Assembly (NCBI GenBank): GCA_003251535.1
Contig: QKFD01000083.1
Coordinates: forward strand, 1-39,262
Reading direction: 5' to 3'
Origin: Chromatiales bacterium
GTDB taxonomy: Bacteria > Pseudomonadota > Gammaproteobacteria > Thiohalomonadales > Thiohalomonadaceae
DNA: 39,262 nucleotides
The notes under the pieces were generated by a model. That model was not told the origin of the DNA and did no database searches. It saw nothing but the letters and a program-made list of their open reading frames with translations. The first letter of the stretch is position 1; the number at the start of each line of letters is the position of its first letter. The position numbers and the translations under genes are program-made. This document shows positions 1 through 39,262 of this stretch, piece by piece.

Positions 1-739
1 TGATGAGGATCACCTCTGGGTCCCACAGCAGCACCTGCTCGAAGTTGAGGGGGGCGAAGTCGCGCAGTTCGCCGGCTACGTTGTGGCCGCCGGCGCGTTG
101 GATGGCGCGATCGAAGGGGGTGCCGCCTACCATCGGTCGCAACGGCTCCAGGCTCATCAGGTAGAGTACCCGCGGGCGGTGCGATGGGTTGCCGAGGGCC
201 TGCTCTAGCCGCTCTCCCTCTGTCTCGAAGCGGGCGATCAGCTGCTCGGCCCGCGCCTGCTTACCGGTGACGGCACCGGCCAGGCGGGCCCAGGTGAAGA
301 AGTCCTCCTCGCCGTGGACGCCCGTGATCCCCACCACCTTGAGACCGGCCTGCTCGATGGGTTCATAGAGGCCGGCGCCGATCTGGATGGTCTGAAATAC
401 CAGCTCGGGCTGTGTTGCCAGCAGTGCCTCTACGTTGGGGGCGAACCAGCCGTTGCTGGTGGCGTCGGGGAGGGTGCCGGCCCGTGGGTAGAGTTTGCCC
501 AGTAGCCCCTGACGGATGAGGCGGGTGGCGAATGCGCTGCTCGCCACCAGACGGGCGTCGCTATCGTCTACGGTGAGGAGGCTGCGTACCGCTGGTGGCA
601 GGTAGGCGATGCGTTGGGGCGGTGCGGCCAGCTCCAGGGTGACGCCGCGCTGATCGGTCAGCTCCAGGGTGTGGCCGGCGGGGGTGGCCAGTAGGCCGGC
701 CAAGAGCAGGGGGATGGGGCTGGGTCGATGGGGGGCCAT
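1..739 (-). CDS. Periplasmic iron/cobalamin-type (BtuF/FhuD-like) substrate-binding protein, C-terminus outside window
   Basis: Reading the minus strand from the ATG at 739 gives 246 residues without a stop before the window edge, so the gene is partial. The first 22 or so residues are a short hydrophobic signal segment (PIPLLLAGLLATPAG), followed by LELTDQRGVTLELAAPPQRIAYL, the usual opening of periplasmic-binding proteins of class III ABC importers, and later by the PRVLYLMS and GGTPFDRAIQRAGG segments typical of the second lobe. The start lies 15 nt after the ATPase stop codon, with an ACGGAG ribosome binding site. It is the last visible gene of the methanobactin-type operon and should deliver substrate to the FecCD-type permease. 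Its ligand is unknown; by context it could be a metal-methanobactin complex, while heme, cobalamin and siderophores are the family's usual ligands. Confidence 0.9.
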   Translation of the reverse strand, partial: MAPHRPSPIPLLLAGLLATPAGHTLELTDQRGVTLELAAPPQRIAYLPPAVRSLLTVDDSDARLVASSAFATRLIRQGLLGKLYPRAGTLPDATSNGWFAPNVEALLATQPELVFQTIQIGAGLYEPIEQAGLKVVGITGVHGEEDFFTWARLAGAVTGKQARAEQLIARFETEGERLEQALGNPSHRPRVLYLMSLEPLRPMVGGTPFDRAIQRAGGHNVAGELRDFAPLNFEQVLLWDPEVILI

Positions 740-754
740 GGTGTGCTCCGTAGG

Positions 755-1537
755 TTAGGCGGTCGGCGGGCGCCGACGGCGCTCGAAGAGGGGGATGAAG
801 CTCTGCTGGTGGGTGCCTGCGTGGTTTACCTCCACCCGGTGGAGATCGATGCCATAGAGCCGGCTCAGGCTCTCCTCCTGCATCACCGTCGCGGTCGGCC
901 CCACCAGGGGGGGCTGATCGGGCAGTAGCAGCATCGCCCGATCGGCCACTGCCAGGGCGTGCTGCGGCTGGTGGGTGGTGAAGAGCACCGTGAGGCCGCG
1001 CTCATCTGCCAGCCGGCCGATGAGCGCCAGGATGGCCGCCTGGTTGCGCAGGTCGAGCGCCGCCGCCGGCTCGTCGAGGATCAGGATCTCCCCCTCCGAG
1101 GCGAGGGCGCGGGCCAGCATCACCATCTGCCGTTGACCGCCGGAGAGTTGGGTCACCGGCCGCTCTGCCAACCCCTCCAACCCCAACTCGGCGAGGGCGG
1201 CGCGGGCGATGGCGTGGTCCTGCCGCCCCGGTGTCTGCCACAGTCCCAGGTGGCGGGCCCGCCCCATCAGCACCATCTCCAACACGCTGTAGGGGAAGGG
1301 GGGGGCGAAGAGCTGGGGCACAAAGGCGAGCGGGCCGTGGCAGGTCAGCTGCCCTTCGCGCGGGGTGAGGAGGCCGAGCAGCAGGTTGATCAGGGTGGTC
1401 TTGCCGCGACCGTTGGGGCCGAGCACCGCCAGCACCTCGCCCCGGCGCAGTTCGGCGTCGATGTGGCGCACTATCCACTCCCCCGGTCGGTACCAGTGGC
1501 CGATCCCCTCCAGCCGCAGGGCGCTGGTCTCGCTCAC
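755..1537 (-). CDS. ABC transporter ATP-binding protein of FecE/BtuD/HmuV type
   Basis: This 260-residue protein is a complete ATPase of the iron-chelate/cobalamin importer group. Walker A is GPNGRGKTT at residues 40-48 (Arg sits where Ala or Ser is more usual, but the G-x4-GK-T pattern is intact), the signature LSGGQRQ is at 131-137, and Walker B ILILDEP is at 151-157, followed by the D-loop ALD and a switch His in TTHQP. The ATG overlaps the stop of the upstream permease by 4 nt, so the two are translationally coupled. It powers import through the FecCD permease. Substrate specificity cannot be read from the ATPase; heme, cobalamin and siderophore systems all use this type. Confidence 0.95.
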   Translation of the reverse strand: MSETSALRLEGIGHWYRPGEWIVRHIDAELRRGEVLAVLGPNGRGKTTLINLLLGLLTPREGQLTCHGPLAFVPQLFAPPFPYSVLEMVLMGRARHLGLWQTPGRQDHAIARAALAELGLEGLAERPVTQLSGGQRQMVMLARALASEGEILILDEPAAALDLRNQAAILALIGRLADERGLTVLFTTHQPQHALAVADRAMLLLPDQPPLVGPTATVMQEESLSRLYGIDLHRVEVNHAGTHQQSFIPLFERRRRPPTA

Positions 1538-2580
1538 TCCGCACCCCCCAGGCCGCCCTCGCGGCGGCGCCAGAGCAGGTAGGCGAAGAGCGGGGTGCCC
1601 ACCAGGGCGGCGAGCAGCCCCACCGGCAGCTCTTGGGCGGTGAAGCCGCGCGCCAGGCCGTCGATGGCGAGCATGAAGAGCCCCCCCAATAGGGCCGAGA
1701 TGGGGAGCAGGGTGCGGTGGTCGGGGCCGGTGAGGATGCGCGCCAGGTGGGGGATCACCAGCCCCACCCAGCCGATGGTGCCGGAGACCGCCACCTGGGC
1801 CGCCACCATCAGGGTGACCAGGCCGAGGGCGGTCCAGCGGGTGCGCTCCACCGCCACCCCCAGGCCGCGGGCGTCGTGGTCGCCCAGGGAGAGGAGGTTG
1901 AGGCGCCAGCGCATCCGGTGGAGTAACAACCCCGCCAGCAGTAGCGGCGGGGCCAGTAGCGCCAGCCGCCGGTAGTCGAGCTGGGAGAAGCTGCCCATCA
2001 GCCAGTAGACGATGCCGGGTAGCTGCGCCTCCGGATCGGCGGCAAAGACCACCAGCCCCACCAGGGCCGAACAGAAGGTGCCGGTCACCAACCCGGCCAG
2101 CACCAGGGTGGTGATGCGGCTGGCGTGGCTGGCCCGACTCATGGCGAAGACCGCCAGCAGCGCCAGCAGGCCGGCGCCGAAGGCGGAGCCCACCACCACC
2201 ACGGAGGGGAGGGCGAACAGCAGCGCCACCACCCCGCCGAAGGAGGCGCCGCTGGAGATGCCGACGATGTGGGCGTCCACCAGCGGGTTGCGGAACAGCC
2301 CCTGGAGGGTGGCCCCCGCCATCGCCAGTGCCATCCCCACCAGCACGGCGCCCACCACCCGCGGCAGTCGCAGTTGTAGCACCACCAGCCGCTCCACTTC
2401 GCTGCCGACTGGGGTGGTGGTGGGTAGCGGTAGGAGTTGATCGCCCAGGATCGCCGCCACGCTGCTAAACGGCACCGGGTAGCGCCCCATGCCGAGGGAG
2501 GCGATGACGAGTAGCACCAGCAGTAGCCCGAGGAGGGCGTACCAGAGGCGGGGGGCGTGGCTGAAGTTGGGGATGGGCAT
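1534..2580 (-). CDS. FecCD-family ABC importer permease
   Basis: The protein is 348 residues from the ATG at 2580 (MPIPNFSH). A TTG start at 2637 would add 19 residues but overlaps the receptor gene and adds a low-complexity Pro/Thr stretch, so it is less likely. The sequence has the repeated hydrophobic segments of a ten-helix BtuC/FhuB/FecCD permease and its hallmark motifs: LRLPRVVGAVLVGMALAMAG near residue 80, ATLQGLFRNPLVDAHIVGISSGA, and GTIGWVGLVIPHLARIL in the C-terminal half, the coupling region that contacts the ATPase. It lies directly after the TonB receptor and overlaps the ATPase gene by 4 nt. It should carry the metal-loaded ligand across the inner membrane. Confidence 0.93.
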   Translation of the reverse strand: MPIPNFSHAPRLWYALLGLLLVLLVIASLGMGRYPVPFSSVAAILGDQLLPLPTTTPVGSEVERLVVLQLRLPRVVGAVLVGMALAMAGATLQGLFRNPLVDAHIVGISSGASFGGVVALLFALPSVVVVGSAFGAGLLALLAVFAMSRASHASRITTLVLAGLVTGTFCSALVGLVVFAADPEAQLPGIVYWLMGSFSQLDYRRLALLAPPLLLAGLLLHRMRWRLNLLSLGDHDARGLGVAVERTRWTALGLVTLMVAAQVAVSGTIGWVGLVIPHLARILTGPDHRTLLPISALLGGLFMLAIDGLARGFTAQELPVGLLAALVGTPLFAYLLWRRREGGLGGAE

Positions 2581-2596
2581 CGTGGTCGTGGGGGTG

Positions 2597-2620
2597 GGTG
2601 GCGGCCCTCCGGCCGCCACC
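2597..2620 (-). repeat. Perfect 10-bp inverted repeat between receptor and permease genes
   Basis: The arms ggtggcggcc (2597-2606) and ggccgccacc (2611-2620) are perfectly complementary around a 4-nt loop. The element sits between the receptor stop codon and the preferred permease start. No T tract follows on the minus strand, so it is not a classical terminator; it may stabilise the upstream message or set a lower expression level for the importer genes. Confidence 0.6.
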
Positions 2621-2624
2621 TGCT

Positions 2625-4637
2625 TTAGAAGCGCCAACTGAGGGTCGCCTTGACGCTACGCCCCTTCTCATAGGTGAGGGCGTAGGCGTTGGACGACTGG
2701 TAGCTGGCGTAGCGCTCGTCGGTGAGGTTCTCCACGCCGAGGTCGGCGCGCAGCGATTCGCTGGGGCTCCAGCTCAGGAAGAGGTCATGCCGCACCCAGC
2801 TCTCCCGCTGCCGCTCGATGGTGTCGTCGTAGTCCTGCGCGGCGGTGGCGGTGCCGCTCCAGAGTAGCGAGAGGCGGTCGCCGTCGAACCAGTAGCGGCC
2901 CTTGAGGTTGAGCTGATCCGGCGGTGAGAAGAGATCTTCACCGCTGTCGTCATCCTCCACCCGTAGTCGGCTGTAGGTAGCACTCAGGTCCCACTGGCCG
3001 CGGCTATAGCTCCCCTCCAGCTCGATGCCGCGCCGCTTGGCGTTGCTGACGTTCTGGTACTGCAAGATGGGGCGGGTGCCGAGCACCGGGTGGGTGTAGC
3101 TGCCGATCACCTTGCCCTCGATCAGATCCTCCACCCGCTCGTCGTAGAGGGTGATGGCGAAGCCGGCGCGGTCGTCGCTGGCGAACAGCCCCTCCCGCTG
3201 GTAGTGGGCCCCTAGCTCCAGGGTGCGGGCGGTCTCCGGATCGAGATCGGGGTTGGCGGCGAAGTTGGCGTAGTACTGGTTGCCGCTCAGGTTCTGGTAC
3301 ATCTCATTCAGCGAGGGGGCGCGGAACGCCTCGCCGTAGCTGGCGTAGAGGCCGAGGTGCGGTGTCGCCTGCCAGTGCAGCGCCAGTTTGGGGGAGAGGT
3401 GGGCGTCGTCGCTATCGGCCTCGGTGCCGCTCTCTTTGTGGGCGGTGTAGCGGTCCCAGCGGGCGCTGGGGATGAGTCGCCAGTGATCGCCGAGGGCGAT
3501 CTCATCCTGGAGGAAGAGGCCGTAGACGGTCTGGCGACCATCCGGCAGCACCCCGTTGGGGGCGCCGGCGGAGCGCGCCTGCTGTTCGTCGCGGTAGAGA
3601 TCACCACCGTAGCTGAGCCGGTGGCTGCCGAGCCGCAGGGTCTGTTGCAGGCCGCCGCCCACGGTGTCGGTCTCGCTGCTGGTGGCCGGCAGTGAGGCGC
3701 TGGGGTTGGGGTCCGCCTGGCGTTCGGTGACGGTGTGGTAGAGGTGGGCGGTGACCGCCCGCTCACCGTTGGCGCCGAGCAGGGTCATGTGGGCGACATC
3801 CTCGTTCTGGCGCGTGGTGTGCTCCTGCTCCATGGGGAAGTCGTTGTTGCCCTGCGGGTTGTTGGGGCGCAGCGCCGTCTCTTGGAAGTACTGGTGGGAG
3901 AGTTCAAAGCGCAGCCGGTCGCTGGCCTGGATGCCGATCTTGGCCAACACGCTATCGCTATCGCCGTCGTTGGGCTCTAGGGTGCCGCCGCCCCCTTGAT
4001 CGATCTCACCCCACTCCCGCCGGGTCGCCGCCAGTAGCCCATCCACCGCCCCACTGCGGCCAAATAGGCGGAAGTGGAGGTGGCTCGACTCATCGGCGCT
4101 CTCGCCACCGCCCCGCACCTCGCCGCCGAAGCCATCCCCGCTCGGTAGCAGATCGGTGGCGGAGAGGGTGCGGAAGGCCATCACCCCGCCCAGGCCGCCG
4201 CTGCCGTAGAGCGAGGAGGCGGAGCCGCGCACCACCTCCACCCGAGAGATCAGATCGGGATCGATGGCCAGGGGGGAGAGGATGCCGCTGCCGCTCTGGT
4301 CGTTCCGGCGGGCGTCGTCCACCAGCAGGATGATGTGGTTACCGTAGTGGCCGCGGATGGTGGGGATCTGGCCGACGGCGCGCGGGCCGCCGCCAAAATC
4401 GACCCCGGGTAGCTCCTCTAGCACCTCGGAGACCGTGCTGGCCTGGCGCTCGTCGATGTCGTCGCGGGTCACCTCGCTCACCGCCGCCGGCAGGTCACCC
4501 AGTTTGTTCTCGGTGCGGGTGGCGGTGATGACGATGGTGCCTAGATCCTCTGCGGTGGCCGCCAGTGGTGCCAGTAGGGCAAGCGCGATGGCGGCGGTGA
4601 GTGGCCGCCGACGCAGAGGGGAGCGGTACAGGATCAT
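2625..4637 (-). CDS. mbnT: TonB-dependent outer membrane receptor, probable metal-methanobactin uptake (MbnT-like role)
   Basis: The protein is 670 residues: a signal peptide (about 1-29, cut after ATA), a TonB-box-like TIVITATR (34-41), a plug domain (about 45-160, with TIRGHYGN and VEVVRGSASSLYGSGGLGG) and a 22-strand-type barrel ending in a terminal Phe (LSWRF). There is no extra N-terminal signalling domain, so it is not a FecA-type transducer. The barrel carries FRAP (438-441) and NPDL (462-465) boxes as in heme/hemoglobin receptors, but no His lies between them, where characterised heme receptors such as HemR have a conserved heme-binding His. Its ATG overlaps the MATE stop by 4 nt. By position it corresponds to the receptor of methanobactin operons; the functional name is inferred from context, and a heme or siderophore role is not excluded. 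Confidence 0.85.
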   Translation of the reverse strand: MILYRSPLRRRPLTAAIALALLAPLAATAEDLGTIVITATRTENKLGDLPAAVSEVTRDDIDERQASTVSEVLEELPGVDFGGGPRAVGQIPTIRGHYGNHIILLVDDARRNDQSGSGILSPLAIDPDLISRVEVVRGSASSLYGSGGLGGVMAFRTLSATDLLPSGDGFGGEVRGGGESADESSHLHFRLFGRSGAVDGLLAATRREWGEIDQGGGGTLEPNDGDSDSVLAKIGIQASDRLRFELSHQYFQETALRPNNPQGNNDFPMEQEHTTRQNEDVAHMTLLGANGERAVTAHLYHTVTERQADPNPSASLPATSSETDTVGGGLQQTLRLGSHRLSYGGDLYRDEQQARSAGAPNGVLPDGRQTVYGLFLQDEIALGDHWRLIPSARWDRYTAHKESGTEADSDDAHLSPKLALHWQATPHLGLYASYGEAFRAPSLNEMYQNLSGNQYYANFAANPDLDPETARTLELGAHYQREGLFASDDRAGFAITLYDERVEDLIEGKVIGSYTHPVLGTRPILQYQNVSNAKRRGIELEGSYSRGQWDLSATYSRLRVEDDDSGEDLFSPPDQLNLKGRYWFDGDRLSLLWSGTATAAQDYDDTIERQRESWVRHDLFLSWSPSESLRADLGVENLTDERYASYQSSNAYALTYEKGRSVKATLSWRF

Positions 4638-5956
4638 GGAGTGGGCCTCTTATAGTTATGGTCACAGGTGAGCGGGGTGGTTGAACCCGTGCCGGCGGGG
4701 GCCAGCAGGGGGCTAAGGCGCCACCAGAGCAGCGGTAGGGCGCACAGCTCGGGCAGCAGGATGTAGCTAAAGGTGAGGGCCGGCTGGTTGAGCTGGAGGC
4801 CGAGCGCCATCAGCGGCAGGCCGATCCCCCAGAGCACGGCGCTATCCACCAGCGCCACGCTGGCAAAGCCGCCTCCCGCCTGGAGGGCGCCGCGCTGGAG
4901 GGCGTTGATGAAGCGCACCGGCAGGGTGAGGGCCATGAGCGCCACCGCAGCGCCCCACCAGGGGCCGGAGAGGCCGTAGAGCCGCTGGCCGAGGGGTTGG
5001 CCGATGGCCAACAGCAGCGCGGCCAGCAGTAGCAGCGGCGGCAGGCCGTAGCGCAGCAGCTGGCGCAGTAGCGGGGTGATCTCCGTTGGCGGGACGCCGC
5101 CGAGGCGGAAGGCGAGGAAGCGGAACAGCGCCAGCGCCGGCATGAAGAGCAGCAGCGCCAGGGCGCTGCCGGCGGAGTAGGCGGCCAGTCGATCGAGATC
5201 GAGCGGGGCGATGAGGGTGGTGGCAAACAGCACCATCCCCAGCAGGGCAAATAGCTGGTTGGCCAGCACCCGCTTCGCCTCCCAGCCGCACTGGCCGAGG
5301 AAGCCGCGCAGCCACTGGGTGGTGGGGCGGCGTAGCGGTGTGGCGAGGTGGCGGTGCAGGCGGGCGAGGGACCAGAGGCTGCCGGCCAACAGGACACCGA
5401 AGGTGGCGAGAAAGGCGCCGGCAAACCCCAGCCCGAGGGCGAAGATAAAGAGGGCATCGAGCAGGGCATTGAGCCCCACCTCAGTCAACTTCCAGCGCAG
5501 CACTGCCACCCCATCGCCGAGGGCGTGCAGCGCCATCACCGCCACCGCGGCGAGAAAACGGAACGGCGTGGCCAGGGCGTACCAGAACAGCGCCTCGGCG
5601 GCGAGTTCGGCCACCGTTGGATCTGCGGTGACCCAGTGGGCGAGTTGCGGGTAGAGCAGGAGACCGACGGCGGTAACCAGCAGCCCGAGCAGCAGCGCCA
5701 CCGCCAGGGCGCCGTGGGCCGCCTCGGCGGCACGCCCCTCACGGGCGGCGCCGGCCACCACCACCGAGGTGACCGAGCCGAGCGCCATCATCAACACCGC
5801 ATCCAGCAGCGCCACCCGCAGCGGCACGCCGTAGGCGGCGGTCGCCTCGGTGCCGAGGGTGGCGACCATCACCAGATCGGTCTGGAGGATCAGCGGCGGG
5901 GCGGCGAAGCTGAGGAGGATCGGCAGATAGCCGCGGCGCAGATCCTGCAATTTCAT
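4634..5956 (-). CDS. mbnM: MATE-family exporter, probable methanobactin export protein (MbnM-like)
   Basis: This is a 440-residue polytopic membrane protein with about twelve hydrophobic segments in two halves. It opens with YLPILLSFAAPPLILQTDLV and continues with a MATE-like first helix pair (TLGTEATAAYGVPLR). MATE transporters are cation-coupled exporters in the inner membrane, and methanobactin operons use one to secrete the mature peptide. The ATG overlaps the mbnC stop codon by 4 nt and its stop overlaps the receptor start by 4 nt, tying export to biosynthesis and uptake. The family assignment is good; the methanobactin substrate is inferred from the operon. Confidence 0.85.
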   Translation of the reverse strand: MKLQDLRRGYLPILLSFAAPPLILQTDLVMVATLGTEATAAYGVPLRVALLDAVLMMALGSVTSVVVAGAAREGRAAEAAHGALAVALLLGLLVTAVGLLLYPQLAHWVTADPTVAELAAEALFWYALATPFRFLAAVAVMALHALGDGVAVLRWKLTEVGLNALLDALFIFALGLGFAGAFLATFGVLLAGSLWSLARLHRHLATPLRRPTTQWLRGFLGQCGWEAKRVLANQLFALLGMVLFATTLIAPLDLDRLAAYSAGSALALLLFMPALALFRFLAFRLGGVPPTEITPLLRQLLRYGLPPLLLLAALLLAIGQPLGQRLYGLSGPWWGAAVALMALTLPVRFINALQRGALQAGGGFASVALVDSAVLWGIGLPLMALGLQLNQPALTFSYILLPELCALPLLWWRLSPLLAPAGTGSTTPLTCDHNYKRPTP

Positions 5957-6534
5957 TGGGGGATGGGCGACCAGCCGGGGAAGTTATCCAGCTCAAAGCC
6001 CGGCAGGGTGAACCAGCCGAACCCCCCCTCTGGTGGCGGCAGCGGCTCCTCTAGGGAGAGGCACTCCACCTCGCGGCCACCCGTCACGGTGTGGCACTTC
6101 CACGCCACCACCAGCTCCGGGAGTTCGGCGCTGCCGAGGGCGATGCCGCCGTTGGGTCCACGGTCACCCATCGCCCAGCGCGCCGCGGAGGCGGCCATCA
6201 GCGAAAGGGTCAGCTGTGGGCTGAGGCGGTCGGCAAAGGGGGACTGTTGCAGCCAGCGGTGGACCCAGAGGTAGTAGGTCCAGTTCATGGAGAGCTGGCG
6301 CTCGGCCGCCCAGGCCATGAAGGGGCGGAAGATGGCCAGCCCATCTGGGCCACTCAGGCTGAGCAGTTCGGGGCAGATGTCGAATAGGGTGTGCCAGTAG
6401 GCGCGCAGGCTGGTGTCGAGACGGACAAAGGCGCGCGAGTCACGGGCAAACTCCCCTTGGCGGGCCGGCACCATTAGGGCGTCCAGCAGATCGCTCTCCA
6501 GCAGGGCGGTGCGGATCTCAGGCGATGCGGGCAT
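5953..6534 (-). CDS. mbnC: Methanobactin biosynthesis partner protein MbnC
   Basis: The protein has 193 residues from the ATG at 6534 (MPASPEIRTALLE). An upstream in-frame extension would run antiphase through mbnB and is rich in Pro/Ser/Thr, so it is a shadow. The length matches MbnC, the non-enzymatic partner that forms a heterodimer with MbnB and helps bind the precursor leader. The sequence is acidic and aromatic-rich in the middle (SMNWTYYLWVHRWLQQ) and ends in a WFTLPGFELDNFPGW segment; I see no catalytic motif. It overlaps the end of mbnB by 17 nt and the MATE gene by 4 nt. The call relies on size, position after an MbnB and general sequence character. Confidence 0.85.
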   Translation of the reverse strand: MPASPEIRTALLESDLLDALMVPARQGEFARDSRAFVRLDTSLRAYWHTLFDICPELLSLSGPDGLAIFRPFMAWAAERQLSMNWTYYLWVHRWLQQSPFADRLSPQLTLSLMAASAARWAMGDRGPNGGIALGSAELPELVVAWKCHTVTGGREVECLSLEEPLPPPEGGFGWFTLPGFELDNFPGWSPIPQ

Positions 6535-7339
6535 GGCGCAGCTCCGGGGTGGGGGTGAATATCTGCCGCAGGGCGCTGAGGTCCTGGACGATGGCGTCGT
6601 ACTCGATCTGGTCGTCGCGCTCGTAGGTGAGGGTGGCACCGGGGCGGTCGAAGCGGTCGCGGTAGCGCTCCAGGAAGGCGAGGGTGTCGGCCCCGAGGGC
6701 GCGGTCGTGGGTATCGAGGGTGATGGTGGGGGCGAGGATCGAGGCGTTATAGCCCCCCACATGGAAGTGGTTGGTGGCGTCGATCACCGGCTCCCACTCC
6801 GTTAGATCGACCCCGCAGTTGCGTTGGCCGCAGACCGCGTTGGAGGCGTCAAACAGCACCCCGGCGCCGGTGTCGCGGGCGATCTGCTGGAAAAACCAGG
6901 GGGCGTCGCGGCCGTTGTCCATGATGGAGGGGTAGTTCTCCAGCAGTAGCCGTTGGCCAAGCTGCTCCTGCCACCACGCCACTCGGGCGCGCATCGCCTC
7001 GTAGTCGCGCCGGTACTCCGGCTCCGCCAGGTGGTAGAGCTGGCGCCCCTCGTGGGTGAAACGGGCGACGTGATCGGAGACGTAGATGGGGCGGAGTACC
7101 TCGATGTAGCGGCGTAGGCGGGCCGCCATCTCCACTAGGGTCGCCTCGTCGTTCTCCAGGAATTTGGAGAACATGATGTGGAAGCCCACCGGGCAGTCAA
7201 AGGCGGCCGCCAGCTCAGCGGGCGGCACCTGGAGAAAGTTGTCGATCAGCAGCTCGCAGTAGTCGATGTGTCGCTCTGCGATCAGCTGTTGGACCAGTTC
7301 GAGGGTGGGTCCCAGGGTGAAGTTAAAACCAATGCGCAT
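6518..7339 (-). CDS. mbnB: MbnB, MNIO (DUF692) multinuclear iron oxidase that modifies the MbnA core
   Basis: The protein is 273 residues from the ATG at 7339 (MRIGFNFTLG), which has a GGGAGG ribosome binding site. MbnB enzymes use a two- or three-iron centre and O2 to turn core Cys residues into oxazolone-thioamide groups that bind copper. The expected metal ligands are visible: His54 (GFHIMFSK), His90 (VSDH), Glu134 (LLENYPSIMD), Asp164 (LFDASNAVC), His191/His193 (NHFH), Asp209 and His211 (LDTHDR), and Glu240 (TYERD). The opening IGFNFTL and the FDASNA and THDR motifs are characteristic of the methanobactin branch rather than of DUF692 enzymes from bufferin clusters. It follows the mbnA precursor after a 199-nt spacer and overlaps mbnC. 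Confidence 0.95.
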   Translation of the reverse strand: MRIGFNFTLGPTLELVQQLIAERHIDYCELLIDNFLQVPPAELAAAFDCPVGFHIMFSKFLENDEATLVEMAARLRRYIEVLRPIYVSDHVARFTHEGRQLYHLAEPEYRRDYEAMRARVAWWQEQLGQRLLLENYPSIMDNGRDAPWFFQQIARDTGAGVLFDASNAVCGQRNCGVDLTEWEPVIDATNHFHVGGYNASILAPTITLDTHDRALGADTLAFLERYRDRFDRPGATLTYERDDQIEYDAIVQDLSALRQIFTPTPELRHARIA

Positions 7340-7425
7340 CGCCTGCCTCCCTTCAGCCACCGCCGGGGGGTGGAGTGGAAAACGAGAAGTGGGGTGGGGG
7401 TCAGTCCGGCCCCGAGATCAGGGGT

Positions 7426-7453
7426 GTCCCCCGATCGGCGCCAATCGGGGGAC
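7426..7453 (-). promoter_or_regulatory. Intercistronic hairpin between mbnA and mbnB
   Basis: The arms gtcccccgat (7426-7435) and atcgggggac (7444-7453) are a perfect 10-bp inverted repeat with an 8-nt loop. A further 12-nt palindrome, aggggcgcccct, lies at 7515-7526. Both are in the 199-nt spacer between precursor and enzyme genes. Neither is followed by a T run, so partial attenuation or 3'-end protection of a short mbnA message is more likely than full termination. This layout is common where a peptide substrate is needed in excess over its enzymes. Confidence 0.6.
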
Positions 7454-7538
7454 GGTGGGGCGCACCTCTAATGCCGGTGTCTCCCAGGGCGGGAGTGGGG
7501 GACCGGCACGCTCAAGGGGCGCCCCTGGGGGCGAGTGA

Positions 7539-7634
7539 TCAGTTCACACCCAGCGGGGCGCAGCAGGAGCCGCAGCACCAGCCGGCACGACCAGGGACAG
7601 CGATAGAGCGCTTGGCATTGACTTTGATCTTCAT
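7539..7634 (-). CDS. mbnA: Methanobactin-type precursor peptide MbnA (31 aa)
   Basis: The ATG at 7634 is preceded by AGGAGAG with 7-8 nt spacing, and a TGA closes the frame after 31 codons. The leader (residues 1-18) is basic (MKIKVNAKRS) and ends in PGRAG; the probable core is WCCGSCCAPLGVN. Compared with my recollection of the Methylosinus trichosporium OB3b precursor, GRA at 15-17 and CGSC at 21-24 fall at identical positions. The Cys residues are 20, 21, 24 and 25. The i/i+4 spacing of Cys21 and Cys25 resembles the ring-forming pair in Methylocystis-type cores (RCASTC), leaving Cys20 and Cys24 as extra thiols that could form a disulfide. The gene lies directly upstream of mbnB. The family assignment rests on this leader/core match plus the operon; the actual modification sites are unknown. 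Confidence 0.88.
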   Translation of the reverse strand: MKIKVNAKRSIAVPGRAGWCCGSCCAPLGVN

Positions 7635-7666
7635 CCGTATCTCTCCTGATTATGGGTTTTTTCCAA

Positions 7667-7687
7667 GCCACGGTGACGGACCGTGGC
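7667..7687 (-). promoter_or_regulatory. 8-bp inverted repeat in the mbnA leader region
   Basis: The arms gccacggt (7667-7674) and accgtggc (7680-7687) are perfectly complementary with a 5-nt loop, 33 nt upstream of the mbnA start. On the minus strand the repeat is followed by an A tract, not a T tract, so it is not a terminator for emrB. It could be an operator or a 5' stem-loop in the mbn transcript. Confidence 0.5.
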
Positions 7688-7698
7688 GGGGCCCCTGT

Positions 7699-7715
7699 CT
7701 CAAGAAGCGTGCCAG
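7699..7715 (-). promoter_or_regulatory. Possible sigma-54-like promoter for the mbn operon
   Basis: On the minus strand the region reads TGGCACG, four bases, then TTGA. This matches the sigma-54 consensus TGGCACGnnnnTTGC except for the last base, which belongs to the important -12 dinucleotide. A start 12 nt further on would fall at about 7688, immediately before the leader stem-loop. I saw no convincing Fur box or sigma-70 hexamer pair in the same 205-nt gap. This is a single motif match and is tentative. Confidence 0.3.
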
Positions 7716-7839
7716 GCGCTGGAGGCGCTATTTACTGGGGTTGCGAATAGATCGGGGCGGGGTGGGGTGTGGCAAATCGCAGGCGGGGCGCGGCAAATGG
7801 CCCGGTGGGTGGGGGGGGCGATGGTGGTGGCGGGCGCCC

Positions 7840-9378
7840 CTACTCCGGGGCTGCGGCCACCTCCTCGCTCGGTCGGTGTGCGGTGGGGGCGCGCAGCAGT
7901 AGCAGTAGGGGGATGGCGGCGAGGGTGATCCACATCATGAAGCGGAACTCCTGTAGGTAGGCGAGCAGACTCGCTTGACGCTCCACGACACTGTTGAGGG
8001 TCACGAGGCCCGCTGTGGAGTGGATGTTGTAGATCCCCTGTTCCACCGCCTGACGCATGGCAAAACGCAGGGGGGTGAGGTAGCCGGCAAAGGCGGCATG
8101 GTTGGCCTGGATATTGTGGGCCAGCCCGGTGATGACCCAGGAGATGCCGATGCTGCTGCCGAGGTTGCGCATCAGGCTGTAGAGGGCGGTGCCCTCGTTG
8201 CGCAGCTGGGGTGGCAGGGTGGCGAAGCTGACGGTGGAGAGGGGGACAAAGAGAAAGCCGAGCCCCAACCCCTGGAGGATGCCGGTGTGGATGATCGTCA
8301 GGCCAGGGGTCTGATCGGTGAAGCCGCTCATCTGCCAGAGGGAGAGGGTGGTCAGGAGTAGGCCGAACAAGATCTGGTAGCGGGGATCGATCCGCCCCGC
8401 CAACCGACCAACGGTCAGCATAGCGAGCATGGTGCCGATGCCGCGGGGGGCCAGCAGCAGACCCACATCGATCACCGGATAGCCCATCAGCTGCTGCATG
8501 AATGGTGGTAGCAGCGCCATGGTGGCCAGCAGGATGACGCCGACCACAAAGATGAGCAGCAGCCCGACACTGAAGTTGCGATCACGGAAGAGCGCCGGCT
8601 CCAGAAACGGGCGCGGGTGGGTGGCCATGTGGACGAGAAATAGATAGAGGCCGAGGAGCGCCAACACCCCCTCCATAACCACCTCGCCGCTGGTGAACCA
8701 GTCGAGGGACTGGCCGCGGTCGAGCATCATCTGTAGGGCGCCGATGGCGATGCTGAGGAGGCTAAAACCCAGTAGGTCAAAACGGCGCTGCTGGGTGGGG
8801 CTCTCATGCAGATAGGTGGTCAGGCCAAACCAGGTGAGTAGGCCGATGGGGAGGTTGATGTAGAAGACCCAGCGCCAGTTGTAGTACTCCGTTAACCAGC
8901 CACCGAGGGAGGGGCCGAGGATGGGTCCCACCATCACCCCCATGCCCCACAGTGCCATGGCGCGGCCGTGTTGTTGGCGCGGATAGCTATCCAGCAGCAC
9001 CGCCTGGGAGAGGGGGACCAGACTGGCGCCAAACACCCCTTGCAGCAGACGGAACAGGACCATCTGGTTCAGGCTCTGGGCGGCGCCGCAGAGTATCGAG
9101 GCGAGGGTGAAGCCGACCACGGCGGCGATGAAGAGCCGCTTGCGGCCGAGACGCGCCGAGAGAAAGCCGGTGAGCGGCATGGCGATGGCCGCGGCGACGA
9201 TATAGGAAGTGAGCACCCAGGCGATCTGGTCCTGGGTGGCGGCCATGCTCCCCTGCATGTGGGGCAGGGCGACGTTGGCGATGGTGGTGTCGATCGCCTG
9301 CATGATGGTCGCCAGCATCACCGAGAGGGTGAGCATGAGGCGCCGGCTATCGGCAGGTGGAGGTGGTGGGTGTGGCAT
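7840..9378 (-). CDS. emrB: EmrB-type MFS multidrug efflux transporter (DHA2 family)
   Basis: This 512-residue membrane protein has the fourteen-helix layout of DHA2 drug/H+ antiporters. Visible hallmarks are MQAIDTTIANVALPHMQGSM in the first helix region, the motif-A-like GFLSARLGRKRLF, and the motif-C-like GVMVGPILGPSLGGWL. It starts 6 nt after emrA ends. With EmrA and an outer membrane TolC-like channel (none in the window) it should form a tripartite pump exporting hydrophobic toxic compounds, under control of the MarR regulator at the head of the operon. The C-terminus is short and hydrophilic. Confidence 0.93.
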   Translation of the reverse strand: MPHPPPPPADSRRLMLTLSVMLATIMQAIDTTIANVALPHMQGSMAATQDQIAWVLTSYIVAAAIAMPLTGFLSARLGRKRLFIAAVVGFTLASILCGAAQSLNQMVLFRLLQGVFGASLVPLSQAVLLDSYPRQQHGRAMALWGMGVMVGPILGPSLGGWLTEYYNWRWVFYINLPIGLLTWFGLTTYLHESPTQQRRFDLLGFSLLSIAIGALQMMLDRGQSLDWFTSGEVVMEGVLALLGLYLFLVHMATHPRPFLEPALFRDRNFSVGLLLIFVVGVILLATMALLPPFMQQLMGYPVIDVGLLLAPRGIGTMLAMLTVGRLAGRIDPRYQILFGLLLTTLSLWQMSGFTDQTPGLTIIHTGILQGLGLGFLFVPLSTVSFATLPPQLRNEGTALYSLMRNLGSSIGISWVITGLAHNIQANHAAFAGYLTPLRFAMRQAVEQGIYNIHSTAGLVTLNSVVERQASLLAYLQEFRFMMWITLAAIPLLLLLRAPTAHRPSEEVAAAPE

Positions 9379-9384
9379 GGCGGA

Positions 9385-10425
9385 TCAGAGCCAACTTCCC
9401 AGTCGGTGGTGCCGCTGGCCGGTGTCGATCTTCACCTCGGCACTGAAGCCGGCGCGCAGTCGCGGCAGGTCCGGGGTGAGGCGGAGGCGGATCCGTACCG
9501 GCAGCCGCTGGGCGATCTTCACCCAGTTACCGGTGGCGTTCTGCGCCGGGATGACCGAGAACTCGGCGCCGGTGGCCGGGCTTAGGCTCTCCACCTCGCC
9601 GCTGAACTGCACCCCTGGGTAGGTATCCACGGCGACCGCCACTCTCTGACCCGGTTGGACGTAGGTGAGATCGGTCTCTTGATAGTTGGCCTCCACCCAT
9701 AGGTCATCGTCGGCGACTAGGGCCAGCGCCGTGACCCCCGCGGCTAAATATTGGCCCGGTTGGGGCGGTTGGCTCACCGCGCCTGAGCGTGGTGCGCGGA
9801 TCTCGGTGCGTTGCAGATCCAGCTCTGCCTGCGCCCGCTCCGCCTCCGCTGAGAGGTAGGCGGGGTAGTGCTCCAGGGGGGCACTGGCACTACCTCCGAG
9901 GTTGGCGGCAATGCGCTGGAGATCCTCTTTGAGGCTGGCCAGCTGGTGGGCGGTCACCTCGGTCTCTTGGCGCGCCTGATCGATGGCGGCGCTGGAGACA
10001 AACTGTTTGGCCAGCAGATCCGCTTGGCGCCGCTGCTCCTTTTTGGCGTAGTCGAGGCGGACCTCGGTGAGGGCGATCTCCGCCTGCTTTTCGCGGTAGC
10101 TGGCCTGTAGGGCGGCAAACTCGGTCTTCGCCTGCTCCAGGTGGGCGGTGGCCCGATCCAGTGCCACCTGGAATGGCGCGGTGTCGAGCTTGAACAGTAT
10201 TTGACCGGCGCTCACCTGCTGATTCTCTTGGACCATCACCTGCGCCACGCTGCCGGCCAGTTGGGTGCTGATGGGGATGGTGGTGGCCTTGATGTAGGCG
10301 TTGTCGGTGGTGACGTAGCGGCCACCCAACAGATAGAGGGTGGCGGCCAGCACTATGGCCAACAGGGGCACCACCAACAGCAGGAGGCGCCGCAGGCGAG
10401 GGGTGGGCGATGGGGTGGGATCCAT
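9385..10425 (-). CDS. emrA: EmrA/HlyD-type membrane fusion protein
   Basis: The protein is 346 residues from the ATG at 10425; a TTG at 10434 overlapping the marR stop is an alternative start. It has one N-terminal transmembrane helix (LLLLVVPLLAIVLAATLYLL), then GGRYVTTDNAYIKATTIPISTQLAG, the standard HlyD/EmrA barrel entry, a lipoyl half-motif, a coiled-coil hairpin (about residues 85-200, rich in Ala, Gln, Glu and Lys) and the returning lipoyl and beta-barrel segments (EIRAPRSGAVSQ, LWVEANYQETDLTYVQPGQ). It bridges the EmrB pump to an outer membrane channel. Gene order marR-emrA-emrB matches the classical mprA-emrAB operon. Confidence 0.93.
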   Translation of the reverse strand: MDPTPSPTPRLRRLLLLVVPLLAIVLAATLYLLGGRYVTTDNAYIKATTIPISTQLAGSVAQVMVQENQQVSAGQILFKLDTAPFQVALDRATAHLEQAKTEFAALQASYREKQAEIALTEVRLDYAKKEQRRQADLLAKQFVSSAAIDQARQETEVTAHQLASLKEDLQRIAANLGGSASAPLEHYPAYLSAEAERAQAELDLQRTEIRAPRSGAVSQPPQPGQYLAAGVTALALVADDDLWVEANYQETDLTYVQPGQRVAVAVDTYPGVQFSGEVESLSPATGAEFSVIPAQNATGNWVKIAQRLPVRIRLRLTPDLPRLRAGFSAEVKIDTGQRHHRLGSWL

Positions 10426-10430
10426 GGCTG

Positions 10431-10862
10431 TCAACGACCTGTGAGGTTATCGCGCATCGCCTTGAGGACGGCGCGGAGGGTGTCGGCCTGCTGCGGATCG
10501 ACCCCCCGCAGGGCCACGGCGTAGTTGCGCTGGGCCGCCTGGCGGATCGCCTTCAGCTGTGGGGCGGCGGCGCGGGTGAGGTGGAGCTGGTAGGCGCGGC
10601 GGTCGTGGGGATCGGGCCGTCGCTCCACTAGGCCGCGCCCCTCCAGCTGATCGATCAGGCGGGTCAAGGTGATAGGTTGTATCTCCAGCAGATCGGCCAG
10701 TTCGCCCTGCCGAATCCCCTCGCTACGCGCCACATGGGCCAACGCCCGCGCTTGCGCCAGGGTGAGGCTGCCGCTCGCTTCCAACTGCTGCTGAAAGGCC
10801 CTGCGCATCAGACGGGAGACGTCAGCCAGTAGGAAACCGAGGGGGTCGTCTTGGGTCGGCAT
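10431..10862 (-). CDS. MarR-family transcriptional regulator of the emrAB operon
   Basis: This 143-residue protein has the MarR winged helix-turn-helix: LTLAQARALAHVARSEGIRQGELADLLEIQPITLTRLIDQLEGRGLVERRPDPHDRRAYQLHLT. The recognition helix (PITLTRLIDQLE) and the wing with the DxRxxxxxLT signature are both present. It is the first gene of the operon, reading into emrA with the stop at 10431-10433. A palindrome overlapping its -10 region suggests repression of its own operon, relieved by efflux substrates, as for MprA/EmrR in Escherichia coli. The inducer is unknown. Confidence 0.93.
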   Translation of the reverse strand: MPTQDDPLGFLLADVSRLMRRAFQQQLEASGSLTLAQARALAHVARSEGIRQGELADLLEIQPITLTRLIDQLEGRGLVERRPDPHDRRAYQLHLTRAAAPQLKAIRQAAQRNYAVALRGVDPQQADTLRAVLKAMRDNLTGR

Positions 10863-10880
10863 AGTGGATGGCTAGTGAAT

Positions 10881-10899
10881 TAGTAAGTATTGCTTACTA
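10881..10899. promoter_or_regulatory. MarR-type operator palindrome
   Basis: The sequence tagtaagtattgcttacta is a perfect 7-bp inverted repeat (tagtaag/cttacta) with a 5-bp centre. It overlaps the -10 hexamer of the marR-emrAB promoter and lies 18 nt upstream of the marR start, the usual place for an autorepressor site. Confidence 0.75.
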
Positions 10900-10925
10900 T
10901 AGACAGTACTCATTATTTGGTGCAA
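10896..10925 (-). promoter_or_regulatory. Sigma-70 promoter of marR-emrAB
   Basis: On the minus strand TTGCAC (10920-10925) is followed after 18 nt by TATAGT (10896-10901). Both hexamers are close to consensus, and the MarR-type palindrome overlaps the -10. Confidence 0.6.
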
Positions 10926-11238
10926 GCCTGGCTTGTGGGGGCGTGGTACCACCTGGGGGTCGGTGAGATGGGGCGGTGTGATGGCGATTCGAGATCGGTC
11001 AGTACCTCCGCCCTGGGGCGGTGGTGTGAGCACTGGGGGGCGTTGTCAGCCCTGGGATGGACTAAGGGGGGTCACAACGGGTAACAGACACACACCTGTT
11101 GAGTGGAGGTTTCTCGCATGAGATGGGCCGAGGTCAAATCTAACGCACCCTTGAGCAGGATAAGTTGGCCATCGCACCAGACGGCAAGCGCACGGGCAAG
11201 GATATATAGAAAGGCCTCGTATCTGAGCGATGTCGTGC
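10926..11238. other. Gene-poor stretch upstream of marR
   Basis: No recognisable gene is present. Short frames on the plus strand have no family resemblance and no convincing ribosome binding site. I see no RNA gene or strong hairpin. Confidence 0.4.
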
Positions 11239-11589
11239 CTACGGGGGGAACCCTTTGGCGTTCAGAAAGCGCTGTCTCAGGCGCTCTGAGTCGATCGCGT
11301 CTGCCCTATAACACTGGATCGGGAAGGCGATTATCTGCCAGCCGAAATGCTCCTCTATCCGCTGCGGTTCACACCCCTCAAGCATGAGTTGTGAGCTGAT
11401 CTCTGAGTTCACGTGCGCCGGGGTTGGCGAGGCCATGCCCCAGTAACGTAACGGGTTGGCTGCGACAACGGCGGAGGCGGTCAGCACCTTTATTTTGGGC
11501 GGTCGAGACATGGCAGGAGAGTGTTGGGTGGTGCGGTATTGGGGGGGATAGCGGGCGTCCTGGATGGGTATATCGCAGGGTCTAACCAT
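11239..11589 (-). CDS. Hypothetical protein (116 aa), uncertain
   Basis: The ATG at 11589 has AGGTGAG upstream at suitable spacing, giving 116 residues; an internal Met at 11511 would give 90. The C-terminal half (SQLMLEGCEPQRIEEHFGWQ and following) looks protein-like, with a mixed hydrophobic and charged pattern, whereas the first 26 residues do not. I recognise no family. It is a single gene in a gene-poor stretch, with lower GC than its neighbours, and could be a remnant of a transferred gene. Confidence 0.3.
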   Translation of the reverse strand: MVRPCDIPIQDARYPPQYRTTQHSPAMSRPPKIKVLTASAVVAANPLRYWGMASPTPAHVNSEISSQLMLEGCEPQRIEEHFGWQIIAFPIQCYRADAIDSERLRQRFLNAKGFPP

Positions 11590-11853
11590 CTACAACTCAC
11601 CTATAGGAAATCCCCCTTTCTATGGCGATAACTAGGGATTTTATAAGGGTAAAATGCGGCGGAGATAGGGAAGGTCTCTAGTGCATCGATACAGTGATCT
11701 CACCCTCTCTTTCCAGAGGCCACTCTCGCCTCGGCAGGTTGTTTTTACCCCATGTGTTGGGGGCGCCGCACGCCCTTGGCGCGCAGGGGATAGTGGTGTG
11801 CCCGGCTAGCGGCGGTCCGGATCGGGAGGCCCTATAGAACGCCTATTGCACCG
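11590..11853. other. Intergenic stretch upstream of the tetR promoter
   Basis: No gene seen. The stretch is partly AT-rich (11600-11660) compared with the surrounding DNA and probably holds the control region of the uncertain minus-strand gene. Confidence 0.4.
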
Positions 11854-11883
11854 TTGACAACGCCGTCTTGAAGTGGCTAAGGT
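11854..11883 (+). promoter_or_regulatory. Putative sigma-70 promoter of the tetR-family gene
   Basis: A perfect -35 TTGACA (11854-11859) is followed after 18 nt by TAAGGT (11878-11883), a weak -10. An inverted repeat aagtgg (11871-11876)/ccactt (11888-11893) spans the -10 and may be an operator. Confidence 0.45.
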
Positions 11884-11920
11884 GGCTCCACTTAAATAGA
11901 CGAACTTGTCGGTTTATCTG

Positions 11921-12523
11921 ATGCGAGAGTACTCGGCCAAGGCGATGGTCACTCGGGAGCGTATCCTTGAGGCCGCCAATGAACTGTTCTATGCGGGGGG
12001 GTTTAACGCCACCGGCGTGGATCGCATCATCGCCGCGGCGGGGGTCACCAAGGGTAATTTCTTCTACCACTTCAAAAACAAGGAAGAGCTGGCGACTGCC
12101 GTTTTGGATTGGCACCGTGATCTGGCCCTAGCAGAGCTGGATGTAGCCAACCTAGTGAGCCAGCCCGCAGCCGGGGAGGCGCTCATGACCCTGCTGCGGC
12201 GGATGGCCAAGCGGATGTTGGGGGGAGAGCTGTGCCCTGTGCGTGGCTGTTTTTTTGGCAACTTTGCGTTAGAGCTGGCGGTAGGGAGTGAGCCGGTACG
12301 GCGTAAGGTGTTGGAGATCTTCGATCACTTTCGCTCCCTATTGCGGCAGCTTATTGAGCGTGCCCAGGCGGCGGGGGAGGTGCGCTCAGAACTCGATCCA
12401 GAGCGGACTGCGGGGCTGATTTTGGGGCTGATGGAGGGGGCGGTGCTACTGGATAAGGCAAGTCAGGCCCCGCGGGAGGTCAACTCGGCTATCGACTTCA
12501 TAGCCAGCTATCTGGGGCTGTGA
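11921..12523 (+). CDS. TetR/AcrR-family transcriptional regulator
   Basis: The protein has 200 residues from the ATG at 11921; a TTG at 11906 and an ATG at 11945 are other possible starts. The N-terminal helix-turn-helix is typical: RERILEAANELFYAGGFNATGVDRIIAAAGVTKGNFFYHFKNKEELATAVL. The C-terminal domain, with CPVRGCFFGNFALELA and the conserved ending GLILGLMEGAVLLDK, resembles the NemR/AcuR group, which respond to electrophiles and acrylate-like compounds. A near-perfect palindrome lies 20 nt after the stop codon, upstream of the next genes, so it probably represses that plus-strand group. The ligand is unknown. Confidence 0.92.
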   Translation: MREYSAKAMVTRERILEAANELFYAGGFNATGVDRIIAAAGVTKGNFFYHFKNKEELATAVLDWHRDLALAELDVANLVSQPAAGEALMTLLRRMAKRMLGGELCPVRGCFFGNFALELAVGSEPVRRKVLEIFDHFRSLLRQLIERAQAAGEVRSELDPERTAGLILGLMEGAVLLDKASQAPREVNSAIDFIASYLGL

Positions 12524-12542
12524 TTTTTTTTCATCTATTTAT

Positions 12543-12560
12543 AAACGGACTAGTCTGTTT
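12543..12560. promoter_or_regulatory. TetR-type operator palindrome
   Basis: The sequence aaacggactagtctgttt is an 18-bp palindrome with one mismatched pair. Its form, with GAC/GTC half-sites, is typical of TetR-family operators. It sits between the tetR-family gene and the next ribosome binding site. Confidence 0.6.
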
Positions 12561-12580
12561 TGTATGAGGAGATCGCTACC

Positions 12581-12820
12581 ATGAACTCGATCGCTGTCGC
12601 CAAAAGAGAGGGGGACCTACCGGTGTTTACTGGCGCCGGTAGCGTCCTGGCCATGGGGGTGTCGATGCACTCCCCCTTCTGGGGGGGAAGTGCGGTGAGG
12701 CAGAGTATTTGTTTGGCCGGTAAGGGGATAAAACAGCACCCATTGGTACCTTCAACCCCCGAGAGACGCGGGGTGATGGGGATCTCCAAGCCTCATCGGC
12801 TGGCGGGGGGGTGCATATGA
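12581..12820 (+). CDS. Small hypothetical protein or truncated gene (79 aa)
   Basis: The ATG at 12581 has an AGGAG ribosome binding site 9 nt upstream and lies directly after the operator palindrome, so translation probably begins here. The first 15 residues (MNSIAVAKREGDLPV) look like a normal protein start, but the remainder matches nothing I recognise. The frame stops within a messy stretch that continues to 12932. It may be the surviving 5' end of a once larger regulated gene. Confidence 0.4.
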   Translation: MNSIAVAKREGDLPVFTGAGSVLAMGVSMHSPFWGGSAVRQSICLAGKGIKQHPLVPSTPERRGVMGISKPHRLAGGCI

Positions 12821-12932
12821 GGCGCCTCCATGCGGCAAGAGAGAGAGACTGCCCCATTGGGGGAGCTGCGGGCCGTCGCCCTATCGCTCGTGGGGCGTTC
12901 CGCTATCGCTCTATAGATATGGGGGTGGGGCG

Positions 12933-13370
12933 ATGAGCGGTCCCAACCTCTACGCCAGCGGGCTCGCGGTGGGTGGATGCCTCATGCTCATGATCGGGAT
13001 CGGCCATCTCTTCTTGCCGACCTGGGGATATGACCCGGCACTGGTGGCCAGCCTGGGGGCGCCGCTGGCGGATCACTTCTACTACCTCGCTACCTACGCC
13101 CTCTGTGCCTTTTTCCTCACCCAGGGGGGTCTCTCCCTCTGGTTGGCCTGGCGGCCCCCTTCCCGCACTGGGCTGGCGGTGGCCACTGCCTTAGCGATCT
13201 GGTGGTGGGGGCGGCTCTATCTGGAGGGGCGCTATCCCGTGGTGGTGGCGCTATTTGGCATCGAGCGGCCGACCTCGCTCCTCACGGTGGTCATCGGCCT
13301 GGCAGCGTTGGCCTACTCGGCCACCGTGGGGGCCGGTGTCCGCTTGTGGCGGCAGGGGGTTGCCCTGTGA
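12933..13370 (+). CDS. Four-helix integral membrane protein of unknown function
   Basis: The protein has 145 residues, with four hydrophobic segments at about 9-29, 48-70, 78-96 and 112-135 and little outside the membrane. The GIGHLFLPTWGYD and YYLATYALCAFFL segments suggest a small DoxX-like or related membrane protein, but I cannot name a family. The ATG is preceded by GGGGTGGGG. Its stop overlaps by 4 nt (GTGA) with the start of the interrupted peroxiredoxin-like gene, so the two were probably made together. Context with TusA and a thioredoxin-fold protein hints at redox or sulfur chemistry. Confidence 0.7.
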   Translation: MSGPNLYASGLAVGGCLMLMIGIGHLFLPTWGYDPALVASLGAPLADHFYYLATYALCAFFLTQGGLSLWLAWRPPSRTGLAVATALAIWWWGRLYLEGRYPVVVALFGIERPTSLLTVVIGLAALAYSATVGAGVRLWRQGVAL

Positions 13371-13924
13371 GCCGCCTAGTCTCTGCCATGGTGGCTCCGG
13401 AGTTTGCTGTTGCCGATGTCTTCGGTGTGCCGGTAAGGCTTGCCGACTATCGTGGCCAGCGCTTGCTGCTCTCTTTCTATCGCTACGCCTCTTGCCCTCT
13501 GTGCAATCTGCGGGTGCATGAGCTGCTGCAACACCATGCCGAGTGGTAGGCGCGAGGGCTGCATCTAATCGCCATCTTTGAATCTCCAGCGGAGCAGATC
13601 CATCGCTATCTGGATCGGCACGCGGTCCCTTTTCCCATCGTTCCTGATCCCCAGCGTCAGCTCTATCGTGCCTACGGTGTGCAGCCCTCCTGGGCCGGCT
13701 TTCTGCGCGCCTGGACGCGCCACTTGCCCATGGTGTTTGAGGCGGTGGTACGCAAGCGGTTCTTGCCAGGGAGTATGGAGGGGGATTGGGCCATGGTCCC
13801 CGCGGATTTTCTCATTGGCCCGGATCTACGGATCGCCGAGGCCTTTTACGGCCACCACATCGGTGATCACCTGCCCATCTCCCGCATAGAGCGGTTTCTC
13901 GATCGGACGACTGCATCCTCTTGA
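13367..13924 (+). pseudogene. Peroxiredoxin-like (AhpC/TSA) gene interrupted by one in-frame TAG
   Basis: From the GTG at 13367 the frame runs 185 residues to the TGA at 13922-13924, with a single internal stop, TAG at 13547-13549 (codon 61). Both halves are clearly one protein: VAPEFAVADVFGVPVRLADYRGQRLLLSFYRYASCPLCNLRVHEL before the stop, and GLHLIAIFESPAEQIHRYL, PFPIVPDPQRQLYRAYGV after it, as in AhpC/TSA-fold proteins with an SCPLC active-site region. A single C-to-T change from CAG (Gln) would explain the stop. It is either a recent pseudogene, a sequencing error, or read through; nothing else in the gene is decayed. Confidence 0.85.
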
Positions 13925-13958
13925 CCACCCAGCAACAGCAACGTAACAGGAGAGCCCC

Positions 13959-14186
13959 ATGATCATCAGCAGAGAGCTTGATACCCGTGGCATGACCTGC
14001 CCATTGCCCATCCTTAAGACCAAGAAGATGATGACGGAACTCGGTAGCGGTGAGCTGCTCAAAGTGCTCTCCAGCGATCCGGGATCAGTCAAAGACATGG
14101 AGGCCTTCTGCCGCCAGACCGGCACCGAGTTGGTGGAGTCTCAGCAAGGGGGAGAGGCCTACAGCTTTATTCTGCGTAAGGTGTAG
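13959..14186 (+). CDS. TusA/YedF-family sulfur-carrier-like protein
   Basis: This 75-residue protein has the defining TusA fold signature: LDTRGMTCPLPILKTKKMM, with the CPxP motif (Cys at about residue 14) that carries a persulfide in TusA. It continues with GELLKVLSSDPGSVKDMEAFCRQTGTELVE and ends at YSFILRKV, full length for the family. The ATG has an AGGAG site upstream. Such proteins pass sulfur in tRNA thiolation, molybdenum cofactor assembly or sulfur oxidation; here the company is a broken thioredoxin-fold gene and an EthD protein, so an accessory sulfur-relay role is possible. Confidence 0.92.
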   Translation: MIISRELDTRGMTCPLPILKTKKMMTELGSGELLKVLSSDPGSVKDMEAFCRQTGTELVESQQGGEAYSFILRKV

Positions 14187-14204
14187 ACCCCGCCCGATCA
14201 TCCT

Positions 14205-14238
14205 GCTCCGGCCGATACCCTTTGGGATCGGCCGGGGC
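14205..14238 (+). repeat. Hairpin between tusA-like and EthD genes
   Basis: The stem gctccggccgat/atcggccggggc pairs over 12 bp (one G-U), then continues with ccc/ggg after a bulged A around a ttt loop. No T tract follows, so it may be an RNA-stabilising or weakly terminating element rather than a full terminator. Confidence 0.5.
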
Positions 14239-14255
14239 TCATTAAGGGAGTACGC

Positions 14256-14594
14256 ATGATTAAGATCAGCATCCTCTACCCCAATCGTGAGGGTAGCCGT
14301 TTCGATATGGAGTACTACCTGAATGTCCATATGCCCCTCTCCATCGAATGCCTCTCTCCAGCCGCCGGGTTTGTCGGCGTCACGGTGGAGCAGGGGGTGA
14401 GTGGCGCAGAGCCCGGCTCTTCGCCGGCCTACATCGCCATGTGCGACTATCTCTTCGACTCCCTTGACGACTTCATGGCTGCCTTCTTGCCCCATGCCGA
14501 GCGGCTGCAAGGGGACATACCCCGTTATACCGATCTGACTCCGGTGATTCAGGTGAATGAGATCAAGATTCAGCGTTGGGTCGGCAGCGATTGA
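14256..14594 (+). CDS. EthD-domain protein
   Basis: This 112-residue protein has the features of the small EthD family of dimeric ferredoxin-like proteins: MIKISILYPNREGSRFDMEYYLNVHMPLS at the start, with the conserved YY...HMPL, a central YIAMCDYLFDSLDDFMAAF, and a C-terminal strand DLTPVIQVNEIKIQRW. The ATG has a GGGAG site 6-7 nt upstream. EthD proteins occur with various oxidative pathways, but their biochemical role is mostly unknown. It is probably the last gene of the TetR-linked group. Confidence 0.9.
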   Translation: MIKISILYPNREGSRFDMEYYLNVHMPLSIECLSPAAGFVGVTVEQGVSGAEPGSSPAYIAMCDYLFDSLDDFMAAFLPHAERLQGDIPRYTDLTPVIQVNEIKIQRWVGSD

Positions 14595-15417
14595 GACGCA
14601 GAGGCCGCTCTGTATGGGCGGGACTGTGGCGCGGTGAGAGGGCGATCAGGAGAGAGGCCTCACCCATGGTGCTTGGACGGCAGAGGTGCAGCGCGGCGAT
14701 AGGCCCAGGGGATGGGCGCGGCGGTACGGCAAAGTATATTTTGGGGCTGCGGAAGAATACTTGATAGGGAAATGGCAATCTTTGGAAGCGCTCTTCTCGT
14801 GTCTCTTCTGCGTTGCTGAACACCATGAACGGCCGAACAACACAATGGCATCAAGCCGTCTGAAGGGCGCGGGTCAAGTGGGGCGCTACCTGCACGGGGC
14901 AGTTTTTGCCTGATATGCAGTGACCCCGGCTCAGATGAACACCGCAAGGTTTGGGCATCAGCGGGCGCACGGAGCACACAAAAAAAACAGAGGCTTGCCG
15001 CAAGCGCCGGCAAGCCTCTGTTTATCTTTTCCCCTCTTGTCTACCCCGTGGAGTGAGGGGCATCACTTGAGGGATAGCCAGTCGTTGTCTACCCACCATT
15101 CCCTTTAGCCCCATACCCTCTTGGAGGTCTCCAATGCCCGAATCGGAGACGGAAAGCAGGAGGCCTTACCTACAGGAAGCGGGGTAGCGCTGCTGTACCA
15201 AAAATCACCGGGACGACCACGACCATTCCAGAACCAGCTTTTGGCGAGCTTACGTGCATCGCCTGCCGTCCACTTCAGGGGTTGGATGGATGCCAAACAG
15301 ATCTGGCGGGTCATCCAACCGCTGCGCTTTAGCCTAAAGGCTGCTAAGTGATATACGGCCACATCGCGGCGCTGTGATTCAGGTCACCGTAGGGGGCTGC
15401 AAATAGGGAAGCAGACC
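14595..15417. other. Long gene-poor stretch with one strong terminator
   Basis: No gene is recognisable over about 820 nt. A plus-strand frame ending at 14913 has a protein-like segment (KVYFGAAEEYLIGKWQSLEAL), and a minus-strand frame at 15105-15362 has another (WTAGDARKLAKSWFWNGRGR), but neither has a good start or a family resemblance. They may be remnants. The strong hairpin at 14981-15030 is the clearest signal. The stretch ends near a RAYT gene, so REP-like elements would be expected here. Confidence 0.4.
14981..15030. terminator. Strong bidirectional rho-independent terminator
   Basis: The arms at 14985-15000 (aaacagaggcttgccg) and 15008-15023 (cggcaagcctctgttt) pair perfectly over 16 bp with a 7-nt loop. 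An A run precedes the stem and a T-rich run follows it, so it can terminate in both directions. On the plus strand it could close the TetR-linked group; on the minus strand it could close transcription of the small exported protein. Confidence 0.8.
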
Positions 15418-15636
15418 TCAACAGAGGGGCGGACACGGAAAAACGATCGTTTTGTTGGGGCCCCGGAGTACCGGGGAGGGAGGGGGGGCACTGCTGGAGG
15501 TCTCTCCTTGTGGTGCGCTGGGGGCTTGGGCCGATTCCAGCACTGGGGTCACTGGCTGTGCGTACAGCGTGCCCGTCATAAGCAATCCTGAGAGAAGAGT
15601 AGAGACAACCCATCTATGCATTAAAGAATTTAACAT
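15418..15636 (-). CDS. Small exported Pro/Ser-rich protein (72 aa)
   Basis: The ATG at 15636 has AAGGGG about 7 nt upstream. Residues 1-27 form a clear Sec signal peptide: basic start, hydrophobic core (WVVSTLLSGLLMTGTLY) and an AQ-type cleavage site. The mature part of about 45 residues is rich in Pro, Ser and Ala and ends with two Cys residues near the C-terminus (VFPCPPLC). No family is recognised. An in-frame upstream start at 15708 would bury the signal peptide and is unlikely. Confidence 0.55.
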   Translation of the reverse strand: MLNSLMHRWVVSTLLSGLLMTGTLYAQPVTPVLESAQAPSAPQGETSSSAPPPSPVLRGPNKTIVFPCPPLC

Positions 15637-15910
15637 GATATACCCCTTCTTAGTGGGTTGCCAAAGCACCCACTTTTGTCCATTAAGGTTCCCATCCAAC
15701 ACAATCACCCACGGCTTTACTAGCTATTTGTGCCGTTGATAGAGAGATTTGCCAGGAAAGTGTGGGATATTTTTTACACACGATCAAGTATGGTTCTGAA
15801 CAGTAGGGCGCCGGCACGTAGGCCGTGAGCGAATGTGAAATTTTCCTCTTGGCAACCGCGTCCAGCCTGCTAGAATCGGTTCCGAACCAACTTTCACAAA
15901 GATGACTACC

Positions 15911-16624
15911 ATGGCACGGAAGCCCAGACTCAGACTCCCTGATATCCCTCAGCACGTCGTGCAGCGCGGTAACAACCGCCAGCAGTGCTTCTTCCAGGAC
16001 GACGATTTCGCCTTCTATCTTGAGTGCCTGCGTGTGGCCGCGCAACAGCATTGTTGCGAGCTACATGCCTACGCCCTCATGCCCAACCATGTGCATTTAT
16101 TAGCTACTCCCCGCCATCCGGAGGGGGTGGGCCTGATGATGCAAGCCATTGGGCGACGCTATGTACGTTATGTCAACCGCGTGCATCGCCGTAGTGGCAC
16201 CCTTTGGGAGGGACGCTACCGCGCCAGTGCGGTGGAGGCGGCCAACTATTTTCTCGCCTGTGCCCGCTTCATTGAGCTGAACCCGGTGCGCGCCGGCTTG
16301 GTAGCGACACCGGCGGCCTATCGCTGGACCAGCTACCATGCCAATGCCCTGGGTGAGCCCGACTCCGCCTTGACTCCCCACCCGAGTTTTAACTCGTTGG
16401 GGCGGGGGGCAGAGGCGCGACAGCGGGCATGGCGCAATCAGCTGACCCAGCCGTTGTCAGATGAGCTGATGCGCGAGCTGCGGCGCGCCTCTGACTACGA
16501 CACCATTTTAGGCAGCGAAGGCTTCAAGGTGGCACTGGAACAGCAGGTGGGGTACCGCTTGCGGCCAGGGCGGCGGGGGCGGCCGCGCAAGGGGATGGAG
16601 ATGGGAGAGGCCAGCCGGCTCTAA
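15911..16624 (+). CDS. REP-associated tyrosine transposase (RAYT, Y1/IS200-like)
   Basis: The protein is 237 residues from the ATG at 15911 (MARKPRLRLPD); an ATG at 15902 would add three. It has the opening IPQHVVQRGNNRQQCFF, the HUH motif HVHLL after AYALMPN, and the catalytic-Tyr region MMQAIGRRYVRYVNR, followed by GTLWEGRYRAS and RFIELNPVRAGLV, all diagnostic of the RAYT family. These enzymes cut single-stranded DNA at REP hairpins and are usually single-copy domesticated genes rather than mobile insertion sequences. No flanking inverted repeats are needed and none are obvious. Confidence 0.93.
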   Translation: MARKPRLRLPDIPQHVVQRGNNRQQCFFQDDDFAFYLECLRVAAQQHCCELHAYALMPNHVHLLATPRHPEGVGLMMQAIGRRYVRYVNRVHRRSGTLWEGRYRASAVEAANYFLACARFIELNPVRAGLVATPAAYRWTSYHANALGEPDSALTPHPSFNSLGRGAEARQRAWRNQLTQPLSDELMRELRRASDYDTILGSEGFKVALEQQVGYRLRPGRRGRPRKGMEMGEASRL

Positions 16625-16656
16625 CGGCCCCCTGATCTACCGTCCCGGCATCACCG

Positions 16657-19611
16657 GTGGTTGGGGTGCTGGGGCGGTGTCCTGTTGCGGAAACCGGGCT
16701 ACACTGCAAAGTTCCTCCTCTATCGCTGGAGTCGCTTAGTGTCGTCGAGCCCAACCCCCCTTCAATCGCTCCTCACCACCCTCCCCCCCCGCTACAGTCT
16801 CGGGTAGAGCGCTATCTGGAGACCTTGGCACCCCAGGCAGATCTAATAGCAGCGTTGGCCGCCCTCGGTGATGAGCCGTTGCGGGTCTTCGCCGCCAGTG
16901 ATTTTGTTGCGCGTTATGCCACCCGCCAGCCGGATCAGCTGCTGGAGCTGTTGCAAAGTGGGGCGCTACTTCGTCCAAGCACCGCAGGTGAATATCGCAC
17001 TCGCCTGGCGACCTTACTCGCTGATGTCAATGACGAACCCACCTTAAGCGAGCAGCTGCGCCGTTTTCGCAATCGGGAGATGGTGCGCATCGCCTGGCGC
17101 GATTTGGCGGGACGGGCCCCCCTGACGGAGGTGTTGGCCGATCTCTCTGCCCTGGCTGAGGCGTGTGTTGACCTGGCCTTAGAGCAACTCTATTTACTGA
17201 TGTGCGAGCAGTTTGGCACCCCTCTGGGGGAGGGGGGGGAGGCGCAACGGTTGGTGGTGCTCGGGATGGGCAAACTGGGCGGGGGAGAGCTTAACTTCTC
17301 CTCGGATATCGATCTCATTTTCGCCTATCCAGAGGAGGGGGAGACCCAAGGGGGGCGGCGGCCGCTCTCCAACCAGGAGTTTTTCATTCGCTTAGGGCAG
17401 CGGCTCTGCAACCTATTGAGCCAGAACACCGCCCACGGTTTTGTCTTTCGCGTCGATATGCGGCTGCGTCCCTTTGGTGAGGCGAGTGCCCTGGCGCTCT
17501 CATTTGACGCCATGGAGAACTACTACCAGACCCACGGCCGGGAGTGGGAGCGCTATGCGATGTTAAAGGCGCGGGTGGTGGCGGGTGATCGGGTCGCCGG
17601 GGAGGCGCTGCTGGCGCTGCTCAAACCCTTTGTCTATCGCCGCTATGTCGATTATGGCGCCTTCGAGTCGCTGCGGGAGATGAAGGCACTCATTGACCAG
17701 GAGGTGCGCCGCAAGGAGATGGCCGGTAACGTCAAGCTCGGTCCCGGTGGGATTCGGGAGATCGAGTTTATCGGCCAGGCGTTTCAGCTGATCCGCGGCG
17801 GGCGCGAACCCAAGCTCCAGACCCGCAGCATCTTGACCGCCCTCGCAGTGGTGCAGGGGTTTGGCTGGCTGCCCGACTATGTGGTGCAGGAGCTGACCGC
17901 CGCTTACGACTTCCTGCGCCGCACCGAGCACCGCATCCAGGCCTGGAGCGACCAGCAGAGCCACGAACTCCCCACCGACGATGAGGGTCGGTGGCGCCTC
18001 GCCCTGGCCATGGGATTTACCGACTGGCCTTCCTTCGAGCGGGCACTCCAGCGCCATATGGGGCGGGTGCAGAGCCACTTCGCCCAAGTGTTTGCCGCCC
18101 CCCAGACCGAACACGAGGCCTCCGATCCCCTCGACCTGGCCGGGATCTGGCGGGGTACGCAGGAGGATGAGGTGGCGCTGGCGGCCTTGCAGCGGGCCGG
18201 TTACAGCAGACCGGAGTGGGTCATGGAGCGACTCTCCGCCCTCCGCGCCGCCCATGTCTACCGCGCCCTCTCCAGCGTCGGCCGCGGCCGGATGGATCGG
18301 TTGATGCCCTTGTTACTGGGGGCGGTGGGGCAGGCGGAGGCACCGGATACCACCCTGGAGCGGGTCCTGCGGCTGATCGAGACCATCACCCGTCGTACCG
18401 CCTACCTCGCCCTATTGGTGGAGAATCCCGTCGCCCTCTCCCAGCTGGTGCGGCTCTGCGCCGCTTCCACCTTCATTGCCAACTTGTTGTCCCACGCCCC
18501 GCTGCTGCTGGATGAGCTACTGGACGCCCGTATCCTCTATACACCCCCTGGACGGGCAGCGCTGGAGGCGGAGTTGGATGGGCGGTTGGCCAACATCGAT
18601 GGCGGCGATGTGGAGCAGCAGATGGAGACCCTGCGCCGCTTTAAGCAGGCGGGGGTGTTGCGGGTGGCGGCCGCGGATGTGATGGAGGCGATGCCACTGA
18701 TGGTGGTCTCTGATCACCTCACCGACATCGCCGAGGTGGTACTCTCCCGCACCCTGGATACCGCCCTGGACTACCTGACTATCCGGCATGGAAGACCCGC
18801 CATCCCTAGTGGGGGAAGCGGCTTTGCCGTGGTGGCCTATGGCAAGCTAGGGGGGATCGAGCTGGGCTACGGCTCCGATCTCGACCTGGTGTTTTTGCGC
18901 AGCGCGGACGAAGGGGGGAGCGACGGCCTGAAATCGCTCGATAACGCCGTCTACCACGCCCGCCTGGCCCAACGGATGATCCATATCCTCACCACCCGCA
19001 CCGCCTTGGGTGATCTCTATGAGATAGATATGCGTCTGCGCCCCTCTGGGGCTTCGGGTCTGCTGGTGACGGGCCTGCCGGCCTTCAGCACCTATCAGGA
19101 GAACGACGCCTGGACCTGGGAGCATCAGGCGCTGGTGCGGGCGCGGGTGGTGTGTGGTGACCCCCAGGTGGCTGCGGAGTTTGCTGCGGTGCGCCGCCGG
19201 ATCCTGACCCGTCGGCGGGAGCAGGAGGTGCTGCGGGGCGAGGTGCGGCAGATGCGTGAGCGGATGCGGGAGCAGCTCTCCAAGGCGCAGCCGGGCCAGT
19301 TCGACCTCAAGCAGGATAGGGGCGGTATCGCTGATATCGAATTTATGGTGCAATATGGGGTTTTGGCCTGGGCTTGCGACCACCCCGAACTGCTCCAGCA
19401 CACCGACAACATCCATATCCTCGCCGGTTTTGCCGCCAACGGTCTGATGGCGGCAACAGAGGCCGAAGGCCTCGCCGACGCCTACCGTAACTACCGTGCC
19501 GCCGTCCATCGGCGGAGCCTCCAGGAGCAGGAGGCGGTGGTACCGGAGGCGACGTTCGCCGCCGAGCGGGAGCGGGTGATGGCGGCCTGGCAGCGGTTAA
19601 TGGAAGAGTAG
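16657..19611 (+). CDS. glnE: Bifunctional glutamine synthetase adenylyltransferase/adenylyl-removing enzyme
   Basis: The protein is 984 residues from the GTG at 16657; the first 40 or so residues are poorly supported, there is no ATG before about residue 130, and the true start may be a later non-ATG codon. The conserved part begins near RVERYLETLAPQ. The N-terminal nucleotidyltransferase (deadenylylating) domain has GMGKLGGGELNFSSDIDLIF near residue 205, and the C-terminal adenylylating domain repeats it as YGKLGGIELGYGSDLDLVF near 730. GlnE switches glutamine synthetase off and on by adding or removing AMP, under PII control. The length agrees with other GlnE proteins (about 950). It is followed by ilvE after 57 nt. 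Confidence 0.96.
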   Translation: MVGVLGRCPVAETGLHCKVPPLSLESLSVVEPNPPSIAPHHPPPPLQSRVERYLETLAPQADLIAALAALGDEPLRVFAASDFVARYATRQPDQLLELLQSGALLRPSTAGEYRTRLATLLADVNDEPTLSEQLRRFRNREMVRIAWRDLAGRAPLTEVLADLSALAEACVDLALEQLYLLMCEQFGTPLGEGGEAQRLVVLGMGKLGGGELNFSSDIDLIFAYPEEGETQGGRRPLSNQEFFIRLGQRLCNLLSQNTAHGFVFRVDMRLRPFGEASALALSFDAMENYYQTHGREWERYAMLKARVVAGDRVAGEALLALLKPFVYRRYVDYGAFESLREMKALIDQEVRRKEMAGNVKLGPGGIREIEFIGQAFQLIRGGREPKLQTRSILTALAVVQGFGWLPDYVVQELTAAYDFLRRTEHRIQAWSDQQSHELPTDDEGRWRLALAMGFTDWPSFERALQRHMGRVQSHFAQVFAAPQTEHEASDPLDLAGIWRGTQEDEVALAALQRAGYSRPEWVMERLSALRAAHVYRALSSVGRGRMDRLMPLLLGAVGQAEAPDTTLERVLRLIETITRRTAYLALLVENPVALSQLVRLCAASTFIANLLSHAPLLLDELLDARILYTPPGRAALEAELDGRLANIDGGDVEQQMETLRRFKQAGVLRVAAADVMEAMPLMVVSDHLTDIAEVVLSRTLDTALDYLTIRHGRPAIPSGGSGFAVVAYGKLGGIELGYGSDLDLVFLRSADEGGSDGLKSLDNAVYHARLAQRMIHILTTRTALGDLYEIDMRLRPSGASGLLVTGLPAFSTYQENDAWTWEHQALVRARVVCGDPQVAAEFAAVRRRILTRRREQEVLRGEVRQMRERMREQLSKAQPGQFDLKQDRGGIADIEFMVQYGVLAWACDHPELLQHTDNIHILAGFAANGLMAATEAEGLADAYRNYRAAVHRRSLQEQEAVVPEATFAAERERVMAAWQRLMEE

Positions 19612-19668
19612 ACTGCTCGCGGGCCTCGTCCCAACCCCCCACCACGATTCCTTGAGGAGAGTCCTGCG

Positions 19669-20592
19669 ATGTCGATGGCCGACCGCGATGGCGTCATCTG
19701 GCTTGACGGTGAACTGGTTCCTTGGCGTGACGCCAAGACCCACGTTCTGACCCACACCCTGCACTACGGTATGGGAGTATTTGAAGGGGTACGCGCCTAC
19801 CACACCGGCAAGGGCACCGCCATCTTCCGGCTCAAAGAGCATACGGACCGCCTGTTTCGCTCCGCCCACATCCTGGCCATGCCCATGCCCTTCGATAAGG
19901 CGACGCTGAATGAGGCGCAGCGCCAGGTGGTGCGGGAGAACAAACTGGAGTCGGCCTACCTGCGTCCCATGTGCTTTTACGGCTCAGAGGGGATGGGGCT
20001 GCGGGCGGATAACCTGCGGGTCCATGTGATGGTGGCCGCTTGGTCTTGGGGCGCCTACCTTGGCGCCGAGGGGATGGAGAAGGGGATCCGGATCCGCACC
20101 TCCTCCTACACCCGCCACCATGTCAACGTTACCATGTGCAAGGCCAAGGCCAACGGCAACTACATGAACTCCATGTTGGCGCTGCGTGAGGCCATCGCCT
20201 GTGGCTGTGATGAGGCGCTGTTGCTGGACCCAGAGGGCTATGTGGCCGAGGGCTCCGGTGAGAACATCTTTATTGTGCGTGATGGCTGCCTCTACACCCC
20301 AGAGCTGACCTCCGCCCTCGACGGCATCACCCGTGCTACCGTTATCGAGTTGGCGGGCGAGATCGGCGTGCCGGTGCGGGAGAAGCGTATCACCCGCGAT
20401 GAGGTGTATGTGGCCGACGAGGCCTTCTTCACCGGTACCGCCGCCGAGGTGACCCCCATCCGCGAACTGGACGGGCGTGCCATCGGTGCCGGTCACCGTG
20501 GTCCCATCACCGAGCGCTTGCAAACCCTATACTTCGACCAGGTCCATGGCCGGCGGGATACCCATCCCGAGTGGCTCACCCCAGTGGAGTGA
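19669..20592 (+). CDS. ilvE: Branched-chain amino acid aminotransferase
   Basis: This 307-residue class IV PLP aminotransferase starts at an ATG with a GAGGAG site. The PLP lysine is Lys160 in KAKANGNYMNS, and the cofactor-phosphate segments AEGSGENIF, DGITRATVIEL and GTAAEVTPI are all present; HYGMGVFEGVRAY near residue 32 is the family opening. It makes or degrades leucine, isoleucine and valine using 2-oxoglutarate/glutamate. It is followed within 5 nt by the small CHCC zinc-finger gene. Confidence 0.96.
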   Translation: MSMADRDGVIWLDGELVPWRDAKTHVLTHTLHYGMGVFEGVRAYHTGKGTAIFRLKEHTDRLFRSAHILAMPMPFDKATLNEAQRQVVRENKLESAYLRPMCFYGSEGMGLRADNLRVHVMVAAWSWGAYLGAEGMEKGIRIRTSSYTRHHVNVTMCKAKANGNYMNSMLALREAIACGCDEALLLDPEGYVAEGSGENIFIVRDGCLYTPELTSALDGITRATVIELAGEIGVPVREKRITRDEVYVADEAFFTGTAAEVTPIRELDGRAIGAGHRGPITERLQTLYFDQVHGRRDTHPEWLTPVE

Positions 20593-20597
20593 ACGAC

Positions 20598-20792
20598 ATG
20601 AGCGAGTCGAGCGAGCAGTTGCCCAATAGTGAGCGCGTCTATCAGGTCAGCCGCGCCGATCTGCCGGTACACTGCCCGACCGACGCCATGCCGTTATGGA
20701 GTTCCCATCCCCGGGTATTTCTACCGGTGGAACAGCAGGGCGAGGCGCGCTGCCCCTATTGCGGCGCGCTGTTCCGCCTCGCTGCCGACTAA
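20598..20792 (+). CDS. Zinc-finger (CHCC-type) small protein
   Basis: This 64-residue protein starts at the ATG 5 nt after ilvE. It contains the CHCC zinc-binding pattern: Cys in HCPTD, His in SSHPRVFLP, and Cys-x2-Cys in RCPYCGALF, as in the mitochondrial NDUFS6-like C-terminal domain and its bacterial relatives. Gene position after ilvE and before LPS genes is familiar in proteobacteria. Its role is not established. Confidence 0.88.
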   Translation: MSESSEQLPNSERVYQVSRADLPVHCPTDAMPLWSSHPRVFLPVEQQGEARCPYCGALFRLAAD

Positions 20793-20813
20793 TAAAACTG
20801 AACGGTATCCGCT

Positions 20814-22136
20814 TTGCCGCAGCTGCTCGTGAGCCGCACCTTGTCGGTGCTGGTGGTTGCCTGTTTTGCCACGGTCTTGGTGGTGCGGCCAGTCACCAAC
20901 TTTGCTTTTGGGGCCCTGCTGATCGCAGGTGTGATCTTTCTCTTGACGCAGGGCGTGTTTCTCCTGCGCAACCCGGCCCAGCGCACGCCCCTGCGGGCGG
21001 GTGAGGGCCAGCTCTATCTGGCCTTTGCCGCCTTTGTGGTGGTCGCCTGCCTCTCCTATCTCCTCTCCGAGGATGGTGAGCTGGGGTTTGACAAGCTCTC
21101 CCGCTACGCCCGGTTTCTGCTCATCTGTCCGCTCTTGATGCTCTTCCTGCGGGTGCGGGTTGAGCCGTGGGCGCTCTGGATTGGCGTCACCCTGGGGGCG
21201 CTGCTGGCGGGGGTGGTGGCGGTGCAGGAGGCGGTGATCTTCGAGGGGGGCCGGTTTGAGGTCTACACCCGGGCCGAAGGGGAGAGCTACGCCATCCTGT
21301 TTGGCGATCTCGCCCTCGCCTGGGGGGTGATGAGCCTGGCCGGGCTGCGTTGGTTCAGCCGCCTCCACCCCCTGGCCGTCATCATCCCGCTGCTGGCGGC
21401 GGTCGCCGGTCTCACCGCCAGTATTCTCTCCGGTACGCGAGGGGGCTGGATCGCCCTGCCGCTCATGGTGTTTTTGCTGTTCTATGGCTACTGGGGGGAG
21501 CTTTCCCGTCGGCTGCGGCTGATCACCTTAGCGACCCTGGTGCTGCTGCCTGCCGCCGTCTATCTAGTGCCGACCACCGGCGTTGCCCAGCGCATTGCGG
21601 AGGCGAGTGACGAGGTGGGGGCCTATCTGGCCGGGAAACGGGAGTTCACCTCCTCGGGGCTACGGTTAGAGATGTGGCGCACCGCCTGGGGCACCTTTGC
21701 CGAGAATCCACTGCTTGGCAGCGGCCTAGGGGGCTACTATCGAGAGCTACAGCAGCGGATCGCCGCGGGGGATGTTGACCCCTCGCTGGAGCGCTTCCGC
21801 CAACCCCACAATGAGTATCTACTGGTACTCTCCACCCGTGGTGTGATTGGCTTTGCCACCCTGCTGGCACTCTTTTTGGTCCCATGTCTCATCTTTTGGC
21901 GCCGTCTGACGGCGGATGGACCCACCAAAGATGCCGCCATCGCTGGTCTGTTACTGGTGGTGGGGTATATGCACTTTGGACTGACTGAATCGATCTTCGA
22001 TCGGGCCCTATTTATCTCCATCTTCCTGTTTGTCGTCGCTGTGGTGGCCTCTCTGGTGCTACAAGGGCGGCCGGTGGCGGTGGTGACGACCCAGAAGAGA
22101 ACAACGCTCCATGAAGCCCTCCATTCCCCCGTTTGA
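20814..22136 (+). CDS. O-antigen ligase/polymerase-like membrane protein (Wzy_C domain)
   Basis: The frame gives 440 residues from a TTG at 20814; no strong ribosome binding site is visible and a GTG at 20829 is an alternative start. It has about ten to twelve hydrophobic segments. The Wzy_C/WaaL region is recognisable: [15 protein letters not shown], then a long periplasmic loop with [27 protein letters not shown] and [19 protein letters not shown], containing the conserved Arg and His of O-antigen ligases. It overlaps hldE by 26 nt. It probably joins O-antigen to lipid A-core in the inner membrane. Confidence 0.88.
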
Positions 22137-23553
22137 GCAGGCCCAGGTGCTGGTGGTGGGCGATCTGATGCTCGATCGCTACTGGCACGGCGACACCTCC
22201 CGCATCTCCCCCGAGGCCCCGGTGCCCGTGGTCCGGGTGGAGGAGGCGGAGGAGCGCCCGGGTGGGGCGGGTAACGTCGCCCTCAACATCTCCGCCCTAG
22301 GCGGGAAGGCCGCGGTGCTCGGCCTCACCGGCGATGACGAGGCGGCCTCTGCCCTTGAGCGTCGCCTCACCCAGGCCGGTGTCCACTGCCTCTTCGAGCG
22401 AGTCGCCGGCACCGCCACCATCACCAAACTGCGGGTGATGAGCCGCCACCAGCAGCTCATCCGGCTCGATTTTGAGGATGGCTTCCCCGGCCATGATCCC
22501 GCCGGTCTGCTGGCGCGGTTTAAGGGGGCCTTGGCTGGTCGGCGTGCCATCGTCCTCTCTGACTACGGTAAAGGTACCCTGCGCGCCGTGCAGGGGCTGA
22601 TCGAGGCCGCCCGCGCTGCTGCCATTCCGGTGTTGGTGGACCCGAAAGGGACCGACTTTGAGCGCTACCGCGGGGCCGATCTCATCACCCCCAACCAGCA
22701 TGAGCTGGAGGCGGTGGTGGGGCGCTGCGGCTCCGATGCCGAGCTGGTGGAGCGGGGCAGTCGCCTGCGTGATGCCCTGGATCTCAAGGCGCTACTAGTG
22801 ACCCGCAGCGAGAAGGGGATGACCCTGCTGGAGGCCGGACGGCCGCCGCTCCATCTCCCCACCAAGGCGCGGGAGGTGTTCGATGTCACCGGTGCCGGTG
22901 ATACCGTCATCTCCACCCTGGCGGCCGCTCTGGCGGCCGGTTTGGCGCTGTCGGAGGCCACTGCGCTGGCCAACGTGGCCGCTGGGGTGGTGGTGGGCAA
23001 GCTCGGTACCGCCTCGGTTACGGTGCCGGAGCTGCGGGTGGCACTGCGCCAACAGGAGGCGGTGGTCCGCGGTATCGTTAGCGAGGAGGCGCTGGTCGAG
23101 CTGGTGCGTAGCGCCCGCGAGCACGGCGAGACGGTGGTGATGACCAACGGCTGCTTCGACATCCTCCACGCCGGCCATGTCCACTATCTGGAACAGGCGC
23201 GTGCCCTGGGCGATCGGCTGGTGGTGGCGATCAACGACGACGCCTCGGTCAAGCGTCTCAAGGGGGAGGAGCGGCCGGTCAACACCCTAGAGCGGCGGAT
23301 GCGAGTGCTGGCGGGGCTCGCCTGCGTCGATTGGGTGGTCGCCTTCTATGAAGATACCCCCACCCGTCTCATCTGCGCCGTCGCCCCCAACATCCTGGTG
23401 AAGGGGGGGGATAACCACCCCGATCACATCCCCGGTGGGGAGTGTGTGCGCCAGGCGGGGGGCGAGGTGCGGGTGATGGATTACATCGATAACTGCTCTA
23501 CCACCGGCCTCATTGAGGCGATCCGGACGGTGGAGCGGCAGGCGGAGAGCTGA
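22111..23553 (+). CDS. hldE: Bifunctional heptose-7-phosphate kinase/heptose-1-phosphate adenylyltransferase
   Basis: This 480-residue protein is the usual two-domain HldE (RfaE). The N-terminal PfkB-type kinase has [11 protein letters not shown] and [12 protein letters not shown] near the start and the catalytic TGAGDT at 260-265. The C-terminal nucleotidyltransferase domain has [16 protein letters not shown] from about 345, with the HxGH motif. It makes ADP-heptose precursor for the LPS inner core, which the downstream WaaF enzyme uses. The gene overlaps the O-antigen ligase-like gene, and the oxidoreductase start follows 4 nt after its stop. Confidence 0.97.
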
Positions 23554-23557
23554 AGCG

Positions 23558-24739
23558 GTGACCCGCTGTAGCACCGAGCTACTCATCTTCGGTGGAGGGA
23601 TCGCCGGTCTGTGGCTGCTGAACCGGCTGCGACGGGCCGGTTATGAGGCGCTGCTGGTGGAGAGCGACGCCCTGGGCAGCGGTCAGACCCGCTACTCCCA
23701 AGGGATCATCCACGGTGGCACCAAGTACGCCCTGACCGGCAAACTCACCGCCTCCTCAGAGGCGATCGCCGCCATGCCGGCCCGCTGGCGTGACTGCCTG
23801 GCGGGGCGGGGTGAGCTGGACCTCTCCACGGTGCAGCTGCTGTCTGAGCACCAATATCTCTGGTCTACCGCCTCCCTCGGCTCGCGCCTGGCCGGCTTTT
23901 TTGCCAGCCACGCCATGCGCAGCCGCACCGCCCCCATACCGGCGGCGGAGTATCCCGCGGCCCTGCGCCAGCCGGGATTTCGCGGCCAGGTCTACCGCCT
24001 GGATGAGCCGGTGCTGGAGGTGGGGTCGCTCCTGCGGGCGTTGATGGCGCCGGTGGCCGATCGGCTGCTCTGGGCCGAAGAGGCGGCGCAGTTCACCCCA
24101 CTGCCCGCTGGCGAGGGGTGGGAGGTGGAGCTGGCCGCGGCCGATCGCCGTCTCACCATCACGGCCCGCCGGCTGGTGTTGGTCGCCGGGCGTGGCAACG
24201 CAGCGTTGCTCGCCCGCCTCGGCCAGACGCAACCGGCAATGCAGCTGCGCCCGCTCAATATGGTGCTGCTGCGGGGGGCACCGGCGCCGCTCTACGCCCA
24301 CTGTCTCGGTGCCAGCACCACCCCGCGCCTCACCGTCACCAGCCACCCCGACCCCGCCGGCGGCCTTGTCTGGTATCTGGGCGGTCAACTGGCCGAGGCG
24401 GTGGATCGCGGTGAGCAGGCGCAGCTGGCCGCCGCTCGGGCCGAGTTGGCGGCACTCTTCCCCTGGTTTGATCTGGCTGCCGCCCCGCTGGCGCTGGCGC
24501 CCATCGATCGGGCGGAGCCGCGGCGCACCGACGGGAGTCGGCCAGATGATGCCTTCCTCCACGCCGCGGCGGGGGTGTTTACCCTCTGGCCCACCAAACT
24601 GGCCTTTGCCCCACGCCTGGCCGATCGCCTCATCGAGCAGCTGGAGCCGCCGCAGCCCTCGCGGGGGGAGGACCCGCCGGTCGATTGGCCCCGTTCCCAA
24701 CCCGCCCCACTCCCCTGGGAGGAGCCACGATGGAGATGA
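23558..24739 (+). CDS. FAD-dependent oxidoreductase (DAO family)
   Basis: The protein is 393 residues from the GTG at 23558. An upstream start would overlap hldE and adds an Arg-rich tail, so it was rejected. The dinucleotide-binding motif IFGGGIAGLWLLNRL is at the N-terminus, followed by SGQTRYSQGIIHGGTKYAL, where the flavin should sit, and a later VLVAGRGNAALL. The fold is that of glycine/D-amino acid oxidases. The substrate is unknown; it lies within LPS biosynthesis genes and overlaps the aldo/keto reductase by 10 nt, so the two may act on the same small molecule. Confidence 0.85.
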   Translation: MTRCSTELLIFGGGIAGLWLLNRLRRAGYEALLVESDALGSGQTRYSQGIIHGGTKYALTGKLTASSEAIAAMPARWRDCLAGRGELDLSTVQLLSEHQYLWSTASLGSRLAGFFASHAMRSRTAPIPAAEYPAALRQPGFRGQVYRLDEPVLEVGSLLRALMAPVADRLLWAEEAAQFTPLPAGEGWEVELAAADRRLTITARRLVLVAGRGNAALLARLGQTQPAMQLRPLNMVLLRGAPAPLYAHCLGASTTPRLTVTSHPDPAGGLVWYLGGQLAEAVDRGEQAQLAAARAELAALFPWFDLAAAPLALAPIDRAEPRRTDGSRPDDAFLHAAAGVFTLWPTKLAFAPRLADRLIEQLEPPQPSRGEDPPVDWPRSQPAPLPWEEPRWR

Positions 24740-25527
24740 GAAGCCTCGGTGTCGCTGGCATCGCGGTCAGTCCGCTCGGCCTCGGCACGGTCAAGATCGG
24801 CCGCAATCAGCAGGTCAAATACCCCACCGGTTTCACCCTGCCGGATGACGCTGCGGTGCGTGACCTGCTCCACCTGGCCCGCGATCTCGGTATCAACCTC
24901 ATCGATACCGCCCCCGCCTACGGCAGTAGTGAGGAGCGGCTGGGGGCCTTACTGCCGGGGCGCAACGATTGGGTCATCGTCACCAAGGTGGGGGAGATCT
25001 TCGAACGCGGCTACTCCGAGTTTGACTTCTCCGCCGCCCACACCCGCATGAGCGTGGAGCGGAGTCTGCGCCGACTGCGGCGCGACCACCTCGATGTGGT
25101 GCTGGTCCACTCCAGCGGCGACGACCTCGCCATCATCCAGGGTGAGGAGGTGATGGCGGAGCTGGAGCGGCTGAAGCAGGCTGGCCTCATCCGTGCCTAC
25201 GGCATGTCCACCAAGAGCCTGGCGGGGGGCAACTGGATCGTTGACCACACCGATGTGGTGATGGCCACCTGCAACCCCACCGATACCCAGGACCTGCCGG
25301 TGATCGCCCGCGCCCATGCCCAGGGCAAGGGGGTGCTGGTGAAGAAGGGGCTGATGAGTGGCCACGCCGACAGTTCGGCCGGCGGCGGTGGGGTGGAGGA
25401 GGCGCTGCGCTTCGTCTTCTCCCAGGCGGGGGTCAGCAGCGTCATCGTTGGCACCATCAACCCCGACCACCTGCGGCAGAACGTCGCCCTCGTAGAGCGG
25501 ATCACGGTTGGCGGCGGCGATGGCTGA
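24730..25527 (+). CDS. Aldo/keto reductase
   Basis: The protein is 265 residues from the ATG at 24730, which has a GGGAGGAG site. The AKR catalytic tetrad can be traced: Asp and Tyr in INLIDTAPAYGSSEERLG, Lys in WVIVTKVGE, and His in DVVLVHSSG. The C-terminal GVSSVIVGTINPDHL is the NADPH-binding region. It overlaps the FAD oxidoreductase upstream and waaF downstream, so it belongs to the LPS operon; the substrate is unknown. Confidence 0.92.
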   Translation: MEMRSLGVAGIAVSPLGLGTVKIGRNQQVKYPTGFTLPDDAAVRDLLHLARDLGINLIDTAPAYGSSEERLGALLPGRNDWVIVTKVGEIFERGYSEFDFSAAHTRMSVERSLRRLRRDHLDVVLVHSSGDDLAIIQGEEVMAELERLKQAGLIRAYGMSTKSLAGGNWIVDHTDVVMATCNPTDTQDLPVIARAHAQGKGVLVKKGLMSGHADSSAGGGGVEEALRFVFSQAGVSSVIVGTINPDHLRQNVALVERITVGGGDG

Positions 25528-26536
25528 GCGGGTGCTGGTGGTCGGTCCCGCCTGGATCGGCGATATGGTGATGGCGCAGAGCCTGTTTCGCCTCATCAAG
25601 ATGCGCGACCCCCAGGCGGAGATCGCCGTGCTGGCCCCCGACTGGTCACTGCCACTACTGGAGCGGATGCCCGAGGTGGCCGAGGGGGTGCAGCTGGCCC
25701 TGCGCCACGGGATGCTCAACCTCAAGGCGCGCTGGGCGGTGGGGGTGGAGCTGCGGGAGCGTTTTGATCGCGCCATCGTCCTGCCGCGCTCCTTTAAGGC
25801 GGCCCTGGTGCCGCTCTTTGCCCGCATCCCCCGTCGTACCGGCTTCTTCGGCGAGTTCCGCTATGGGGTGCTGAACGACCTGCGGCGCCTCGATAAGGCG
25901 GCCCTGCCGCGCATGGTGGACCGCTATCTCAGCCTCGCTTTAGAGCCGGGCGAGCGGCTGCCGGAGGCGCCGGAGCCCCATCTTAAAGTGGACCCGCAGA
26001 ACCGCGTGGCGGTGCGGCGCACCCTGGCCCTCGATACCAGCCGTCCGGTGGTCGCCTTTATGCCAGGGGCGGAGTATGGTCCCGCCAAGCGCTGGCCCAT
26101 CTCCCACTTCGCCACCTTGGCACGGCGCCTGAGCGAACGCGGCTTCACCATCTGGCTGTTGGGGGGGGAGGGGGATCGGCTGATCACCGGCACCATCGCC
26201 GAGCAGGCCAACGATGCCCAGGTGGTGGACCTGGCCGGTCGCACGACGCTGCCGGAGGTGATCGACCTACTCAGTCTGGCGGTGGCAGCGGTGAGCAACG
26301 ACTCCGGCCTGATGCACATCGCCGCTGCCGTCGGCATCCCGGTGGTCGCCATCTACGGCAGTAGCTCCCCCGACTACACCCCGCCCCTCACCCAGCGGGC
26401 CGCCTTGATCCAGCGCAAAGAGCCCTGCGCCCCCTGCTTTGAACGCACCTGTCGGCAGGGGGACTACGCCTGTCTGGAGAAGATCCGGCCGGAACAGGTC
26501 TACCAGGCGCTGTTTGGCCTACTGGAGGAGATGTGA
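25520..26536 (+). CDS. waaF: ADP-heptose:LPS heptosyltransferase II
   Basis: The protein is 338 residues from the ATG at 25520 (MAERVLVVGPAWIGD). A TTG at 25508 would add four. The GT9 features are clear: VVGPAWIGDMVMAQSLFRLIK, FMPGAEYGPAKRWPISHFATL, and VSNDSGLMHIAAAVGIPVVAIYGSSSPDYTPP for ADP-heptose binding. The gene uses the ADP-heptose made by HldE to extend the inner core. The last codons contain the ribosome binding site of the next gene. Confidence 0.95.
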   Translation: MAERVLVVGPAWIGDMVMAQSLFRLIKMRDPQAEIAVLAPDWSLPLLERMPEVAEGVQLALRHGMLNLKARWAVGVELRERFDRAIVLPRSFKAALVPLFARIPRRTGFFGEFRYGVLNDLRRLDKAALPRMVDRYLSLALEPGERLPEAPEPHLKVDPQNRVAVRRTLALDTSRPVVAFMPGAEYGPAKRWPISHFATLARRLSERGFTIWLLGGEGDRLITGTIAEQANDAQVVDLAGRTTLPEVIDLLSLAVAAVSNDSGLMHIAAAVGIPVVAIYGSSSPDYTPPLTQRAALIQRKEPCAPCFERTCRQGDYACLEKIRPEQVYQALFGLLEEM

Positions 26537-27297
26537 TGCAGGAGATCACCGGGATCATCATTACCCTCAACGAAGAGGCGAACATCGCCGACTGCATCAC
26601 CTCCATCCAGCAGGTGTGCCGTGAGGTGATCGTGGTTGACTCCGGCAGCGAGGACCGCACCGTGGCCATCGCCGAGAGCTTGGGGGCGCGAGTCTTTCTC
26701 CAGCCCTACCTGGGTGATGGGCCGCAGAAGGCGTGGGGGGTGCAGTTCGCCAGCAATGACTGGATCCTGGCGCTGGATGCCGACGAACGGATCGACGCCG
26801 AGGCGGTGGCCGCCATCCGCGCCCTCGACCTGCGCCAGACCCGGGAGGACGCCTTCGCCCTGCGGCGGAAAAATTTTGCGGGCAGCCACTGGGTCAAGGC
26901 GGCCGGCTTCTACCCCGATCAGGTGACCCGGCTCTACCACAAACAGCGGGCCGGCTACCTGCCCAAGCGGGCCCACTCCTCGGTGGCGGCGGAGCAGATC
27001 GCCCCACTGGCCGGCCACATCCTCCACCACACCTACCGCGACTATGCCCACTGGGTGGAGCGCATCAACGCCCTCTCCTCCCGCGACGCCTGGGCGATGT
27101 ATGAGCGTGGGGTACGCCCCTCCCCATACGCCCCAATACTCCACGCCACGGTCGCCTTCCTGCGTAAATTCATCTTCAAAGGCGGCCTGTTCCAGGGGCT
27201 GGATGGCCTCACCGTCACCATGACCACCGTCTTCCACGCCTATATGAAGTACCTCAAGCTGATCGAACTACACGAGAAGCAGGGCCCCAAGGCGTGA
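26536..27297 (+). CDS. GT2-family glycosyltransferase (WaaE/KdtX-like LPS core enzyme)
   Basis: The protein is 253 residues from the ATG at 26536, which shares its A with the waaF stop; GGAGGAG is the ribosome binding site. It is a GT-A enzyme with ITGIIITLNEEANIADCI at the N-terminus, VVDSGSEDRTVAIAES, and the metal-binding DWILALDADERI. The C-terminal LRKFIFKGGLFQGLDGLTVTM is typical of the WaaE/KdtX group, which add glucose to the LPS inner core. The exact sugar is not known here. Confidence 0.9.
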   Translation: MQEITGIIITLNEEANIADCITSIQQVCREVIVVDSGSEDRTVAIAESLGARVFLQPYLGDGPQKAWGVQFASNDWILALDADERIDAEAVAAIRALDLRQTREDAFALRRKNFAGSHWVKAAGFYPDQVTRLYHKQRAGYLPKRAHSSVAAEQIAPLAGHILHHTYRDYAHWVERINALSSRDAWAMYERGVRPSPYAPILHATVAFLRKFIFKGGLFQGLDGLTVTMTTVFHAYMKYLKLIELHEKQGPKA

Positions 27298-28397
27298 AGG
27301 TTCTGGAGCTTTGCCTGTCGCCCGATCTCGGGGGCCTGGAGCTTTATATGCACCGCTGCTGCCGCCAGGCCGACGGCTATGAGGTGGTGGCGGTGGTCGG
27401 CAAGCGGGGTCCCCTGGCGGCCCGGTTACGGGCCGATGGCCTCACCCCCCACCAGCTCTCCCCCCGCCTGCGGGCGCTGCCACTGCTGGCGGCGTGGCAG
27501 CTGGCCCGGCTCATCGATCGCAGTGGGATCGATCTCATCCACTGTCACTGGGGCAAAGATCTCCCGCTGGCCGCCCTGGCCAAGCGTCTGGCGCGTCGCC
27601 GTCCGGTCCTGGTCTACACCCGCCAGATGCAGATCACCCGGCAGAAGAGTGATCCCTACCACCGCTTCGTCTGGCGCCAGGTGGATCGGGTGCTGGCCAT
27701 CACCGAGCAGCTGGCCACCGATCTCCGCCGTCTAGTACCAAACCTGTCACCGACAGCGGTGGAGACCCTCTACCTGGGTGTGCCGGCAGTTACCCCCCTG
27801 CTGCCGGCCGAGCGGGCGGCGCTGCGGGCCGAGTTGGGGGCCGGGGAGGGGGAGCTGCTGGTGGGGCTATTTGGGCGCATCAAGCGCTACAAGGGGCAGC
27901 ACCTACTCATGGAGGCGATGGCCGAGTTCGTTGCCAGTGAGGCGCCGGTGCGGGCCCTGATCGTCGGGCGGGCGATGGAGCCCGCCTACCTGACGGCACT
28001 TCAGGATGAGGCCGCCCAGCTCGGCGGGCGGGTGGTGCTGCGCGATTTCGTTGAGGCGCCCCAGCGCCTGATGCAGGCGTGCGACGTGGTGGTTTTGACC
28101 ACCCGAGAGGAGACCTTCGGCCTGGTGTTGGCGGAGGCGATGCGGGCTGGGGTCGCGGTGGTGGGGAGTGACCGCGGCGGGGTACCGGAGATCATCGACC
28201 ACGGCCGCACCGGACTCCTGTTTCGCTCCGGTTCGGCCAGCGGCCTCCACGCCGCCTTGCAGCAGCTCTTGGTAGAGCCCGCCCTACGCACCCAATTGGC
28301 CGCGGCCGGCCAGGCGGCGGCGGACCGTCGCTTCGATGAAACAGAGCACTTTGCCCGCCTGGCCAGCACCCTGCTGGCGGTGTGTAGGCCGGGCTGA
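27294..28397 (+). CDS. GT4-family glycosyltransferase
   Basis: This 367-residue protein starts at a GTG overlapping the GT2 stop by 4 nt. It is a GT-B enzyme with an N-terminal SPDLGGLELYMHRCC and a C-terminal GT4 signature: FGRIKRYKGQHLLMEAM, then TTREETFGLVLAEAMRAGVAVVGSDRGGVPEIIDHGRTGLL, with the E-x7-E motif that binds the nucleotide sugar. It should add one sugar to the LPS core or O-antigen. It ends the tightly packed operon; 165 nt follow before the next gene. Confidence 0.92.
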   Translation: MKVLELCLSPDLGGLELYMHRCCRQADGYEVVAVVGKRGPLAARLRADGLTPHQLSPRLRALPLLAAWQLARLIDRSGIDLIHCHWGKDLPLAALAKRLARRRPVLVYTRQMQITRQKSDPYHRFVWRQVDRVLAITEQLATDLRRLVPNLSPTAVETLYLGVPAVTPLLPAERAALRAELGAGEGELLVGLFGRIKRYKGQHLLMEAMAEFVASEAPVRALIVGRAMEPAYLTALQDEAAQLGGRVVLRDFVEAPQRLMQACDVVVLTTREETFGLVLAEAMRAGVAVVGSDRGGVPEIIDHGRTGLLFRSGSASGLHAALQQLLVEPALRTQLAAAGQAAADRRFDETEHFARLASTLLAVCRPG

Positions 28398-28435
28398 CAA
28401 ACCGGCGCGCCTAAGCCTGTGCGCTAAAGGGCGGA

Positions 28436-28588
28436 GTGAGCAGGCGCTACGGGTGCTCCCGGCCCTATCACGGCGTCGATCGCCCCGCCTCCCGCCGGGC
28501 GCTGCTCGACGCCATCCGCGCCGATCCTGTAACCTGCGCCCCCTGCATAGTCGGTACCCCCCATGACCCCCTGGCAACTGATAGATAG
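28436..28588 (+). CDS. Possible 50-aa peptide, uncertain
   Basis: A GTG at 28436 opens a 50-residue frame rich in Arg and Pro, with three Cys (one at residue 6, two in TCAPC). It overlaps the start of the next gene by 26 nt. There is a weak GGGCGGA upstream. No family is recognised; it may be spurious. Confidence 0.2.
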   Translation: MSRRYGCSRPYHGVDRPASRRALLDAIRADPVTCAPCIVGTPHDPLATDR

Positions 28589-29237
28589 CGCCCCCATTCC
28601 TGGCAGTGGCGGTGAGATCCGCCTCTATCGGCGCAATGAGGAGTTCTCCATCGCCCTAGTGGGCGGTGGTGAGTTGATGAACAGCCGGGTCTTTGGATCC
28701 GAGCAGGCCCTCGCCGCACTGGCCTGTACCCCGTTGGCGGGACGGGCCACCCCGCGGGTACTGGTGGGGGGCTTAGGGATGGGTTACACCCTGGCGGCCG
28801 CCCTGCACCAGCTGGATGCAACGGCGCAGCTGGTGGTGGCAGAGCTTATCCCGGCGGTGGTGGCGTGGAACCGCGACCACCTTGGCCACTTTGCCGGCCG
28901 CCCGTTAGACGATCCCCGCACTCAGGTGGTCGTGGCCGATGTAGGGGAGGTGCTGCGGGCAGAGCCGGGTGGTTTCGACGCCATCCTGCTGGATGTGGAT
29001 AACGGGCCCGAGGGGCTCACACGGCGGGAGAACAACTGGCTCTATTCAGCGGCGGGGTTGGCGGTGGCCTTTGATGCCCTGCGCCCGGCGGGGCTGTTGG
29101 CGGTCTGGTCCGCCGGACCAGACCGGCGCTTTGCCGAACGGTTGCGGCAGGTTGGTTTCCAGGTGGAGGAGCACCAGGTGCGCACCCGCCCGGGTGGCAA
29201 GGGGGCGCGCCACACCATCTGGGTGGCGGCCCGTTAG
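28563..29237 (+). CDS. Spermidine synthase-like protein
   Basis: This 224-residue protein has the class I SAM-fold of polyamine synthases: RVLVGGLGMGYTLAAAL (glycine-rich loop), VVAELIPAVVAWNRDHL, and FDAILLDVDNGPEGLTRRENN, where spermidine synthases have the D-x-x-D/P region. It is shorter than true SpeE, and the N-terminal strand domain is reduced, so it is probably one of the uncharacterised spermidine synthase-like methyl/aminopropyl-transferases. No clear ribosome binding site is visible. Confidence 0.8.
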   Translation: MTPWQLIDSAPIPGSGGEIRLYRRNEEFSIALVGGGELMNSRVFGSEQALAALACTPLAGRATPRVLVGGLGMGYTLAAALHQLDATAQLVVAELIPAVVAWNRDHLGHFAGRPLDDPRTQVVVADVGEVLRAEPGGFDAILLDVDNGPEGLTRRENNWLYSAAGLAVAFDALRPAGLLAVWSAGPDRRFAERLRQVGFQVEEHQVRTRPGGKGARHTIWVAAR

Positions 29238-29281
29238 CGCGGCCTAGCCATCGGACCCACCTTGTTACAGCTTGCCGGCGG

Positions 29282-29300
29282 CCCCACCCGATCCGTGGGG
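29282..29300. repeat. GC-rich hairpin between convergent genes
   Basis: ccccac (29282-29287) and gtgggg (29295-29300) pair around a 7-nt loop, with imperfect extension on both sides. It lies between convergent genes, where a bidirectional terminator is expected, but there is no T tract. Confidence 0.35.
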
Positions 29301-29331
29301 TGGGCGGGGCCAGCCGGAGAGGTGCGTCGGG

Positions 29332-30018
29332 CTAACCCGAAGGTTCTGTGGCGGGGGCTGGCGCGCTCCCCTTGGTCCCATGCGTCTCTGGGTAGTAGCG
29401 CACCTTCTCCGGCGCGACTGCACCACCGGAGATGACAAAGCTCATCGCCTCATCCAGCGTCCAATCGGTGGAGACCAAGCTCTCCACCGGCACCACCTCC
29501 AGGTAGCCGGAGGTGGGGTTGGGGGTGGTCGGCACGTAGACCGCGGCCAGCAGCTGGCCACTGGCGGAGTCAACCAGGGTGCGGGTGACTAGGCCGATGG
29601 TCTTCATGCCAGGGTGGGGGAACTCGATCAGCACCACCCGCTGCACCTCCTCCGGCTGCTGTTGCAGGGCGCTCAGCAACTTTTTGGTGCCGCCATAGAC
29701 GGTCTGCACCATGGGGATGCTGTGCATCAGGCGATCAAACAGATCGAGGATCCGCCGTCCCGCCATCCGGGTGGCCAGCCAGCCGAGGATGTAGAGGCCG
29801 ATCAGGGTGATGAAGAAGGCCACCGCCTGCTGAAACCAGGGGTGGACCAAGAGCGCTGCGGCTGACGGGGCGGGCCCCTCCACCGCGGCCGACATCGCCT
29901 TGACCCAAGGGGTGCCCACTTGGGAGAGCTGACCGAAGACAAATTTGAAGACCACCCAGGTGATCCAGATGGGGATCACCGTCAATGTGCCGGCGAGCAG
30001 GTAGCGCTGCGCCCTCAT
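29332..30018 (-). CDS. DUF502-family membrane protein
   Basis: This 228-residue protein has two transmembrane helices (LLAGTLTVIPIWITWVVFKFVF near the start and a second at about 64-84), then the conserved DUF502 segments RLMHSIPMVQTVYGGTKKLLSAL and VVLIEFPHPGMKTIGLVTR, with YVPTTPNPTSGYLEVVP. The family is widespread, with no firm function. The C-terminal Pro/Ala tail is variable. It is preceded by the response regulator gene on the same strand, about 90 nt apart. Confidence 0.9.
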   Translation of the reverse strand: MRAQRYLLAGTLTVIPIWITWVVFKFVFGQLSQVGTPWVKAMSAAVEGPAPSAAALLVHPWFQQAVAFFITLIGLYILGWLATRMAGRRILDLFDRLMHSIPMVQTVYGGTKKLLSALQQQPEEVQRVVLIEFPHPGMKTIGLVTRTLVDSASGQLLAAVYVPTTPNPTSGYLEVVPVESLVSTDWTLDEAMSFVISGGAVAPEKVRYYPETHGTKGSAPAPATEPSG

Positions 30019-30107
30019 GGAGACACCTCGAAAATTGGGGACAGGAGGATGTGGGGAGGCAGTATAACAGTGAAGCGGTGACCGCTAAGCCGCTGGGCGG
30101 TGGCCGG

Positions 30108-30527
30108 TTAGGCCCGCTTGGAGAGCTGCCAGTAGCGGCCGATCACCCCAAACAGCTCCACCAGCTCCTCATAGGCCACCGGCTTGACGAAGAACCCCGC
30201 CACGTGGTGCTGAAAGGCGGTGGCGCGGTCGCGTGGTTGATCGGAGGAGGTGAGGGCCACGGCCGGCAGCCCCTGGAGTTCAGGGTCGGCCCGTAGCTCC
30301 TTGAGGAAGCTAATGCCATCCATCCGCGGCATGTTGAGATCAAACAGGATGAGGATCGGCGCCACCCGCGTATACCCCTCACCGCGCAGCATGGCGAGCG
30401 CCTGATCGCCCGACTCGGCCACATGCAGGGGGTTGGCGATGGCGTGCTTCTTGAACGCACGCTGCACCATCATGACATCTACTTCGTCATCCTCCACCAG
30501 GAGGATCGGCGCGTTCTTGGCTACCAT
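30108..30527 (-). CDS. Single-domain response regulator (Rcp1-like)
   Basis: The protein has 139 residues from the Met at 30527 (MVAKNAPILLVEDDEVD); earlier in-frame starts at 30578 and 30653 give extra N-terminal residues and cannot be excluded. It is a stand-alone receiver: acidic pair in LVEDDEVD, phospho-accepting Asp in ILFDLNMPRMDG, Thr in VALTSSD, and Lys in FFVKPV. The VDVMMVQRAFKKH segment is typical of Rcp1-like regulators that partner with phytochrome-type or hybrid kinases. No output domain or kinase is nearby. Confidence 0.88.
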   Translation of the reverse strand: MVAKNAPILLVEDDEVDVMMVQRAFKKHAIANPLHVAESGDQALAMLRGEGYTRVAPILILFDLNMPRMDGISFLKELRADPELQGLPAVALTSSDQPRDRATAFQHHVAGFFVKPVAYEELVELFGVIGRYWQLSKRA

Positions 30528-30649
30528 CGGCAGGAATACCCCGTCCCGGATCATATTGTCGTTGTGGTTGTTCGCCATCCGTGCCGCGGTTATCGATGGG
30601 GCCATTGCGGGTCCCGACGGAAAACGTATAGGCGACAGCTCTGACCTAT

Positions 30650-31516
30650 TCAAGCAGCGCCCACCGTACTGGAGAAGAGGGCCAGCAGTTCAGGCGCTGC
30701 GCTGCGCTCGGCGCAGCTGATGGAGCGGTGGACGGAGAAGTGGGTCAGGTGCGCCCCCCACTGGCCATAGGCGCTGCGGGTAAAGGGGTGGTCATGGTTG
30801 GAGATGAGTACCGTGGCCCCACGGGTCGCCGCTTGGGCGGCACACTCCGCCAGGCGTAGCTGATCCGGTTCGCCGAAGTCGCTGGCCTGGTAGCGGGTGA
30901 AGTGGGCGGTCTTGGAGAGTGGCAGGTAGGGGGGATCGCAGTAGACCACATCCCCGGCACCCGCCTGCTCCAGCACCGTGGCGAAGTCGGCGTGGAGCAG
31001 CTCGGCATGTTGCAGCTTGTGGTGGGCCGCCAGCAGCGCCTCGTGCGGAAATTTGGGCCGGCGATAGCTGCCAAAGGGGACATTGAACTGCCCCGAGGCG
31101 TTGTAGCGGCAGAGGCCGTTGTAGCCGTGGCGGTTGAGGTAGAGAAATAGCGCGGCGCGTCGGCGGTTGGCCTTGCGGCTGCGGCGGCCACCCCGCTGAT
31201 TGAACTCGGTGCGCAGTTGGTAGTAGTGGTCGGCGCGGTTGGTCTCGGGGGTGAACAGCGGGGCGCAGTAGTCGATAAAGTTGGCCCCCTCGGCCTGCAC
31301 CAGCTGGTAGAGCAGGATGAGATCGGGATTTTTGTCCGCCAGCAGATAGCGCTCAAACTCGGTGTTGAGGAAGAGGGCACCACCGCCGACGAACGGCTCG
31401 ATCAGCCGCTGACCGCCGCTGGGCATGGCCGCGGTGATGCGGTCGATAAGGCCGAACTTGCCCCCCGCCCATTTGAGGAAGGGGCGCTGTCGGTGCGAGG
31501 CAGCCGGCGGCGTCAT
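30650..31516 (-). CDS. dam: DNA adenine methylase, Dam type
   Basis: This 288-residue protein is a D12-class (alpha) N6-adenine methyltransferase: PFLKWAGGK (12-20) opens, PFVGGGALF (41-49) is the SAM-binding motif, and the catalytic DPPY is at 194-197 (VVYCDPPYLPLSKTAHF). These are characteristic of Dam, which methylates GATC. The ATG overlaps the argA stop by 4 nt, an odd pairing of DNA methylation with arginine synthesis. An orphan methylase is likely, since no restriction gene is near. Confidence 0.92.
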   Translation of the reverse strand: MTPPAASHRQRPFLKWAGGKFGLIDRITAAMPSGGQRLIEPFVGGGALFLNTEFERYLLADKNPDLILLYQLVQAEGANFIDYCAPLFTPETNRADHYYQLRTEFNQRGGRRSRKANRRRAALFLYLNRHGYNGLCRYNASGQFNVPFGSYRRPKFPHEALLAAHHKLQHAELLHADFATVLEQAGAGDVVYCDPPYLPLSKTAHFTRYQASDFGEPDQLRLAECAAQAATRGATVLISNHDHPFTRSAYGQWGAHLTHFSVHRSISCAERSAAPELLALFSSTVGAA

Positions 31517-32853
31517 AGCAGCGCCTTAAGGAACACCTTGGAGCGGCGCTGGTAGTTGTAAAGGGCCTGTTTCTCCACCGGTAGATCGGCCAGCCCCGCC
31601 GGCAGAAAGCCGCGCTCCTGGAACCAGTGGGCGGTACGGGTGGTGAGCACAAATAGGCTGTCGATGCCGAGGCTCTGGGCCCGCCGCTCGATGTAGGCCA
31701 GCAGCTGTTCGCCGCGGTTCTGGTCTCGATAGCGTGGGTCAACGGCCAGACAGGCCAACTCCCCTATCCGGTCAGCGGGGAAGGGGTAGAGGGCGGCGCA
31801 GCCGATGATGGCGCCATCACGCTCCACTACCGTGAAGTAGTCGATCTCCATCTCCAGCAGCTCGCGGGAGCGGCGCACCAGCACCCCCTCCGCCTCCAGC
31901 GGCTCGATCAGCCCTAGGATCCCGCCCACATCGTCGATCTCCGCCTGGCGCACATCCTCGAAGGTCTCGCTGCTGATGAGGGTGCCTACGCCATCGCGGG
32001 TGAACAACTCCAGCAGTAGCGATCCATCCACCCGCCGGTTCACCAGATGGGCACGTCGGATCCCCTTGCGGCAGGCGTAGATGGCGCTGAACAGCGCCTT
32101 GGCCACCTCTTCCGGCAGCGCCTCGGGGTGCTCCAGGTGGCGCTCCGCCGCGTTGAGATCGAGTTCGTGCTGGAGTTCGCCGGCGCGGTCCAGCAGCCCC
32201 GGCCCATCCACCATGTAGATCAGCTTCTCCGCCTTCAGGGCGATGGCAGCGGCGGTGGCGACATCCTCGGCAGAGAGGTTGAACACCTCGCCGGTGGGGG
32301 AGTAACCGAGTGGGGAGAGGAGGACGATTGCCCCCTCCTCCAGGCGGCGCTGGAGGGCGGCGGCATCGATGCGCCGCACCTCGCCGGTGTGGAGGTAATC
32401 GACCCCCTCACGCACCCCCAACGGGTTGGCGGTGACGAAGTTACCGGAGGCCACCTCGATATCGAAGCCGGCCATGGGGGTGTTGGCCACGCCCATCGAT
32501 AACAGCGCCTCGATCTCCACCCGCACCGCCCCGGTTGCCTCTTTGACACAGGCGAGGGCGTCGTCATCGGTGACCCGCAGGCCATTGACATAACGGATGG
32601 AGGCATCGCGCGCCAGTAGCCGCTCCTCGATCTGGGGGCGGGCACCGTGGATCAGGACCAGCTTCACCCCCAGGCTGTTGAGCAGCGCGAGGTCGTGGAT
32701 AAAGCTGGCAAACTGGCTCTCAGCTACCAGTTCGCCACCAAAGGCGATGACAAATGTGCGGTTACGGAAGGCGTTGATGTAGGGGGCAGAACCGCGAAAC
32801 CAACGCACGAATGTGGCGCAATCGAGCGTCTGCCCCTGCTGCTCTTCTGACAC
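31513..32853 (-). CDS. argA: N-acetylglutamate synthase (amino-acid N-acetyltransferase)
   Basis: This 446-residue protein combines an amino-acid-kinase-like N-terminal domain (FVIAFGGELVAES, VKLVLIHGARPQIEERL, GEVFNLSAEDVATAAAIALKAEKLIYM) with a C-terminal GNAT domain (ELACLAVDPRYRDQNRGEQLLAYIERRAQSLG). This is the classical gammaproteobacterial ArgA, the first and arginine-inhibited step of arginine synthesis. argE follows upstream on the same strand after 100 nt. The ATG lies at 32853. Confidence 0.95.
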   Translation of the reverse strand: MSEEQQGQTLDCATFVRWFRGSAPYINAFRNRTFVIAFGGELVAESQFASFIHDLALLNSLGVKLVLIHGARPQIEERLLARDASIRYVNGLRVTDDDALACVKEATGAVRVEIEALLSMGVANTPMAGFDIEVASGNFVTANPLGVREGVDYLHTGEVRRIDAAALQRRLEEGAIVLLSPLGYSPTGEVFNLSAEDVATAAAIALKAEKLIYMVDGPGLLDRAGELQHELDLNAAERHLEHPEALPEEVAKALFSAIYACRKGIRRAHLVNRRVDGSLLLELFTRDGVGTLISSETFEDVRQAEIDDVGGILGLIEPLEAEGVLVRRSRELLEMEIDYFTVVERDGAIIGCAALYPFPADRIGELACLAVDPRYRDQNRGEQLLAYIERRAQSLGIDSLFVLTTRTAHWFQERGFLPAGLADLPVEKQALYNYQRRSKVFLKALL

Positions 32854-32953
32854 GTGACTCTCTCGGATAGGGCCAAACGGGCGCCTATTGTCGGGCGGTG
32901 ATCCGCGCTAGGCAACCGCTGGGTGATGAGAGGGGCCGTAGAGCCCCCCAACG

Positions 32954-34105
32954 TCATAGGCAGAAGCGGCGGATCAGGGCGCTGAGCAGCTCCACCGTGG
33001 GGTCGAGGCGATCGAGGGCCAGAAACTCATCCGGCTGGTGGGCCTGGGCGATATCCCCCGGTCCGAGGATGAGCGTCTCCATGCCCAACTCGGTGAAAAA
33101 GGGCCCTTCGGTGCAGAAGGCGACCGTCTCCGGGCGGTAGCCGGTCAACCCCTCGGCGGCCCGCACCAGCTCCGCCTCCTGTGGGGTGGCCATGGGTGGG
33201 GCACCAAAGAACAGCGGCCGGATCTCCAGGGTCAGGCCGCGGCGCTGGGCCACTGGGGCGAGTTGCTCCTCCAGTTCGCGGCGCATGGCGTCCGGGTCCA
33301 TGCCGGGCATCAGCCGTAGGTCGATATGCAGTTCACACTCACCGCAGATGCGGTTGGGGTTGTCGCCGCCGTGGATGTGGCCGAGGTTGAGGGTGGGGTA
33401 GGGCACCTTGAACGCCTCGTCGCGATAGCGCAGCCGCAGCGCCTCGCGCCAGGCGATGAGCTGGCCCATCACCTCATACATCCCATCCAGGGCGTTACGG
33501 CCGAGGCCGGGATCGGAGGAGTGGCCGGAGTGGCCGATCAGGTGGATCGCCTCCATCAAGATCCCCTTATGGGCGTTGACCGGCCGCAGCCCGGTGGGCT
33601 CTCCCACCACGGCGTAGCGCCCGCGCGGTCTACCCAGCTCCACCAGCGCCTTGGCCCCGTCCATACTGCTCTCCTCGTCGGCGGTGGCCACCAGGATGAG
33701 CGGTGCCTTGAGCGGGCGGCCGACGAAGCGCCGGGCCGCCTCCAAGGCGAGGGCGAAGAACCCCTTCATATCGCAGATGCCGAGGCCGTAGAGGCGGTCA
33801 TCGGCGCGGGTGAGCTGGAAGGGGTCATGCTGCCAACGTCCCGCATCATAGGGGACCGTATCGGTGTGGCCCGCCAGCACCAGCCCACCCGGGCCGCTGC
33901 CGAGGGTGGCGATGAGGTTGGCCTTCTCCGGTTGCTGCATCACCGGCAGCACCTCAACGTTGAAGCCAAGCTCCTCGCACCACTGCGCCAGGAGGTCGAT
34001 CACCTCCCGATTACCGTGGTCAAAGGCGGGGGAGACGGAACTCATGGAGGGGGCAGCGATCAGGCCGGCCAACATCTCCAGTAAGGGGGGGGTTTTGGCG
34101 TCCAT
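32954..34105 (-). CDS. argE: Acetylornithine deacetylase
   Basis: The protein is 383 residues from the ATG at 34105 (MDAKTPPLLEMLAGL); a longer frame upstream runs into the divergent gene's region and is not protein-like. It is an M20 metallopeptidase-family enzyme with LAGHTDTVP (metal ligand His and catalytic Asp), GICDMKGFFAL, ATADEESSMDG (catalytic Glu and metal ligand) and the C-terminal DIAQAHQPDEFL (last metal His). The last feature and length fit ArgE rather than DapE. It removes acetate from N-acetylornithine, while ArgA, next door, adds it in the first step. Confidence 0.93.
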   Translation of the reverse strand: MDAKTPPLLEMLAGLIAAPSMSSVSPAFDHGNREVIDLLAQWCEELGFNVEVLPVMQQPEKANLIATLGSGPGGLVLAGHTDTVPYDAGRWQHDPFQLTRADDRLYGLGICDMKGFFALALEAARRFVGRPLKAPLILVATADEESSMDGAKALVELGRPRGRYAVVGEPTGLRPVNAHKGILMEAIHLIGHSGHSSDPGLGRNALDGMYEVMGQLIAWREALRLRYRDEAFKVPYPTLNLGHIHGGDNPNRICGECELHIDLRLMPGMDPDAMRRELEEQLAPVAQRRGLTLEIRPLFFGAPPMATPQEAELVRAAEGLTGYRPETVAFCTEGPFFTELGMETLILGPGDIAQAHQPDEFLALDRLDPTVELLSALIRRFCL

Positions 34106-34220
34106 GGCGGCGATTGTGGACCCTGTGGCTGACTGGCAGCAAGGGGCGTCGCCGCCCACAATTTTTTGCGCTGGCGGCATATGGTGGGCGCGCTGGGGGG
34201 ATGTTACAGTTTCCACCCAG

Positions 34221-34254
34221 CCCCACCGCTGGCACGTCCGTGCCGGCGGTGGGG
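34221..34254. repeat. 15-bp hairpin in the argE/GNAT divergent intergenic region
   Basis: The arms ccccaccgctggcac (34221-34235) and gtgccggcggtgggg (34240-34254) pair with one G-U wobble around a gtcc loop. It lies 45 nt before the GNAT-C39 start. It could be a leader stem-loop of that transcript or a cruciform/operator between the two divergent genes; no T tract follows. Confidence 0.55.
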
Positions 34255-34298
34255 CCAGTCGCTTGCGAACCCCCCCTCCCTCCCCGAGATCGCTCGCC

Positions 34299-35435
34299 AT
34301 GATCCGCCCCGCCTCCCTGGACGACCTTGATGCCCTCGTGGCCATCGAGCAGCGCAGCTTTGATTCCGATCGCCTCTCCCGCCGCAGCTTCCGCCACATG
34401 TTGACCCGCGGCCGCGCCATGACTTTGGTAGATGAACTGGCGGGGGTACTGCGTGGCTATGTGTTGGTGTTGTTTCATACCGGCACCTCCCTCGCCCGGC
34501 TCTACTCCATCGCCGTCGCCCCCGGGCTACGTGGCCAAGGGGTGGGGGAGGGGTTGGTGCGGGCGGCGGAGGCGGAGGTGTTGGCGCGGGAGTGTGTGGT
34601 GATGCGGCTGGAGATCCGGCTCGACAACGCCTCCAGCCAGGCGCTATTCCGTCGGCTCGGTTACCGCCAATTCGGCACCTACGCCGACTACTATGAAGAC
34701 CACATGGGGGCGCTACGCTTTGAGAAGCCGCTGGCGCCCCACCTGAGTCCCGATCTGGTCCAGGTGCCCTACTACCCGCAGACCCTCGATTTCACCTGCG
34801 GACCCGCCTCCCTGATGATGGCAATGGCGGCCCTAGAGCCGACCCTGCACCTCGACCGGCGGCTGGAGATCCGACTCTGGCGGGAGGCGACCACCGTCTT
34901 CATGACCTCCGGCCACGGTGGTTGTGGGCCCTACGGCCTCGCCCTCTCGGCCCACCAGCGCGGCTTCGGGGTGGAGCTGTTTGTCAATGATGACAGCCTG
35001 CTGTTCGGCAGTTCGGTGCGCAGCGAGGAGAAGAAGGAGGTGATGCGGGTGGTGCAGGAGGATTTCCTGGAGGAGCTGCAACAGACCGACATCCCCCTTC
35101 ACTACCAACCCCTCACCCTGGCAGAGGCGCAGGAGCGGTTTGAGGCGGGGGGGATCCCGGTGGTGCTGATCAGCTCCTATCGCATCTACCAGGAGAAGTT
35201 TCCCCATTGGGTGGTCATCACCGGCTTTGATGACCACTTTGTCTATCTCCATGACCCCTACATCGATACAGAAAAGGGCAAGACCGACACCGACTGCATG
35301 AGTATGCCTATCCTCCGAACCGAATTTGAGCGCATGGCCCGTTGGGGTAAGAGCGGCCTGCGCGCAGCACTCATCATTTCCCGCCGGCGGGAGGCGCCGG
35401 AGCCCAAAGCAGAGACCATAGAAGGGTATCGATGA
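34299..35435 (+). CDS. GNAT acetyltransferase fused to a peptidase C39-like domain
   Basis: The protein is 378 residues from the ATG at 34299; longer upstream frames are antiphase to argE. Residues 1-140 are a GNAT domain (IRPASLDDLDALVAIEQRSF, then LYSIAVAPGLRGQGVGEGL with the acetyl-CoA loop RGQGVG at 78-83). Residues 153-365 are a papain-like C39 domain: Cys167 in DFTCGPASLMMAM, His303 in FPHWVVITGF, and Asp319 in YLHDPYID. This fusion is found next to RimK-family ligases in many proteobacteria; its substrate is not established. The stop overlaps the RimK-family start by 4 nt. Confidence 0.9.
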   Translation: MIRPASLDDLDALVAIEQRSFDSDRLSRRSFRHMLTRGRAMTLVDELAGVLRGYVLVLFHTGTSLARLYSIAVAPGLRGQGVGEGLVRAAEAEVLARECVVMRLEIRLDNASSQALFRRLGYRQFGTYADYYEDHMGALRFEKPLAPHLSPDLVQVPYYPQTLDFTCGPASLMMAMAALEPTLHLDRRLEIRLWREATTVFMTSGHGGCGPYGLALSAHQRGFGVELFVNDDSLLFGSSVRSEEKKEVMRVVQEDFLEELQQTDIPLHYQPLTLAEAQERFEAGGIPVVLISSYRIYQEKFPHWVVITGFDDHFVYLHDPYIDTEKGKTDTDCMSMPILRTEFERMARWGKSGLRAALIISRRREAPEPKAETIEGYR

Positions 35436-36937
35436 CCACACAGCTCATTGTGGTGGAGGAGTTGGCCGATTGGCAGCGGCTTGGCCTGGACTCCCCGGTT
35501 GTCCACGTAGATGACTACCTCACCAGCAGCCAGTACTTCAACATGCGTGGCGTGCAGGTGATCAACCTCTGCCGCAGTTACCGCTACCTCAGTATCGGCT
35601 ACTACTGCTCGCTGTTGGCAGAGGCGCGCCGTCACCGGGTGATCCCCTCGGTGCGGAGCCAGCTCGATCTCTCTAGCAAGGCGATGTATAGCGTCGAGGC
35701 GGAGGATCTCGACGAGCTGATCCAGCGGAGCATGAAGAAACACCACCGTGGTGCCGCCCCGAGCGATGAGTTCGAGATGGCGGTCTTTTTTGGGCGTTGT
35801 CGCTATGAAGGGCTGGCCAGCCTGGCGCGGCAGATCTTTGAGTTCTTCCCGGTGCCGCTGCTCAAGGTGCGCTTTACTCGCACCACCGGCTGGCAGGTGG
35901 AGGAGATCCGCCCAATGGCACTCAACCGGCTGCGCAAAGAGGAGCGGGAGTTCTTCGTCGCCACCCTCGCCGACTACATCAAGAAGCCGTGGCGTTCGCC
36001 CCGCAGCCGCACCTATGCCCGCTATGACCTCGCCATCCTGCACGACCCGGAAGATCCCCTGCCGCCCTCCGATCCCAAGGCGCTGCAAAAGTTCATCAAG
36101 GCGGGGCGGGCCCTCGGCATGGATGTGGAGCTGATCACCCGCAAGGACTACCCGCGCCTGGCCGAGTACGACGCCCTCTTCATCCGTGATACCACCCGCA
36201 TCAACCACTACACCTACCGCTTCGCCAAGAAGGCGGAGAGCGAGGGGATGGTGGTGATCGACGACCCGCAATCGATCCTGCGCTGCACCAATAAGGTCTA
36301 CATGGCGGAGCTGTTGCGGGCCAACAAGATCCCGGCCCCCAAGACCGTCATCGTCGGCAAGCAGGACCTGGCGGCGGCGGAGCGGGCCATCGGTTTTCCG
36401 ATGGTGCTCAAGGTCCCGGACGGCTCCTTCTCCCAAGGGGTCTCCAAGGCGGAGAACAGCGAGCAGATGGCGCAGTTGGCGGCCAAGCTATTTGAGACCT
36501 CTGAACTCATCTTGGCGCAGGAGTTTGTCTACACCGCCTTTGACTGGCGCATCGGCATCCTCAACCGCAAGCCGTTCTACGTGGCCCAGTACTTCATGCC
36601 AAAACGCCACTGGCAGATCGTCAAATATGACGACAAAGGCAAGGCGACCCAAGGCACCTTCAAGACCTACCCGGTGGACCAGGCGCCCAAAGAGGTACTG
36701 GAGATGGCGCTCAAGGCGGCCAACCTCATCGGCGATGGCCTCTATGGGGTGGATGTCAAGCAGAACCAGCGCGGCGTCTTTGTCATCGAGATCAACGACA
36801 ACCCCTCCCTCGATGCCGGGGTCGAGGACGCCTACCTCAAGGATGACCTCTACCGCACGGTGATGGCCGAGTTCCTGCGACGGCTAGAGCTACGCCATGC
36901 CGAGCCGGGGCGGGGACGGGAGGGCGAGGGGCGCTAG
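35432..36937 (+). CDS. RimK-family ATP-grasp ligase with N-terminal RLAN-type domain
   Basis: The protein has 501 residues. The N-terminal part (1-185) starts TTQLIVVEELADWQRLGLD and includes VINLCRSYRYLSIGYYCSLLAEARRH, an RLAN-type segment found before ATP-grasp domains. The C-terminal ATP-grasp domain (about 220-490) has the lysine and glycine-rich loop VLKVPDGSFSQGVSKAEN (325-342), the acidic AQEFVYTAFDWRI, and the metal-binding VFVIEINDNPSLDAG (449-463). RimK itself adds glutamates to ribosomal protein S6, but this longer family acts with the GNAT-C39 partner, probably to join an amino acid to a peptide or protein of unknown identity. Confidence 0.92.
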   Translation: MTTQLIVVEELADWQRLGLDSPVVHVDDYLTSSQYFNMRGVQVINLCRSYRYLSIGYYCSLLAEARRHRVIPSVRSQLDLSSKAMYSVEAEDLDELIQRSMKKHHRGAAPSDEFEMAVFFGRCRYEGLASLARQIFEFFPVPLLKVRFTRTTGWQVEEIRPMALNRLRKEEREFFVATLADYIKKPWRSPRSRTYARYDLAILHDPEDPLPPSDPKALQKFIKAGRALGMDVELITRKDYPRLAEYDALFIRDTTRINHYTYRFAKKAESEGMVVIDDPQSILRCTNKVYMAELLRANKIPAPKTVIVGKQDLAAAERAIGFPMVLKVPDGSFSQGVSKAENSEQMAQLAAKLFETSELILAQEFVYTAFDWRIGILNRKPFYVAQYFMPKRHWQIVKYDDKGKATQGTFKTYPVDQAPKEVLEMALKAANLIGDGLYGVDVKQNQRGVFVIEINDNPSLDAGVEDAYLKDDLYRTVMAEFLRRLELRHAEPGRGREGEGR

Positions 36938-37027
36938 AGGCCCCTTCCCAGCGGCAACGGATTGCCTCAGCGCGCCGATTGACCGATCATGCAGCGCTTC
37001 CCGCGGCAGCAAACGGCGTCCCATACC

Positions 37028-38605
37028 ATGGCCCAAGATATCCACTCCGACCGGATCCTCATCCTTGACTTCGGCTCCCAGTACACCCAGCTCATCGCCC
37101 GCCGGGTGCGGGAGGCGGGGGTCTACTGCGAGATCCACCCCTGGGACATGGACGAGAGCTATCTCGACCAGTTCACCCCCAAGGGCATCATCCTCTCCGG
37201 TGGCCCGGAGACGGTGACCGCCGCCGACACCCCGCGTGCGCCGCAGCGGGTCTTTCAGCAGGGGGTGCCGATCCTCGGCATCTGTTATGGGATGCAGACC
37301 ATGGCCACCCAGCTGGGTGGCACGGTCCAGGCTGCCTCCCACCACGAGTATGGCTACGCCCAGGTGCGTGCCCACGGCCACACCCCGCTCCTCAACGAGA
37401 TCGAAGACCATACCAGCCCCGAGGGCTTTGGCCTGCTCGATGTCTGGATGAGCCACGGTGACCAGGTGGTCCAGCTGCCCGCAGGGTTCAAGCTGATGGC
37501 CAGCACCGAGAGCTGCCCCATCGCTGGCATGGCGGACGAGGCGCGCCGCTTCTATGGCGTGCAGTTCCATCCCGAGGTGACCCACACCCGCCAGGGGCAG
37601 CGCCTACTCGGCCGCTTCCTGCATGAGATCTGCGACTGCGCCGTCGCCTGGACCCCCGGCAACATCATCGAAGACGCCGTGCAGACCATCCGTCAGCAGG
37701 TGGGGGAGGACGAGGTACTACTCGGCCTCTCCGGGGGCGTTGACTCCTCCGTGGTGGCAGCGCTGCTACACAAGGCCATCGGCGAACAGCTCACCTGCGT
37801 CTTTGTTGACAACGGCCTCCTGCGCCACCAAGAGGGGGACCAGGTGATGACCACCTTCGCCCGCCACATGGGGGTCAAGGTGATCCGGGTCGATGCCGAG
37901 GAGCGCTTCCTCAGCGCCCTGGCTGGCGAGGCGGACCCGGAGCGCAAACGCAAGATCATCGGCAACCTCTTCGTCGAGGTGTTTGAAGAGGAGGCGGCCA
38001 AACTCAAAAACGCCCGTTGGCTGGCCCAGGGCACCATCTACCCCGACGTCATCGAGTCCGCCGGCAGCAAGACCGGCAAGGCCCACGTCATCAAGTCCCA
38101 CCACAACGTGGGAGGCCTGCCCGAGCGGATGAACCTCAAACTGCTGGAGCCACTGCGAGAGCTGTTTAAAGACGAGGTACGCAAGATCGGGGTTGAGCTG
38201 GGACTGCCATCGGAGATGGTCTACCGCCACCCCTTCCCCGGTCCCGGCCTCGGGGTGCGCATCCTCGGCGAGGTGAAAAAGGCGTATGCCGACATCCTGC
38301 GCCTAGCCGACCACATCTTCATCGAAGAGCTACGGCGTCACGACCTCTACGACCGCACCTCCCAGGCGTTCGCCGTCTTCCTGCCGGTCAAGTCAGTGGG
38401 CGTCACCGGCGATGGCCGCCGCTACGAATATGTGGTGGCCCTACGGGCCGTGGAGACCATCGACTTCATGACCGCCCGCTGGGCCCACCTGCCCTACGAC
38501 TTCCTAGAGCGGGTCTCCCGCCGCATCATCAACGAGGTGAGTGGGATCTCGCGGGTGACCTACGATATCTCTTCGAAACCGCCGGCGACGATTGAGTGGG
38601 AGTGA
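37028..38605 (+). CDS. guaA: GMP synthase (glutamine-hydrolysing)
   Basis: The protein is 525 residues from the ATG at 37028 ([16 protein letters not shown]), the same length as Escherichia coli GuaA; an earlier in-frame ATG at 36989 adds an unlikely 13 residues. The amidotransferase half has the catalytic Cys86 in LGICYGMQ and His/Glu in QFHPEVTHT; the ATP-pyrophosphatase half has [10 protein letters not shown] from about 234, and the C-terminal dimerisation domain ends in [10 protein letters not shown]. It converts XMP to GMP. guaB is not in the window; the RimK-family gene is upstream instead, and a good terminator follows. Confidence 0.97.
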
Positions 38606-38641
38606 CCGGCGTTTGGCACCGAGTAGCACGAGAACACACCT

Positions 38642-38668
38642 AAGCCCGCGTCACTGCGGGCTTTTTTT
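38642..38668 (+). terminator. Rho-independent terminator of guaA
   Basis: aagcccgc (38642-38649) pairs with gcgggctt (38656-38663) around a 6-nt loop, and a run of seven T (38662-38668) follows. It lies 37 nt after the guaA stop. Confidence 0.9.
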
Positions 38669-38799
38669 GTGATTATGTCCGGCACTGGCCGGCAATCTTT
38701 GGCATCGCCAAGCACTGTTTTTTTGGGTGTGTCCCACCTATCCGACAGGGTTGTGGGGCTGAAGGGCCTGGGTTGGCTGACGCGGGTGACGCGCGGGTC

Positions 38800-38838
38800 G
38801 CGGGTGACGGACGCGGGTGACGGACGCGGGTGACGGAC
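38800..38838 (+). repeat. Three perfect tandem copies of a 13-bp unit
   Basis: The unit gcgggtgacggac occurs at 38800-38812, 38813-38825 and 38826-38838, with degenerate copies before it from about 38780. It is probably replication slippage in intergenic DNA. Confidence 0.85.
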
Positions 38839-38959
38839 ATCCATCGCTTTGGATTATTCAAACATGTCTGTCCGCCATGCAGCGCGGATAGGTGTGCCCA
38901 ATCAAGGCGTTGACCAAAAACCAAGCGAGTAAATACGGAAGCTACTCGGACACCCACTC

Positions 38960-38997
38960 AAAGCGCTTGCCAAAGTAGAAAGCGCTTGCCAAAGTAG
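38960..38997 (+). repeat. Perfect tandem duplication of a 19-bp unit
   Basis: The unit aaagcgcttgccaaagtag occurs at 38960-38978 and 38979-38997, upstream of the second transposase gene. Each unit contains the palindrome agcgct. Confidence 0.85.
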
Positions 38998-39048
38998 CGC
39001 ATATCTGTAAGCCTATACACCATCTCAATTCCATAGTCGGTGGAAACC

Positions 39049-39262
39049 ATGCCAAAGCCAAGGAAGGCACTGGTCAATCTAGAGGTGACCCCTTTCTACC
39101 ACTGCTCAGTTCGCTGCGTTCGCCGCGCCTTCCTCTGTGGCGAAGATACCGAAAGTGGCCGGAGTTTTGAGCATCGCCGCGGCTGGATACGGGAGCGGCT
39201 ACTCGAACTGGCCACCCTGTTTGCACTAGACATCTGTGCCTATGCCGTGATGTCCAACCACT
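39049..39262 (+). CDS. Y1-type (REP-associated/IS200-like) transposase, N-terminal part
   Basis: From the ATG at 39049 ([19 protein letters not shown]) the frame is open for 71 codons to the window end. It contains [35 protein letters not shown], and ends at [11 protein letters not shown], just reaching the first His of the HUH motif. This is the long-form transposase group distinct from the RAYT at 15911. The rest lies outside the window. Confidence 0.85.

Follow-up and report, generated by a model that had tools for sequence, protein, structure and literature searches.

A Group III-like methanobactin operon with a probable inner-membrane importer of its own in a Chromatiales bacterium

Methanobactin (mbn) operons whose precursor has a core of two cysteine doublets are described as Group III, from Azospirillum, Pseudomonas and others, in passages of PMC3621798. 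The same passages state that in operons of Methylocystis and Azospirillum the receptor genes are followed by genes for periplasmic binding proteins, and no occurrence of 'ABC transporter' or 'permease' was found in the paper's accessible text. In methanotrophs, periplasmic binding of copper-methanobactin has been proposed for MbnE, which a 2020 review relates, in the part consulted, to OppA/AppA; the crossing of the inner membrane by the copper complex is called unknown there (PMC7558416). FecCD-type importers such as BtuCDF, FhuBCD, FecBCDE and HmuTUV are composed of a permease, an ATPase and a Peripla_BP_2 binding protein, and are fed by a TonB receptor. We found no report of a methanobactin operon with FecCD genes in the open-access literature, judged mostly from titles, abstract openings and passages.

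The window analysed here, a 39,262-nt stretch spanning its contig (1-39262), carries on its minus strand, from 7634 to 2, mbnA, mbnB, mbnC, mbnM, a TonB-dependent receptor, a FecCD-type permease, an ABC ATPase and a periplasmic binding protein (Table 1). All of these genes were found where an earlier note on this DNA had placed them and with the identities it gave. Its account of the junctions was accurate as well: mbnB and mbnC overlap by 17 nt, while mbnC/mbnM, mbnM/receptor and permease/ATPase overlap by 4 nt each, and gaps of 44 and 15 nt separate receptor from permease and ATPase from binding protein. The former gap is counted from the permease ATG at 2580; an alternative TTG start at 2637 overlaps the receptor. 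The binding protein gene runs off the contig end, so that the description of the operon as complete is true of the mbn genes and untrue of the ABC system as sequenced. We read these genes best as a variant of a Group III-like methanobactin operon with a putative dedicated importer.

Table 1 Features of the methanobactin locus in the window
Feature	Coordinates	Strand	Evidence
mbnA, methanobactin precursor, 31 aa	7539..7634	-	TIGR04071 49.8 bits (cut-off 24); PF25751 40.9 bits (cut-off 27)
mbnB, multinuclear iron enzyme	6518..7339	-	TIGR04159 444.2 bits (cut-off 325); 10/10 active-site positions conserved
mbnC, MbnB partner	5953..6534	-	TIGR04160 290.8 bits (cut-off 185); PDB 7fc0 chain F, E 1.3e-59
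mbnM, MATE exporter	4634..5956	-	NF045578 456 bits (cut-off 285)
TonB-dependent receptor, mbnT-like	2625..4637	-	TIGR01785 440.5 bits; groups with nine further mbn receptors (99/100)
FecCD-type permease	1534..2580	-	PF01032 274 bits; 67.5% over 314 aa to Plasticicumulans
ABC ATPase	755..1537	-	PF00005 92 bits; Walker A GPNGRGKT, signature LSGGQ; 59% over 249 aa to Plasticicumulans
Periplasmic binding protein, partial, 246 aa	2..739	-	PF01497 54.5 bits (cut-off 27.5); 56% over 222 aa to Plasticicumulans 360-aa protein
Sigma-54-like match TGGCACGCTTCTTGAG	7699..7714	-	starts 80 nt before mbnA; 10/12 to the sigma-54 consensus
Stem-loop between mbnA and mbnB	7426..7453	-	12-bp stem in predicted fold
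Perfect 10-bp hairpin, receptor-permease gap	2597..2620	-	fold -24.5 kcal/mol, z -2.62

The biosynthetic and export genes are firmly placed in their families. MbnA, MbnB, MbnC and MbnM all score above the NCBIfam methanobactin cut-offs, their PDB matches count for the identity of the operon beside these, and the MbnA-type precursor gene lies directly upstream of mbnB. A bufferin-type enzyme, the refutation foreseen in the earlier note, was rejected for MbnB, since its methanobactin score lies far above that of the BufB model (73 bits, cut-off 310) and MbnC also exceeds its cut-off; the HvfB model gives MbnB 32 bits (cut-off 360). MbnB residues H54, H90, E134, D164, N167, H193, D209, H211, E240 and D242 match the iron-site and catalytic Asp residues named in passages of PMC8888699, whose Vibrio and Rugamonas enzymes are presumably those of PDB 7dz9 and 7fc0. 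These comparisons support the assignment to a true methanobactin operon at the level of sequence. The precursor, MKIKVNAKRSIAVPGRAGWCCGSCCAPLGVN, has the core WCCGSCCAPLGVN with two cysteine doublets, CCGSCC, and the form CC[GA]SCCAPVGVN is present in 9 of 14 relatives. In midpoint-rooted trees of 18 rows each, the window's proteins group with nine core-sharing loci, with support of 95/94 for MbnB, 95/93 for MbnM and only 87/83 for MbnC. Modification of the peptide, and copper binding by mature MbnA, are predicted.

With Group III operons the window shares the two-doublet MbnA, MbnB, MbnC and MbnM, and its TonB-dependent receptor is related to theirs. It differs from them in layout, as its receptor follows mbnM and precedes the FecCD genes, and mbnP and mbnH are missing. 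The earlier note had held the receptor to be in the order expected of such operons, which is not the case in the nearest relatives: nine other loci have this receptor type, and in eight of them (all but that of Plasticicumulans acidivorans) mbnP and mbnH separate mbnA from a receptor gene located upstream. Its statement that mbnP and mbnH are absent was borne out for the operon and, for MbnH, extends to the genome (95.6% complete), in which the best MbnH-like protein reaches 241.5 bits against a cut-off of 362.85. MbnH stays below this cut-off in both genomes with ABC-bearing operons and exceeds it in 6/6 other mbn genomes tested. A bolder reading, less likely than not, has two alternatives, in which most methanobactin users would keep the copper complex periplasmic with an MbnP-MbnH pair, and a rarer lineage without the pair would import the intact complex through a FecCD system, possibly under sigma-54 control.

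The family placement of the receptor might instead indicate heme. Its best NCBIfam model is TonB-hemin TIGR01785 (cut-off 316.85 bits), of which it is the sole match in its genome at E values up to 1e-60. In 369 genomes of the class, with at most three candidates scored per genome, the mbn receptor profile gave five matches at E up to 1e-70; the window's own receptor scored 1009 bits, and the next (G221, 415 bits) heads a row of receptor, binding protein, permease and ATPase with an ABM-family protein after them, a set that resembles a heme locus. A system for heme uptake, made up of the receptor and ABC genes and standing behind mbnABCM by chance, is nevertheless distinctly improbable, as the receptor and permease trees speak against it. 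The ten mbn receptors group together, apart from 15 other TIGR01785-matched receptors, and 8 of the 10 adjoin mbnP, mbnH and mbnA without such a permease in the DNA examined; the permeases of the window and Plasticicumulans form a clade apart from two heme-linked permeases. Two heme-binding histidines of the solved heme receptor 9dhe were also compared. The histidine of its FRAP-NPNL stretch is missing from 10/10 mbn receptors and also from 14/15 of the other receptors, and therefore decides little against heme; its plug histidine aligns to a glycine in the window receptor, with histidines one and two residues away on either side.

The permease, ATPase and binding protein together make up the parts of a FecCD-type importer, with which the known systems of this kind share their composition and a feeding TonB receptor. 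Unlike BtuCDF, FhuBCD, FecBCDE and HmuTUV, the window's ABC genes are tied to chalkophore biosynthesis, and among the models listed none for a named importer reaches its cut-off with them (for the ATPase, the best 25 of 194). The binding protein resembles MbnE in its proposed role and differs from it in being a Peripla_BP_2 protein with permease and ATPase adjoining. Among permease relatives at 50-52% identity, three of the four whose surroundings were examined lie near nitrogenase-like proteins or modA/modC, so that the permease subfamily is not copper-specific.

Neighbours of this kind (nitrogenase-like proteins, modC or modA) accompany the permease relatives of OB3b, M. parvus and Rhizobium. 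They suggest that the ABC genes could import another metal complex or an oxyanion, such as an iron siderophore or molybdate, and owe their position to chance or co-regulation. Distant PDB matches of the binding protein point the same way, as they include HI_1472, a molybdate-binding protein. We consider this unlikely, however, given that the receptor-permease-ATPase row is kept in Plasticicumulans and that no nitrogenase-like gene was recognised beside either operon, neighbours being judged mostly by eye. In addition, the window's binding protein shares only 23-25% identity with its counterparts in OB3b, M. parvus and Rhizobium, and the full Plasticicumulans protein 26-31%.

Plasticicumulans acidivorans provides the second case of this arrangement, 1 of 17 other mbn loci. 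Its operon follows the same order from mbnA through mbnB, mbnC, mbnM, receptor and permease to the ATPase, and the receptors are 51% identical; the ABC linkage is kept where MbnB has diverged to 64%. Trees pair the two operons in permeases (100/99), receptors (100/99) and MbnM (100/100). In contrast, the MbnB tree groups Plasticicumulans with the other eight loci (87/81) and not with the window, and the MbnC tree does not settle the pairing. The two ABC-bearing operons may inherit one event. In Plasticicumulans the binding protein gene lies about 3.4 kb off in convergent orientation, where it follows, at 26 nt, an ORF resembling a different kind of ABC ATPase. Of the three ABC genes, the permease and ATPase genes recur behind the receptor in this second operon, while the tie of the binding protein to the operon is weaker than the earlier note held. 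A sigma-70 scan of positions 1-8200 returned one site, inside mbnB, and none before the permease. With permease and ATPase behind a receptor in a second locus and no sigma-70-like site before the permease, absence of the ABC genes from all relatives together with a separate promoter, which the earlier note had named as refuting, does not describe these data. The locus DNA examined held no such permease at 16 of the 17 other loci, so the ABC linkage is not general. Of seven mbn genomes searched, five have related permeases at other places, the best (52%) on another contig in Achromobacter; other mbn bacteria may therefore use a distant importer or none.

On gene content and order, overlapping or closely spaced genes, families, active-site conservation, receptor grouping, the recurrence of the receptor-permease-ATPase row in a second genome and the contrast in MbnH scores between ABC-bearing and other mbn genomes, we regard it as moderately probable that this Group III-like operon carries its own inner-membrane importer of the copper complex into the cytoplasm. 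MbnB and MbnC would turn cysteines of MbnA, which from their positions should be Cys21 and Cys25, into groups that bind copper, and MbnM would export the modified peptide, which would bind copper outside the cell. The TonB-dependent receptor would then take the copper complex into the periplasm, where the binding protein would pick it up for transfer into the cytoplasm by the FecCD permease and ATPase. The substrate of the ABC system would be copper-methanobactin, entering intact and releasing its copper in the cytoplasm. Points that weigh against the importer reading are its occurrence in two operons only, the receptor-permease hairpin, the different neighbours of related permeases and the separation of the two operons in the MbnB tree.

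Another route would be for the ABC system to recycle copper-stripped methanobactin from the periplasm, or import fragments, with no copper carried into the cytoplasm; a passage of PMC7558416 that calls the place and manner of copper release unknown leaves room for this. It is highly unlikely in our view. Neither ABC-bearing genome has an MbnH over cut-off, although the periplasmic copper-release role of MbnH is itself a guess. If the importer reading is true, a chalkophore operon has been joined to a siderophore-type importer. The three ABC genes are a specific candidate for the inner-membrane step of copper-methanobactin, and the operon offers a natural contrast to those carrying MbnP and MbnH instead.

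Wider searches found no third operon with the ABC arrangement in the class, phylum or Plasticicumulans-relative genomes. MbnC exceeded its cut-off in a single genome of each set searched (369 from the class, 398 from the phylum and 96 Plasticicumulans relatives), in each case the centre genome itself, and MbnB in 1 of 56 relatives, again its own genome. Permease matches at E up to 1e-70 were found in two of the 369 class genomes, its own and one at 43% identity; the class genome draws overlap and are not independent samples. Five weaker MbnC matches in the phylum set fall within one genus.

Upstream of mbnA, the sigma-54-like match of the window has a counterpart in Plasticicumulans (10/12, 85 nt before mbnA), and the best score among 13 other mbn loci is 9. 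In the window the pattern TGGCACNNNNNTTG occurs twice, against 0.28 expected, and 6 of 100 shuffles have as many; in the Plasticicumulans locus it occurs once (0.18 expected; 17 of 100). The fold energy of the mbnA-mbnB stem-loop is ordinary for its composition (z -1.29; -0.73 for a longer stretch). The receptor-permease hairpin has no U run and is absent from the terminator scan output; only 2 of 200 shuffles fold as stably, and a reduced expression of the ABC genes is a possible effect of it.

We identify this as a Group III-type methanobactin operon. All eight genes claimed at 7634-2 on the minus strand are present at their places, with the overlaps and gaps described for them. The proposed identities of the core genes are borne out by NCBIfam models: MbnA scores 49.8 bits (cut-off 24), MbnB, of the methanobactin kind, 444.2 (325), MbnC 290.8 (185) and the exporter MbnM 456 (285). 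A bufferin-type identity of MbnB was rejected, since the bufferin model gives 73 bits against a cut-off of 310. The earlier note called the operon with its ABC importer complete, which applies to the mbn genes and not to the binding protein, whose gene runs to the contig end and is cut there, the window being the entire contig. Directly upstream, on the same minus strand, lie EmrB-like and EmrA-like efflux genes and a MarR regulator (7840-10862).

The alignment of MbnB with PDB 7fc0 spans 261 residues and is free of gaps; we regard 7fc0 as the Group III enzyme described in PMC8888699. MbnC aligns to the partner chain. MbnB conserves the catalytic aspartate and the iron-site residues that the paper names (H54, H90, E134, D164, N167, H193, D209, H211, E240, D242). 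The same paper places the modifications of the Rugamonas peptide on Cys21 and Cys25, to which Cys21 and Cys25 of the window MbnA, counted from its start, correspond. The MbnA core, CCGSCCAPLGVN, is close to the cores in 9 of 14 relatives. A second MbnC-like gene, 41-42% identical to the window MbnC, is found near two Pseudomonas mbn operons (L014 3021-3506; L017 3052-3531). Three more MNIO genes lie in the window's genome; the Pfam model gives them 349, 336 and 78 bits, compared with 80 for MbnB.

Further MNIO genes in the genome of the window (G000)
Locus	Feature	Contig and position	Pfam model
L001	MNIO gene	C31:101439-102221	PF05114
L002	MNIO gene	C23:34623-35408	PF05114
L004	MNIO gene	C33:39193-39696	PF05114

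The gene content represents a new variant among methanobactin operons. Among the other mbn loci compared, 14 from genomes and three from plasmids, only that of Plasticicumulans acidivorans carries a like permease (67.5%) and ATPase (59%) directly behind the receptor, although genes beyond the ends of three short loci (L007, L011, L012) would be missed. This recurrence counters the possibility, raised in the earlier note, that the ABC genes are absent from the operon in all relatives. The Plasticicumulans binding protein (56% over 222 aa to the window's) is encoded on the opposite strand at a distance of about 3.4 kb. For the inner-membrane step in methanobactin uptake, the ABC genes make a good candidate. 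The most likely reading, which rests on linkage in two operons, is that they import the copper complex intact into the cytoplasm.

Phylogenetic analysis pairs the window with Plasticicumulans for the receptor (100/99), MbnM (100/100) and the permease (100/99, in trees of 28 and 29 FecCD sequences with duplicates dropped). In the MbnB tree, Plasticicumulans joins the other eight loci (87/81) and not the window, and the MbnC tree leaves their placement without resolution; one common origin of the whole operon is therefore not established. MbnB exceeds its cut-off in none of 19 other genomes of the family, and the operon has 69.3% G+C versus 64.3% in 11001-39262; both observations fit horizontal gain without proving it. 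Elsewhere, the mbn loci of a Cellvibrionaceae MAG (L013) and Achromobacter veterisilvae (L018) are near-identical, with identical MbnC and MbnM, suggesting recent transfer or a mixed bin.

Next in the permease tree comes a Rhizobium permease adjoined by modA, and an Achromobacter relative (52%) has neither nitrogenase-like nor mod neighbours. Permeases from an Achromobacter locus near a hemin-type receptor (L098) and from a heme-like locus of another genome of the class (G221 L127) fall in a different clade from the window's. Of 7 other mbn genomes searched, 5 have related permeases elsewhere in the genome. On plasmids pOB3b1 of Methylosinus trichosporium OB3b (L057) and pMpar-1 of Methylocystis parvus (L058), a FecCD permease and an ATPase share 48-52% identity with those of the window; nearby are a nitrogenase-component-1-like protein, a binding protein and a TonB receptor. 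In A. veterisilvae (L052 6618-13022), a distant TonB receptor stands in one row with a permease (52%), an ATPase (50%), a binding protein and a protein that no Pfam model matches at E 0.001.

The top NCBIfam model for the window receptor is TonB-hemin. We compared ten mbn-linked receptors, the window's included and nine second copies removed, with 15 others that this model matches in four of these genomes; just 4 of the 15 receptors exceed its cut-off. In the tree a single branch (99/100) sets the ten apart from the rest, and nearer non-mbn receptors may exist beyond the four genomes sampled. Across 369 genomes of the class, searched with an mbn receptor profile and at most 3 candidates scored per genome, the best match other than the receptor itself reached 415 bits versus 1009, and heads the apparent heme locus of G221. 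Histidine is absent between the FRAP and NP motifs in 10/10 mbn receptors and also in 14/15 non-mbn receptors, so its absence does not separate heme from non-heme receptors.

Both mbnP and mbnH are present in 11 of the 14 genome loci and 2 of the 3 plasmid loci; neither was found in Plasticicumulans, L063, L007 or L011, the last two covering only 1.2 and 1.9 kb upstream. Since L063 has neither the pair nor a permease like the window's within 15 kb, absence of mbnP/mbnH does not require the ABC genes. MbnH exceeds its cut-off in 6 of 8 genomes tested. The two that fall below it are the window's genome, which is 95.6% complete and reaches 241.5 bits, and that of Plasticicumulans, with 221 bits.

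A sigma-54-like match begins 80 nt before the window mbnA and 85 nt before that of Plasticicumulans, each with 10/12 positions of the sigma-54 consensus. The 13 other mbn loci all fall short of this score, and among 300-bp tiles on one strand at least 10 is attained by 2/130 in the window and 2/69 in the Plasticicumulans locus. By chance, 0.28 occurrences of the shared core pattern would be expected in the window and 0.18 in the Plasticicumulans locus, and the window's -12 element reads TTGA rather than TTGC. Each site alone is weak; two at one place are suggestive. Hairpins are predicted between mbnA and mbnB and between the receptor and permease genes.
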